Source: Pseudophaeomoniella oleicola (Eukaryota > Ascomycota > Eurotiomycetes > Phaeomoniellales > Phaeomoniellaceae). Taken from it: a stretch of DNA of 64,000 nt. Positions 1-64,000 of this stretch are shown piece after piece. A program made the translations under genes and the position numbers. The notes below the pieces were generated by a model. That model had not been told where the DNA came from. It did not search any database and saw nothing but the letters and a program-made list of their open reading frames with translations. Each line of letters starts with the position of its first letter. Position 1 is the stretch's first letter. Where the stretch lies: assembly GCA_003868215.1 (NCBI GenBank), contig QWDQ01000008.1, positions 496,001 through 560,000 of the forward strand, in the 5' to 3' direction.

Positions 1-357
1 TCTTGTCATAGAACGCTGGCCCTAGCTAGCCGCACTGAACAGATATCTATGAGGCATATGTGGACAATGGGTAGACGAATACAAGACATATGCGTTCTTG
101 ATTGAACGTTATCAAATTCGGAATTGTCCTATTTACAGCCTCAACGCTGCCAACTTTGTTACAGACATGGCCGGAGGATAAAACCAAGAAACGCAGAGAT
201 ACAGATAGCACCAAACGCCAGTACACACTGATTATCAGTTGCCTGGAGTATATAGGCAGAGCGAACGGCTCTGACAGGAGGTAAGGGCCTCATCAATCGT
301 TCGTCTTTCCTTTTTAGCATCAATCGTACACTAACCGCCTGCGATATCCATCGCTCT
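1..357. other. left-edge stretch, no gene seen
   Basis: I see no supported gene here. It lies downstream of the dynamin gene and probably holds its 3' untranslated region. The short open frames lack conserved content. Confidence 0.5.
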
Positions 358-2875
358 TTATACCACTTCGCCAACGATCTTCGCAGCTTCCTTGTACGTT
401 TGTAAGAGCTTCTCACATTTCTCCCTTTCTTTCTTGATGTTATCGTCTTCATAAAGGAGGTCTCCAAACAATTCTTCTTTGTAAAGTTCACTGACAAGTC
501 GGTTCTGGACCTCGTCTCTTGAATAGTTGACCAGTAAATGCATGATAGCTTTAGGCACTTGATCGGCAATGGTCTCGCGAACGATGTTGAAATACGATGA
601 AATGAGTCGTCGGATCAATTCCGTTTCCATTTCTTCCCGTTCCGTCAACCTTGGTTCTTGTGGCTCAAGCAACTTTCATAGTGGGTTAGCGCACAGGTCA
701 AGTTTATACAGGACATTGTAACTTACATTGCCACCAGGAAAGTCGCCAAAATCAGTGCTGGGAACGTAGTCTTCCTGTGTCTGAGGCATGATCGAAGCAA
801 GAGAGCCTGACTTTTCAGCAAAACTTCCACGTTCGGTCCTTCTTATGCTCTGAGAGAAGCTTGGCTCCACATGTTGGCTGACATGCCGGCCAGCGCCGTT
901 CGTTAATGGAGCGGAAGAGGGCAGGCCTCCTTCCTTTCCGAAGAAATAGTTGAGGAATGTATCTCTAGCAGTACCTGCGTTTTGAGAGCCAAATCGGGGT
1001 GGTGATGTCGATCTTGCGCCTCCCAAAGTGGCGGCGATGCTACTTTCCCTGCCGACAGCGGGAGACAAACTTCGGCTGGTCTTCGAAGGATGCCCTCTCA
1101 CCGTCAAGTTCTGCTTCTGCCCCGTCTGCCCCTCCTCGTCTTCTTCTGGTGTAGCGGTACCATTCACGCCCCCAATCTCCTTCATTCTCTGTTCTCTTTT
1201 CCTTTGCAACTGGACTTGTTTCTCTTTGTCGTTTTTGGCTTGTATAACCGAGGACATAGCAGCAGCGGCTCCCAAGAAATTTGGGTGGTTAGTGTTTATA
1301 TAGGCGCGTTGTATGGAGATAAGTGATTCAACATATGAAGAGGCGGGTCCAAGTCGTTCTCTCAGGAGGTCAGATACGACCTCAATGAGCTTCCCTTGCA
1401 ACCTTGGAAATCTCGATAGTTCGGTTGATCCGCAAGTATGACAGATTTTGATCAACTCCTCGTATACGAGCTCTACACAACGCTGGCTAGGTATTTCCAG
1501 CAGCTTGATCTGCGGCTTGACGAGGAGATCAAAAGCGAGCTCAGGAACGAAGAGACTTGGCCTTGGCCCGGTCGAGTTCCTGATTGCAGTTCTGATATCA
1601 AGGACTGACAAGTTGTGGGTTGGGTCGATTGTCTCTAATGCATTCCCGAATACATCATTGAAAATGTAGTATATTCTCGCACCGCCGCCCAATTCCTTTG
1701 TCGATATTTCCGATGAAGTTCCATCAATAGAAGACATGAAGGAGGTTGCAAAACGAGTCATCAGTTGAAGGATCAAGGAACCGCGGTGTTCTCTGCCGCT
1801 AAACTGTTTGCTACCGTAGCTTGCCAACTCTTGCTGTGTCTGGCCCATCAAGGTATTGAGCCTTGCTTTGATATCGGGCAGGCGGTCTCGGATATGCGAC
1901 ATAAGTGTCTGATTGAGTGTTTTGGCAAGATAGTGTGTACCACACCTGTTGGCAATATTCCTGTAAGCCGGATGATGCTTGAAGAAGTCTGCCTCTGCCT
2001 TGAGAGCATCTGACATGGGTTTGCTTGTTTGGATGTCTTGTTGCGACCGATTGATTACACCAATGAAGCCAAGCTTTAGAGGATAAACCCTTCCAGACAG
2101 AATATCAAGCGCATTTGTGCCGGCATCCATCAGATCGATCTTGGTGAGGACACCAATTGTTCTCCTACCCATGGGATCCACATGTCGCGCCAATTTCAGC
2201 GCCTCCGAGTTTACAAGGTCCACGTTCGCAGGAGACACCGCAAGAATTATACTGTTTGGTTTCGCAATATATTCCGAGATAAGCCCTCTCGTCTGCTTCT
2301 CAATATCGGCAGGCTGGTCTCCAATTGGCACTTTCGTGAGACCCGGAAGATCGACGAGTGTCAAGTTGAGTACGTGAGGAGAGTAAATCTTCAAATTTAT
2401 AGGTTGACGATTGATGCCTTTGTTGACGCCGGCTATGCGCGAGGTCTCATTCTCGATTTCCTGTCTGACGTGGTCAAAGTTTTCGAATTTCCTACCGGGG
2501 AGATGGTGAAATTCCGCCCATTCTCCCTGACCAGCAACACTTGCGGCAGTGTGTGGAACGTGCACATCATCCCCTTCTGGTTTATCATCTCTTTCGCTGG
2601 GGACGTTGATCAATTGTAATATCAATGGTCTTCGAGTTACGATGCCGCTGCCCCGAGGTAGGAAGTCTCGTCCAACAATGTTTTCGAGCACGGATGATTT
2701 CCCCGAAGATTGCGAACCAACGACGACCTAAGTAAACTAATTAGAAGAGCATTAATGGAAAGACGCTTTGACTTACAATCTGAGGCAGATCTAGAGAGTC
2801 ATTGCCGATAGTGTTGAAGACCAGATCTTGGAGTTTGTTGACAATGTGCAAAAGATCGTCTCCGAGGGCTGCCAT
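358..2875 (-). CDS. DNM1: dynamin-related GTPase Dnm1 (mitochondrial/peroxisomal fission)
   Basis: Large GTPase that assembles on the outer mitochondrial membrane and on peroxisomes and cuts them by GTP-driven constriction. Three exons on the minus strand, 2875-2777, 2727-727 and 672-358, join in frame to about 804 residues, normal for fungal Dnm1. The start is the ATG at 2875-2873, opening MAALGDDLLHIVNKLQDL, which matches the family N-terminus; the longest single frame begins only after the P-loop. Visible motifs are GSQSSGKS (P-loop, about residue 37), DLPGL (G3) and TKID (G4). A dynamin middle domain, a low-complexity variable region (about residues 540-690) and a C-terminal GTPase effector domain (last 105 residues) follow. 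The segment NPSIILAV/DLVNSEALKLA-type residues and KLGFIGVINRSQQDIQ resemble Dnm1/Drp1 more than the vacuolar dynamin Vps1. The assignment is firm at family level. Confidence 0.95.
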
Positions 2876-5382
2876 GATTGTTGCCTGGTCTCAAATCGAC
2901 CTTCTCCTGTACAATATGATAACTCTCGTCAAACACTATGTTATTCGTTGATAGTCGTCTCCGGATTGCACACCTAGCAAGTGCCTGCGAGAAATGTCCA
3001 GGCTGGCGAAGTTCCAGGCTAGCACTTGATTAAGGGAGCTTTCTCTGATGTCGCCGCACGCCCTATATGTACTATAGGGAGAAGTCGAAAGCTGTAAATA
3101 CAGCTTATATTGAACCCAGCCAGACACAAAGAAGAAAAGTAGGGAAAAGCGTGGAATGAAAGATGGCGAGGCAACAGCAAAGTGTGTATACGGGCAGTTC
3201 ATGCAAAACAACGCGGCCGCTAAAGGGAAGCCTTTTCGCTGCTCTCAACCGACCACTTGCGCACATTCGGTGGTTCGGAGGTTCCAAGAAACAAACAAAG
3301 GACGTCACAGCTTCGCTCCGGCCTTGGCATCCGGTCCTGACATCCACCAACATCAATGCCAAACATGATATCAACAAGATGGGCGTTTACTGCCCTATGA
3401 AGATAGTTTTCTGGCCCCTCGATGCATCTCAACTTACCGATGAAATTGTAACCCATTTCAATATGGATGATAAAGAAGTAATGTGCATACATATCCGCCA
3501 TCTGGCGCTTGTGCCGACTTCTACTGACATCTCATTTGTTTTGGTTCCCTCTGTTTCCTTTGTATGACCTTTAGATATAACAAGTCTCACTGAAGGTCCA
3601 TAATGCAGACAATCTTGATAATGTGTTGCCAGAAGATGCCAGTGCCTTGAAAATTAACCCATAGTAGGGTAAGCATGCTAGTCAGAGATAAAGCTCCAGA
3701 AATAGGTGGGAAAGCCTAGTAATGCTTTACTTCTAGGTCACCAAAGTCAAGAGCAGTATGATCCTTAGGCCAGGTCTACCATTGCAGCATATCAACCAAT
3801 CATATCAAGCAGAATGACAGAAACCATAGGGCATTTGGGCAAAAAGAAACCTTGTACACTGCACCCTTCGGAGGGGGCAATGTCAGGATAAAACCCGGTG
3901 GTTTTGTGGGAATTATTTGTTGCTGTTGTTGCAAATATCGAGGTGGGTCGTCGCGGTTTCGAACTGGTGACCTTTGAGGTGCTAATTAGTGTCGCTGTGT
4001 TGTTGTTTAGAGTCGATCGGAGGATTCGGAAGGGGGGATGGCGCCTTCTAGCCCGGTGCTAGTTTGACCTGACCATCTCCCACTTTGATTGATAATGGCT
4101 AACTTTGTTATATATACTTGTTGGTTGTTGGTAAGATGGGGGAAATGGTCAAGTCTACCTAGGCTATGGCCTCTAGTATGTGAGAATGCTCCTACGACTT
4201 GAACGGCACACTCCTGATTACAGGTTTCTAGAAATGCAACTATTCCTACCATTATCAGTCACAATACATCACCTTCTGCTTTGCCTTGGTTCTGATCTCT
4301 TAACCAAATATACACCCCATGTAACCTTGTTACGCCGGATAATCTTCACGCTTATACATTCTCTGTGTATCCGATTCCGACGGTGCAGGTCTCTTACACT
4401 TTATCAAGCTACATCTGTCAACTCTGAATTGGATTTGAAGTCTTCAACCACCCTATGGGTTTGTTGTTACCTCAATTCATAAGCAGGTTAGTCGACAACA
4501 TTCGGCTCTGTTTCTGTTTGGGCCTATGGCATATCAACAAACAGACGAATATCTTGTCTGTACTTACATTATGAGGCGTAAATAGTACAACGTTCCATTT
4601 CAACATTTCCATGGTGTAATCACACACTATGATTAGTAGGTAGAAGTGCAGGATTTCGTATGTCGCGTGTAAGATATCTGTGGCAGGTGGCAAATTCCGC
4701 GTATCACAGCAAAATCCCAGCAGACTACTACGATGATAGAGTGATATGAGACGATAGGACATCTTTTGGGCGAACATATCAGATTGGGCTCATCTTGATC
4801 AGAATGTCTCGTAACATGGTGCCCTACAGTAGAAACAGAACAGCAGCCAGCACGGATTGGTCCAGATAGGCTCAGACAACAAACTTGGCCAAATCTAAAG
4901 AAAACCCACTCGGTCTGTTGACACATAGCGGTATTGAATTGGAACTTTGCCAGACTCGTTGTCATAACTCATCAATGCACTTATTCGGGTCGATTCTCAA
5001 GATCAAAAGTTGGGCCCCTCCAACTCTCACGAAAACACGTATGCCACAGATTAATGTGCTGTATGTAGCATGCTAGGAGCCAATGGCTACCTGTATGTAG
5101 TGCATTTGATATGTAACAAGAAGATCTAGAATTGTTCCTGATGGGATTGATTATTAAGTGTAAGATATGCCTGAGCAAAGACAAAGGAGGAAGCGAGGAA
5201 AACATCCGGCTTGGCGGCATTGTACGTAGTACTACGGTACATTACACGCCTCGACACTTACAGTAGGGACTTCTCCACATCTCCATAATTTATTCCGGAT
5301 CTGCGATAACATTTTTCTTTTTCTTTGGCCGTACATGTTAGACGATAAAACTCCAGGTGTGCTTTGACGATGCTATACCACT
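2876..5382. other. 2.5-kb intergenic region
   Basis: This is the divergent promoter space between dnm1 (-) and the TFIIIA gene (+). Open frames of up to 134 codons at 3163-3567 resemble nothing I know and are crossed by equally long frames on the other strand. A tRNA-like stretch lies near 3945-3985 (see rejected items). A 10-base palindrome, GTAGTACTAC, sits at 5226-5235. Confidence 0.5.
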
Positions 5383-6903
5383 ATGCCGGACCAAGACCAC
5401 GTAGAGGACCATCCAAGTTCTCGAACCTGTAGCGAGAATGATTCCTACAGTGACTTCGGAAGCTCATCTCCGCTGACCGCTCCTCAAACACCACGAACAC
5501 CTCGACCGTCAGAATTGAAAGTCCATCACTGTCCCTATGAAGGATGTACGAAGTCCTTCAATCGACTAAGCCGTCTGGCTGAGCATGAAAGATCGCATAC
5601 TGGCGAAAGGATATTCAAGTGCACAGCGCAAGGCTGCGATAAAGACTTCCTCCGGGAATCGCACCTTAAGCACCATGTCAAGAGTGCACACACTGACGTG
5701 AGGGACTATGTCTGCACATGGGACGGTTGCGATAAGAAGTTTGCGACGGGTACCCGACTTAGGCGTCACTTGGCAGCCCATGAAGGAAGAGAAAAATACC
5801 GATGCCGAGGTTACGAGGGATGCAACGAGACGTTCAGAAAGCATGCGACTCTGACTCGGCACATAATGACTGCGCATGAGGGTCAAAAGGCTTTCCACTG
5901 TCCGGATACCAACACAGAGACCGGCGAAAAATGTACAATGGCATTCGATACAGCGGAGAAACTTCGTGCACATCAGCGAGCGCAGCATGATCCTACTCGC
6001 TTTTCTTGCTCGATGTGTCTCGACGCTATCATGTCCTCTGGCCTTCAGGAAGAGTCTGCCGACCTTGATATTGAAATAAGCCAGGCATACTTCCCCACGT
6101 ACTCTTTGCTCCAAGCCCATATGAGCAATGTGCATCCTCCGATATGTCCTTACTGTCAAACCAGATGTTCTACCCGACGAGAACTACGCCGCCATGTCGA
6201 GGGTGTTCACGGAATTTTAACGAATGATGATGGTTGTACTGAGGCAGCCGCTTCTCATCCTTGCACGTACCCCGGTTGTCGAAGCTCTTTTACCCGCAAA
6301 TCTAATCTCAACACGCACCTCAACACTGTGCATAAAGGCAAGCGATCTTTCGTATGCGGTGAGACGGATCTTAGCAATTCCAAAAACCTTCCATCTCAGC
6401 TCCCGGGGCAGAAGATCGATGCATGTGGACGAAGTTTCACTAGCAAGAGCAGCCTCGAAGAGCATGTGAGAACCGCACATATGGGACTAGCAAGCCGACA
6501 AGTTGAGCGAAAGCACAAGAAGCGCGCAGCGGAAGCAGCCAGCCTAGTTGGAACCGATGTAACAGAAGACGGAGAATACAAGCCTAAGAGGAGAAAAGTT
6601 CCGAAATCCAAGACCGCCTTGGCCACATTGACAGGTATTCGAGAGGACCTTGCCACACTGACCGGTCAAGGCCAACAGCCGACGACGACTATTCATGGCC
6701 CAACGAATCCCACTGGCATCGATCTTTCAGCCGACTCGAGCGACATAGCATGGCCGTACCCAGGCTACATTCCCTACCCAGCATTCGATACAACAATAAC
6801 AACGACTCCACAAACCGCCACCCTAGATAATGGTATCGATCTCCCAAGTCCCCACAACGACGGCTTCGGACCGGCCATCGATCCGCTCTTGCTCTTGAGC
6901 TGA
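5383..6903 (+). CDS. transcription factor IIIA, nine C2H2 zinc fingers
   Basis: TFIIIA binds the internal control region of 5S rRNA genes and recruits TFIIIC/TFIIIB and RNA polymerase III; it also binds 5S RNA. The single exon encodes 506 residues. Nine C2H2 fingers run from about residue 48 to 366. Fingers 1-4 are regular (for example CPYEGCTKSF, CTAQGCDKDF, CTWDGCDKKF), with the TGERIFKC-type linker after finger 1. Fingers 5, 6 and 9 are stretched: finger 5 has a long Cys-Cys spacing, finger 6 has about 20 extra residues, and finger 9 has about 15 residues between its cysteines. A basic segment KRRKVPKSK (about residue 402) looks like a nuclear localisation signal. The C-terminal 100 residues are Thr/Pro-rich. 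Finger number and spacing identify TFIIIA; the protein is longer than the yeast form. Confidence 0.85.
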   Translation: MPDQDHVEDHPSSRTCSENDSYSDFGSSSPLTAPQTPRTPRPSELKVHHCPYEGCTKSFNRLSRLAEHERSHTGERIFKCTAQGCDKDFLRESHLKHHVKSAHTDVRDYVCTWDGCDKKFATGTRLRRHLAAHEGREKYRCRGYEGCNETFRKHATLTRHIMTAHEGQKAFHCPDTNTETGEKCTMAFDTAEKLRAHQRAQHDPTRFSCSMCLDAIMSSGLQEESADLDIEISQAYFPTYSLLQAHMSNVHPPICPYCQTRCSTRRELRRHVEGVHGILTNDDGCTEAAASHPCTYPGCRSSFTRKSNLNTHLNTVHKGKRSFVCGETDLSNSKNLPSQLPGQKIDACGRSFTSKSSLEEHVRTAHMGLASRQVERKHKKRAAEAASLVGTDVTEDGEYKPKRRKVPKSKTALATLTGIREDLATLTGQGQQPTTTIHGPTNPTGIDLSADSSDIAWPYPGYIPYPAFDTTITTTPQTATLDNGIDLPSPHNDGFGPAIDPLLLLS

Positions 6904-7667
6904 ATCTAGCGCTCCTCTCTTCATACCCTCAAACCAGACCTGGGTACTCACCCATCACTCATCACACATCACACATCACACATCACAATACCATATCACG
7001 AAACGAAGAACAGGACCAGACTTCAAGAAATTTCCTTGGGCTCACATGCATTTACGATCGGCGCTTTTGTTATCATGAAATCGTGTTTTATGTAAATACA
7101 AGAAGAGAGCGCGAAGAAGATGGAGAGAAGGAGAAGAAATGTGCTAAGATTGTTCATGATACCCCCTCCTAAGCATGCTATTTCCATGGCTATTTTAGCA
7201 AAACAAAAGACCTAGATCATTATATCAAATCCATGTCACAACGATGCCCTCAAACAAACAGGTGTTTCTAGACTACCTAAACCCCAGAAACGCCTCATGC
7301 AATAGTCCGTCGATAGTAACACAGTGAGCGAGTGCGTGCGTGCGTCACATCTATCTACAGCGGAATCAAAAGCGTATGATCTCCCAACTGCTCTCTTTTT
7401 TCTACTGTGAAGCAGACAGCGACGTATCGTCTGACCGTTAGACGTGCCCGATTATTCGCTGCTCGAAAGCCATCTCCAGAAACTCTTGTGTGGAAAGATA
7501 CAGACCCCGCAACAGAGACGCTATCCATATGATTTGGCCCTTCGAATAGCGGTTCAGAATGAGAGAAAGGGGGACGAGAGCCAGTTCCGTGAGTCTGGCT
7601 GAGGGAAGGAAGACAGACGCTCTCTCTGGAAGGAGAGACGCAAAAGAGGCGGAGATTGGGTCTATAT
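6904..7667. other. convergent intergenic region with short tandem repeat
   Basis: This holds the 3' ends of the TFIIIA gene (+) and the PMP24-like gene (-). A heptamer related to CATCACA repeats about four times around 6953-6986. No gene is supported. Confidence 0.5.
6953..6986. repeat. tandem CATCACA heptamers
   Basis: Four to five near-perfect copies of a 7-base unit lie about 50 bases after the TFIIIA stop codon, probably in the 3' untranslated region. Confidence 0.7.
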
Positions 7668-8595
7668 TCATGTGTTGTGTATCAAGAAGTTTCGGAAGGA
7701 GTCCCAGTGATCGGAGTCGACGTAACTGCGGGAATGTGTTAGCATCAAAAGCAGACATAGATAAGGGAGAGAGGCGTCGAATCGTCGTCGGTTCCTGTGG
7801 AATGCAAAAGGGTAGACGTACATGTACTTCATGCTACTTCTCAAGCTCGGCTGTATTGCTTCAGCATGCCATCTGAAGACGTACATGACGAAGGCCCAAC
7901 TCAGACTCGCGAAGACGGTCCAAGCTTTTTCTTGTATCTTTGCGCGCATGGCTGGGGAGAGGAGGTCAGCGATAGGAGAAGGAGACGGTGCAGATGATGA
8001 GGATGGTTGCATCGAGAGCTTTGCAAGCGCCAGCACCACACGGGCGAAGACGTAGATAACAATCTGTTGGTTCACACTTGATTGTTTGCCGCGGCCGAAG
8101 ACTGTGTAGCCGCCCATCAGACCGGCGAGGAAGGTGTCGTAGTGCCCTTCCTTTTGGCCTTGATGGAAAAGGTGGCGAATAAGGAGCATAGAAGTTTTGT
8201 AGACTATAGCAAAAGTTGCAAGATTACGCGCATGGGTTCGGGTAGCTTTCAGCACTTGTTTCATTTTCGCTCGAAACCTGGAGGTCAGTCAGCTGGTTGA
8301 TAGGTTTGGATGAGATAGAGATGCGACATACGTTCCTGAGCGGAATAAGAATACCATGCTATTAGAGAACCGTTTGTTAGAATTGATTCAACAATATAGC
8401 CGGGGTTGCCATACACGAGCGCATGTGGAAATCGTACTTTGGCGCCATATACAGCGCCGTTCCGTGCGGATTTGAGGACCGCGAGAAGAGGTGCTAGATC
8501 TGGATTGAGTATAATCCCGTTGATGAAATTCTTGACGAGTCAGCTTAAACAGCACACCATCCTCACACGTTCTGTCTGACCTTGGAGGAGTCCAT
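7668..8595 (-). CDS. peroxisomal membrane protein 4 / PMP24 family
   Basis: Integral peroxisomal membrane protein of the Tim17/PMP24-like group; its exact biochemical role is not settled. Five exons on the minus strand, 8595-8581, 8530-8415, 8358-8332, 8277-7822 and 7725-7668, total exactly 224 codons (223 residues), close to human PXMP4. The reconstructed order follows the family: SARNGAVYGAKVRFPHALVM, then FLFRSG, KATRTHARNLA, the Gly-rich FLAGLMGGYTVFG, an internal INQQI-like SVNQQIVIYVFARV, then QPSLRSSMKY and the C-terminal DSFRNFLIHNT. The first coding exon is only 15 bases (MDSSK) and the third only 27, so the longest single open frame misses about 50 N-terminal residues and runs past the last splice donor. 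Confidence in the family is high; confidence in the first exon is moderate. Confidence 0.85.
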
Positions 8596-9233
8596 CTTGC
8601 CGTCCCGATCGCCCTGTGACTAAGATGCTCACAAGCTGGACGCCGGGTTGCGGCTTTTGGTCAAGGTTGACTATGAGTTGCAGCAGAGTGAGTTGCAAGT
8701 AAGAGTATAATCATTGAAGTATAGATGTGCAGACTGCATGAGCTCCAGAAGCAATGGGAGTCTTCTCCAGATGTTCATTGCGTACCGTTCATCTTAGAAA
8801 GAAGCATATGACACTTGTGATGATGGAATGATGAATAGCCTTATCCGCAGTCAACATCCTTCCCCACAGAATCGGGTCTTCCCCAGACCTCGGTACAAAC
8901 ATGTGCTTCCGACTTACAATATGAATCCGATGTCTCTTACGGGCCACAGAGATGAGAGGTATTCAAGATAGAAAATCAAGCACAGGTGGAATTCAGGCGT
9001 ATTATTTCCTTTATCATAGTCACGGAATCCAACCTCCTGATGTCGATGCACAACGTGCCCCATCAATGGAGACTTGATCAGGATAGTAATCATCAGTGAG
9101 CATTGACAGCTCATTTACATAACACTTTTGAATATGCTTGCCAACCCAATGCTCCGCTCCCAAGCAAAGAACACTCATAATCTTCAGTGAACGCCATTTT
9201 CAAAGTACAAGATGTTGAACGAATCCACCAAGC
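8596..9233. other. intergenic region upstream of the PMP24-like gene
   Basis: This is the promoter side of the PMP24-like gene (-) and the downstream side of rpf2 (-). I see no gene or repeat. Confidence 0.5.
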
Positions 9234-10394
9234 TCACCTGGTACGTCGTCTTTTGTTCTTTGTCTCCGCCTGATCTCCATCCACCTCCATATCGTCAACA
9301 TCCGAATCTCCATCTCCAAAGTCGACGCCGTCGAAATCAACACTACCTCCAGATTCGATGTCATCTCCAGATATCCCGTCTTCCATGATGTCCTCACCCA
9401 TCTCCTCGTCTTCGTCACCTTCAGCCATATCATTGCCTCGTTTCAATCCCTTCATCTTCCTCGTTTGTAGTCCGGTCAAGTCTTGCTTTCCGAGATGTAC
9501 TCTTCCAACCTTGTCGCCCATGATGTCCATATCGATGTTTTTCCTCTTCTTCGGCTCGTCCGGCCTCCTGCCCCTCTTCATAGCTTCTTTCCATATGGTA
9601 GTATCTGGCTCCTGTATCCTTCCGATGCTAAAGTCGAGTTTCGGGCCGACTTCGTCGATTTCAACCCTAGGCAACTTCTGTCCACTTTTCTTCGTCCTAA
9701 CCTTATACCATCGGAGATGAACGACAGGGGGTTGCCCCCCTTGAGGTTCTGACGCCGCCACCATCAGAAGGTATTGCAGCCCTTCAACATCGATCGTCTT
9801 TATTTCCTCGCCCTGAAAAACATCAAGTAATAGGCTCCTTGTCATTCGAAACTTTGTGCTTTGCTCCGTTGATGAATCATCATCCCAGACGTTACCCGCA
9901 AACAGAATCATAGGCTTCATTTCGGTTCCAATGGGAAGCTTCGCCTGCGATATATCTTGTCCATCCGCTGATGGGAGCAATAGCAGTTCGCACATATCCA
10001 GGATCTTTCCATCGAACAATCGGGCCATTGTTACGGAATTTGGCCGCTTCTTCGTTGAATGTGCAAACAGAACCAATCCACAATCGTTTTTGCCTGCGAG
10101 GAACTCCAGGGACTCGGCATTATCGAATGGGTGAATTTCATTCTTCTTGTGAAGGCGAACACAATGGGGATTTGTAAGAGCGGATACAGTCTTGAGAACA
10201 GTGTGTAACGGAAGAGTACACTTCGTGCCGTGCAGTAAAAGGACTCGTTTTCTGTCTTCGATGAGCTTGGACTCCGTACGAGCCTTGACTATACGAGCGG
10301 TGCGCGCATTTTTTGGTTTTCTATGATTACTTGTTAGCAAACAGTACCGGGAAGGCTTCGGCACGTTATCTCACATTTCCCTTAAAAGAGACAT
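9234..10394 (-). CDS. RPF2: ribosome biogenesis protein Rpf2 (Brix domain)
   Basis: Rpf2 works with Rrs1 to load the 5S RNP (5S rRNA, uL18, uL5) onto pre-60S particles in the nucleolus. Two exons, 10394-10375 and 10320-9234, give 368 residues. The first exon encodes only MSLLRE plus part of a codon; splicing yields IKPKNARTARIVKARTESKL, which matches the conserved N-terminus. The Brix domain spans about residues 30-235 and holds HPFDNAESLEFLAGKNDCGL and VARLFDGKILDM-like residues. The conserved tail motifs KLDFSIGRI, DIMGDKVGRVHLGKQDL and LQTRKMKGLK follow. The last 60 residues are acidic, then basic (KNKRRRTR). Length and motif order agree with yeast Rpf2 (344 residues). Confidence 0.95.
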
Positions 10395-11666
10395 GGTGGG
10401 CAATGGTGTTGGAAGATACCGACGTTCTCTGCCCACGGTTTTGTACGGCGCTTCGAGAAAAAGATGCGGCGGATTAGATTGAAATTATTTTCTCCGGCGA
10501 CCTTGGAAAGAGAAAAAAGTAAGGTTGCCTTATCGATTAGAGGTGGGGCTTCTCGGCAGAATCGACAGTATCTCCAGATCCGCAATTATTAACAATATCA
10601 AATACTGCACATGTCAACAGCAAGTGCCAAGCTTATCGGCTTGATGTAACTCCCCTGATTCAACGGAATTCACATATCGCTTGATTTGAAGATGGCAGTA
10701 GGAAGACATCACCGAGTCTTTCATTGGGAAGTGTTGATCAGAATTGGCTGACAATGCCGCCAAGTGTTAGCACCATGTCCATCGACCACTTTCCGATCAG
10801 TAGATCAAATGCCTCATGCGACGCGAGAGTATGTTCCGCCGTCACGGGACTTGTACTTCTCAGTGTCAAGGAGCGTCTACATCCATTTCCGGTGCCTGAT
10901 TTCATACCGACATGGGCTGAGGCTGTCATCAATCATTGACTGAGAAGAGCACGAGACGAATGGTGATTTCCCTTCTCGAGATCAGGAGACTCATCCACTC
11001 GTGATATACCCAAATGTGTGGTTATAAGCAACAGGGATTCCATATTTGGGTGCTACGGTAGTAAGCTGAACTGTCTCACAATCGGTCACAGGTAGCCTCG
11101 CAGATGCCAAATTATGCGAGGGTCTTGGCACAACCATTATGGTATCAGTCGACCGCCACAAACAATCGAGGTTCTTAGAGAAAGCCATCGCAGCCTTTTT
11201 GGGACCACCGCCATACCTCATACTTTACTGTCTTGAGCCGCTATGCAATTGTATCACACAAGCATAAATTTACCCGACCGACTACCTCAATCAATCTATG
11301 GTGTCTGCAGCTATTGGTGGTGATAGGGTTGATCCGCGCTCGGAAGTCAATTCTGGGGTATCCTACGTCATCGCATACCAGGAAAACCGGATTATCAGCA
11401 TAACAAACCAGACAAAATAGGTAAATGACTTTCGATAGATTCCATTGCAAGCGACGACGACGACATCATCGTCATGGCCAGACAAGGTAGGTCCTGGGAC
11501 CCTTTTCTATTAACTGATATATAAACAACCTTTCATGTCACGATCTTCAATTCGGAATTCCATATCTGCTCAGCAATTTTCAATTTCTGTATTACCTCGC
11601 GTCTTCAAGTATATTGGACGATAGTATAACTCTTCATCACCATACTACAAATCCTGTAAATCCAAA
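10395..11666. other. 1.3-kb divergent intergenic region
   Basis: This separates rpf2 (-) from the small coiled-coil gene (+). The short frames at 10724-10939 and 10991-11221 are unsupported. A CT-rich leader precedes 11667. Confidence 0.5.
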
Positions 11667-12184
11667 ATGCCTCTCTTCAGTCACAGGGACACCCAGCCGC
11701 CTCAGGCTACATCCGCTAACCCCCCTCGAACCTCGACATCTACCGCCTCAACTACCAGCCCTCCTCGCTCCGGTCTCTTCTCCCGTCGCCGATCCTCCTC
11801 TCCTCCCGCGACGAACAACAATGTTAACAACACCAACGTCAACAGGTCCCACAGCCTCCTCCACCGCAACAATAACAACAACGCCGAAGACAGCTCCATA
11901 ACAGCCGCCCGCAACCGTGTCGTCACTGCCGAAACCGCGGAGCGAGACGCCGATCGCGCACTTGCGCAGGCTCGTAACGCCGTCAGGGACGCGAGACAGC
12001 ACGTGAAGAACTTGGAGAGGGAGGCCGCCGAAGAAGCGAGGCTCGCAAAGATCAAGCAGAAGCAGGCTGGTGATATCTCCAAGAGGGCGAGACCGCTGGG
12101 ACGTAAGTTTTCTCTGTGATACCTCCCCATAATACTTTACATGGCTAACCAAGATCCTTCTGAATAGGTCATGACCGCTTCTAA
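11667..12184 (+). CDS. small conserved fungal coiled-coil protein, function unknown
   Basis: Two exons, 11667-12102 and 12168-12184, encode 150 residues. Without splicing the frame ends in RKFSL; with the 65-base intron (GTAAGT...TAG) it ends in RPLGRHDRF, the kind of short C-terminal tail I recall in uncharacterised ascomycete proteins. Residues 1-70 are Ser/Thr/Pro/Asn-rich and probably disordered, with an RRRSSSP patch. Residues 75-135 form a highly charged Ala/Arg/Glu helix (ITAARNRVVTAETAERDADR, then ARQHVKNLEREAAEEARLAK) predicted to coil. There is no signal peptide or membrane segment. I do not know a function; the conserved KQAGDISKRARPLGRH end suggests a short binding motif. Confidence 0.7.
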
Positions 12185-12659
12185 AGATTTGCAGTATTCC
12201 GACCTCCTTGCTCCTCTCACCTACCAGCGATATTGCAACCACCATGATACCGTTATTCCATATATATCCCCCCATAAGCTCAGTGTTATCGATGATATGC
12301 CGGCGATACTTGTACCATCATTGCTTGTTTTTGGATACCTCATTCCTCCCATTTGGACCTTTCCTTGAACGAACGAGGGTCATGTACCAATAAATATATA
12401 CCATGTACTTGTTAATTTTTAAATACTCCCACTCTGTACTCCCATACGAACTTTGTACGACTACGAATACCTCAAGTGAATTGTGACGTCCAATCGTAAA
12501 CAGAGGGAGAATTATATATATATATATATATATATGTATATGTATTCGTATATTAGATTATGCTTCCTCTTCCGTCTGTCTGCCCGTCTATGCAGGGAAC
12601 TTCCATGTGCAAAAAAAAAACAGAATTAGAATTTTGTACATCTGACGCATTTTTCAAAT
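12185..12659. other. convergent intergenic region with TA repeat
   Basis: This lies between the 3' ends of the coiled-coil gene (+) and the Csc1-type channel gene (-). It holds a (TA)n tract at 12513-12535 and an A10 run near 12613. No gene is seen. Confidence 0.6.
12513..12535. repeat. (TA)n microsatellite
   Basis: About eleven TA dinucleotides in the shared 3' intergenic region. Confidence 0.9.
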
Positions 12660-15600
12660 TCACCATCTCAAATTCTCAACGATTCGATACCTCCTCTCGA
12701 CCTCCAGCTCGACGCTGACTTTCCCCTGTTCGTCGATCTCGGCCCCCTCGTCCGTGATCGGGTTGACTTTACCCGTGTGGTCGACTTCCTGTCTGCTGAT
12801 GGCGCCGGTGTCGCGTGGGATCCAGAGTAAAGGCGCTTCCTCGTACATGGAGGGTTGGTAGTATATGTACCGTTCGAGGGCGGGTGGGTATGTGGGGTCG
12901 GGGTAGATGGAGTCTGGGACCTGGTTGCGTAGGATCGAGTAGTCGGAGAAGACTTCGGGGTGGAGCCATTTGAGGAAGAAGTTGGGGTGGGGGGTTTCGG
13001 TGGCGGAGGGGGTGATCCAGTGGCGGAGGAAGGAGAAGCGTTGGGTCATGGCGGGGATGTCGACTTGCTTGGAGAGTTCGGTTTGGAAAGTTGTCTTTAA
13101 AAAGTCTGTGGCTGTGCTGAGAACGTTGGATGTACCTTCTGGGAGGGCGCTGCCAGTTTCCCCGCGAGTAGTGCCGGGGGTGTGAGTTACGGCATCGGGG
13201 TCGGCATCAGGGTCGATATCGTCGAGGCCGAAGTTGAAGTCGTTACTTTGGCCAAAATCAAAGTTGTCCGGGTCGACGGTCTGCGGGGCGGTCGTAGACG
13301 TGTTGTTCTCAGTCTCGAAGGACGTTTCTTTCTCATTTTCTCTGGTGAGCGTCTTGGGAAGGCTGGCGAGGAGAGGTCCGACTGCTGAATAAAGAGAATA
13401 ATGTATTAAAATGCTGAAGACCAGGAGGCCAACTGTCATGGCGAGAGGCCCGTAAGCGGTCTTGAGCGTGAAGAGACCGATGAGACAGATCTCGGCGAAG
13501 TATAAGCCGAGAAGCGTTTGCATGAGAGCTCTGGGGTAACTGAGACCCATGGTACTGATCTCAGAGTCGTAAACAAAGATGAAGTTGTATCGATAAATTA
13601 CGTAGACGAACCAAAGGCCGACAGAAGCAAATCCGAGGACTAGGGGTGCAATGCAGCAATAACTGAGAGCTAAGATACTCGTTAGTTCACAGAAGACCTC
13701 ACATGTGGCTTGGTAGCTTACCGATGACTGCCATATTCGTATATACGGGATACAACTTTCCCCAATGGGGACGCTCAAGCCTATGCCACCTCAACCATAA
13801 CCTCCTCGGATAGCTGGTGAACCTTTGTATAATAAGCTGTCTGAACAGGCTCGACATCTGCACCAATGCTGAGGCACCGGCACCTAGATTCTGCACTAGA
13901 AAATACGAGATATAAAAGTTGGACGCCTTTGGCAAGTTTGTGGACAGTAAACTCTCTGCTTTGGCTGGGTTCTCTAAAATCTGCGTGAACGCCGCAGATG
14001 CTGCAGAGGTCAATGTTGTTATTAGAAAGACTTGAATCACTGAGAACGCGAAGTAGCCAGTCTGGCTGTATAGCTCGATAAGTGATAACGTTGGTAGACC
14101 AGCAACCTTAGCACAGACTGTATCGGATTATTAGCGTATAAAACCCACGTTCGCATTATTGTACTCACACCTAAGGATCGCAGGCACAATGCCCATAAGC
14201 CAGGAAAGTGCCAAAGCAGGAAGCAGGCCTTCGATGAGGCCGAGAATGACCTCTGGGAGGTCTCTAATCCAGCCTAGGAACGGGATGCTCTTAGAAACGA
14301 GATCAATGTTCGAAATCATGCCGATAAGAGCGCAAGGGATAGACCAGAATATTATCATAGCACTGACGAAGCCGTCTATAGCGAATTGACGGATGATTCG
14401 TTCCCACCAAGCCATTGACATATTCTGCCATATAATTTCGTACGGGCGGACGCCAATAAAACGAGGAAACATATGCATTGCCCGATGGTGCGAAAGACTC
14501 TGATATGCGCCTTGCGCCTCAGCCTGCGAAGTAAATTCTATGAAGGCAGCAGGCATGAGATTCTTTTTGTTCGTAGACAGAAGCTGTTGGCGTCTCAGTT
14601 TGTTAATTCGAAAGTTCAATGTCTTGATGCGCCCGCGTGTCCATTTTATCGTATCAACTCTCCTGCCCTTGTTTGCTATTGGCCGATGGCTTGGTCGAGC
14701 ACTGTGAGGAATCCACTGCGAAGCGACCGACCCATTAACGTCTGGCAACGGAAGTCCTATTGTAGCCTCGTGATCGACTTTGTCGGAGGGTATTTCTACG
14801 TCATCGCGACTGGACTGAGATGGAGATGGAGCCACTTCACCATTGGTTGTCTTTTCGTCAGCCAGCTTCGAATAGGGATGCGGTCGTTCTTTGATGGCGA
14901 AATCTCCCACTTTTATAGCTCTTGTCCGGGCTGCATTGGCTTTCTTGATCAGGGCAATTTCCGCCTTCTCTAGTCGGAATGCCGTTTGCTTCCTTTCCTC
15001 AACCAGTTCGTCAAGCTCCTTCGTCTTCCCCGGGATCCATACCGTCTTGACGGAGTCTCCAAACACTTTTCGCAGTTTCTGCTCTTCCAGATATTCCCTG
15101 GGAACGCATGTGAACAGTACAGTTCTCGAAGACAACCTATTCGCGTAATATGGTGATAGCAGGTAAGCCTGACGTAAATTGATATAGTAGACGCATTCCC
15201 GAGATATCATATACAGTACGAAACCTGCCAGATACACGACATTGCAATCAGGTAGCTGACTTTTTAGGCTTGGAGAGGAACCTTACCAAAGTATATCCAG
15301 GCCACCACTGCGTGTGCGTAGAACCTATCCGGATGGGTCAGGTTTCCAAAAGTAAGCATGTCCAGGTCAGTAAGCCCCCCCCCTCCCGTGGCATGGAGAG
15401 GCAAAAGTATGGGCCATGTGAGGCACAACCCAAAGGAATAAATCACGCCGAGGATCTTGAGATAGCGAAGGAACAGAAAGCCATCCAGAGAGGAGTGGTC
15501 TAACACGAAAGTATCAGGTATTCGAAAGAATGGAACGATCCAATTGAACCATCCTGATGGGAGGCGGGGGCTACGTTCACTGGAAGAGGGTCAGCCTGAC

Positions 15601-15870
15601 ATCGTCCAGTAACCCATTCCTCCAGGATTGGGAGCCATACTGAGGCGCGAGACTACCGAGGATTGATCTGGGCGAGTACACTCGAGAAGTTTTGCGTCTG
15701 CCGACCCAAAAGATTGCGATGCATATTCCCGCATATATCAGAACGGGTACCAGGGTCGCGAAGAGCGAGGATAACGAGGACGAATTGGTTCCGGACGCCA
15801 GACGGGATACCGAAGTGCTCGAGCTGTTGTCTCGCGCAGAGCCGACCCGAGGATCACTCTTACCATCCAT
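12660..15870 (-). CDS. Csc1/OSCA (DUF221) calcium-permeable, osmosensitive channel
   Basis: Member of the Csc1/OSCA/TMEM63 family of hyperosmolality- or stretch-gated cation channels (yeast Csc1, Rsn1, Phm7), expected in the plasma or vacuolar membrane. Five exons on the minus strand, 15870-15641, 15579-15287, 15224-14169, 14117-13722 and 13669-12660, sum to 995 codons (994 residues). The start is the ATG at 15870 (MDGKSDPRVG); the frame stays open a little further 5' but without another ATG. An N-terminal membrane segment (SLFATLVPVLIYAGICIAIF) is followed by SPRLPSGWFNWIVPFFRIPD, two more membrane spans, and the cytoplasmic RNA-recognition-like region containing RTVLFTCVPREYLEE and MPAAFIEFTSQAEAQ. 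The core membrane helices follow (for example IIFWSIPCALIG, LIEGLLPALALSW, IAPLVLGFASVGL). The C-terminal 230 residues are cytosolic and partly acidic. Homology is clear; which paralogue it is remains open. Confidence 0.92.
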
Positions 15871-17440
15871 AGGAGCGCTGAAAAGCGACAACGATCAAAT
15901 GCACATCTGTGCGACTTCGAAGGTATCTCCGCGACATACAATGCAAAAGTGATCTCGAGTGTGAGCCAGACAATTGATCCGAGAAAAGATGAGGTTTCGT
16001 TGGCGGGGAGTATGTCGATGATATATGCCTTATAAATCGCTGATTGAAGATACAGTAATGGAGAACAAGACCAAGATAGCAAGGGTAAGATATCGAATAC
16101 CCAAAGCGCAGAAGATAGACAATGGGAGGGTATCCCCTGTCGCAGTCAGACACTAGATAGCCATCACTGGATTGCACACGTTAACAAAGGTAATTCGATC
16201 TCCTTGGGATGTTGTGCAACCTTGACTTAGTATCAACCAGCCACAGGTGCAAATTTTCCGTAGTTCTCGACGACTTATGGCGATCTATTACCCATTTCTC
16301 TACTTTGCAGCGCCTAGCAAGAAAACGAGGAACAGCCGAGAAGCCCTAAATCCCAACGGCAATTCCCTGAAGACTTTTAGGGCCTACTGTCTTCTCTCCT
16401 CTTGGCCTTGCGTTTTCTCTCGTCTCTATGGAGTCGAGTGAGTTCTTGATTCGAGGACAATGAAATGAACTCTGAACGATGGGGAGCTGAATGGTGGGTT
16501 CATCGTGGATCCTCTTCACTGGGAATCGCTGATGTCGATCATCTCTAGGGCCAGAACCCCCCAATCTTGTTTCCCAACTTACTCTCATATACGGTATGGG
16601 TACGGGGTATGTGCACAGTATGCCTTTTGACGTGATGATGCCTCTATACAAATTATTAGCTGAAGGGAATGGGAATGGGAATGGGAATACATTGCATTCG
16701 ACTGGTACACTTGGCGTCGTCAGTGGAGAGTGGACCTTGTTGTCACAAAGCAAAGTCAACGTGACAAAATTCAACTTGAGCAATATCAGTGTTGTAGACT
16801 GTGGGTTTGGTGCGCAGAGCGATGCCTATACAAGAGGCATCAATGAGTATAACGAACAAGCAGGACTAGACGTCTATAGTACTTACCTCAATCTACAGAG
16901 TAGCATGACTCTTGTTGTACAATACCATCTTGTTTCTACTCTTACGCTGAGTGTGCCTTTCGACTGGAAAATCACACCACTCGTCCGCCTCGCCGCTTCT
17001 CCCCGACCACTTCTTCTCTCATCTGACTTTACATCCCGAATTCATCACGTACATCTCGACGTATCGTAAGTTTCCTCTTCTCCGTTAACCGACCAACGAT
17101 ATCAATTGAACCCCTCAAATGCGAGGCTTATGCTCTACTCTGGGCCTTCTCGCACCTTCGACCGGGGTAAGGTAGGTCCTGGGGAGTTCCCGAGATATGC
17201 GTTCGCTTCCCCAGATTCTCCCGATCTTGTTCCATTGCTGCGAGATAAATAGGAACCGACCGGATCGGCCCTCGTCGTGACCACCATAGTATGTAAATCA
17301 TCTCCCCCTCCAGCCAGGAAGATCCATCAACTATTTAATTGTTCGGTGTACGAGATCAACAAGTTAGATCAACGTGAATCACTCAGTCTTCCATTCGATC
17401 CTTGAACCCCACCACGCTACTCATATCATCACAGAGCGAC
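15871..17440. other. 1.6-kb intergenic region
   Basis: This lies between the Csc1-type gene (-) and the duplicated-domain gene (+). A 157-codon frame at 16596-17069 runs straight through a GGGAAT repeat and resembles nothing, so I do not call it. A TATTTAA-like stretch near 17331 precedes the next gene by about 110 bases. Confidence 0.5.
16665..16688. repeat. (GGGAAT)4 tandem repeat
   Basis: Four perfect hexamers in the intergenic space upstream of the Csc1-type channel gene. Confidence 0.9.
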
Positions 17441-18268
17441 ATGCTCTCCTACGTTATTCCCGCGCCCTGGGAGCATGCCTCCAAGTTCCGAAAGGCCCTA
17501 CCTCGAGCCTTCAGGAAGGCCGATGGCAACAAGCCTGCCCTCGAAGCTACTTCGGCTCCAGTCCCGGCAGAAGATCAGTCGCTATACCATGTGGTCCTCA
17601 CGACGACGCATTTGAACCCGTCATCAGACCCAAACTGCCAAGTTCAGACCCTGCGAATCTGCGGAACCTTCACGACCCCCAAAGCCGCCCACGTTTGGGC
17701 CCACCGTACCCTCTTCGACGCTGGCTATGAGCGCGATTGGTTTGTCGAATACGAGACCACCGAAACCGAATTCGAACAGAGCCATGTCCGCCACCGTCAA
17801 GGTCTAGCCGTGTACGCCAAGGCCAAAGATGGCACCGAATTCCGCGTCACCGTGTCCGTGGGCAGGGACACGTTCAACCTCCGTCCCATCGCCGGAGACG
17901 ACAACAAAATCCGCGCCGACCTCTACCACGTCGTAAAAACCACGGTGCTCTACCATGAAGACGAGACCGGTTCCGAACGCGAAAACACCGTCGAAGGCTC
18001 CTTCACCTCCTACAGCAAAGCTCGCGCCCACGCCTCCAAGGTCCTTCTCCTCACTGAGCCATCATCCGAAACCACCACCGCCGCCACCACGAAAGACTCC
18101 TTCGCCGAGTACGAAGAAGCCGCCGAAAACGAGACAGACTGCGGCTATGGCGAAAACGTCGTCGTGCACGCCGTTTCCGAAGCAGGCGAGAACTACCTCG
18201 TCAGCGTCGTGAAGGGTCAGGAGATGGAGAGCGTGAGATTGGCTGAGGCAGCTATGAGGATTGGTTGA
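17441..18268 (+). CDS. uncharacterised fungal protein with two tandem copies of one domain
   Basis: Single-exon gene of 275 residues from the first ATG at 17441; the frame opens slightly earlier but without an ATG. I do not recognise a named family. Residues 48-143 and 161-258 align with one another. LYHVVLTT pairs with LYHVVKTT, GTFTTPKAA with GSFTSYSKA, DWFVEYE with DSFAEYE, and GLAVYAKAKDGTEFRVTVSV with NVVVHAVSEAGENYLVSVV. Each copy looks like an alpha/beta unit: strand, helix, then two strands. There is no signal peptide or membrane segment. The coding part is GC-rich and strongly biased to C at third positions, which suggests high expression. The N-terminal 46 residues are basic. Function unknown. 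Confidence 0.8.
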   Translation: MLSYVIPAPWEHASKFRKALPRAFRKADGNKPALEATSAPVPAEDQSLYHVVLTTTHLNPSSDPNCQVQTLRICGTFTTPKAAHVWAHRTLFDAGYERDWFVEYETTETEFEQSHVRHRQGLAVYAKAKDGTEFRVTVSVGRDTFNLRPIAGDDNKIRADLYHVVKTTVLYHEDETGSERENTVEGSFTSYSKARAHASKVLLLTEPSSETTTAATTKDSFAEYEEAAENETDCGYGENVVVHAVSEAGENYLVSVVKGQEMESVRLAEAAMRIG

Positions 18269-18819
18269 AACTCGTTGCTATTGTTTCTTGAGGGGAGGGA
18301 GGGGCTTTGGGACTTTGGGTACTTATGCAGTAAGTCAGTTTTAATTGATCTGTGTATGTACCTTTGTTATTGCATGGAGGATATTTTTGGTGGATGATGA
18401 ATAATGAGGGATGCCATTGTTTATGTGCCTACAATAGGTAGTTATACCCGTACCACCCAAACCCCGTGTTCAACATCTACTCACTTTCCCTACCACTTTC
18501 ACGAAGGTCCTCAGGTAGTCGCTGATCCAGTCCAATCATCACCGTGATTAGGTACCTAGTCTTAGAATCATCATAACAGCCTTCCTTACCCAAGAAGAGC
18601 AAGCCAGCCAGCCAGCCTCCCCAAAAAAGGACCAAAAACTCTTATCACCGCACCCCATATTATATTATGGAGGGCAGTGATTAGGAGAACCGTTTCCTTT
18701 TCAGGAAGGGTTTTTATTTACGTGTATGTGTGTGTGTTGTTTTGGTCGCATCAAGGATCGAAGTCGGGGCCTTGTCGTGTTAAGGGCTTAATGAGGAAGG
18801 AGGAGGAGGAGGATTGTCG

Positions 18820-18895
18820 ACAGGAGTGAAACGGCACCCCCAGCCCCGATGGCTGGTTCGTTTATACCATTACACTACCGCTTCTGTTGGTGTGT
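18820..18895 (-). other. degenerate tRNA-Gly-like fragment
   Basis: Read on the minus strand from about 18890, the sequence GCGGTAGTGTAATGGTA matches the 5' quarter (A box) of fungal tRNA-Gly. It is followed by a perfect 5-bp stem with a 7-base loop like an anticodon arm (CCAGC/GCTGG). There is no matching T arm, position 33 is not U, and the acceptor ends do not pair. I read it as a tRNA-derived relic, not a gene. Confidence 0.35.
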
Positions 18896-18961
18896 TGAGA
18901 TTGAATTGGGGATTTGAATTATTTATTATACACCGTTCGATTGGATTGGGTCAAGTAGCTT

Positions 18962-18984
18962 GGGCTGGGCTGGGTTGGGTTGGG
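18962..18984 (+). other. G-quadruplex-type motif (five GGG tracts)
   Basis: Five GGG runs are separated by two-base loops (CT, CT, TT, TT). This fits the standard four-tract quadruplex rule with a spare tract. Confidence 0.75.
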
Positions 18985-19392
18985 TTCTAGCGAGTACTTC
19001 TCTCACAGGATGGATACAGGGGGGGACGATACAGTAGGTAGATGGAACTATGGAGCAGTGCTTGCTGAAGCTGTTTATGGATGGATCATTGACACCGAAA
19101 TTTCCTTACATCTAGTCTAGTGTACTGTAAGTAGGTCGAGATCGATTTCGAGGTCAGGATGTAGGGGTTAGGGGATACGCGGGCGAAAGAGGGAGGAAGA
19201 GAGGGAGAGTGAAGCACAACAGTCTTGGTTTCGTATGGTGAGCTGCTTAGTACCTGTGTTCATGATTACCCATGTATGTCACCTACTTAGGCTACATAAG
19301 CTACATTTCTAGGTAGATAGATAGTCCGATCCATCTAAGATAAGACAAATTTCAGCACATATCTAGAAATAATAATAAACGTTTTTTCAACA

Positions 19393-20482
19393 TCAAGGCG
19401 ACAAGCCGTTCTCGGCCAGAACCTTCTTCAGCGCGTCGACCGACTGCTTCAGCAAGGCCTGCTCTCGCTCCTTAAAATGGCCGGCGCCCTGGGTCTTCGC
19501 GCCGGCACGACCGATTGCGGCGGGGAGACTGATGGCGCAGCCGAGGTCGGGTTGGACGACGCTGACGGGTTGGACATCGTGGCGGTCACGTAAGATGCTC
19601 TCGCAGATGGCAGTTGTGACGGCAGCGATGCCGTAAGCGGTCCCCGTGTCGGGTTTGCCGTTGTTGATGATGTCGTAGCCTTTTTGTTTGGTGGCCCTGA
19701 GGACGCGTTCTTGGTGGGCGGAGGAGAGGGTAACGGTGAGGGGGATGCCGGTGCTGGTGGTGGCGTTGCCCCAGTCAATCTGAGGGCGTGGGGTGTTAGA
19801 ATGGGTGAGATTCTCAGCCCTAAGGGGAAAGAGAAGAAAGAGCCAATTGGATCTGGTGAGTGTGGATAAACTTACGAATTGGGATTCACCGTGCTCGCCG
19901 TAGACGAAGGTATTTAGTGAGGCAAACGGGATCTAGAGTACATCAAAGGTAGTGAGTGGCATAGCTCCCTGAGACGACCGCACCGATAAGGTTTAGGCCA
20001 CTTACATGCAGGTCCTCCTCCAGAGCGAATTTCAATCTCACGGTATCCAGATAGGTTCCTGTTCCGATAACCTGCTCAGCAGGCAAGCCCGACTCTCGGG
20101 TGGCATAATAGGTCAGGATATCGACCGGATTGGTAACGAGTACCAAGACGATATCCTTACGAAGTGGGGCCATTCCATCCAGGACGTTTTTAATGACCTC
20201 GATGTTCTCGCTTGCGAGGTCGAGTCTCGGTTGATCTGGCTTCTGCCTCTTTCCGGCTGCTATGATGGCAATATTACACTGACCGACCTCGGACAGCGTG
20301 CCTGTCTTCACCTTGGTATGGGTGAGGAATTGGGCATCTGCTAGATCAGCAGCCTGTGATTTAGCCCGAGTCTCACTGATGTCGTTGAGAATGAGGTCGT
20401 GGCAGACACTCCGTATGAGCAAGTTGAAAGCAATGGCTCCACCTGATTCGCCGGTTCCGACTATGCCAATGCTTGAAGGCAT
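19393..20482 (-). CDS. L-lactate dehydrogenase-like enzyme (LDH/MDH superfamily)
   Basis: Predicted NAD-dependent 2-hydroxyacid dehydrogenase, most likely lactate-pyruvate, cytosolic. Three exons on the minus strand, 20482-20006, 19932-19876 and 19779-19393, give 306 residues. The dinucleotide fold has GTGESG near residue 9 and an acidic residue ending strand 2 (LILNDIS), as for NAD. The mobile-loop segment AAGKRQKPDQPRLDL carries Gln at the classic specificity position where malate dehydrogenases have Arg, plus the catalytic Arg in PRLDL. The Asp of the Asp-His pair is in TYLDTVRL and the His in VYGEHGES. No targeting peptide is seen. The C-terminus is short (LAENGLSP). Splicing the two 55-95-base introns is needed to place the catalytic His; unspliced frames miss it. 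The old yellow enzyme gene lies just upstream on the same strand. Confidence 0.88.
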
Positions 20483-21361
20483 GTTATTGAATCTTCGAGT
20501 TCGAGTTCAAGTTCACGATTGGTGATGTCGTCTGTGGTTGAGGTGTGAAGAGGAGAGGAGTATTCAGTCTCTAGTTGAAGGTATTCACCACAATATGAGA
20601 TGTGAGTGGTATCCGTGATACGTGGTAGTGACTGGCTTCTCTTTGAAAGAACGTGAGAGTTACGCAATGATCGCCTTTGCTCCAGCAAATGACCTGAACG
20701 AGCCATTTCTGATGCGGAGCATTGGAAACTTGCAGTTGCAGATTTACTGTATTACTTTACAATACCCATACGTGTTTGGGATCCAGGATGACGGCATTTT
20801 GTCGCTAGAAGTAGCGGATGATTGACTCAGTCATTGTTTTTGAGGTGGACCGTCTGTATTCGGTACCGTATTAATTGTCACACCACGGTACAGGTCTTGG
20901 CAACGTGACCTCGAATTTGGATCTTCATCTTCACTTCGACATCTACGCCTCGTAGACCTTCCCACTGCCCAAATGCTCTATTGTGGTACATAGTAGACAT
21001 CGTGATCATGTTACATCTAGGCCGAGTATGTCTGGAACTTTCTGTGTCTTCAATCCCTTTCTGGATCTGCTATTGAGTCACCTTTTTGAGAGACCTGATA
21101 ATGGTCTCGTGTCCTTTCTCATACTTCGGCGTCATCGTTGAGGAGTCTGGCTCCTTTTCCATTATGGCCATTACAGAAGACTCACTCTAGAAGGATCCTC
21201 TCAGCTTTATGAACCCTGTCCTATGCTTTGATTATCTAGTCCCTTGAATTTTATTCCCTCTCTGGTTCTCGTGTGTCTTCGTAACATCATCATTCGCCTT
21301 AGCCTCCGTCGTGATACTAGTTGTTGACTCGACATATTTTCCCGACACTGCTGGGAATCAA
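20483..21361. other. intergenic region, LDH promoter side
   Basis: This lies between two minus-strand genes. A short frame at 20622-20825 is unsupported; T-rich and C-rich tracts are present. I see no other feature. Confidence 0.5.
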
Positions 21362-22856
21362 CTACAATGCACAGCAGAAAGAAAGGTAGGTAGACTTACT
21401 CGGAGCTCGATGATATTGATCTACCCATGACACATTAGTGTTCGTTGCCAATGCTACTCTTTGCACAAAGTTAGGATCGCGTAGGAACTCGCGAGCAACA
21501 GAACAGACGTCTGCTTTGTTATTTTCTATGATCTGTTTGTTACAGGAATGTCAGCGTCACTGAAGAACATGAACCGAACGCGATGGGGCCTGTTTTCGGT
21601 CTACTCAACTTACGTCTGCGACCGTTTCACCGTCCCGTATCCATCCTACAGCACTGACGTACAGTCCTGGGATGTTGAGGTCCTTGACGGCTTTGGCGAA
21701 CGGGACTTGATACTGCTGTCCCAGTTGTACCTTCTGCTGTCTATCAGTCCCACCACTCGAGACGTCCAAAAGGTCGATGCCTTCTGATCTCAGGATAGGC
21801 GCGTAGCGGAGCGTGTCTTCCAGATCCCACCCCTCGCCGGATGGAAGCCAATCGACGGCTGAGATCTTCCAGAACAGGAGAGTTTCTGGCGGGACATTGC
21901 GGCGGATGGAGCGGATGATCTCGATGCCGAGCCGCGTGCGGTTCTCGAAACTGCCTCCCCATTTATCGATCCTTTTGTTGGACTGTACGTCGTACCTGTC
22001 AGAAGTGTGCTAAACGCAGCAGAGAGAGGGGGGAAACCAGATGTGCAGAGGTCACTTACCGCTGGGCTAGCAAAAGAATGAATGAGATACCCATGTGCTC
22101 CATGCACTGCAATGATCTTGATACCTGCCTTGACGGCCCTTCGAGCAGCGGCCCCAAATGCCTCGATGACCTCCCAGATCTCTTCTTCGGTCATCTCCTT
22201 GGGTGTCGCATAGTTTTCGTTCCAAGGTTCTGCACTAGGGCCCCGGACTTGGTGCCCAAAGCCTCCAAACTCATCAGGAACCAATTTTAAGCCCAGCCAT
22301 GGTGGGCAGATGCTGGATTTCCGTCCCGCGTGTTGCAATTGGATAGCTGCATGCTGGGATTGGGAATGAATTAGGTCGACTACCCGCTTAAGGGGTGGAA
22401 TCTGATCATCAGACCATAGCCCAGAGTCCTGGGGCGTATTGAGACCCTAAAATTGGAGACCTCAGATCAGCCACTTCCATTGCTGTACCTAGCACAAGTT
22501 TTCAGAGTGTTTTCAACAAGACCACATCTCCATACCCACGGTACCACAGCCGTCGCCTCGATCGTAACCAACGGACACCCCCTCAACGCCCACTGCCCAT
22601 AATGCGCCACATGAAAATCAGTCAACCTGCCCCCCTCGCAACTATACATGCACATCGGCGCACAGAAGATCCGATTCTGAAACGTGATACCCCTGATCGT
22701 GAGCGGCCTGAACACCGGGCTGATCTTCTCCGGATCATCACCATCATCGACGATCGCGGTGCCCACGGGGAGACGCTGTTGTGGGGTGAAGAAGGGAAGA
22801 CCGGAGACGCAGGGGCTGCGATAGTCTGTGTAGGTCGTACCGCTGGGGGAGGACAT
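21362..22856 (-). CDS. YqjM-type old yellow enzyme (NADPH dehydrogenase, ene-reductase)
   Basis: FMN flavoprotein that reduces activated C=C bonds with NAD(P)H. Four exons on the minus strand, 22856-22536, 22446-22060, 21982-21614 and 21532-21362, give 415 residues. The N-terminal 45 residues are extra; then FRPLTIRGITFQNRIFCAPM begins the TIM barrel. PMCMYS carries the Cys that tunes the flavin in the YqjM (class III) group. LQHAGRKSS and VHGAHGYLIHSF carry the substrate-anchoring residues, and NKRIDKWGGSFENR follows. DVSSGG and the C-terminal ENNKADVCSVAREFLRDPNF form the phosphate-binding end. The last residues (KSTYLSFCCAL) are not family-like; read-through of a splice donor-like GTAAGT at the end may mean the true tail differs. 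The gene shares strand with the neighbouring LDH and transporter genes. Confidence 0.88.
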
Positions 22857-23544
22857 TATGCGTCAATCGTTGTGACAGAATGATAGGTTCGCCTTGGATC
22901 TTTGTATGATCTGCAAATATACAGGATCTCTAATTCGACATATCAAATGATATCTTTAAAGTAGCCCTTGTCTGCCGCTCTACCTCTCTACCTAGGTACC
23001 TTGTAGATAATATCTGTGACTAAGCAACCATATCAACCCCTAGGTATCTATCTTCCCTCAGTAGCTACCTAAAGTGTAGTAATTCCACTCCTCCTTGTAA
23101 AAACAACCCATAAACCGTTCTGTTATTGCTGCCTATTCTTTTCGCAGAGCAAAGCAGAGCAGAATAGAGGCGTACAACTCCGAACCAACATCCCGCTCGC
23201 TCCGTCGTAATTACTTATCAGTAAGATATGGTAAGATTCAAAGATACAGTAAGGTAAGACTTCCAAACGAGAGGGAGGGGGACTGCGGATGGACGGATGG
23301 ATGGATGGATGGTAAGGTGAGGTTACGTTATGTTAGTGATTAGTGGAGGGTTTTATTTTTATATGATATCTCCGCGGTTGGATTTTTAAGTGATGTTGCC
23401 CTATTACTGGAGAGTAGGTAGGTACCTACCTAGTTACGAGGGGAGTGTTACCTTCTCTTGGGAAGGGGAGCCAAATGGTGGATGTTGAAGTAGGAGAATT
23501 TGTCTACAGATCTATGGATCTATCTTTCTAGTGATTACTATATC
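22857..23544. other. intergenic region rich in palindromic AGGTA/TACCT motifs
   Basis: This lies between the transporter (3' end) and the old yellow enzyme (promoter). It holds several copies of a TACCTAGGTA-type motif, an 18-base perfect palindrome at 23415-23432, and GGAT tetramers at about 23293-23312. Confidence 0.6.
23415..23432. repeat. 18-base perfect palindrome TAGGTAGGTACCTACCTA
   Basis: The 18 bases read identically on both strands. Related shorter forms lie at 22989-22998 and elsewhere in intergenic DNA of this window. It could be a protein-binding site or a hairpin; I infer no function. Confidence 0.85.
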
Positions 23545-25901
23545 TCATCCTGTTACTGTGACTCCTTTCTCGTTTCCGGTCATACTACTACTAGTCTTCT
23601 CTCCGTTCTCCGTCGTCGTCTCCTCCTCCCCTTCCAACGTCGGTACTGCCGCCGCCGTCTTCTTCTCCTTCTTCCGACCGCCGATCCATTCGACCATGAA
23701 GACGAAGAATTCCTTGATGCTTCTCCGCCCTTCCCAGAGCGGGAGCAGCGTGATCGTGGTGGCGGCGTAGAAGCTCCAGAGGAAGACGACGACGATCCAG
23801 CCCTTGAAGAAGCCGCGGCTGAAGATGTAGTGGGTGCCGTACATCGGGATCGGCCAGAGGATCAGGTAGCAGAGCGTCATGACGAGGCTGGCGATGAGAG
23901 CGAAGGTGCGGGCGCGGATGAGGCGGGAGTTCTCGGCGACGGGGTTGGTGTGGTGGGCGGCGGGAATGCCGCTCTCTTCGGCGAGGACTTCGTCATGTTC
24001 CTCGGCGTTGGCAGCGCCCATGTCGGCGTCATCTGATTTCTTGATTTCCTTCAGATGTTCCCAGTCGTAGTTGTCCGGCTTTATGTATGTGAGGAGAGGG
24101 GTCAGAACGATTGGTCCAAAGACGGACATTCTGGTCTCGGAGTCAGTATAGCCGCTCATTTGACCTCAACTGAACAAGACTCACATGTTCCCAGCGACCA
24201 GAGGGATACTCTCATTGGTTGTCGCCAATGTAACAGAACCGTAGTGAGTGTAGGCAGTGGTAAGCCATGCGGTGATAGCAGCAGCCGACGATACCACAGG
24301 GGCGACGATGACTGCCAATTTTGACTGCTTCTTCCACATGACGGTGCAAGCCATCGGGAGAATGGCAGAGTCTACCACGATGCCAATAGCGGTGACGATA
24401 TAGTTTACTAGAATGCCTGATCAGCCTCTCATTAGAATAGAGCAGAGCTATGAGGGGCTTACCACTGAAGCCTGCGTGATTCAGACCAACGGCAACAGAT
24501 GCAACGAGAATGGCAAATGCCACGACCACAATACGCGAAAACCGAAGCAGTTGAACCCCAGTCGCTTTTGGATTGAAATAAGCTTGGTAAACGTCGTGTG
24601 TAATCAGAGCCGATGTAGCCATGGTTTCCGAACTCATTGCACTTGTGACAGCCATGAATATCATGAGCAGGATGGCAACAGCGCCATTGTTTCCCCAAAA
24701 GGTAAGAGCTGCGTAAGGCATTGCCATACCTGATTTTATCGTTAGCATTCCCATACATGCAGGAGTTTAGCAGACGCACCAGTGGAAACCTCGTAAGAAG
24801 TCATTCTGTTTGGATAAGTCGGGAACTGTGGTAGATGTTCTGTAGCAGCTGCCGTGAGGCCGTACGTTGTTGCGAGGACAAATGGGATGGTGAACCAGCA
24901 ACTTCCACCAAGGAGGTACCCAGCCAACGTACCAGCTGGATCTGCAGCGATTGCCTTTTGAGACAATTGGGAGTCAACTGCTGCAGCAAAGCCGGCTCCA
25001 ACGAAGATCAATCCGATATAGCCGCCGCCAGGACTTGACATGGTAAGATACTCCCCACCGGCATTTCCAGATACTGGATGCAGCCTAGCAGCCTCTTTCA
25101 AAAGATCAAACATCCTGTCAGTGGATCCAACTACAGAGGACGTCGTATATACGAGGAATACAGAAGCGAGCATGATAACGTAAATAATGACCGTGTGAAC
25201 CTGTTATGGCGAGTCAGAACAGTGCTGAAAGCCGTGCAAACGTACTCACCCAGTCTGTGACGAATGTAGCCTTGATGCCACCGAGAACAGTGTAGATCAC
25301 AACGCCAATTGGAAATAAGAAGCATGCTCCGTCGCGGTTGATGCCCGTCATAGTCTCAAAAACTGTAGATCCGCCGACCAAAAGGTTCACAGCGGCGAAG
25401 AACTGGTAGAACATTGCGTAACTTCCAAGTACAATGTGTGCACCCGCCCCATAACGATGTCGTACAACTTCGAGGAAAGTGTGAGCGTTCGGAGCTCTGC
25501 GTTTCAGCTCGATAGCAAAAACCGAGAACAAGAGAATCTGCACACTTGCGGCACTGGCATACCAGAACGGACCTGATATACCGTACGTATATCCATAGGT
25601 TGTTGAAGTAAGCAGAGTAGCGCTGATTGTCCATGAAGAGACAACCGCTGAAGCTGTGAGTCCCGTTTTAACACTGTGTTTGGCTGTCATGAACATCTCT
25701 GAAGCTGGGTCAGCCTGCTTCTCTCATCTTTGGATGAAAGCCCAGCGTACCTGAAGTTTGCTTCTCAGCAAAGAATTTCGCGAGGCACCATGACATCAGT
25801 GACATCCCCAGGGCAAACAATGCTCCAACTCCAATGATTATGCCATACCCGACGCCCTCGCCGAGGGGAGGGGAAATCTGTAGGCCTTCCACAGATGACA
25901 T
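23545..25901 (-). CDS. DUR3-like sodium:solute symporter family permease
   Basis: Plasma-membrane transporter of the SSS family, related to fungal and plant urea/polyamine transporter DUR3. Six exons on the minus strand, 25901-25751, 25698-25250, 25200-24780, 24729-24463, 24407-24185 and 24130-23545, sum to 699 codons (698 residues), the usual DUR3 length. Family signatures include VGYGIIIGVGALFALGMSLM (first helix), AKHSVKTGLTASAVVSSWT, YGISGPFWYASAASVQILLF, ELKRRAPNAHTFLEVVR, GGIKATFVTDW, FVGAGFAAAVDSQLSQKAI and AMSSETMATSALITHDVYQ. The C-terminal tail is cytosolic, Thr/Glu-rich. It is divergently transcribed from the LamB gene across 629 bases. I infer from this linkage that its substrate may be a lactam or the resulting amino acid, not necessarily urea; the sequence alone cannot decide. 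Confidence 0.9.
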
Positions 25902-26530
25902 CCTGAAGGGTAGGGTGTTGTAGACAGCTGGTCATATAACGACGAGACGAGCCAAAAGTCTGGACGGTACTTCAGAGGACAAAGCTGTTGCTATAAGCTC
26001 TTCAGGCCCTGCAACCATTATCGGTCCCAGCTCAGTTACAAGCCCGAATTTATGCCATTCGAGATAGAGGCCCGTAACTACCCCTGCCTCCCAGTGGATC
26101 AGGCAGGAATGGTCCACCTCCTGGGCTCGAAAACAGATGACATTGAGTAACTGCATGCCGAGACGCTCATCTTTGTCTATTGCTGATAGCGTTGCTGATA
26201 AGGAGTATTGAGGTTAAGGAGATCGGCGCGTTAGAGCTCGATACTTTCCCGTTTGGCGAACAGATTAGTCTCCCTGTGCAGGGGTTTATGTCGATCGTAT
26301 ATGATGAAGGTTGCTTGGGGCGTGTACTAGTCACTGTATGTGATCCCGGGACAACGGCGGGCCTTGTTAGAGGCTGTTATGTGATGCTATCAGACATGCT
26401 CGGATCCCCGACCTGGAGGTTTGTTCCGGGTTCTCAAAATGGAACTTGGTAACACAACGACTCACATTTGCTTCATTCGGCGTGCAAGCAACATAATTGA
26501 TATTCAAGTGCCGTCTGTAAAGCTACGAAA
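25902..26530. promoter_or_regulatory. shared divergent promoter of permease and lamB, with GATA sites
   Basis: Three HGATAR motifs of the AreA/Nit2 type are present: TGATAG at 26184-26189, TGATAA at 26196-26201, and CTATCA (reverse TGATAG) at 26387-26392. Two zinc-cluster-type half-site pairs are also seen: CCG-N6-CGG at 26346-26357 and CGG-N4-CCG at 26401-26410. Paired GATA sites 12 bases apart are typical of nitrogen-regulated fungal promoters. Motif presence is seen; regulation is inferred. Confidence 0.5.
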
Positions 26531-27355
26531 ATGGCTGCAGGGTTAGCTGTGAAGTATGAAATCAATTCCGATATGGGCGAGGGGTTCGGGAGGTGGAAGA
26601 TGGTAAATCCAAGAGTGTGTTGCAAATGATTATAGTTACTGAGACCTCATGGCTAGGGACCAGATGCAGAGTTGATGAAAATCATTGATGCTGCCAATAT
26701 CGCATGCGGTTTCCATGCAGGGGATCCGACTATCATGATGAACACCGTCCGTCTATGCAAACAGCACGGCGTCAAGGCAGGTGCTCATCCAGGCTTGCAA
26801 GATTTGATCGGATTCGGGAGAAGGAAGATTGAGATCGATCCTAAGGATATGTACAACATGATCCTGTACCAAGTTGGGGCATTGAAAGCTATGCTTGATG
26901 CCGAGGGCGTGCCGCTGAATCATATCAAACCTCACGGCGAACTCTTTTTCTACATGCTTAGGGATCTCAAAATCATGAGGGCTGTTCTTGAGGCCTGTGC
27001 TACCTTCAAAGTGCCGGTCTACGGAGCGAAGAATGAAGCGGAGAAGAAGATGTGTGACGACTTGGGTATCCCTTTCCAGGAAGAAATCTACGTCGATATT
27101 GATTATAGTCCTGAGGGAAACCTGGTACCAGTCGCTCAGTCCAAGCCTGCCTCGCCTGAGCTCTGCTACCAGAGGGTTGCCGACATGGCTTCCACAGACC
27201 ACACGACGGCAACTAATGGTGAACGTGTGAAAATGGGATTCAACGGGGCACCGTTCAGTGTATGCATTCACAGTGATATGCCCACTGCCCTGCAAAACGC
27301 GGAGGGGGCGAGAAAAGCGGTGGATGAAGCCAACGCAGCGAAGTCGTTCAAATAG
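26531..27355 (+). CDS. lamB: LamB/YcsF family protein (5-oxoprolinase subunit A-like)
   Basis: Member of the family named after Aspergillus nidulans LamB (2-pyrrolidinone use) and Bacillus YcsF, now PxpA, a subunit of the ATP-dependent 5-oxoprolinase PxpABC. Two exons, 26531-26602 and 26657-27355, give 256 residues, normal for the family. The first exon supplies the signature NSDMGEGFGRW (family consensus DLNCDLGEGFG), absent from the longest single frame. Then come ANIACGFHAGDP, GVKAGAHPGLQDLIGFGRR, HIKPHGELFFYM and the C-terminal FSVCIHSDMP. It is cytosolic, with no targeting signal. It is divergent from the permease and followed on the same strand, 892 bases later, by the biotin-dependent partner. 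I infer a joint lactamase activity with that partner. Confidence 0.92.
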
Positions 27356-28247
27356 TAGCGGTATGTCTACTACGTATAAGCATGAATAATGATATGGAAT
27401 CAACATATTTCCCCCCCTACACTCTTTATGTTAAATTATAGTATCGCAAAAGAATGCATCTGGTTCCAATACGCCTAGATCCTGGAGCCTTCACGTGGAA
27501 TGACCTTCCGATGACAACACTTCTTTCAAAGTGATACGTTCACATTGATCTCCTGCATCTATGGCCCAAGGTGCCGTCCTCTCAGACCTGTTATCTTCTC
27601 AGATAGAAGAATTATGGACAAGTGCCCTTAGTGAGTAAGGTCATCGACAAATCTGTGCTGCTCTGGCTTATCTGGTTCACGAGCCGGGCCATCGAGCCCA
27701 TAGTCATAACCAGCTCGCCAGGCGTCAACGGCGGTCTCCAATTATATTTGTTTCACGATGATCCTTGTATGTTCGATGATTAGCAGCTTCCCAATCCAGT
27801 GTGATCGCTGCCTTGGGTGTCTCGGGCCACAATAGATGAGGATACTATTACTACGTACAGTATTACTGTATCGCACCTTATCAACCTCATAGTAAGAGCC
27901 ACCAACATCGCTCTTCTCCGGAACCTCGTGCCTCCTCCTCGACCCCAAAGCCGAGCGTAGTACACAAGCCATTGCACGCCAATTGCGTTTGAACTAATCC
28001 ACTGACCCGAGAGAACGCCATACATAGTACGGTCGAATCCTGGAAAGAGAGGCTAGTGTTCGCGGGGTACTAGTATCTTTCACGAACGTAGTAGCGAGGT
28101 AGATAAGGCCATGATCGGATCTGCGTATCATGTCATGTCTCCTCTAAGCAGAATGCATTTCCTCGTTAGGGCAGGTTCCAAAGACTCAAGTCCTTCCCCA
28201 GATAATCTCATTCAGGACTGGAATACAAGGGTATCATCTCAGGCAGA
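27356..28247. promoter_or_regulatory. lamB-lamA spacer with GATA sites
   Basis: No gene is seen. Two AGATAA motifs lie upstream of the LamA-like start, at 28101-28106 and 28200-28205, matching HGATAR of AreA-type factors. A CTACTACGTA half-palindrome occurs near 27368 and another near 27850. Confidence 0.45.
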
Positions 28248-31200
28248 ATGGCATCGCAAGGACTGGGCCATATAAAGAAAGTGCTCATTGCCAATCGTGG
28301 CGAGATCGCCGTACGATGCATCAAGGCCTGCTCAGCTGCGGGGGTAAAGAGCGTTGCCATTTATACAGAGGCAGACGCAACCTCGCTTCATGTAAGCTTT
28401 GCCGATGAGTCGGCATTGTTACCTGGTCCGAATAGCACGGCCTACACAGACGGGTATATCTAACAGACAATGCTGCTTGTTCACCACTAACTGTAAACGC
28501 AGAGACGCCATCATCGAGATATGTAAAGGTTTGGAGGTGGACGCCGTCCTTCCTGGCTATGGATTTCTCAGCGAAAACACCGATTTCGCGGCGAGTGTCA
28601 AGGCGGCGGGCATGGTATTCGCTGGCCCATCATCAGAGTCTATCTCCGCAATGGGTCTAAAACATGAGGCCAGAGAAATCGCTAGAAAGGCCAAAGTTCC
28701 CATTGTCCCAGGCTCCTCATTGCTATCGTCTGCCGAGAATGCAGTGAAGACAGCCACGGACCTCGGTTTCCCGATTATGCTCAAAGCTACTGGTGGTGGT
28801 GGTGGCATGGGGTTACAGGTCTGCAATTCTGCTGACGAAGTTGAAGCGGCATTCAAGCGCGTTGAGAGCAGGGGGGCAGCTCTATTCAAGAACTCCGGAG
28901 TATTTCTCGAACGCTATTATCCTAACTCTCGACACATTGAGGTACAGGTTGCTGGAAACGGTGATACCGTCATTCACTTCGGCGAGAGGGAATGCTCTTT
29001 GCAGAGACGACACCAAAAAGTCATCGAGGAATGTCCGAGTCCGTACGTGCAAAAGCATCCAGAGCTACGGGAGAAGCTCACGGCCTCCGCTGTGTCTTAC
29101 GCTTCGCAGCTGAACTACAAGAGCGTTGGTACCGTGGAGTTTCTCGTTGACGACGAAACAGGGGACTATTTCTTCCTCGAGATGAACACTCGACTTCAAG
29201 TGGAGCATCCTGTTACGGAGAAATGCTACGACGTTGATCTCGTACAGCTGATGCTACGTCAGGCCGATTATGAGAAGGGAGGAATGGGTGGTATCCCGAC
29301 TGAAGAGCTATTGAGCATGCAGAAGCCAGGGCCCAAAGGAGCTGCAATTGAGGCCCGAATATATGCTGAAATACCGTCTAGAGACTTTGCTCCAAGTCCT
29401 GGGCTCCTTCAAAATGTCGAATGGCCTCAAGGCGTTGGCCTTCGTATCGACACATGGGTGAAGACTGGCCAAAGGATACCACCTTACTATGACCCTCTAA
29501 TCGCAAAGCTTATAGTACACTCCAGAGAGGATCGTAAGCATGCACGAGAGAAGATCTTGCAAGCTCTGGCAGAAACAACGCTTCAGGGCCCAGCGACAAA
29601 TCTAGAATACTTACAAGCGGTCATCGAGACGGAGAATTTCGCGCAAGGCGACACACTCACGAATTTCCTCTCGAGCAAGTTCGTTTACGAACCACGTGCA
29701 ATCGATGTTTTGAGCCCTGGAGCATTCACCACCGTTCAGGATTTCCCTGCTCGAGCTGGCCAGAGTCATGGTGTGCCTAGTTCTGGGCCTATGGACACTA
29801 TCAGCTCGAGAGCAGCAAATCTTCTGGTTGGCGACAGCCCTGGTACAGAGCTATTAGAAGTTACGGTTTCGGGCCCAGAGCTCTTGTTTCACGTCGCCGC
29901 TGTGGTATCTGTTTGTGGTGCAAAGATGTCAGAGGTCACGGTTGATGGAGTGGATCAGCCAATGTGGTCTCGGTTCATCGTCAACAAAGGGCAGAAGCTG
30001 AAGGTCGGAAAGGTTGAGACTGCAGGCTGCCGCTGCTATATAGCTGTGAAAGGGGGTTTTCCGTCTATCGCGACGTACCTTGGCTCCAAAGCGGCGACGC
30101 CATCACTTGGCCTTGGTGGTACGCAAGGGAGACAGGTGCAAATGGGTGATATGTTCTCACTCTCCGAGTTTTCAGAGACGTGGGCATCCTCAATGAGTCC
30201 TTACTCCCTACCGAAGGAGGTCCTACCCGATTTCGCATTTGAACATGTCTACTGCATGCATGGTCCTCATGATTCTGATGATATCATGACGCAGGAAGAC
30301 CGCGACATGATCTACAGCCATTCGTGGAAGATAGGCCACAATAGTAACCGCACTGGAGTGCGATTGGTTGGGCCGAAGCCAAAATGGGCGAGAAAAGATG
30401 GCGGCGAAGGTGGTTCGCACCCGTCTAACGTTTTTGATTATGGCTATCCTTCCCCCGGCGGCATTAACTGGACTGGCGATGACCCTGTTGTCTTTACTTC
30501 AGACAGTCCTGATCTGGGAGGACTCGTGTGCTCGACTACCATCTGCTCCGGCGAATTGTGGAAAATTGGCCAATTGAAACCCGGAGACTTTGTCAAGTTG
30601 AAGCCGACGACTTATGAGAATGCTGTGAAACTGCTTCACCGCAACGAAGAATATCTCAATGACATACAGCATCTAATTAGTGGTCATTCCACACACAAAC
30701 CCGTACTGTTTTACTCCTTGCCACCTGGCGAGTCTCCGGCTATATTGAAGTTTGTCAGGCGAACCGATGGCCGGCCTGATGTGACGTATCGTCAAGGTGG
30801 CGACCGCTTTATCATCATCAAGTACGGCACTGAGACTGCAGACTTGATGATCGTGGCGCGCGTGAGACTCCTTACGCAAGCTCTACAGTCTCAGGGTATC
30901 GAGAATCTTGTCCTAAACCCAAATGTTGGAACCTTGACTGTTCAGTTTGATTCTCTTGTCCTCAGCCAATCCCAGCTTATCTCCATAATTTCCGATCTCG
31001 ACGACTCGATCACAGACTCGGTCCATGCCCACATACCCTGTCGGGAGATTCGCGTGCCAGCCTGCCTCGATCACCCAGCTCTTCAAGAAGCCGTTCAGCG
31101 GTACATGGACACAGCTCGACCGACCGCCGCATATCTGCCTGACAATCTCGAATATCTACGGAAGAACAACGCTTTCGAGGATCGTCGTGATGCCTTCGAT

Positions 31201-32013
31201 ATGCTCCTGAAGACTCCATACCTGACTGTTGCTGTCGGCTTTCTCGTCGCCACTCCTATCCTTTTCCCACTCGACCCGAGATGCACGATCATCGCCCAGA
31301 AATACAATCCGTCACGCGTGTTCACTCCGGGGGGAACTATCGGGATCGGCGGTTCCCTACTCTCGATCTACCCCATCGACGCCCCGGGCGGTTACATGCT
31401 CTTATCGCGCACACTCGAAGCCTGGGACACATTCGGCACCCGCCCGGGTTTCACCCCGTCCAAACCCTGGCTCTACGAACCCTTCGACCTAATCCGCTTC
31501 TACGAAGTCTCCCTCGCCGAATACACGCAAAACGAACGGGACTTCATCGCGGGAAAATACCACTTCGACATCCGCCCGACCACCTTCGACGTCTCACACT
31601 GGCACACCCTTTCCCAAACCGCCAAATCCTCCCCTTCATTTCAAACCCACAAATCCAACCAACAACGCGCCGCGCAAGAACAACTCGAGCACGAAAACGC
31701 CCTGCTCCACGCCTGGACCGCGTCCAAAGCCTCGGCCGCAAAATCCGACGCCCAACAACTCCAATCGCTGCTCGAATCCGACGACACCCTGAAAGTGACG
31801 TCGCCGATCGACGCGAACGTGTGGAAAGTCCTCGTCGGACCCGGCGATGTGCTCGACGACGGGCAACTCGTCGTTATACTCGAGGCCATGAAGATGGAGA
31901 TCAACGTGCATGCGGGACCCGAGATGAAGGGAGCGAGGGTTAAGGGGGTGGCGAGTAAGCCGGGGAGTATCGTGAGTCCGGGGCAACCGCTGATTGTTGC
32001 TGTGAGGGATTGA
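28248..32013 (+). CDS. lamA: LamA-like biotin carboxylase-KipA-KipI-BCCP fusion
   Basis: Two exons, 28248-28453 and 28503-32013, give 1238 residues. Order of domains: biotin carboxylase (about 10-460), with KATGGGGGMGLQ ATP loop, HIEVQV, FGERECSLQRRHQKVIEE and EMNTRLQVEHPVTE; KipA/PxpC/AHS2 (about 490-800, FTTVQDFPARAGQSHGVPSSG, ELLEVTVSGPELLF); KipI/PxpB/AHS1 (about 840-1060, GGTIGIGGSLLSIYPIDAPGG); C-terminal biotin carrier (last 80) with EAMKMEI, Lys biotinylated. This is the layout of urea carboxylase and of the second half of fungal Dur1,2, but the N-terminal allophanate hydrolase of Dur1,2 (about 1830 residues) is absent. With LamB beside it, the set supplies every PxpABC subunit plus AccB/AccC functions. 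From memory, the A. nidulans lam locus carries lamA and lamB for 2-pyrrolidinone use; lactam opening is therefore the best inference, urea or guanidine carboxylation the alternatives. GC rises over the last 700 bases. Confidence 0.9.
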
Positions 32014-32642
32014 TTTGGATTTGATTCGATTTGAATTGGTCTTGTTCTTTTCTTTCGGACGGCTTCCCACTCCCATATCATCAGACACGGGGTATATATA
32101 TATATATATATATATGTAGCTACTTAGCCCAAAGAAATGACATGAGACTTATCTGCATAGTACTTAATCATATTGAAGGAGACCACGATTCGTGAACGAT
32201 GATCCAGACATATCTCCCTTTTCCTTCTTTCCTCCCTCTTCGCTCTTTATCTGAAATGGCCCTTGCTCCGGAATAACAATCGATCAACATTCAACGACGC
32301 CTAACTCTGCATAACACATAAAACACGTCATACAATAGGACAAAGGCGAAGAGAAGAACACCATGAACGTAACCATCACACCTACTTCAGCAAAAAAGAA
32401 GATCCCCTCCGTCTTCCCGCACAATTCTGTATACGCTTCCATCAACTCTGCGTTTGTGTCATTCATTGACGAATCCGTATGTCAGTTATATTTGATAAAT
32501 TCCCACCTCCGAACTACGTAGTACATCCCTCCGCTCCTTTTCCCACCTTAGCCGTTCGGATCTGATAGTGAGCAGAAGTGTTGAGCCGAGTCTCATCCCT
32601 CTCGGCACAAAGACTCGGCACAAAGACAATAGGATGTTCAGA
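32014..32642. other. convergent intergenic region with TA repeat
   Basis: It lies between the 3' ends of the LamA-like gene (+) and the ankyrin gene (-). It holds (TA)11 at 32093-32114 and the palindrome ACTACGTAGT at 32513-32522. No gene is seen. Confidence 0.55.
32093..32114. repeat. (TA)11 microsatellite
   Basis: Perfect TA tract about 80 bases after the LamA-like stop codon. Confidence 0.9.
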
Positions 32643-34739
32643 TCAATGGGCATTTTCCCCTTCCCTGATGGCCTCGTGATGGGCCAAGTTCCTTTGATTT
32701 TCGAATCCGTGCTCAGTCTCACCGCCATGTTCGCGCAATAGATTCATGAGCACGAGGACAGCAGCGTAATCTTTATCTAGAGTTTGGGACTTTTTCATCC
32801 TCTGATATCTGTGAATAACGACATCAAGAGGAGTTTCATTATTGTCATTATAAACATTGACCTTCGCGCCGTGCTGGAGGAGAGTCTTGACGGAATCGAT
32901 CAAGTTGGTGGTCTGGGCGGCATAATGAAGCGCCCTGTTGCCCTTTCTGTCTCGAAACTCGGTGCGTACGTGGGCGTCGAGAAGCAGCTCCATGCCTATC
33001 TTCACGAATTGCCCACACAGAGGTGAATCAAACATGAAGAGAAGCCTCATCAAAGGTGTTCGACCCTCCTCATCATAGTTGTTCACGTTACTACCCTGAA
33101 GTACGGCTTCTGACAGTGCGCTTCGAAAATTCGCATTTGCTTCCCCAAGAACAGCCTCTGTCGGTTTTCGAGCAACATCGGCGGACAGTCCCGGATAGTC
33201 GTTACCGAACAAAGTGAGAATGCCGTGCACACGATCGTCCAGTAATTGGAATACAGATTCATGCAATCCGGGATATCTGTTGACCTGCGTGCTCGATGGA
33301 TCGGAACTCTTGCTTCGCAAAGTCTTATATCGCTGTCCTATTTGATGGAATAAGCTGTGACCCCGATTGTCGCGATATGCTGAAATAATCTGCATCCATG
33401 GCAAGTCCTTCTGCGCTAGCAACATCATGACATCGACGGGAAACTTCTCTTCAAGCATCAGTGTGTGCAGAAAAGATTGTCCATCGTTGTCAGCGATTGT
33501 GAAGTCAAATTCTCGTAAAGTAAGTGTCCTAATAAGACTGATGAATTGGCGCGGATCCAATATGTCTGATGGACTATAAACATGAAGAAATGTTTGCCCA
33601 TCAAGATTCGTATGGTTGATATTGTCAGTGACGCGCATGACGGACGTTAGGATCTCTATGTTCGCTCCCCATCGAGCTGCAATAAGGAGCAAATTGTTTC
33701 CAAGCTCATCGACACGATTAGCCTCGAAAGGCTGAATGCAGAGGCCACTCATATAATATGCCTGCGTCGTATCGCTCATGATGACCTGGCTCAACTGCCT
33801 ATGCACGCAAGAGGTCGACGAGAGACAGCAAGAATACAACACAGCACTGTTGGCCTCTACGCCAGTTTGAGATGTTGGCCACAATGACACTAACTGCTGA
33901 ATGCCGTACATGTGATCAGCAGCCGGGCTCGATAGATGAGAAGACCCATCAGTCGCTTCCCGGCTTGAAAACGAGAACTTGCTTGAGGTGAGGGAAAGGC
34001 CACTTAAGAGACTAGCAATATCTGTCAAAAAAGATGGAGTGCGTTCGCCGGACGGTGCTCTACTAAGAAAGGAAATCCTTGATCGGCGCCGTGCAAGCAT
34101 CAACAATGTATCAGGATCTGCTCTCGGAGCTTCCGTATCAATTAGAGATCGATCCTCATGGGTGGGTGATTGACGATGTTGCCCGAGCTCGGAGGTTGGC
34201 TCTGTCTGCGGAACTGTTTTCTTGTCTGTACTTATTGAGGAAGCATTGCCTCCTGACAAGGACAATGAAGCTGCTATTGTCGGTGGTTGATGCTGGAGAG
34301 ACAGTCTGTGAGAGAGTCCAGACATTTCGTAGGACGGAGCATTGACAATCTCTGGCATAATATTTGCGGGGCTACTCTGCCTCCTTGATCGCCTGCTGTC
34401 CCTGACCCGTCTTAGCAGTTCGATTCGTTTCTTCATTGCTGCTCTGTTGGGAGGCCGGAGTTCGGCATAGCCCTTTGATAACATTTTGCCGAGTAGGATC
34501 TCTGTGTTTCGCTCCCTGAGAAGTGCCGTCAATTGGAAGTTCTTGCTTGATACGTATTCCGGCTGGGATACCTACTTTGGCCTGAAGGAATTATCGCCAA
34601 GCAACTGCAGTATGTCTTTCAGTCGGACGTACTTCTGAGGCGTGAATAGGTAAAGCCGTAATAGGCGTCGCAAGCGTGAAGACGTCCATGTCGACGGTCT
34701 CCCCGGGCGTTGAGGGCGCTTCGTTGTAACACGAGCCAT
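32643..34739 (-). CDS. ankyrin-repeat protein with basic N-terminal domain, function unknown
   Basis: The main exon (about 34540-32643) encodes roughly 630 residues without a starting ATG, so an upstream exon is needed. The likely start is the ATG at 34739 (MARVTTKRPQRPGRPS), followed by a basic helical stretch (LRRLLRLYLFTPQ) and KDILQLLGDNSFRPK. This resembles short DNA-binding-like N-terminal domains of some fungal ankyrin proteins. The joining intron is not resolved: the in-frame donor GTAGGT would leave an intron of about 30 bases, too short, so a donor near 34628 (GTACGT) or a model error is possible. A Ser-rich linker fills the middle. Ankyrin-type units are visible at VDELGNNLLLIAARWGANIE, DEEGRTPLMRLLF, DRKGNRALHYAAQTTN and DNNETPLDVVIHRY. 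No catalytic domain is seen. It is probably a nuclear or regulatory scaffold, but that is a guess. Confidence 0.7.
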
Positions 34740-35840
34740 GACCTACTTTGGTCGTCTCAATGGACCTAGTTCTGAGCTATACAATGTGGTCTGGATGTTG
34801 TGCTTTGACGGATGCTGATGATGCACTCAAGGTAGTAGTAGACTGATGGAGGTGTAGACGTTTCTGTGACGAGGCCGAGCAGCTTTACTCACAATTGTAA
34901 ATGGAACATTCGTCTTTCCTCCCCAGCCTCAGCCTCAGACTCGCCTCGACAGACGGGCCAGGATGCTCATTAAGACCAATCAACAACGGCGGACAGCCCC
35001 ACCGCAAAAACCAGGGAGTAGTTCGCAGCCTATCCAGAGAGGGTTCATAGTACGAGGTACCCGTCATTGATCGAGTCCTGTTGGCGTCTGAATTATTGCG
35101 GCATGTGATACAAGGAATCTTGCATCTGATAAAGTCATAGTACGGTAGATCATGATACCATGCCATCCATGAGATGCGTTCTCTCGCATAGGTAAGCCTG
35201 TCGAACTGTTCTCTAACCTCAGCTTTCGTTTTTGGTGAGATGACATGTATGAATGCGTCGTAGATTTCCGAAACGTGAAACAGGGATTGGCTTTGACCCC
35301 TGTTACAGTAGCCGTGCCTTCCAACGATGTTTTCGTTTCGATCCAATTGTCGCTCAACCCATTTTTGCGCGCAAAAATGTCAACCTCGAAGCAGTCGAAA
35401 TCCACGCTTGTCTAACACAGGCAACATGCTCATGCCTGCAAGTAGAGGGAAGGAATGCAGAATTAGCTGAAGAGGAAAGGAAGCAGCATTTCCAACTGGT
35501 AATTCGACAACGCAGTAATTCAATGTCGGCATTTGCTTAGGCTAGCGTTCAAGATGATTGCATTTGTAACAGACCGCAATAATCACATTCTTGCGCACCA
35601 CGACGCTGCCCATGAGAGATGCAAAAGCCCTTTTCCTGTCGATGATGAAGACAAGTATATATACAGCAAACGTATTGCTTACAGGACAGCGATCAAGCAT
35701 TTCTGCCGCAAAGACTTCCATTTGGGCACTTACCTGACTCTATCAGAGTTCTAGGCTTTCTTGACCCGCTCGATCGCATTGACATCGTCCACCCCTTCAC
35801 AGCCGGGCAATCCAGACCGTCATTCTGTTCGAACAGCAAC
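34740..35840. other. 1.1-kb intergenic region, weak ORF only
   Basis: A 153-codon minus-strand frame at 34885-35346 has plausible composition but no ATG, and an equally long frame overlaps it. I do not call a gene. The promoters of the ankyrin gene (-) and the microprotein (+) must lie here. Confidence 0.4.
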
Positions 35841-36048
35841 ATGCCTACCGACGTTGTCGTTGATCTCGCGTTTGGCGTCATCTCGACCATTTTGACTATC
35901 GTTGTGATTGCTCAAGTCTGGTACTATGCACAGAAAGCTACGTATGCATTGATCTCTCCACGAGTCCAGCCCTTCTTTTCTGACCGTGCTTTTTGTCTTG
36001 ATGCTTAGATCTCATATGACCTTTGCCGATCGCGACATGGAGCATTAG
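35841..36048 (+). CDS. 46-residue spliced membrane microprotein, candidate
   Basis: Two small exons, 35841-35941 and 36009-36048, joined across a 67-base intron (donor GTATGC, acceptor TTAG), give 47 codons including the stop. The protein opens MPTDVVVDLAFGVISTILTI and continues VVIAQVWYYAQKATSHM, ending DRDMEH. Residues 8-28 form one clear membrane helix, and the C-terminus is short and charged. The start has A at -3, a good fungal context. Splicing removes a different, stop-terminated tail. It is too short for ordinary gene calling. I do not recognise a family with certainty. The frame could be chance, but the phase match, intron signals and hydrophobic helix together favour a real gene. 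Confidence 0.5.
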
Positions 36049-36075
36049 AAGAAGAAGAAGAAGAAGAAGAAGAAG
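36047..36075. repeat. (AGA/GAA)n microsatellite
   Basis: About nine GAA units begin at the stop codon of the microprotein gene, so the stop lies at the repeat edge. Confidence 0.9.
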
Positions 36076-37124
36076 GGTTGGCGTTATAGCACCACGTCTC
36101 CAGGCCAGGGAGTGGTTGCGGAGAGTAACACGGGGGTTTGCGGTTGATGTAGGGATATTGGTGGTCCGCCTTGTGTCGGCCTTTTGTATCGTAATGGACA
36201 CTAATATAAGTCTCAAGCGACGAGACGGTTCCTTAGTCTCTCGTTCTCACTTTGGAACCTCGCTATCCTTAACCTATCTCACTTAGTTCGAATACTCTGA
36301 AAACCGTTGGCAGTGTAATACTTAATACTGAGGGGATGTTCTGAAGATAAAAGTGCCAGTTTTCAAAACAGGTCTCGTGGTTATTGTCCCCTTTCGGCGT
36401 CTCGGTACAACATCCCCCCGAACCCCCTTAATTACCATCCAAAATCAACCTGTACTTCTCCTTGAAGATGAAGGGCCTCTCCTTTCAACATCTCTTCAAG
36501 TCCTTCGCAACCCATAAGGATCCCCTCAAGCCTCGATAGCCGAAGCGGTGCCATGGAAATACTCCTTGGACATGTAACGTACGGCTACCCTGAGGGTTAT
36601 ATACCCAGGTAGGTAAGTACACACGTATCGACCCACTGGAACCTGACCCCTTGTCCAAATCCTTACTGTTGAAGACAAGATTTCTTTTGCCTCCTAACGG
36701 GGCAGAGACAGTGAGAGGACCACGTCCTCGCCATAACCGTAGACCGTAATCTTGCGTTCTTGGCTGTGCTGACTGACCTATAACGACAGCCCGGAAGTTC
36801 TCCCGCTGAGGTGGAAATGGATCCGTGCTATCTGACGGGACTCGCTCCCTGGCTCGCTGGCTGACTGCCCAGTTGGCGAAATCGTGAGATCTCTGATCTG
36901 TGGAACCGGCCAGATGGGATAAAATTGCCAGCAGGAGTGTCGAGGAAGATTAGATGATTGACAGTCTCCCACCAACTGTAAGTCCTGCTCGCAACCATCT
37001 TCCGGAGCCCTTGTCTCTAGGGCAGTCCACCACCACCCCTGCCCTTGCCCCCACCCCGAGGATCCCGTTCGAAGCCATAATCGTGATTTACGATACCTTC
37101 TCAACACTCACCTCCCTTCAGTCC
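36076..37124. other. intergenic region, no gene seen
   Basis: This lies between the microprotein (+) and the GNAT gene (-), 3' ends facing. It contains an AGGTAGGTAAGTAC motif near 36606 and C-rich tracts around 37030-37060. The open frame at 36778-37107 is unsupported. Confidence 0.5.
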
Positions 37125-37781
37125 TCATCCATCGACTCTCTCCACATGAATGCCGCAGTCCTTCAGCTCGCCGACTCCATCTGACACGTATACGGCACTC
37201 TCTTGGCCCTCGAACGCTTCCAGAGGATAGACGCCTCTGTACTTCAGTCCCAATCTCTCACATACCTTCTTACTCTTCTCGTTGGTCGAAGAGGTGAAAC
37301 CGAAGACTCCGTTCAGTCCTAGACCGCCGTTTTGCACAGGTGTGGTGGCATACTCGATGATCCGGTGGCCGGCTTCAGTAGCGTAGCCGCGAGACGTGTA
37401 GGCTGGGAGTAGACCAAAACCGACGTCGGGAATGGTGTAATGGCCACGCATCAGGGTCACGATGCCGACTGGAACTGTGCCCGGTGAAAGTTCTTCGTCC
37501 TTTTCTTCACCGCTGCCGTTGAGTTGGTCACGAGCCCATCGGAGACTGATCAGGTAGCAGCCGTAGCCGTTCTTCTCGAAGTTGCTTGCAATCCAGCCTT
37601 CGAGGTGATCTTTGGCCTTTTCGGGATCAACGACGCTTGTCTTTCCATTCTCGGCGATGAAATTGTCGCTGTTATACAGGTCGACAATGAAGGTGCAGTG
37701 CGAGAGGTCGGTGGGCTGGAGATGGGAGATGTAGAGACGAGGGCTCTGGAGGAAGAAGGTCGGGGATGGTGTGAAAGGCAT
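37125..37781 (-). CDS. GNAT-family N-acetyltransferase (RimJ/RimL type)
   Basis: Single-exon protein of 218 residues, predicted to move an acetyl group from acetyl-CoA to an amine. It opens FFLQSPRLYISHLQPTDLSH, the beta-1 strand and first helix of RimJ/RimL-like enzymes. PVGIVTLMRGHYTIPDVGFGLLPAYTSRGYATEAG carries the central strand, the bulge, and the acetyl-CoA pyrophosphate loop in its relaxed form (TSRGYATEA). NGVFGFTSSTNEKSKKVCERLGL is the C-terminal motif B region with the conserved Asn and Ser. The closing strand is LKYRGVYPLEAF. A charged loop (GSGEEKDEELSPG) is inserted before the central strand. There is no targeting signal. The substrate cannot be told: protein N-termini, antibiotics or small amines are all possible in this family. 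Confidence 0.85.
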   Translation of the reverse strand: MPFTPSPTFFLQSPRLYISHLQPTDLSHCTFIVDLYNSDNFIAENGKTSVVDPEKAKDHLEGWIASNFEKNGYGCYLISLRWARDQLNGSGEEKDEELSPGTVPVGIVTLMRGHYTIPDVGFGLLPAYTSRGYATEAGHRIIEYATTPVQNGGLGLNGVFGFTSSTNEKSKKVCERLGLKYRGVYPLEAFEGQESAVYVSDGVGELKDCGIHVERVDG

Positions 37782-38515
37782 TGTTAATGAAATCTACTTG
37801 ATGGTCCAATTGCACTTCTAGTCGTTCTCTGTGAAGATATATCGAAAAGTCACCTATACGACCAGAAGAACCTCCCTAACGTTTTATACTCTCATCACCA
37901 TTTCATCTTTACCGTTATAACAGCTCCTATCATAAACTCCCTCCCCATTGGGAAAGCGGTGCCAGGTCCTTCAGTGCTGACCCGTATTCCACAGTCACCA
38001 TCGCTTGTGTTTGTGTTGCTGATTTCCGACCGTAGGCCGCGCCAAGTGTCAGACTGTTGACTCATGGAGAGCAAGCGTATATGGATGCTGTTTCCAAGTA
38101 ATTACCATAATTAGTGTGGATAGTAGGTATTCGAGGATGACATGCAGGACCGTGTCTTGGAGGCTGGAAAAAAGGAGGTGAGTCACCATCGGGCACTTTG
38201 TACAATTCATTCTAAGCGTCTTCCATGATTACGAATCCGGGGGGTGTCTAGTTCCAGCTTACCTTTACTAAGGTATCTACTCCGTATGTACCTTACTATG
38301 CATCTATCAGACTACCTTATCAATGGAGCACACACTATCGGAGTGTGGTCCGCCAAGTGCAACGTTACTGTAATTACCTCGCATTCCACCAAGCTGACAC
38401 TCAGGTCTCTTAGAGACTCAGCGTAAATGATGTGAACTCGAAATTCATGTGAGGCACGAGAAGAGCATTTTTCCAAGCCTTGGATATGGATTGATATACA
38501 GATTGTGTATAACTT
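37782..38515. other. intergenic region, no gene seen
   Basis: It lies between two minus-strand genes. It holds a CTACTCCGTATG motif near 38278. I see no coding signal. Confidence 0.5.
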
Positions 38516-40755
38516 TCACTGGGGTTCGACGAGATTTCTCTTCATCAGGATATCCCCTCCGTAGATCGTCTGCCCGGTCATTGAAACATTCAGCATACCC
38601 GCAGCGATAAGATCATTTGCCAGTTGCACAATCAATCCGTCACATCCCCTCGCCGCAAGAACGTCTACTGTCACAGGAAGATATTCCATATGTTGCGTGA
38701 TACTGGAGTAATAAGCCTGTTCGCCGACTGCGCGCAGGGAGATGAACATGTCAGCAAACCAACGCGGAAACAGTTCGGATTGGGGACACCGAAACTCACT
38801 GGGAAAGACGCTGTCTGGGACCTCGGAAAAGACGGAAATGCGGCCAGCTGAGAAGCCGTATGGGACTGAGGGCGGGCTGACCATCACATACAAGTTAGCA
38901 AAGCGTCTTCAAGTGCCGAGTAAGGTGAATGAACACTTACTCCAAGTATAGATTCCTCGGATCCTCCCCGCCAGAGTAGTAGAGCATGAGACTATCCGAG
39001 CAGGTTGCATTGCTAGGTTTCAAAACATAAGTATTGAACCAATTCATGAATATTGTCTTGTTGTAGACGGCTTCATCCAGGATCGAATCAGGGTAGGGAT
39101 CAGCAAATCCCCATCTGGCGATAGGAGCAGGATCAACAAATGGTCGTCTGCCGTCATGTGCTGCAGCATAGTCTGCATAGAACGGCTCACGGACTAGTCG
39201 AATTTGTTCCTTCGCGATCAGGATAGGATACGTGATGTTGAGCAAGCTTGTCAGACTTGCTGATGTGTTGGCTGGTTTGGTCTGGTTCCACAACGTATTG
39301 AGATTGAGAGTTGTCGCGTTCACAGACAAGAAGCTCTCTAAGTTGTCCAGAAATGATAGTAGGGCGGGAGCCGCAGGCGAAGCGGAAGCACTCGTTGGGA
39401 AATTGTAGGTATAAACTGTCTTTGGGTACGCAGAGTACACTGGCTGTTGCCCATACAGGACATTCTGGGCCGTCTCCCACAAGGCTGGGTCTCGACAAAG
39501 GAATCCTGCGGTGTCAAGTTCTGGAGCCAATGGCATGACACCATCAAGAGATACTAGCCCGTGCGTTGGTCGATTTCCGAACAGACCTTGGACTTCGGAC
39601 GGACCACGGATGCTGCCTCCAGTATCACTACCGACCGCCAAATCTAACCACGGATATGATCCGATACCAGCACCGGCTCCGGCGGAACTGGATGAGGGAT
39701 CCTGGTAACCATCTCCTCTGGGGTTAAAAGGGGAGTGATAGTCAACCCAATCTGCTGTCGCCTGCTCACCATTGGCGAACTGGCTGGTCTTTTGCTTGCC
39801 CACAATGATGGCACCCGCATCGATCAGCCTTTGAACCACCACCGCACTAGCGTTACGGGGTGGATATAGATCGTAGTAAGCACGGTTGCCACAAGAGGTT
39901 TTGACCCCAGCAATATCGTAGATGTCCTTGATTCCAACGCGAACACCGGCCAAAGGTTTCTCAGCAGTTGGAGTATAATACAGTCGAGATGGAACTCCCA
40001 CGGTGAGTGACGCCGAACCTGGTACCTGAGCGGACAAGTAGCTGAATCCGCCTTGTGGACTCTGAAGCAAGCTTTCTGTAAAGGAGCCTGCAAAATCCGA
40101 GTAAAGTCTATATACCATGAAGAGCTCTCCAGTTGCCGCGGATAAGAAATACGGCCCAGGAGGAATACTGGTTGACATGTTACCGGTAACAACCCTCATC
40201 GTTCCAAATTCAGCAAGGTCTTGCGCGTGAACTGAGATATTTGCTGGTGTATAGACATCTGTTATGGTTGTTAGTCAAGCTCTAGGTCTGAAGGTTAGAT
40301 GTGATCTGCTCGGGGACAAGTAGTAGCTATGCCCTCTGGCATCTCTGATATTGGACTGCATTGGGTCTGGAGAGCACAGGCGAACCCTAGTACCAATACT
40401 CGGGGACCCAGCAGAAAGCCATTGCGGAGAGATAAGGCAGTCCATTCTTACATTGAAGGAAATCTGTCGTAAGTACATCATCGTTCGCCAGAAAGCCTTG
40501 GATGACCGAGGAAGCGTCCGTACTCTCTTCGAAACCCCCTAAAACCGTTATGGGCACGAAGTTGCTGCCGGTGGACGTAGACCCGGGAGCGATAAGCTTG
40601 CCACTCGCATAGGGAGGAATGAAATAGGATATGCCGTTGAGAACGAGAGTTTGTCCTGCCGAAGAAACCGAAGCGGCCTGGGAGAGTGGTTGCAAAAGAC
40701 AGACAACGAGCACAGAAGCGAGCGAGAAACGGCTGAACATCGCGACCTTGACCAT
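38516..40755 (-). CDS. secreted amidase (amidase signature family)
   Basis: Three exons on the minus strand, 40755-40452, 40258-38941 and 38876-38516, give 660 residues. The N-terminus (from [10 protein letters not shown], or the second Met) has a signal peptide, [20 protein letters not shown], so the enzyme is probably secreted or vacuolar. About 170 residues of unknown fold precede the catalytic domain. The Ser-Ser-Lys triad of amidases is visible: Lys in [14 protein letters not shown], the cis-Ser in [11 protein letters not shown], and the nucleophile in [15 protein letters not shown]. Several N-glycosylation-type sequons (NAT, NTS, NIT, NKT) occur after the core, as expected for a secreted protein. 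The last exon (120 residues) completes the fold with [15 protein letters not shown]. Amide substrate unknown; related fungal proteins are annotated only as amidases or GatA-like. Confidence 0.88.
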
Positions 40756-41588
40756 GACTATCGTAGGCCCTATAACGTTCCCTGATCTTCAGTCTCACAG
40801 AGGGAAAGGAACAAGACTTTATCCCCAGAAGACGAGAGGGATTCTCGATGGCACGATCGACACCCACCTTCAGGTACCTGAGCCCGGCACCGACTTTCAG
40901 GACCATGTTAGCAGTAGTCGTCATTTGCTTGGTGTGCCAACGGATATCTGCTATCTCGCCATGTTCCTGTCGATAGTTTGCCAAAAGAGGCAGTCATTTG
41001 TGAACCTCTTATCAAACGAGATTGAGATCTGTTGATTGCACGTTCACAGCGAGACAGTCAAGCCGTTACTTTGGGGCCTGCCAATTTAGTGACTTAGCGG
41101 TGGCGGATATCACGCAGATTACCGCAAACTACCAGATCAACCGATGCCAGGATAAGTTGTTTACTACGTAGTACCTAACCTCACCCAGGTAAAGTAGATT
41201 AACTAAAGTACTCACTCCCAAGGTAACCTCGCCTGCAGTGACCTACCTAGCTCGCCAGATACCTTGCCTAATCCTGTAAATAGGTAAGATCATTACCTAG
41301 GCTCAATAGGTGAGGAGCTGCACTTTTAATCAATACCTTCGCCGAGGGTGCTGATTGCGAGAGAAATCGCTTGAAAGATGATGCATATCTCACCAAATAC
41401 ATTGAATTGAAACCCAGTTAATGATCATAGTTGTGAGTGGTTTGCTTCGTACTAAATATTCGTACACACTTGAGGCATTTTCGAAAATACCAGGTAACCT
41501 GACAAGCCTAAGAATCTGGAACATGGAACATAACCACGTTATCGTCCTGAGATGTCAGCTCAGGTCATGTCGGTAGGTAACGTTATGA
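40756..41588. other. intergenic region rich in ACCT/AGGT motifs
   Basis: No gene is seen. The palindrome TACTACGTAGTA lies at 41162-41173. From about 41170 to 41310 there are at least six ACCT or AGGT motif copies, including TTACCTAGG. Confidence 0.55.
41162..41173. repeat. palindromic 12-mer TACTACGTAGTA, copy 1
   Basis: Exact palindrome in intergenic DNA; identical 12-mers occur at 48754-48765 and 48841-48852. Confidence 0.9.
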
Positions 41589-42144
41589 TTACGCGGCTAC
41601 GGCCATGTATGTCCCCAGTCCAAGAAGCCAAGCCCCGGCCGAGAAGCTGCGCGTGAAAGCCGTTGAACCCCCGCTACTTGCAGTCGATGATGCCGCAGAG
41701 CCGGTCGGTGTGCCCGTAGTCGGTGAGCTGTTTGGTCCTACAGTCGATGTTCCCGATGAAGAAGATTCGGAGGCTACCGCTGTACTTGTTGCTGTCGAGG
41801 TGATGGTAGAGTTCAGGAATCCTGAGCCTGCATTAATTTTACCTATAGAAATGTCCACTCTGCTCGTACGAACCTGCCATTGAGCTGCTTCCAACCGCGA
41901 AAGAAGAAGAAGATGGTGACGATGAAGTTGTGTTCATTCCGGTCGTTATACCCGTAAAGCTTGCCGTTGCCGTCAAAGAGGTCGAAGGTTGAATGCACAC
42001 CAATGGGCATGCTGCTCGGGCCTCAAGTGCTGCCATTGTAGTGTTTGCCGTCGGCACGCACGCACATGCTGTAGTTGTACTTGATGATGCACCCCAAGCT
42101 AGAGCGCTGAAGCCCAACGTAAGGAGGACTTTGAACGCATACAT
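41589..42144 (-). CDS. GPI-type Ser/Thr-rich cell-surface protein
   Basis: Small secreted protein, about 150-175 residues depending on splicing. It opens with the signal peptide MYAFKVLLTLGFSALAWGAS. Residues 20-55 hold four cysteines (ACACV...ACPLVC), fewer than the eight of a CFEM domain. A long Ser/Thr/Gly stretch follows, a likely O-glycosylated stalk. The C-terminus, FTRSFSAGAWLLGLGTYMAVAA, is a hydrophobic GPI-attachment signal preceded by small residues. Two frames must be joined: the acceptor CTATAG near 41854 fits, but the donor is uncertain (GTTCGT would give a 31-base intron; GTATAA near 41955 would give about 110 bases). It is probably anchored in the plasma membrane or cell wall; no specific role can be given. 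Confidence 0.7.
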
Positions 42145-42593
42145 TCTCGAATCTCGGTATGGTCCTGGAGGTTTGGAGCTAATGAGTGGTAGGTAGGAAG
42201 TTCAACAGTAAACCATTCACTGAACGTGATCCCTAAATGAGACTCGACATTTTCTATAAATCCAGAGTCGATCGAATAGAAGGAAGAACAGCTCCAATCA
42301 TCACTTCTGCTCTGGGAGAGTTGGTGCTACGGTTTACTGAAACAAGAAGGCTCGTGTTGACCGTAATCTCATTAGATTGCTCTAAACTCGTCCCCCGGTC
42401 CCTGCAGGATGGTGTCTTAGGGGTCCAACGATTCGTCCTCACTCAGAACTATTATCTACAACGGATACTTAGTAGTTACAAGTACATGGGTAAGTAATTA
42501 AGCTCCTCGAGATCAAAGTTGCATATACATTATGAATCAGTCCCTCCGTCGAGTCAAGTTTCTACACAACACCGACGCCCATCTGCAATCCGA
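42145..42593. other. intergenic region, no gene seen
   Basis: It lies between the GPI protein promoter and the 3' end of mph1. I see nothing supported. Confidence 0.5.
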
Positions 42594-45500
42594 TTATATC
42601 TCGTCGTCGCCGTCATCATCATCATCATCAAGCACCAGTCGGCGTCTTCTTTGACGTGGTCGTGCTCGTGCCACGGTATCCAAACAGTCCTTTCCAATGT
42701 TCTCCTTATCCCCGTCGTCATGGCTATGTAGCAACTGAGAAGGATCTGGGAGATCATCCCCTGAGTCATCTTCATTTTCTTTCTCCGGCTGAGAGACATA
42801 GAATCGAGATGGTTTGTCGACTCCAAAGTGTCCAAGTTCAGGTGGAGGGGACTCGTCACTTGATGACCACAAGCCGGGGCTTGAGTGAGCAACCCGCGAT
42901 CTGTGACCCTTAGACAACGCTGGCTCCATGTCTTCGGCGACAATATTTGGAGTGCTTCCGCGACGAGCCTTGGACTCGAAGGGGTCCTGTGGCCGGATTC
43001 TGTCTGCAAAAGGAGACTTGACGGATAAAGCACGACTCAAGTTAACGGAGCTCTTGCTGTGTGGGACTATAGCAGTCCGATAGCGAGCTCGCTGTAGTGA
43101 TGGGAAAGACCCAAGATCAGGAACATGGACAAGTTGTGGGCTGTCGCCGCTGATACTGCAGTAATGTTCCTCCAGCTCCGCCTCTTGTGAACTCGATAGA
43201 AGGACTTTCTCTAGAGGTGGTAGTGGAATCGGCTCAAGCGACTCTTGAGGCGACAATGGCGGATGAGGAGCCGCCGCCTCTTCCAGATCCTGATCGTTAG
43301 GACGTTTGCGACCTAGATGAGACGCTTTTACAAAACCATGCTCAACACCATCAGGCATGAAGAACTTCTTTGGGGGTTTCTTTGGTACACGGCGACCCTT
43401 CTTCGGCTCCGGTAAGACACTTTGAGAGTTCTCGACCGGAATTTCGATTTGTCGTTTATCCACGACTGGTTGTACTTCCCTTGGTACAATGCGGGGAGAA
43501 CGATCATCATGAAACAAGAAGCGTGAACCTTGAGCTATCATCGCCTGCATTTTCTCATAGTTGTCTTTGGCTTTCGTGTAAGATTCCTCCTCCTTCCCTC
43601 GCATCAAAAGAAGATAGATATTTCCCGCTCGCTTTCTTCCGGTCCGTCCCATTCGCTGAAGCATACGGATTGGAGACGACGACGAATCGTAACATACAAT
43701 AAGGTCGATCTCCCCAATATCAAGACCTTCTTCCCCGATCGACGTTGCCACAATCGTGTTATAGACACCAGACTTGAATTTTTCGATGATATCCAGCTGT
43801 GTCTTCTGGTCCATGCCTGCAGATCCCTTGGAGCCTGCTTGGCCAACAAAGACATGTGGCCGAATCATGGGCTCATGTCTTTTCAGAATTCGGGCTACCT
43901 CTTCGGCACTATCGCGAAAGTGCACGAAGACCATAATACGAGTATCTGAAGGGGGTCGACCGCCAGCAGCGCCCCGTCCCTCCCCAGCATCCATGAAATG
44001 ATTGAGCACAATACTCTTCAAAAATGAAAGTTTTGGGTGCCCGACGAAGTCCGGGTTATTGACCCATGCTTGTAACATGCTCATCATTTTCTTGAAATTT
44101 TCATGATTGACAATTTCTTTCGCATACTTACCACTCTTGTTGTTCTCCAGAGTCTCCGCCCTGAAAGTGACCATGTTGCTATAGAATGGACCCAGCCCAT
44201 GATACTTCAGAAGGTCAATGGAATGCGCCAGACTTGCGAGAAGGCTGAATATGCTGTTCATCATACCCTTGAGACCATAAGATGCGCGCCTGCCAGCTTC
44301 TGAAGCCATCCACTGCTGGCGAGCTTTCGTCAACCCAAATGCTGTTAATGCCATAGGATCTTTACTCCAATACGCATTCTGGCTGGTAAGCTTGTTGACG
44401 ACTGGTTTCAAGGCCTTGGAGAAAAGCTCCATTACAGTAGTGACCTCTTCTGAGTAATCGAATACTTCCATCTCGATATTTCGTCTGTGAACGTATTGAC
44501 GTATGTCAAGGGACTCTTCCGTTCTGATCTCAACCCTGGCAATATCCAAGCCGTCTATCACGTTTTGGACGCTCTCTACGGTCGACCCTGGAGTCGCAGT
44601 GAGGGCAAGAACCCTGAAGCTTGGATTGAAACGACGAAGGAACCGTACCACTTCGACATAGGAATAGTTCCCGGTCGCTCGATGTGCTTCATCGATAACA
44701 AGTAGAACAATTTTCTTAGGATCGCAAATACCGCTGGCCAAATCATGTTGAAGCGTCTGGGGTGTCATGAAGAATACTCTCTTTGAATTCCATTCTTCCG
44801 CTCGGAGAGCCGGTTGAACATTGCCTGTGAGCATCGATGTTTCCGAACGAGGAATGCCCACAACATTGAAGCATGCTTCGACTTGTTGAGCAACCAAAGG
44901 CTTGGTCGGCGCGACAAAGACTATCTGCGAGTCTTTAGTCCACCGATACCAGTTCAACATGATAGTGGCAGCGATAAAGGTCTTTCCTAGACCAGTGGGT
45001 AGAGCAACTAAGGTATTATGATATAGACCTCGCTGAACGATATTGAACTGGTAGTCACGGGTGGAACCGAGGTTGGTTGGATACACCCATGTTTTTAGTG
45101 CTTCTGAATCCAACTGATGGTGCGTCAATTGCTGCGGCTTACTGGACAGCGGCCAATTGTGGGTTCTTCCTTGGGTAGCTATCGGAGAAGAAGACGTAGT
45201 GGCATGTCCGAACAATGTCGTTTGACGCATATTCTGAGACTGTCGCACAACACGAGAAGGAGGCTCTGACGACGCAAGTTGTGTAGCACCGAGCATCATC
45301 ACCTCTTCAATATTATCGTCATCAAAGTCATCTGCGAGGGATTCCAGGTTGTCTTGGTGAAATGCATCGACATTATCTACATCGGTACAGCCACTCTCTC
45401 TGCGGTCGACAGTTGTCTCATTGACTAGCGAAGGCTTCTTAGCAGGACTGGGGTCAGATGACAGCTGAGGTTCATCGGCCGGTTCAGAGTTCTTCTTCCA

Positions 45501-45830
45501 CCGAGGACCACGTATTCTGGACGGACTTGACGGAGGCTGGGTCAATTGCGTAACAAATGTATTTTCGTCGTTGACGACATGTATAGGAACATGGATCCTT
45601 GGGTTGCGTCTGGGAGCTGCTGCAGACGAATCGGAGAGGTCTTCACTTGTTCTTGGCATGGATGGCAGTTCCGGCTCGCTTGTACAATCATCTGAAATAT
45701 CTTCGTCGCCATTTTCGGAGGAAGCTTCCTCAGGACTTGGTGTAGGCAAATCCTCTTCTTCGTCCCGTCTGCTGCTATGACCGTTCAGCCTCCGACGTTT
45801 CGTGGATCTCAAGCTGCCAGCATGATCCAT
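42594..45830 (-). CDS. mph1: ATP-dependent DNA helicase Mph1 (FANCM family)
   Basis: 3'-5' helicase/translocase that remodels replication forks and D-loops and suppresses crossovers; the fungal counterpart of FANCM. The single exon encodes 1078 residues, usual for filamentous fungi. The first 240 residues are acidic and disordered. The superfamily-2 core starts at [19 protein letters not shown] (motif Q). It continues with [13 protein letters not shown] (motif I), [12 protein letters not shown] (Ia), [12 protein letters not shown] (II, DEAH) and LALTATPGS (III). After the family-specific helical insert come [17 protein letters not shown] (IV), [20 protein letters not shown] (V) and [14 protein letters not shown] (VI). 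The C-terminal 350 residues are low complexity and end in an Asp run coded by a GAT-rich tract. The gene is divergent from cap2 and has two MluI boxes upstream. Confidence 0.95.
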
Positions 45831-46359
45831 CCTGGGCTCAACTTTCTGTGTACTTGCCCGTCACTTGCACTTGCTCCGTATCATCGAGGGAGATATTACA
45901 CACTCAGTTTAGTGTGAATTTGCTTGGGCCTTTAGCAACATCCGCAAGGTAACCACTTCAAAGTAAGTACCACGAAAGGCACATGATTTACACTTTCATG
46001 GCATCTGAACTAATTGTGCCATTTGCCAGTGTGGTATGTATGGGTTGGATGTTGTTGTTAGTTCTGGATGATGTACGGAGGTGTTTTCCCGACGCGTCGT
46101 CAAATTTAGACGCGTAAAGTGGTTGATAGGTTCGGGTGTTGCCGTTCGGACAACTTGCTCCTCATTTCCAAGCCCCGCAAGACCTCACCTTAGCTACTAT
46201 CCATCAAATATAAACACCAATTCGAGTTGGGGTTACCGCAACAGATCGTGGGGCGCTATTCAGTCGTCCTCCATTCTATCTGCTTTGCAGTCGTTGTTCC
46301 CATTCCACAAGTGGCTGATTCAGCTGCGCAGGTGCTCATATCCCTGATATTCTCTCATA
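45831..46359. promoter_or_regulatory. mph1-cap2 divergent promoter with two MluI cell-cycle boxes
   Basis: ACGCGT occurs at 46092-46097 (inside the palindrome GACGCGTC) and at 46110-46115, 18 bases apart and about 260 bases from each start codon. This is the MCB element bound by MBF (Mbp1/Swi6), which drives G1/S genes for DNA synthesis and repair. Regulation of mph1 by MBF is inferred. Confidence 0.5.
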
Positions 46360-47409
46360 ATGTCTTCTGACGCACAGTTCGACAGCGCTCTGTATGGTTC
46401 CCTTCCCAGAACCCCACCACCTCCAAGGTGCTCTATCTGACCTCCTGGCAGTGACTTACTCCGTCGACTTTCACCCCGCGATGTCGCCCTAAACCTCAAC
46501 CGCATCACCGAACTTGTGCCTGACCTAACGGAGGATCTCCTTTCCTCTGTGGACCAACCACTAGAAGTGCGGCGGTGTAAGAAGACAGGAAGGGATTATC
46601 TTCTGTGCGATTACAATAGGGATGGAGACAGTTATAGATCGCCATGGTCCAACGAATTTGACCCTCCTTTATCCGATGGCACTGTGCCTAGTGACAGAGT
46701 GAGAAAGCTGGAGGTTGCTGCCAACGAAGCATTCGATGTCTATCGAGAGTTGTACTACGAGGGTGGCGTAGGAAGCACGTATTTTTGGGATCTGGACGAT
46801 GGATTCGCAGGTGTAGTGTTATTGAAGAAAGGTATACAGAGTATGGATTGCTATTTGAAGTCACCTTACTGACGTGAAAAAGCCATTTCGCCAGGATCAA
46901 AGGGTGCAGCAGCCTGGGACAGTATACACGTTTTTGAAGCCACCGACCGGGCACGAACCTCCCATTACAAGCTTACCAGCACGGTCATATTACACCTCGC
47001 CTCCGGCAACGACTCTTTGGGGGAGACGGACCTGTCTGGTAACATGACCAGGCAAGTGGAGGCAGACATGCCTGTTGATAATGATGCGAGCCATGTAGCA
47101 AACATCGGGCGTCTTGTCGAAGATATGGAACTCAAGATGCGAAACCTCCTCCGTATGTCGATCCGATTTATATCTCCAACCATCAGATCTGCATGTACAA
47201 ATGAGATATGCTAACTCACTTCAACAGAGGAAGTGTATTTTGGTAAAGCCAAGGACATCGTTGGCGATCTTCGGAGTAAGTGTTCCCTGAGGAGTAAACG
47301 TCCCATGGTTTGGTGATTGCTAACCTCAACATCAGGCATAGGCTCCCTGACAGAAGCGAACAGGGACCGGGCTTCGCAACGTGATGTCATCAATGCAATG
47401 AGTCGATAA
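46360..47409 (+). CDS. cap2: F-actin capping protein, beta subunit
   Basis: Beta half of the CapZ heterodimer, which caps actin barbed ends at cortical patches. Five exons, 46360-46391, 46452-46831, 46883-47152, 47228-47275 and 47336-47409, sum to 268 codons (267 residues), matching the family. The first exon is 32 bases ([11 protein letters not shown]) and continues [20 protein letters not shown]. Family hallmarks: [109 protein letters not shown] and [16 protein letters not shown]. The C-terminal tail is short (RDVINAMSR). Every splice joins in phase, so the model is firm. Confidence 0.94.
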
Positions 47410-48753
47410 GACGTGGAACAATGGTTCAAGATTTGGACATCGAGCTGGCCTACGGTATCTAGGAGAGCATAATCACTGCTGCATATGTTGATACGCGATT
47501 ACAATAGATGTGTGAGATCCAAGGTCGGGTTCGACAAAATGCTCTGAAAGCGCGGTCTGGAGAAAGAAGGCGGAAGGTATCAAGTTTGTATCGACGGGCG
47601 GGACACTGTCTGCCCTGCCTCATGCAGATGTCTCAGCAAGCTATGCTCGAAACAAATTTCAAGGAGTGCGCTGTTGAACATTTACCATGCAGATGATGTC
47701 CCAACGACCGTCTGTAACTGGATGGTGCTCCTAACTTTTGTTGATTTCCAGTCAAAACCGACGTAGTGCAACTTTCAATCATGTCACCAGAGTGCTGTAA
47801 CAACATTCAACTTTGTGTTTCATCGTAATTCAGCATACTACGTACTCGTTGGAGTTCTTGGTTTTAGTGTCCAAGGAATCGTAGTACAAGAGTGGGCATA
47901 TAACATTACTCCAGCATGACTAATGTGGGTAATTCGGGTCCGTTAAACGCCAACGGCACTCTTCGATGTTGAGAGAGAACGATGATGGTTATAACTGATG
48001 CTTAATCTTGAATGGATTCTCCAGGTAGGTAATTAGCGTGTTGGACATGACTTGGGACGAGGCGGTTATTCAAATTGGTGTTTACCACAGGTAGTATTGT
48101 GGCTTGATTGAAAATACCATGACGGCTAATGAGAGCTGTTGTCCATTGGGAGTAATTTAACCACTAGTCAGCAATCCCAACTCAACTGGTATAGACAATG
48201 GAGATGGGCAATAAATTCCACAATAAATGAGTCGTGATATTGAACTGTTATCAATCAGACCAACATGAATCAACCGTCGATCGTTTCCCGTGATAGGCAG
48301 CGGGAGGTACGTACAACGTTGTACTATCTAGGTATGTAGTAGGAGGTACAGTAATAGTAAGTGCAGTAACGTTACCACAGTAGTATTGGATTTTCACTGA
48401 CACGCGGATTGCCGGAGTGTTTGCCCATTCCTCGCTCATCCCCGACGGGTAGATCACGGTATGCGAATACAGGACATACCACACCCGTAAAAGTTATATA
48501 TACCGTGAGAAGAATCACTCCACCGTTTGACTGCTTTTCTTTATTGCCGCGTTGTATGTGTCGGAACCCTTCCTCGCCTCTCCTTTTTCCTCCGTCTCGT
48601 TTGCCTCGCACAGGAGTTTTCTTTGTGTCCCAACTTTAGTCTATCGCGGCGCTGCACCTTACTAATCATCCGAAGAGGGCAACAAAGTCCGTCATGGCCG
48701 TAGATAAAGTGCATAGACCATTCATACTATGATAGGTAAGGTAGGGAATTGCG

Positions 48754-48765
48754 TACTACGTAGTA
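48754..48765. repeat. palindromic 12-mer TACTACGTAGTA, copy 2
   Basis: Exact copy of the palindrome at 41162. Confidence 0.9.
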
Positions 48766-48840
48766 GGCAAAAGAAATCCTAGAGGAAATCCCATTAATAT
48801 TTGTCGTCTTCAAAGCTTTTCCCCACCAGATCATCACAGC

Positions 48841-48852
48841 TACTACGTAGTA
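48841..48852. repeat. palindromic 12-mer TACTACGTAGTA, copy 3
   Basis: Exact copy of the palindrome at 41162, 87 bases from copy 2 and about 530 bases before the Zn2Cys6 start codon. Confidence 0.9.
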
Positions 48853-49372
48853 AGGTCACGGTATTCTCGTTTAGTTAAAATCTAAGGGTGATGGCGTCTC
48901 TTGGTTCTTGGCCATCTCCTTATGTAAGTTCAATTGTTCTTCTCTGTACGTTGTAGTAGTATGTAACAAAGTGAGGCCCAATCTCCTCCTGCCCTGAAAT
49001 GGCCTTCCCCCTTCCCCCTTCCCGCTTTGCTGCCCACCCTATTGAATTTGACCAATCCTCCGACTACCGTAGTACCGATGTTTCCCCACGGTATGCGCCT
49101 TACTCTTTTCATTTGCGTGATGCAAATTCTCAAGACTCAATCACTCTTGTCTGCTTCTCATCTTCCCTACAACTTCTTTTATTTCATTTCAGAGACGCGC
49201 GACAATACAATGGGAGATGGTAATGCTATCGATTTCGCAATCCCGGTCTAAGGCCAATCAACGTCATGGCCACCTATTGCTGTGATATTGATCAGATGAG
49301 GCCCCGCTGGTTCGTTGGCCCGCAGTATATTCAACCATTGTTGACCGATCCATCTCTATCGGAACGTTCTTA

Positions 49373-51178
49373 ATGGCCTCAGTGCCAGCTAAACGGGCTT
49401 GCGACGCCTGTCACAGACGCAAAGTACGATGTTCAGGGGGACAGCCTTGCCAGAACTGCGGTTCCGCCAATTTGGCGTGTACATACAATGCAATCCCGCA
49501 GAAGAAAGGACCCAAAGGATCTCGAGCCAAGGTGATATCAGAGCTACGAGAGACACAGAAGCACACCGATCCGCCTCCGAGACATCGATCAGCTGACAAT
49601 GGCTTCGATTTCAACAGCCCGCCAATGTCCCCTGGCTGGAGGCGGGGGCCCAACGTCTTCCCCCCGCAATTCGTAGACAAGTGCGTCGATTTTTTCTTCC
49701 AACACATGTATCCAACCATGCCGATCTTGCACAGGGTCACGGTGCAGACCCTAATATCGCTGATGGATGACTCCATCGAAGCATACTGCCTCATAGGCTC
49801 GCTGTGCGCCTTCATGACGATACAACCAGGAATGAACACGCCGGATTTCAGCTCGGTAGACGGGTCTTCAACTCCCTTCCCTCAACTTCCTTGCGGGAGC
49901 ACTCTCCTCGAGGAAGTGCTTCGTGTACGGAGAGGATATGATTACATTGAAAATCCGTCTGTGGAGGCCGTCATTACTTCATTTTTCCTGTTCGCAAGCC
50001 ATTTCGGCTTAGATAAGCACAATACTGCCTGGTCTTCTCTTCGTGAAGCGAGCACGATTGCTCTTATCCTGCGCATGCAGGAGGAGTCGACATATATGGA
50101 AGGAGATTACATGGATAATATCATGAGACGACGGCTGTATTGGCTCTTATTCGCCACGGAGCGCGCGTATGCGCTACAACGACATCGACCTATCAGTTTA
50201 CATTCAACCATCGAATTGCCAAACCTCCGCGAAGACCCGACGGAAAATCATTCCATAGAAGGCTTCCTGCATCTTATCAACCTATTCCGACCGTTCGATG
50301 ACACTTTCATAGGGTTATGGAACAAAGCAAGGAACGACTGCTCGACGCCCTGGCTTGCTCACCTACAAAAGCAGCTCACGGCGGCGCTCCCAGCGACCTT
50401 GAATGTAACAGATAGCCAGGCAGCTGATTTACGAACGACACAGCAGTGGTTGAGGACCATGGTTTGGCAATTGTCAATCACTAACGGTTACCTATCTTCA
50501 TCGTCTTCCGACTCGTCGATGACGTTCCAATACCCTATCGAGATTGCCCGGGATCTGGTTGCAGATCTGAGCGGCCTGCCATTATCGTCGATGGAGGTTC
50601 ATGGCATTGGACTAGTAAGTTGGTTTTAGATCAAGTACTGCTCGGTCTAACATGCGACATAGATTGAGAAGATCTTCGATGTGGCTTGTACCTTAACGGA
50701 CGTCATCTCTTGTGTACCCTTTGAACCAATAACGTTCGAGGTCGGGCCCTCTGGATATCTGCAGCAATTTTTGAACCTAATCGCGAGTCTCCGCGGCGGA
50801 CGCACGAAATTCCTTCCGCTTCTACTAGCCAAGGTCAACGAGACATTACCGGCTGTTATGACACCCAGCTTGCAGAGTACTGCAGCTGGTCTTCTGCAGG
50901 ATAATATTGTCGACAACCTACAGTCATCGGCACAGTCCTCTGCCGTCACCACACCCTACGATGCGCCGATCAACCCGATGGCTACCATGAGTCCGACTTC
51001 TATCAGCCCACTGTCGACTGGCATCATGCCTGCATCTACAAATCCAAACCCACATTATCTAGATCCTTTGCCACCAGGTCAAGGCACTCGGTTCAGTAAC
51101 TCATTCCCTGTCCAAAATTCAGAACAACCTATTCCTCGATCGATTCCGAATCTCCAGCCCAATGGCTACTTCGGCTGA
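49373..51178 (+). CDS. Zn2Cys6 fungal transcription factor
   Basis: Gal4-type DNA-binding regulator. Two exons, 49373-50614 and 50663-51178, joined across a 48-base intron, give 585 residues. The binuclear cluster is at residues 10-37 (CDACHRRKVRCSGGQPCQNC, then ACTYN) and is followed by a basic linker, KKGPKGSRAKVISELRE. The middle homology region spans about residues 100-400, with FFFQHMYPTMPILHR and RRRLYWLLFATERAYAL, the pattern of the fungal-specific factor domain. The C-terminal 120 residues are Ser/Pro/Asn-rich, a likely activation region. The KKGPKGSRAK linker recalls MAL-activator-like or sugar-use regulators, but I cannot assign a pathway. A long 2-kb upstream region suggests complex control. 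Confidence 0.88.
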
Positions 51179-52172
51179 ACCAGATAACATTATACATCTT
51201 CATTACGGGACGTCGGATATAGTGTCCAAGCTTCGGCTTTGAGACGATGTTCCCCTAAAAGCTGACAAAAATCCCAGCTTCACGGTATAGTTGCCATCGT
51301 GCAGTGCGTACGTACATCGTTTGCCCACAAACGGCATTACCTGCAAGCAACTCAGCCGAATTCACGGCATCTATAAGCCCGTGATGGCTGCACAACCGCA
51401 CGATTGATAAGATTGATCCACGTGCTACCAATGAGCCATGAAATCAATTAACGACAGTCAAGAGGCTGATGCACAACGAGATATTTGCTACTTATGCAGG
51501 ACTCAAAATGGGTTGTTCTCAAAAAAGTTGAGGGGCGCATGCCATTTCTTGTACATAGTTTACAAATTGATCATGACAGAATTGTGCATTTTGCGGGAGG
51601 AACATGTCCTCGAACATGAAAAAGAATAAATATTTTACACCAAAAAGTTCATGATGTATATGTCCCAAGAAAATGTTGTCAACTTTGTGATAAACGACCA
51701 ACTATCTCGTATTCCTATCAGCCACTCAAAAGGCCACATGTAATACTATACTTCCTGATAGCACAGGGGATGATACCTCATGCTCCTCCTGCCACAACAG
51801 ATAGAGTACGAACGTCACTTTGATTTTCGTCTCGTGTCGTCAGTCGTCAGTCACTCTTCATGTTCGGAGCATGCGGCATTGAGAAGAAGTCTTGAAACGG
51901 ATAATTGTTCCAGAGGGTGGTTCGGTCATTGTCCAATTTTTGCGGCATTGGCGCCAATTGATGACGCTAGCATGGCTGCCACAATTGTCGTGTAGAGTAT
52001 CATGCGCGCTTGACTGATCAGCGAGTTGGGGAACTCTGAGAGACGCTGGAAGTGCATGACTTTCGGTATGCATAGATGAGTCTTCCGATTTTGTGTGTGC
52101 AAGCTATAGTCGTGGTGGTAGTTTGTCTTGCTTGGTAGGCAGGAAAAAGTGGCTTGCGGCATTTATTGTTTC
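51179..52172. other. convergent intergenic region with AT-rich patch
   Basis: It lies between the 3' ends of the Zn2Cys6 gene (+) and med11 (-). A patch at about 51480-51720 is clearly more AT-rich than its surroundings, without repeats or a recognisable coding frame. I see no gene. Confidence 0.5.
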
Positions 52173-52703
52173 TCAACCGCCGCTTTGCTTGTTGTCTTCT
52201 TCCTGTTCGATCTCCATGGACTCTCCTTCCTGACCCTTGACATCGTCGCTCTTCTGGGCTTTGCCCTCGGCTCCCTCCAGGAGCTTCCTTGCGCGTGCCC
52301 ACAACTCCTGCTCCATGCCCTTGCCCACCTGATCCTTCGCGCGGCTGTTCAACCAGCTGGTCTCCAGTCCACCGTCCCCGCCCACTCTGAGTTCAGTCCG
52401 TGTCATCGCGGCCTTCGCATCTTTCTGTGTGCCCTCTTGAATCAAACCCGCTTCCTGTAAGGCGTAGATCTGCCGACGTAGTCCGACATCGATGGCCGAG
52501 AGGGTGCTGAAGTAGGTCTGGATCGAATCCTGGAACGTTTCACGAGGATTCGCGGTGGTGTTGGTGGAGTCGGGAGGGGAGGTGAGGGTTTGGAGTGCCT
52601 GGCCGGCGGAGGATAAGAGGGAGGCGATCCGAGAGTCGATTTGAGAGAGCTGGGTTATGCGATCCGCAGGAGTGAAGGCTGGCGGAGCGTCTTCGGAAGA
52701 CAT
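52173..52703 (-). CDS. MED11: Mediator complex subunit 11
   Basis: Head-module subunit of Mediator, pairing with Med22 and contacting TFIIH and Pol II. The single exon encodes 176 residues. The conserved N-terminal helical pair reads FTPADRITQLSQIDSRIASLLSSAGQALQTLT, followed after a short Ser/Thr linker by FQDSIQTYFSTLSAIDVGLRRQIYALQEAGLI, the four-helix bundle half of Med11. The rest (GDGGLETSWLNSRAKDQVGK...) is typical of the longer filamentous-fungal forms, and the tail is acidic (EGESMEIEQEEDNKQ). It is divergent from the TFIID subunit gene TAF5 across 458 bases. Confidence 0.88.
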   Translation of the reverse strand: MSSEDAPPAFTPADRITQLSQIDSRIASLLSSAGQALQTLTSPPDSTNTTANPRETFQDSIQTYFSTLSAIDVGLRRQIYALQEAGLIQEGTQKDAKAAMTRTELRVGGDGGLETSWLNSRAKDQVGKGMEQELWARARKLLEGAEGKAQKSDDVKGQEGESMEIEQEEDNKQSGG

Positions 52704-53161
52704 TCTTATTCGTCTGCCGCTGGGAGTAAGGTTGGAAATCCGCGTAGTGAGATCGGATCTAGGATCGCACGACTACAACTGTCATCTCATGGCTTGCTTC
52801 TACAAGAACACTGTTCGGAGGCTGCCTGCTCGTTGTGATACCTAGACCCTGTGTAGTCACATTTAATAGGTGCTGCGGGTTGAATGTGGAGACAGCTTCT
52901 CCACCATCACGCGTTTCCGAATCGATATGTGAATTTCGATGTTGAAGCACTTCGTCGATGAGTTTTATATCCATCAAACCAGCAAGCTCGACTCCGTCTA
53001 TCCCTCTAGAACCTGATTCCACTCGACCGCATCGCAATCGGGTTTTCAGATCTGTAGATTTTAAGCGGCGTCCCATCATGGCATAGACAGATGACCAACA
53101 TCTCAACACCTGGACCAACCTCACACTTACTCTCACTGCCTCTGGAACAACAGCATCAATA
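52704..53161. promoter_or_regulatory. shared divergent promoter of MED11 and TAF5
   Basis: This 458-base space drives two general transcription factor genes in opposite directions. I see no clear TATA box. The sharing is seen; co-regulation is inferred. Confidence 0.45.
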
Positions 53162-55712
53162 ATGTCAGCTCCCGGGGGTGCTCCAAGTCCAGCTCCAAGG
53201 AGTGCGAGCATGAGTTCTAATCCGCCTGGAATATATGTCCCCCCAGCTCAACCCATACCGGCTCCTATGCCGCCTAATCCACCAGCTGGGGGCCCGCCGC
53301 CAATGTCTCAACAGAATCTGAATCAAATCGTACGTACTCAATCTCCCAATGTCTTTATCTTCTTATTTCCAGACTTTGTCTGCAACGCTTTCGAAAGTTC
53401 TTTTCACTGAGGAATGATGTCTTGGCAACCATATTGCTTGATTCTCCCTCCTTTCCCACCCGTTTGATAACTACCTTTTTTCGTTGCCTGCAGTAGCGTT
53501 TTCTTATAATTCATTCTCTACAATACTAGAGCTGACGCCTACCGTGTAGGTCATTGACTATCTCGCCAAGAAAGGATACACTCGTACGGAGGCAATGTTG
53601 CGTGCAGAATCAGCACAAAGGGATGTTTCTGGACCAGTGCCAAACACGAACGCACCGTCAGGGCCACCCAAGTACATTGAGGCATTCGAGACATTGAAAA
53701 ACTGGGTTGACGATGCACTCGATGTGTACAAGCCGGAGCTTCGCCGGCTATTATGGCCAGTCTTCGCCCACTCTTTCCTCAACCTGATATCCACCCTCTA
53801 CATGCACGAGGGGAAGAGGTTCTTCGAGCAGTTCAAGAATTTGTTCATGCAAGACCACACAGAAGACGTTCGCGCTCTAGAACGGATCAGTCTCCCCGAA
53901 CACTTCAATGATAACAATATTGCGAAACTTTACCGAGAGAATAAATACCGACTTACGGTCAGCGAACCGGCGTTCTTCCACCTTATGCAATTTCTTGAAG
54001 GCCTTCCAGAAAACAAAGGAAGATTGTTGATCCCAATACTTGAGACCCAGTGCAACGTCAGATTGGCAGATCGAGCTTCAGACGATCGATACAGCTTCGC
54101 GGCAATATTATCTCGAGGAAAGGAGCTTCAGGATATGCCTGCAGAGGACGAGGGTATTCCAGGCCATCATCCAGGCTCTGCATATACTGGTGATAAGCCA
54201 GGTCTAGATGGTGTTCTAACCAAGGTTAGGCTGGGCAAATTGCCTATGGAGACTGAGCTTGAAGAGGACGTGCGAGCTGAGCTCGAAGAACTAGACGAGA
54301 AGCTTCCGCCAGAAGGCGGAGAAGATTCTCTTGTAAAGACGCATGAAATGATCAATATCAAACAGGAAGAAGAAGATGAAGGTCCGTCAAGAGCTGACAT
54401 ACCGTATCCGCCTTCAACAGCAAGAGATGTGGCTATGGAAGTCATGAAGATAAGACACCACCGGGAACGATTTCGACCAGACAAAAACTCACGGACAGGG
54501 GGTATCGGACCTGCCATGAGCGTGTGCATGTTTACCTTCCACAATACCTTCGACTCGTAAGTTCTGACAAAGTTGGCCACCTCTACTCGACTAACCTTGA
54601 ATTCCAGTGTAACCTGCATCGACTTTTCTGGGGATAATCAACTTGCAGCTGTTGGCACATCTGAATCATATATCAGAGTATGGTCAATCGACGGCAAAGC
54701 GATACCTACAGTGGATACTTCACTTCCTCCGTCAAATTCACATCGACTGATTGGCCATTCCGGACCAGTCTACGCTGTCGCTTTTGGACCAGCAACCGAG
54801 TCATCGCCTGAAACTGATGCTATTTCAGAGACACGTGCGCATTGGCTGCTCTCGTCCTCTGCAGACTCAACGATTCGGCTATGGAATTTAGACGCTTGGC
54901 AGCAGATTGTCGTCTATAAAGGTCACCATGGTCCCGTTTGGGATCTCTCCTGGAGTCCTTTCGGTCACTACTTCGTCACCGGTGGTCATGACAAAACAGC
55001 ACGATTGTGGGCTACAGACAAGGTCCGACATCTACGGTTATTCGCTGGGCATGACGACGGCGTCGATGTCGTTGCCTACCATCCCAACACCGCTTACATT
55101 TTCACCGCGAGCTCGGATAGGACCGTTCGTATGTATGCTGTCACCAATGGACAAGCAGTCCGAATGTTCACTGGGCACCCAAATCCTATCACAGCCCTGG
55201 CATGTAGCAAAGATGGCAAACAGCTTGCTTCAGGTGACGACGCTGGTAATCTTCTCTTGTGGGACCTTTCCAGTGGGAGGTTGTACAAGCGTCTCAAAGG
55301 CCATGGAAAGGGAGGTATCTGGTCCTTGAGCTATTCTGTTGAGTCGACTGTCCTGGTATCCGGTGGTGCGGATGGCACTGTGCGAGTCTGGGATGTCCAT
55401 CCAGCCGCCAAGCCGTACACTAACCAGCCCTCTGGCGGTGCTTTAACAGCAGCAGGTGCAACAGGATCCACAGACGGTGCCAAAGATGGCGCTGGTTCTG
55501 GGACGGCAGGCACTCAAGGAAATACTTCAGCACCGACAGGGTCGACTGTTGGAACAATGACGTCTAGCCTTGGTGGAACCGGAAAGAGAAGAAAGGATGA
55601 CGTTGTGTCGTGGGAGCAGATCAGCGCATTCCCGACCAAGAAGAGTCCGGTATACAAGGTCAAGGTTACTGGAAAGAATTTGGTCATTGCAGGCGGCGCT
55701 TATTTGCCTTAA
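53162..55712 (+). CDS. TAF5: TFIID/SAGA subunit TAF5 (WD40)
   Basis: Scaffold shared by TFIID and SAGA. Three exons, 53162-53329, 53550-54556 and 54608-55712, give 759 residues. A Pro-rich N-terminus (1-55) leads into a LisH motif (VIDYLAKKGYTRTEAMLRAE). The TAF5 NTD2 domain follows (about 95-230: YIEAFETLKNWVDDALDVYK, PVFAHSFLNLI, HEGKRFFEQFKN). An acidic linker then connects to the six or seven WD40 blades (about 395-690), with repeating units such as IRVWSIDG, IRLWNLDAW, ARLWATDKVRHLRLFAGHDD, VRMYAV, LLLWDLSSGR and VRVWDV. A Gly/Thr/Ala-rich insert (about 600-660) precedes the last strand, KSPVYKVKVTGKNLVIAGG, a known TAF5 ending. Splicing at 54556/54608 is essential to join the linker to the beta-propeller. 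Confidence 0.95.
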
Positions 55713-56377
55713 GATTTCTAGCGATCGGCGCCGACGAGGGTTTGTTTTTGGGGAGTTTGGATTAAGGCAATACTCACGGGCACCAGCAACCAGTGCAGTT
55801 CTACATTTGGAGGCGAGCGGTTCCATGCAGAGATGCTTCCAATTATCAACATCTGGCACAAAGAGTGCCCAAAATGGCGCAGAAGGTAACGTTCTAGAAT
55901 TAGTCTCAGATAGAGCTTACCGAACGTGCTGTAATTTATGTATATCATCATCAAGTATTTCAATGAAAGCGAGATGCAACCTCATTTTCTATAAGGATTT
56001 GATATATGAGGAGAGCGAAGTTTTGACGTCGTTAGAATCTAGTTCGGGCAATTCCTGTGGAGTTGACGCTCAACATCGTGCGGTACCATTGCGCAACAAG
56101 CCTGTAGTGTTTCAACCACACTTATTCAATAGTGATTGCTTCCTCGATAATTCCAATCAGTCCCTATTGCATCTTTCTGGACTTGCTTACAGCAGACCAA
56201 GATTGTTGTCGCCAACCAAGAGCGACAATTCCCCGTGCTACTTTGGTCAGCGGATCTCCCCCGCTTGAATTGCATACACGTCGAGACATATCAATCGAGA
56301 CATCTCTCCGTCCAGGACTCGGGCATCGGGGGTGGCTCATTTTTAATACAAGGGAGCCGATAGTTTAATAACGTACG
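55713..56377. other. intergenic region, no gene seen
   Basis: It lies between TAF5 and the methylesterase gene, both on the plus strand. The frame at 55570-56268 is a shadow running out of TAF5. Confidence 0.5.
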
Positions 56378-57773
56378 ATGAGTGATCTGCTCAAGCAATC
56401 GTTCGCCAAAGCCCAGCTATCCAGGTTGCCACCCGATGTTCCCGTGATGGGGAGCTTCGATGAGAACGAAGAGGTGGAAGAGGATGATGGGTCGTCGTCT
56501 GCGTCTTCGGCGTCATCGACGGGGACTATTGTGCCTTCGTCGACGAAGAAGTTGTTTGAAAGACCTGTTGGGTAAGGTGCCTTTTTATTATGTGCGTTGC
56601 GGTATTACGAATGATTCTGTCTTGGGCTCCTTTTCGTTGCTTGAGCGTTGTGCATTACCGACGGGACCATCCAAGGGACTATATTTCTGACTTGATTTTT
56701 CAAGATCCTTTTCCTCTCGAGGAGGTCGACTGGCGCCGTTACCCTGGAAGGACTTCTTCGAGCAAGAGCTCTTTCTTTCACAGCAGATGGACGATTCACG
56801 GGTTACGCATCATGTCTATCTAACATCACCTAAAGCAGGGGGCCCCCTCTTCGTCACTCATCACGGTGCAGGTTCCTCTGGTCTATCGTTTGCTGCATTC
56901 ACGAGAGAGCTGAGACATCTGCTACCGGATGCAGGGGTCCTCTCGTTAGATGCTCGTGGTCATGGTATAACAATCCAGACGCCGGAACCCGATGTTACCG
57001 ATCTTGGGCTTGATGTGCTCAGCTCTGATCTGGGATATGTCGTCAAGGAGACGCAAAAGCAGATGAACTGGGACAGTCTACCAGATATTGTGCTCGTGGG
57101 ACATAGCTTAGGTGGAGCTGTTACAACAGATCTGGCCAAGAAAGGATCATTAGGTTCAAAGGTGTTGGCATACGCAGTGCTCGATGTGGTTGAAGGTAAG
57201 TCACTCGTCCAATGCACAGGATCTCCAATCTGACTCTGCTGCCCAGGCTCAGCGCTTGATGCTCTCCAGTCAATGGAGACATACCTCTCTACACGGCCGA
57301 CTGGATTTCCAACGCTAGCATCTGGTATAGAGTGGCATTCACGCTCAAGAACGATTCGCAATCAGACTTCAGCAAGGGTGTCTGTGCCTGCTTTACTACA
57401 TGATATATCATCCTCACCAAACGACTCATCTCTAAGTATATCCTCAGACCCGCGGCCGTGGAAGTGGCGTACCGATCTCTCGGCCACAAAGCCATTCTGG
57501 GAAGATTGGTTTACCGGCTTGTCGACCAAATTCCTTACAGCCATCCCCGGCGCTGGAAAACTACTTCTTCTGGCAGGTACAGATAGACTTGACAAGGAAT
57601 TGATGATCGGCCAGATGCAAGGGAAGTATCAACTTCAAGTATTTCCTGATGCAGGACATTTCGTTCATGAAGACCAACCGGCCAGAACGGCACATGTAAT
57701 GGCAGATTTCTGGAGGAGGAACGATAGGGGAGCACTGGTGTTACCACCCAAAGTCGGGCAGATGAAGTCATGA
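56378..57773 (+). CDS. PPE1: protein phosphatase methylesterase 1 (PME-1/Ppe1)
   Basis: Serine hydrolase that removes the C-terminal methyl ester of the PP2A catalytic subunit and so controls which regulatory subunits bind. Three exons, 56378-56571, 56705-57195 and 57247-57773, give 403 residues. An acidic, Ser-rich N-terminus leads to LFERPVG, then after splicing PWKDFFEQELFLSQQMDD and THHVYLTSP. The alpha/beta-hydrolase core shows FVTHHGAGSSGLSFA (oxyanion hole), LSLDARGHG, the nucleophile in LVGHSLGGAV, Asp in LLLLAGTDRLDKELMIGQMQGKYQ and His in DAGHFVHEDQ. VEGSALDALQSMETYLSTRP is the family lid segment. The acceptor at 56704 was chosen because only it puts FFEQELFL in frame. Confidence 0.93.
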
Positions 57774-58700
57774 CCGCATACCGCCGACATGCTGCTACCA
57801 CAAGCATACGGAGATAGAGCTTCGTACGGCCAAGAGAGACTAGCATACACATGGTCATGACGGCAGTGTGGCTGATGCTGGGCATGAACACCTCATAATG
57901 CTGTAGGGAGTATTGGCAAGTATTGCTTTGTTGGTGGTGGCTGTGGAGTTGGTAGATCGACGCGATCGATAAGTTTAAGGGTGTCGGGGGGGGATCTTTG
58001 TTTAGATTAGGTTAGTTTAGGGATACTTTTAGTGATAGCGAATCTCAGACCGTGGCCCCTCAGCCCCTCATCCTGTCGTTTCAGCTTACTGCGGTATTGT
58101 AGCATTGCCCCCCATCCCCAATTGCTCAGAAACCCGCCCCCACCCATACTATCCAAGACCAGGTAAGACGACAACTCGTTCAATCAATCAGTAACATTAA
58201 CGCGCTGAGAACGCTCAGCCTTGTTTTTGTGCCTAGGCGGTTTCCAGCATTGGGCCGCAGGATTGTTGTAGACACTTTGCAGCTTACCTCGCTCAAATAC
58301 AATCTCTATCTCTAACATCATTCGATCTTCAACTCCATCATCGCATATTCTTCTGTGCTTCTCTTATTTACAGTGCCTATCCAAGTCGTGTTGATCCAGT
58401 GAACGGTCGACGACAGTACAACCCCCGCTCCTTCTCCTTATTCTACGCTTGCTTGCAAGTGATCACACCGGTGCTCAGACAGGCAAGCGCCTGCCGAGCA
58501 TTCAGACAAAATGAGTTGTATGTTGAATCTCCCATACGCAACTGCCTGCACTTCCTGTCAGCCTGAGAGCCCTTGTTCTCAGTTCCTGGCCACACCTCAG
58601 CACAATACCCTGCCTGGAAGGGCTTCCTAAAGACCTATAAGCGCCGTCATATCCATAAACCCTCCTATCACCTCATCACGCACTCGTTGTCTTTACTATC
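57774..58700. other. intergenic region, CaMK promoter and probable leader
   Basis: No gene is seen. A C/T-rich stretch from about 58270 to 58440 is typical of fungal promoters and 5' leaders. An ATG at 58511 starts only a very short upstream frame. Confidence 0.5.
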
Positions 58701-60214
<1,514 letters not shown>

Positions 60215-60899
60215 GTATTTCACGTTCAAGCGAAGTGGGAATTGGCATTAGTTAAAAGACAGTTTGACCTTTCAGACGGTCCCTCCTATTATCACGATAC
60301 ATGATACACGATACCCCTCTTAACATGCGTTTCCAAGTCTTTCTATCCTGTTGAAGATGGCGTACAATGGCAGAAGAACTATTAGGCATTGCATCTACGT
60401 CGCTTATAAATGGTGTGCAATGCAGATGAGCTCCTCATGTTGATGGTGAAATCATGCCCTTGTCTGGTTGTTGCTGGGTTGAGGCCATATCTAAGTAGTG
60501 GGGCATATCGATTAGATATTGTTGATTCCGTGGTTCTCCACTCAGTTACAGTAACAAATTGCACACCTGCAATGTATCACGATCACCTTGCACTTTGCAG
60601 ATGTTCGCTACCAAGCAACTTCGTTTGTCACCAAGTACTGGACATGTTCGTTCTCTGGATGTAAAATCACCCTTTGATCGGTGCCTATTTCTACCACCGT
60701 ACAACCCCAGACTTTGTTCATCGATTTATCTACGACATTTGTAGCAGACCGTCAGCTGCCACTTTCGTCACTTGATCTGAGGCGGCACCTCAAGGATCGT
60801 GCTGACTTCTAATCCGTCACTTAATCTCTACAAGACTTCAAGCAGAAACCTCTCTCTCTTTTTCGCTCTTTCTCCAGCACCAGCGACCATACTATTCAA
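60215..60899. other. intergenic region, no gene seen
   Basis: It lies between the CaMK and E2 genes. A CT-rich leader (60841-60880) precedes the E2 start. Open frames here are unsupported. Confidence 0.5.
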
Positions 60900-61697
60900 A
60901 TGGGCGCAATGTTCTCCGCCAAGCGCCTGGGCAAGGTATGTCTTCTATGACCGTTGCCTGATCCAGCATGTGAATACTGACTACTGTACTTTGTAGGAGC
61001 TTCAGAAGGTACGTCCTACTGTTTTCCTTTCGTTCAACCTTCTTGGGCGACTTGCGCTCTTCTTCTCTACATTGTTCCCAGTACTAACTCTGCGAGCAGC
61101 TGCAGCAACATCTCCCACCGGGCATAACTCTCGTCAAGGCCGACAACTTTCAAGACTGGCAGATGGATATCAGGGTCTTAGATGACAATCCGCTGTACAA
61201 CAATCGAATATTCCGGTTGCACTTCAAGTTTGGACAGAATTATCCTATTGGTATGACGGTTCCAAGGTGCTGTGTCTACCCTGGTGCAGCAACCCTCCCG
61301 GTTTGCGCACATGTGCTGACTGCTTTGCTCTCCATTAGAACCTCCCGAAGTAACCTTCGTCAAGCTGCTCCCTTCCACTAGTTCCACCTCCGCCGGTGCA
61401 TCATCATTATCTGCATCCTCTTCATCGTCAGCCTCTCCTACCCCTACCGCCGACAACGGCACCCGACTCATCCCCATGCACCCACACGTTTACACCAACG
61501 GCATAATCTGTCTTGACCTTCTAGGATCAGCCGGCTGGTCCCCTGTCCAATCCGTCGAAAGCGTCTGTATGTCGATTCAGAGCATGTTGACTGGAAACAC
61601 GCGAGACGAGAGACCGCCTGGTGATGAAGAGTTCTGCCGGAAGAACAGAAGCAGTCCGAGGGATATCAGGTTCGTTTACGAAGATAGCACTGTTTGA
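60900..61697 (+). CDS. ubiquitin-conjugating enzyme E2, UBE2W-like
   Basis: E2 enzyme related to UBE2W, which attaches ubiquitin to protein N-termini. Four exons, 60900-60935, 60997-61008, 61100-61250 and 61339-61697, give 185 residues. The second exon is a 12-base microexon coding ELQK; together exons 1-3 read MFSAKRLGKELQKLQQHLPP, the E2 first helix. NRIFRLHFKFGQNYPIEPPEVTF is the beta-sheet core. HPHVYTNGIICLDLL carries the HPH motif that replaces HPN in this group and the active Cys. WSPVQSVESVCMSIQSMLTG follows. About 30 Ser/Ala-rich residues are inserted just before HPHVYTNG, where UBE2W has only a few. The C-terminus, DIRFVYEDSTV, parallels the UBE2W ending. No single unspliced frame shows the whole fold. 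Confidence 0.88.
60997..61008 (+). other. 12-base microexon of the E2 gene
   Basis: GAGCTTCAGAAG, flanked by TTTGTAG and GTACGT, codes for ELQK of the first E2 helix. Skipping it keeps the frame but removes a helix turn. Confidence 0.75.
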
Positions 61698-62851
61698 AAC
61701 AAGAGCCAAAGGTACTCGATAAAGAGCGTTAAAGGAAAGGAAACCGCCCCGGGGAGTGATCGATCAGGTGCGGATAATGAGTCAGTCGGCTCATTCATAT
61801 AAGAGGGACGAACTCGGTGACCTTCTAGGCATGTATTGATGCTGGTGTCTCTCAACCTCGTTTCATCAACCCCAGTCAGCCCGTTATGTACGACCTAGTT
61901 CCTCGAAGTCATTCGGAAAATCGAAGGATACATATTCCACGTCCAAGCGAACAGAGACCGACGATCCGCTACTCCACTCCATCACCAACATTATCCTTCA
62001 TGTAGTATATAGCATCAGCGTTTCCTCAGGAAGACTTCATTCCTATCACCAACCAGGAATGGAATGAAACGGGTCGCAGTGACCGGCTAACTGGGTTCAT
62101 TCTGGATTCGAATCTTCTACGGCGTTTCTCACGCGAAACTAGCAAGTGATCTAGCAATCTGTCATCTGTTATCTGGCGGAAAGAAATATCAAGGACGCAA
62201 CTGGAAATCTTGGAAAGGGGTATGATCGCTCACCCTCTTCTTGACATCCTTTTGGATTCATCTTTGGAGCCATTGTTCTCTATTTCAACGCTAGCTCTTT
62301 TTGTGAAATAGCAAATGCCCATCATGGTGGCATAGGGGCAGTGCAGACAGACAGATTTGGGCCTTTTTCCTTTCTTATAGATAGATGCCTATGTAGGTAG
62401 GGAGGGACCTAAGGGGCGAACACGACGATGACTATGATGATGATGATGTGCTGTTTCATGTTTTCCGCCTCTCGTCCGTCCTTTTTCTTCTTCTGTTTCT
62501 TTTCCTTTCTCTTTTTTCTTTCATATAATTGGCGGCAAGGGGGTGAAATTGTAGAGAGATAAGAAAGATATTGAAAGCTCTAGGAATTCAGATGAAGAAG
62601 TATGTTGTAATATGTATGTATGTATATACGTATTTATTTGCTGGCTGGCTGGCTGATGATATAGACAACAACAGTCCTTGATGTATTCAATTTCTTATCC
62701 TTACCCCCAGATACGCTACACTATCCTATACCAATACAAAGTTCCCCAAACCATAATCTCATCTCATCTCATCTCATCTCATTTCTAGATCGTTGGCAAT
62801 ACTACCACCAAATTAACTAGTTTTCTCATTTGTTCCAAAGTTATGTATTTT
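61698..62851. other. convergent intergenic region with short repeats
   Basis: It lies between the 3' ends of the E2 gene (+) and the phosphoesterase gene (-). It holds GAT trinucleotides near 62430-62447, GTAT tetramers near 62613, and ATCTC pentamers at 62756-62780. No gene is seen. Confidence 0.55.
62756..62780. repeat. (ATCTC)5 tandem repeat
   Basis: Five perfect pentamers about 70 bases beyond the phosphoesterase stop codon. Confidence 0.9.
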
Positions 62852-64000
62852 CTAGCATCCACAAGAAGTATGCCCATCGGGAACAACAGGGTACCTATCC
62901 AGACCGTACGTTTTATTGAGCGTCACGGCGCCGCTGACGGTGCCATCTTCGAGGCGGTTGTAGGTGTAGACGAGGCCGAGGTCGGGCCAGGATTCGTCGT
63001 CGTGGTCATCATCGTCCGTGAGGTTGTTATCTTCGTTGTTGTCATTATTGGTGGAAATGGGGGTGCTGGTGATGATGGTGGTGGGTTTTTGGTGGAGGCC
63101 ATGGCGAAGGCGGGATTTGTAGTGGATGGCGGTTTTGATGAGGTGTTCGTCGAGGATGATTTGGCGCGAGCCGCGTGTCCAGCTGCCGTAGCCGCCGTAG
63201 CCGGTGTGGCGGGCGAAGCAGAGGTTGAGGCCGTTGCCGGTTAAGGGGGTGGAGTTGGAGTTGGAGTCAGAAGAGGAGGGGGAGGGGACGGTGAAGGATG
63301 AGTTCCATTTCATGCACCAGTCGTCGCCGTGGTCGTGACCGGAGAAGGTGGCGAGGAGGCCCTCTGTGGAGAGTAGGGCGCGCATGAAGGGGATGTCGGT
63401 GCCGATGTATTCGCCGGTGGTGGAGATGCCTTGTTGAGCGAGAGGGTTGTCGTCGTTGATTCCTGGTTCGGTCGTGTTGGAAACACCTGGGTGGGTCTGT
63501 TGGAAGGATAACATGGCGTTGGTGGGGATGTGGTAGAAGGCGAGGGACGGGATGGTGTGGCCATATGCAGCTTGGAGGCGAGCATTTGTGGCCGTGAACC
63601 AGTCGACCACGTTTTCATGGACCCATTCGTCTTGAGGAACTGTCGAACCGTTGGATGAGGACTGTTGATACAGGAAGCCACCGCGTGAATCAAAGAACCA
63701 GAGGATCGAGATAGGGTTCTCTTCGCGGGTGTCGGAACTGTAGACGGGGATATAGTAGTTTGTTACACCAGCGACATCATTGGAGGTCGGGACCATATTT
63801 GCGGTGAGAGAATTGGACCAGAGATGTTCCCGTTCAAGAATGGAGGCACGGCTCAAGTTGAATTGCGAATCATGGTTTCCATAGGTCGAAGCCCAGAGGA
63901 GGTTGCGAGAGACCAGAGGTTTAACTATTTCGTCCACATAGTGCGAAGAGTTGTGGAGGTACGTGTTCTCACCAGTGATCAAGTCGCCGTTTATGACAAC
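62852..64000 (-). CDS. calcineurin-like phosphoesterase, Dcr2/Sia1-like, cut by the window edge
   Basis: Metallophosphatase fragment of at least 382 residues; the frame is open to base 64000, so the N-terminus lies outside. Metal-binding motifs are visible: VVINGDLITGENTYLH (GD, at the very edge), WASTYGNHDSQF (GNHD), SLAFYHIPTNAM (His) and LLATFSGHDHGDDWC (GHDH). The first motif (D-x-H) must lie beyond the edge. About 45 residues rich in Ser/Asn and a Thr/Asn/Asp-rich stretch (NTNNDNNEDNNLTDDDDHDDE-like) interrupt the C-terminal part. Many NxS/T sequons and cysteines suggest secretion or vacuolar location. The motif spacing matches fungal phosphatases annotated as Dcr2-like; the substrate is unknown. 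Confidence 0.85.
   Translation of the reverse strand, partial: VVINGDLITGENTYLHNSSHYVDEIVKPLVSRNLLWASTYGNHDSQFNLSRASILEREHLWSNSLTANMVPTSNDVAGVTNYYIPVYSSDTREENPISILWFFDSRGGFLYQQSSSNGSTVPQDEWVHENVVDWFTATNARLQAAYGHTIPSLAFYHIPTNAMLSFQQTHPGVSNTTEPGINDDNPLAQQGISTTGEYIGTDIPFMRALLSTEGLLATFSGHDHGDDWCMKWNSSFTVPSPSSSDSNSNSTPLTGNGLNLCFARHTGYGGYGSWTRGSRQIILDEHLIKTAIHYKSRLRHGLHQKPTTIITSTPISTNNDNNEDNNLTDDDDHDDESWPDLGLVYTYNRLEDGTVSGAVTLNKTYGLDRYPVVPDGHTSCGC

Follow-up and report, generated by a model that had tools for sequence, protein, structure and literature searches.

Organization of the locus

The window analyzed here is a stretch of 64,000 nucleotides of the Pseudophaeomoniella oleicola genome. It contains a permease gene on the reverse strand and, divergent from it, lamB and lamA in tandem on the forward strand with a spacing of 892 bp (Table 1). 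The splice models were predicted from the DNA letters together with protein similarity. A first-pass annotation of this DNA had read a permease, a LamB protein and a fused LamA at this place; the gene models and Pfam confirm that gene content, its coordinates and the domain reading, to which we added the LamA start and first intron. The intergenic DNA of the locus also holds one copy of a candidate CGG-CCG palindrome, in addition to the GATA-type motifs.

Table 1. Features of the permease-lamB-lamA locus (positions in the window)
Feature	Position	Strand	Basis or remark
SSS-family (DUR3-like) permease gene, 698 aa	25901-23545	-	six exons, GT..AG introns of 49-55 bp; PF00474; DUR3 structures
Permease exons	25901-25751, 25698-25250, 25200-24780, 24729-24463, 24407-24185, 24130-23545	-	predicted splice model
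Permease F266, place of UreA Asn275	25003..25005	-	alignment
Permease V434, place of UreA Tyr437 (urea selectivity)	24394..24396	-	alignment
Permease-lamB gap, 629 bp	25902..26530	.	genes divergent; five candidate GATA-type motifs
lamB, 256 aa, LamB/YcsF (PxpA-like)	26531..27355; exons 26531-26602, 26657-27355	+	LamB_YcsF, 2.1e-83
lamA, 1238 aa, biotin-dependent carboxylase	28248..32013; exons 28248-28453, 28503-32013	+	Pfam, TIGR02712, PDB match
LamA biotin carboxylase part, residues 9-459	28272..29673 (intron included in span)	+	Pfam
LamA carboxyltransferase subdomains A/B, residues 491-769, PxpC/KipA-like	29767..30603	+	Pfam
LamA Asn724, place of K. lactis Asn1330; urea-type, not guanidine-type	30466..30468	+	alignment
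LamA carboxyltransferase subdomains C/D, residues 830-1047, PxpB/KipI-like	30784..31437	+	Pfam
LamA Phe982 in VGF, adjoining the absent K. lactis Asp1584	31240..31242	+	alignment
LamA Lys1002, place of K. lactis Lys1605	31300..31302	+	alignment
LamA biotin carrier domain, residues 1173-1233	31813..31995	+	Pfam
LamA Lys1199 in EAMKM, biotin site	31891-31893	+	biotin carrier domain

LamA compared with urea and guanidine carboxylases

LamA has the Pfam domain order Biotin_carb_N / CPSase_L_D2 / Biotin_carb_C / CT_A_B / CT_C_D / Biotin_lipoyl, and its best full-length PDB match in a sequence search is the urea carboxylase of K. lactis. It shares the single-chain BC-CT(A/B)-CT(C/D)-BCCP architecture and Lys1605 (K. 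lactis numbering), which is likely the general base of carboxyl transfer, with urea carboxylase, DUR1,2 and guanidine carboxylase. Asn1330 is common to LamA and urea carboxylase, while guanidine carboxylases have Asp at this position. The difference lies at Asp1584, which the published rule for calling urea and guanidine carboxylases requires, according to the available text of the source (PMC11410670). This residue is missing (a gap, VG-F) in the LamA of the window and in all 117 fungal LamA-type relatives that are at least 1000 aa long among the 120 matches listed; Lys1605 is kept in 117 and Asn1330 in 116 of them. A second copy in the genome, LamA2, also lacks Asp1584, while it is present in 44 out of 44 aligned urea and guanidine enzymes.

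LamA also stays below the cut-off of the urea carboxylase model TIGR02712 (1251.6 bits, 52 under 1303.85), as does the fungal relative P0115 (1167.8 bits). Five bacterial urea or guanidine carboxylases score between 1555.9 and 1965.6 bits, the lowest of them matching profile positions 1-923 only. No allophanate hydrolase is fused or adjacent to LamA, whose neighbor is LamB; the sole amidase match on the lamA contig (window 39429-39965) reaches 88 bits against TIGR02713.

Many LamA relatives are named ‘urea carboxylase’ or urea amidolyase in the database. A stand-alone fungal ‘urea carboxylase’ was described in many Pezizomycotina, with one copy in A. nidulans, and was kept apart from urea amidolyase but treated as a urea enzyme (Strope et al., 2011; PMC3073912, as far as its available text goes). 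That text gave no hit in a search for the term ‘lamb’. The protein described there has the architecture of LamA, but for LamA we find no Asp1584 and a linkage to LamB. The absence of Asp1584 was not found stated in the open-licence PMC literature. From these residues, the urea carboxylase label of the fungal proteins looks wrong, and the first-pass suggestion of a lactam enzyme rather than a urea or guanidine enzyme gains support from the 117 relatives, the function being predicted from sequence.

Relation to bacterial systems

LamB passes two PxpA subfamily models (NF003814, 241.4 bits with a cut-off of 226; NF003816, 222.8 bits with a cut-off of 213) and remains below the cut-offs of three PxpA equivalog models. 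The locus thus resembles bacterial PxpABC in having a PxpA-type LamB and a LamA whose carboxyltransferase halves are homologous to PxpC and PxpB. However, LamA scores 114.7 against a cut-off of 500 for the PxpC equivalog NF045499, aligns a Lys with the Arg of classical PxpB and is fused with a biotin carboxylase and a carrier.

In a FastTree phylogeny, LamA forms a clade of its own (support 0.988), sister to the UC/GC/UA clade (1.0) and nested within a Lys-type clade (1.0) that also contains bacterial operons linked to LamB and biotin carboxylase; in this set the GC_L155 sequence is partial and the 10 Arg-type outgroup sequences formed no single clade. At the K. lactis positions 1330/1584/1605, fungal LamA has Asn/none/Lys, the bacterial LamB-linked Lys-type proteins mostly Gln/none/Lys, urea carboxylases Asn/Asp/Lys and guanidine carboxylases Asp/Asp/Lys. 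The first-pass idea that LamA packs the bacterial pxpABC and accB/accC parts into one gene did not hold, and LamA as a packed PxpBC+AccBC was ruled out: LamA is of the urea carboxylase type and groups with urea and guanidine carboxylases, not with Arg-type PxpBC.

Within 6 kb, LamB was found at 6/10 and biotin carboxylase at 6/10 bacterial Lys-type loci; the sample comprises 10 of the 12 unfused CT_C_D matches below 150 bits, with G076 and the Xanthomonas urea carboxylase piece G001:C1:489272 outside it. The corresponding numbers at Arg-type PxpBC loci are 35/37 and 6/37, based on 37 of the 137 CT_C_D matches above 160 bits (every third Pseudomonadota row plus 13 Bacillota rows). The biotin carboxylase at some Arg-type loci and the more frequent LamB there count against a lactam function of the locus. 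Score class and Lys/Arg type match imperfectly, since G076 (145.2 bits) and G221 (150.1 bits) are both Arg-type. At the Lys-type bacterial loci, no biotin carrier turned up in a simple motif search. In a Pelagibacteraceae locus, LamB adjoins a BC-CT(C/D) fusion, CT(A/B) and two ABC-permease genes.

A bacterial fused LamA was sought with the LamA carboxyltransferase query, which matched 48 of 398 Pseudomonadota genomes. The 43 fused genes examined (six matched genomes and second copies elsewhere lie outside this count) all carry Asp1584; by residue 1330, they are of the urea type (11) or guanidine type (32). No LamB was seen near them, in 13 loci with about 4-7 kb per side and 30 regions (3.8-4.8 kb) consisting mostly of the gene itself.

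Relationship and selectivity residues of the permease

The permease belongs to the SSS family (Pfam SSF, PF00474, 2.2e-24), whose carriers transport many substrates, and its best PDB sequence match is DUR3 (9j7c, 2.8e-134). It is thus close in sequence to the DUR3/UreA urea-proton symporters, and the DUR3-type label of the first-pass annotation stands for the family. A reading as urea transporter does not follow, as Asn275 and Tyr437 of UreA are absent. According to the available part of PMC4077062, UreA residues Y106, A110, N275, A374, Y388, Y437 and S446 are kept in urea transporters and not in paralogues; N275I and Y437A abolish growth on urea, while the conservative N275Q and Y437F retain it. 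The permease keeps four of the seven positions and differs at the other three (N275F, Y388H, Y437V). Tyr437 is absent in 64/64 of the best-scoring permeases, 60 of which have Ile or Val instead. The genome’s own UreA candidate (contig C40) also has Phe at 275, a position at the edge of the alignment piece. This Phe and the urea growth of the N275Q and Y437F variants tell against the lactam-use proposal made below.

Linkage across fungi and a second pair

Among rows with an organism name and a contig, 23/27 fungi listed for both LamA and LamB have the two on equally long contigs, which supports their proposed partnership; equal-length contigs were taken as one contig, and some species may mix assemblies. 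The best-scoring matches of LamA (80%) and LamB (84%) both belong to Phaeomoniella chlamydospora and both sit on 147,984-base contigs, which excludes chance for this pairing. P0012 (1491 aa) and P0101 (1275 aa) carry PF03746 and were considered as LamA-LamB fusions, but we read them as merged gene models that hint at adjacency only. P0030, P0032, P0094 and P0098 likewise carry PF04082, a hint of an adjoining regulator gene.

Linkage of the permease was seen in some lineages. Counting rows with an organism name and a contig, and permeases ranked no lower than P0184, it lies on a contig of equal length with LamA/LamB in 7 of 18 organisms, and linkage was not seen in the other 11. Consecutive locus tags give the order permease-LamB-LamA in Scytalidium and Claussenomyces. 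Linkage is therefore not restricted to this genome.

The LamA2/LamB2 pair is found on contig C47 beside a class-III aminotransferase, a Zn2Cys6 factor and an MFS carrier. We count this aminotransferase for lactam use because such an enzyme would use an omega-amino acid; none was seen among the typed neighboring genes of the window, which we count against it.

Proposed function and alternatives

We propose, with a probability of roughly two in three, that the locus serves lactam use. The permease would import a lactam that is small and neutral, either 2-pyrrolidinone or a related compound. With ATP and bicarbonate, the biotin carboxylase part of LamA would load the biotin on the carrier domain, which would swing to the carboxyltransferase part, where CO2 would be placed on the lactam nitrogen. 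LamB, as a PxpA-type hydrolase, would open the N-carboxylated (imide-like) ring to a carbamate, from which loss of CO2 would leave an omega-amino acid, for example GABA. For lactams, LamB would thus have the role that allophanate hydrolase has for urea. Substrate, step order and transport direction are inferred.

The locus holds a LamA-type fused carboxylase linked to LamB, as expected of a fungal LamA/LamB system. In A. nidulans, lamA and lamB are reportedly the genes of an AmdR-controlled lactam use (Katz and Hynes in 1989). Lactam catabolism under AmdR is likewise ascribed to this gene pair in the available text of PMC8016842, and the likeness to our locus is one of description; here, a permease is added and lamB and lamA stand in tandem. 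In the open-licence PMC literature, we found no mechanism for fungal lactam use and no publication that connects fungal ‘urea carboxylases’ of the LamA type with LamB and a permease.

That LamA is instead a true urea carboxylase with an unlinked allophanate hydrolase, the DUR3-like permease importing urea, seems to us very improbable. The K. lactis and DUR3 structure matches, the retained Asn1330 and Lys1605, the database names and the shortfall of only 52 bits, which we count against lactam use, would agree with it. Two allophanate hydrolase-like amidases on contigs C2 and C38 (439.9 and 416.9 bits, cut-off 511) keep a split urea pathway possible by gene content. It is opposed by the absence of Asp1584 in 117/117 relatives, the TIGR02712 score, LamB as the linked partner, a urease on contig C30, and Phe and Val at UreA positions 275 and 437, at which the substitutions N275I and Y437A stop growth on urea (PMC4077062, available part). 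Opening of 5-oxo-L-proline to glutamate by LamA and LamB, as by bacterial PxpABC, is slightly less improbable but still unlikely. The two PxpA subfamily scores point to it, and C. glutamicum needs PxpABC and the transporter PxpT for 5-oxoproline use (PMC13274462); its cluster thus includes a transporter as our locus includes a permease, albeit NRAMP-like rather than SSS. Against this stand the PxpC score, the placement of LamA in the Lys-type clade and not with the Arg-type PxpB of E. coli and B. subtilis, and at least eight Hydant_A_N loci in the genome, among which an OPLAH-type oxoprolinase may do the 5-oxoproline work.

A more serious, though still doubtful, alternative leaves LamA and LamB acting on lactams and makes the permease a neighbor with another substrate (e.g., a polyamine or urea analogue). 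It would fit the 11 organisms without observed linkage, the broad substrate range of SSS carriers, and P. chlamydospora, which has the best LamA and LamB matches and no row under its name among the 120 permeases listed. The recurrent linkage in 7/18 organisms, the three-gene order in two of them and the divergent promoter region common to the permease and lamB argue for a permease belonging to the system, as in the lactam-use proposal.

Implications

LamA looks like a state from which urea carboxylases arose, judging by the alignment and tree. We find the case evenly balanced for a wider scenario, in which the stand-alone ‘urea carboxylases’ of filamentous fungi are LamB-dependent lactam N-carboxylases, a state between the bacterial LamB-linked Lys-type proteins and the urea/guanidine carboxylases. 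Lactam opening would then be the activity from which urea carboxylation evolved, through the gain of a single aspartate and the disappearance of LamB. Fungal lineages would have added substrate-specific permeases (SSS here, MFS at LamA2/LamB2). If the lactam-use reading is right, the ‘urea carboxylase’ and urea amidolyase labels mislead models of nitrogen metabolism. The proposal offers a concrete chemistry for fungal lactam use, biotin-dependent N-carboxylation followed by LamB hydrolysis, names a set of DUR3-like carriers whose urea transport should not be assumed, and suggests an origin of urea and guanidine carboxylases.

Organization of the locus

The window (C91:496001-560000) belongs to a genome of 26.1 Mb on 112 contigs, whose introns and genes are of fungal type. 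All three genes claimed in the first-pass annotation are present, and exon models and Pfam domains agree. LamA contains, in this order, the Pfam domains Biotin_carb_N, CPSase_L_D2, Biotin_carb_C, CT_A_B, CT_C_D and Biotin_lipoyl. The top-scoring matches of LamA (80%, queried with its region 480-1060) and LamB (84%) are found in Phaeomoniella chlamydospora, where both genes lie on a contig 147,984 bases long. For the dehydrogenase-like, oxidoreductase-like and ankyrin-repeat neighbors, a link to lactam use is not evident. An amidase exon lies about 7.4 kb downstream of lamA; acetamidase is also under AmdR control in A. nidulans.

Features of the window and of the related loci on C47 (same genome, G000) and L089
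Feature	Position	Strand	Description
Permease gene	window 25901-23545	-	six exons, 698 aa; Pfam SSF
lamB	window 26531-27355	+	two exons, 256 aa; Pfam LamB_YcsF
lamA	window 28248-32013	+	two exons, 1238 aa; Pfam multi-domain
Malate/lactate dehydrogenase-like gene	window 20015-20482	-	neighbor
NADH:flavin oxidoreductase-like gene	window 22470-22856	-	neighbor
Ankyrin-repeat protein gene	window 32646-34532	-	neighbor
Amidase exon	window 39429-39965	-	PF01425
LamA2/LamB2 locus (L033, L034)	G000 C47:25352-39999		LamB2, intron-rich LamA2 and neighbors
Pelagibacteraceae gene row	L089:3550-11599		two ABC-permease genes (branched-chain-type), LamB, BC-CT(C/D) fusion, CT(A/B)

LamA and the urea carboxylase signature

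By family models LamA is nearest to urea carboxylase, yet it stays short of the TIGR02712 equivalog (1251.6 bits, cut-off 1303.85). P0115, a distantly related fungal protein, reaches 1167.8 bits, and five bacterial urea/guanidine carboxylases 1555.9-1965.6 bits. The PxpC model gives LamA 114.7 against a cut-off of 500. Under the published calling rule, Asp at position 1584 (K. lactis urea amidolyase numbering) denotes a urea or guanidine carboxylase, with Asp at 1330 pointing to guanidine and Asn to the urea enzyme (PMC11410670, PMC12186494), and Lys1605 is described as the likely general base (PMC5770610). Of the 120 listed fungal relatives, we aligned the 117 that are 1000 aa or longer. None of these has Asp1584, all showing VG-F where others have LGDVFLG; Lys1605 is kept in all 117 and Asn1330 in 116 (one gap). 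The corresponding residues of the window LamA are Asn724, Phe982 and Lys1002. Asp1584 is present in the five bacterial urea/guanidine carboxylases of the same alignment (5/5) and throughout a larger set of 44 (11 urea-type, 32 guanidine-type and K. lactis). GF replacing GD is common to LamA and the PxpB-type proteins of solved structure KipI, PH0987 and YbgJ, but the latter align an Arg at the place of Lys1605.

The biotin carboxylase motifs and the EAMKM biotin site are kept in 111-117 of the 120 listed LamA relatives, which, with Lys1605, argues for genuine biotin-dependent carboxylation by LamA. The retained Asn1330 and the absent Asp1584, at positions that presumably contact urea, fit an amide-carbonyl substrate without a second amino group, i.e., a lactam. 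LamA would N-carboxylate the lactam, making the ring carbonyl more readily hydrolyzed, LamB would open the N-carboxylated ring, and the resulting carbamate would shed CO2 to yield an omega-amino acid. PDB entry 9yx5 combines ‘allophanate hydrolase subunits 1 and 2’ with a biotin-dependent carboxylase subunit alpha3, a possible structural support for biotin-linked PxpBC.

Beside the second pair of the genome, LamA2 and LamB2, are an MFS carrier, a class II aldolase, segments of Zn2Cys6 and Fungal_trans_2 type, and a class-III aminotransferase, for which models of ornithine aminotransferase are the nearest; an omega-amino acid product would require such an activity. The MFS carrier, unlike the window permease in type, suggests that LamA/LamB pairs are adapted to different substrates.

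The permease

DUR3 urea symporters are the nearest solved structures to the window permease. The UreA study describes seven positions kept in urea transporters, unlike in paralogues without significant urea transport, which are possibly residual urea carriers (PMC4077062). By mapping via plant DUR3, four of the seven are retained in the window permease (Y106, A110, A374 and S446), while Phe, His and Val replace N275, Y388 and Y437, respectively. In UreA, N275I and Y437A are reported to abolish growth on urea, whereas N275Q and Y437F retain it (PMC4077062). Among the 64 best-scoring permeases (P0121-P0184), a set defined by rank and not by clade, none has Tyr437 (45 Ile, 15 Val, 3 Thr, 1 Leu) and 61 have Phe at 275. 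Position 388 is Tyr in 61 of them and His in one, Y388H being nearly specific to the window permease. Tyr437 is kept in 25 of the next 56 listed permeases (P0185-P0240). The genome contains four more permease paralogue loci, of which the one on C40 (L036) keeps Y388, Y437 and S446 and is, by these residues, the best UreA candidate; its position 275 maps to Phe, but lies at the margin of an aligned segment. PxpT of C. glutamicum, needed for 5-oxoproline use, is a precedent for a cluster transporter with a lactam-type hydrolase (PMC13274462).

Linkage across fungi

Co-occurrence in ascomycetes was surveyed from locus tags and contig sizes in the homologue tables, with contigs of equal size treated as one and only named organisms with a contig counted (92 for LamA, 59 for LamB and 57 for the 64 best-scoring permeases). 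LamA and LamB share a contig in 23 of the 27 organisms common to both tables; the four mismatches (Clonostachys chloroleuca, C. rosea, Colletotrichum higginsianum and Fusarium falciforme) may reflect mixed assemblies. The permease contig matches that of LamA or LamB in seven of the 18 organisms present in the permease table and in either other table (Scytalidium, Claussenomyces, Phlyctema, Tricladium, Coleophoma cylindrospora, Ascochyta and Pestalotiopsis), a shared contig being weaker evidence than adjacency where contigs are long. No match was found in the other 11, some of which may also reflect mixed assemblies.

LamA and permease tags leave one tag between them in Scytalidium (g10792, g10794) and Claussenomyces (000602, 000600), and a later, separate LamB search returned the tags in between (g10793 and 000601). 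The permease-LamB-LamA order of the window thus recurs in two other genomes, both presumably of Leotiomycetes, and permease linkage is not confined to this genome; such confinement was named in the first-pass annotation as speaking against its reading. In Ascochyta, which we take to be a member of the Dothideomycetes, the LamA and permease tags are two apart (005160, 005162), and LamB is absent among the LamB matches listed. P. chlamydospora has no named row among the 120 permease matches listed, so permease linkage is patchy even close to P. oleicola.

Four LamA gene models (P0030, P0032, P0094 and P0098), from Aspergillus steynii, Cylindrodendrum and Beauveria, are merged with the regulator domain PF04082, hinting at a local regulator in these genomes. 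LamB also occurs in Ogataea and Pichia yeasts (P0338, P0339, P0344 and P0345); Strope et al. report no stand-alone urea carboxylase in Saccharomycetes (PMC3073912).

Bacterial relatives and phylogeny

The LamA carboxyltransferase region matched 48 of 398 Pseudomonadota genomes. All 43 fused bacterial proteins opened are urea- or guanidine-type with Asp1584. LamB was not seen in the flanks read around their genes (very short for the first 30), and a Xanthomonas genome with such a fused enzyme (G001) has zero LamB matches genome-wide. From a CT_C_D search of 249 Pseudomonadota and 199 Bacillota genomes, 47 unfused loci were opened with flanks. Residue 1605 is Lys in all 10 low-scoring and Arg in all 37 high-scoring loci; two extra sequences read without flanks, from G076 (145.2 bits) and G221 (150.1 bits), are Arg-type, so that score separates the types imperfectly. 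Within about 6 kb, with some loci cut by contig ends (e.g., L165), LamB accompanies 6/10 Lys-type versus 35/37 Arg-type loci, and biotin carboxylase 6/10 versus 6/37 (Fisher p = 0.010). Three Bacillota loci (L168, L169 and L170) encode Lys-type CT(C/D)+CT(A/B) pairs with Ile or Met at 1330, and neither LamB nor biotin carboxylase was found within about 6 kb of them. The Pelagibacteraceae locus L089 represents a relative, from marine bacteria, of the fungal LamA/LamB system.

In a tree of 44 sequences, with a bacterial sample mainly from two phyla, a Lys-type clade (support 1.0) unites unfused bacterial loci, L089, LamA, the urea/guanidine carboxylases and K. lactis urea amidolyase. The LamA clade (0.988) and the urea/guanidine group (1.0) are sisters (1.0), with L089 next out (0.991), and the residue series parallels this order.

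Residues at positions 1330, 1584 and 1605
Group	1330	1584	1605	Remark
Classical PxpBC	Gln	none	Arg	gap at 1605 in 1/10 Arg-type rows
Other Lys-type bacteria	Gln	none	Lys	Gln in 9/12, Ile or Met in three Bacillota
L089 and LamA	Asn	none	Lys	
LamA2	Ser	VG-W	Lys	
Urea carboxylase	Asn	Asp	Lys	
Guanidine carboxylase	Asp	Asp	Lys	

The simplest account is that urea/guanidine carboxylases descend from carboxylases partnered with LamB, having acquired the Asp and lost LamB, on a rooting that depends on long branches, on this two-phylum-dominated bacterial sample and on Arg-type sequences that failed to group as one clade. Strope et al. describe the fungal enzyme as grouping with a widespread bacterial copy (PMC3073912), whereas here, with an outgroup, it is sister to all sampled urea/guanidine carboxylases.

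Urea or lactam use

Judged on gene content alone, LamA may have a role in urea use: two allophanate-hydrolase-like amidases are encoded on other contigs, and a urease is present (C30). The missing Asp1584, the linkage to LamB and the tree favor lactam use, as first proposed for this locus, and make it well supported for LamA and LamB; for the permease it is moderately supported. The lamA and lamB genes of A. nidulans are reported as lactam genes under AmdR, co-controlled with GABA genes (PMC8016842), and the window locus is a variant of this known system. The wider point, more interesting than the locus itself, is that the widely used annotation of fungal LamA-type proteins as urea carboxylase is probably wrong and that LamA would mark a step toward urea carboxylase.
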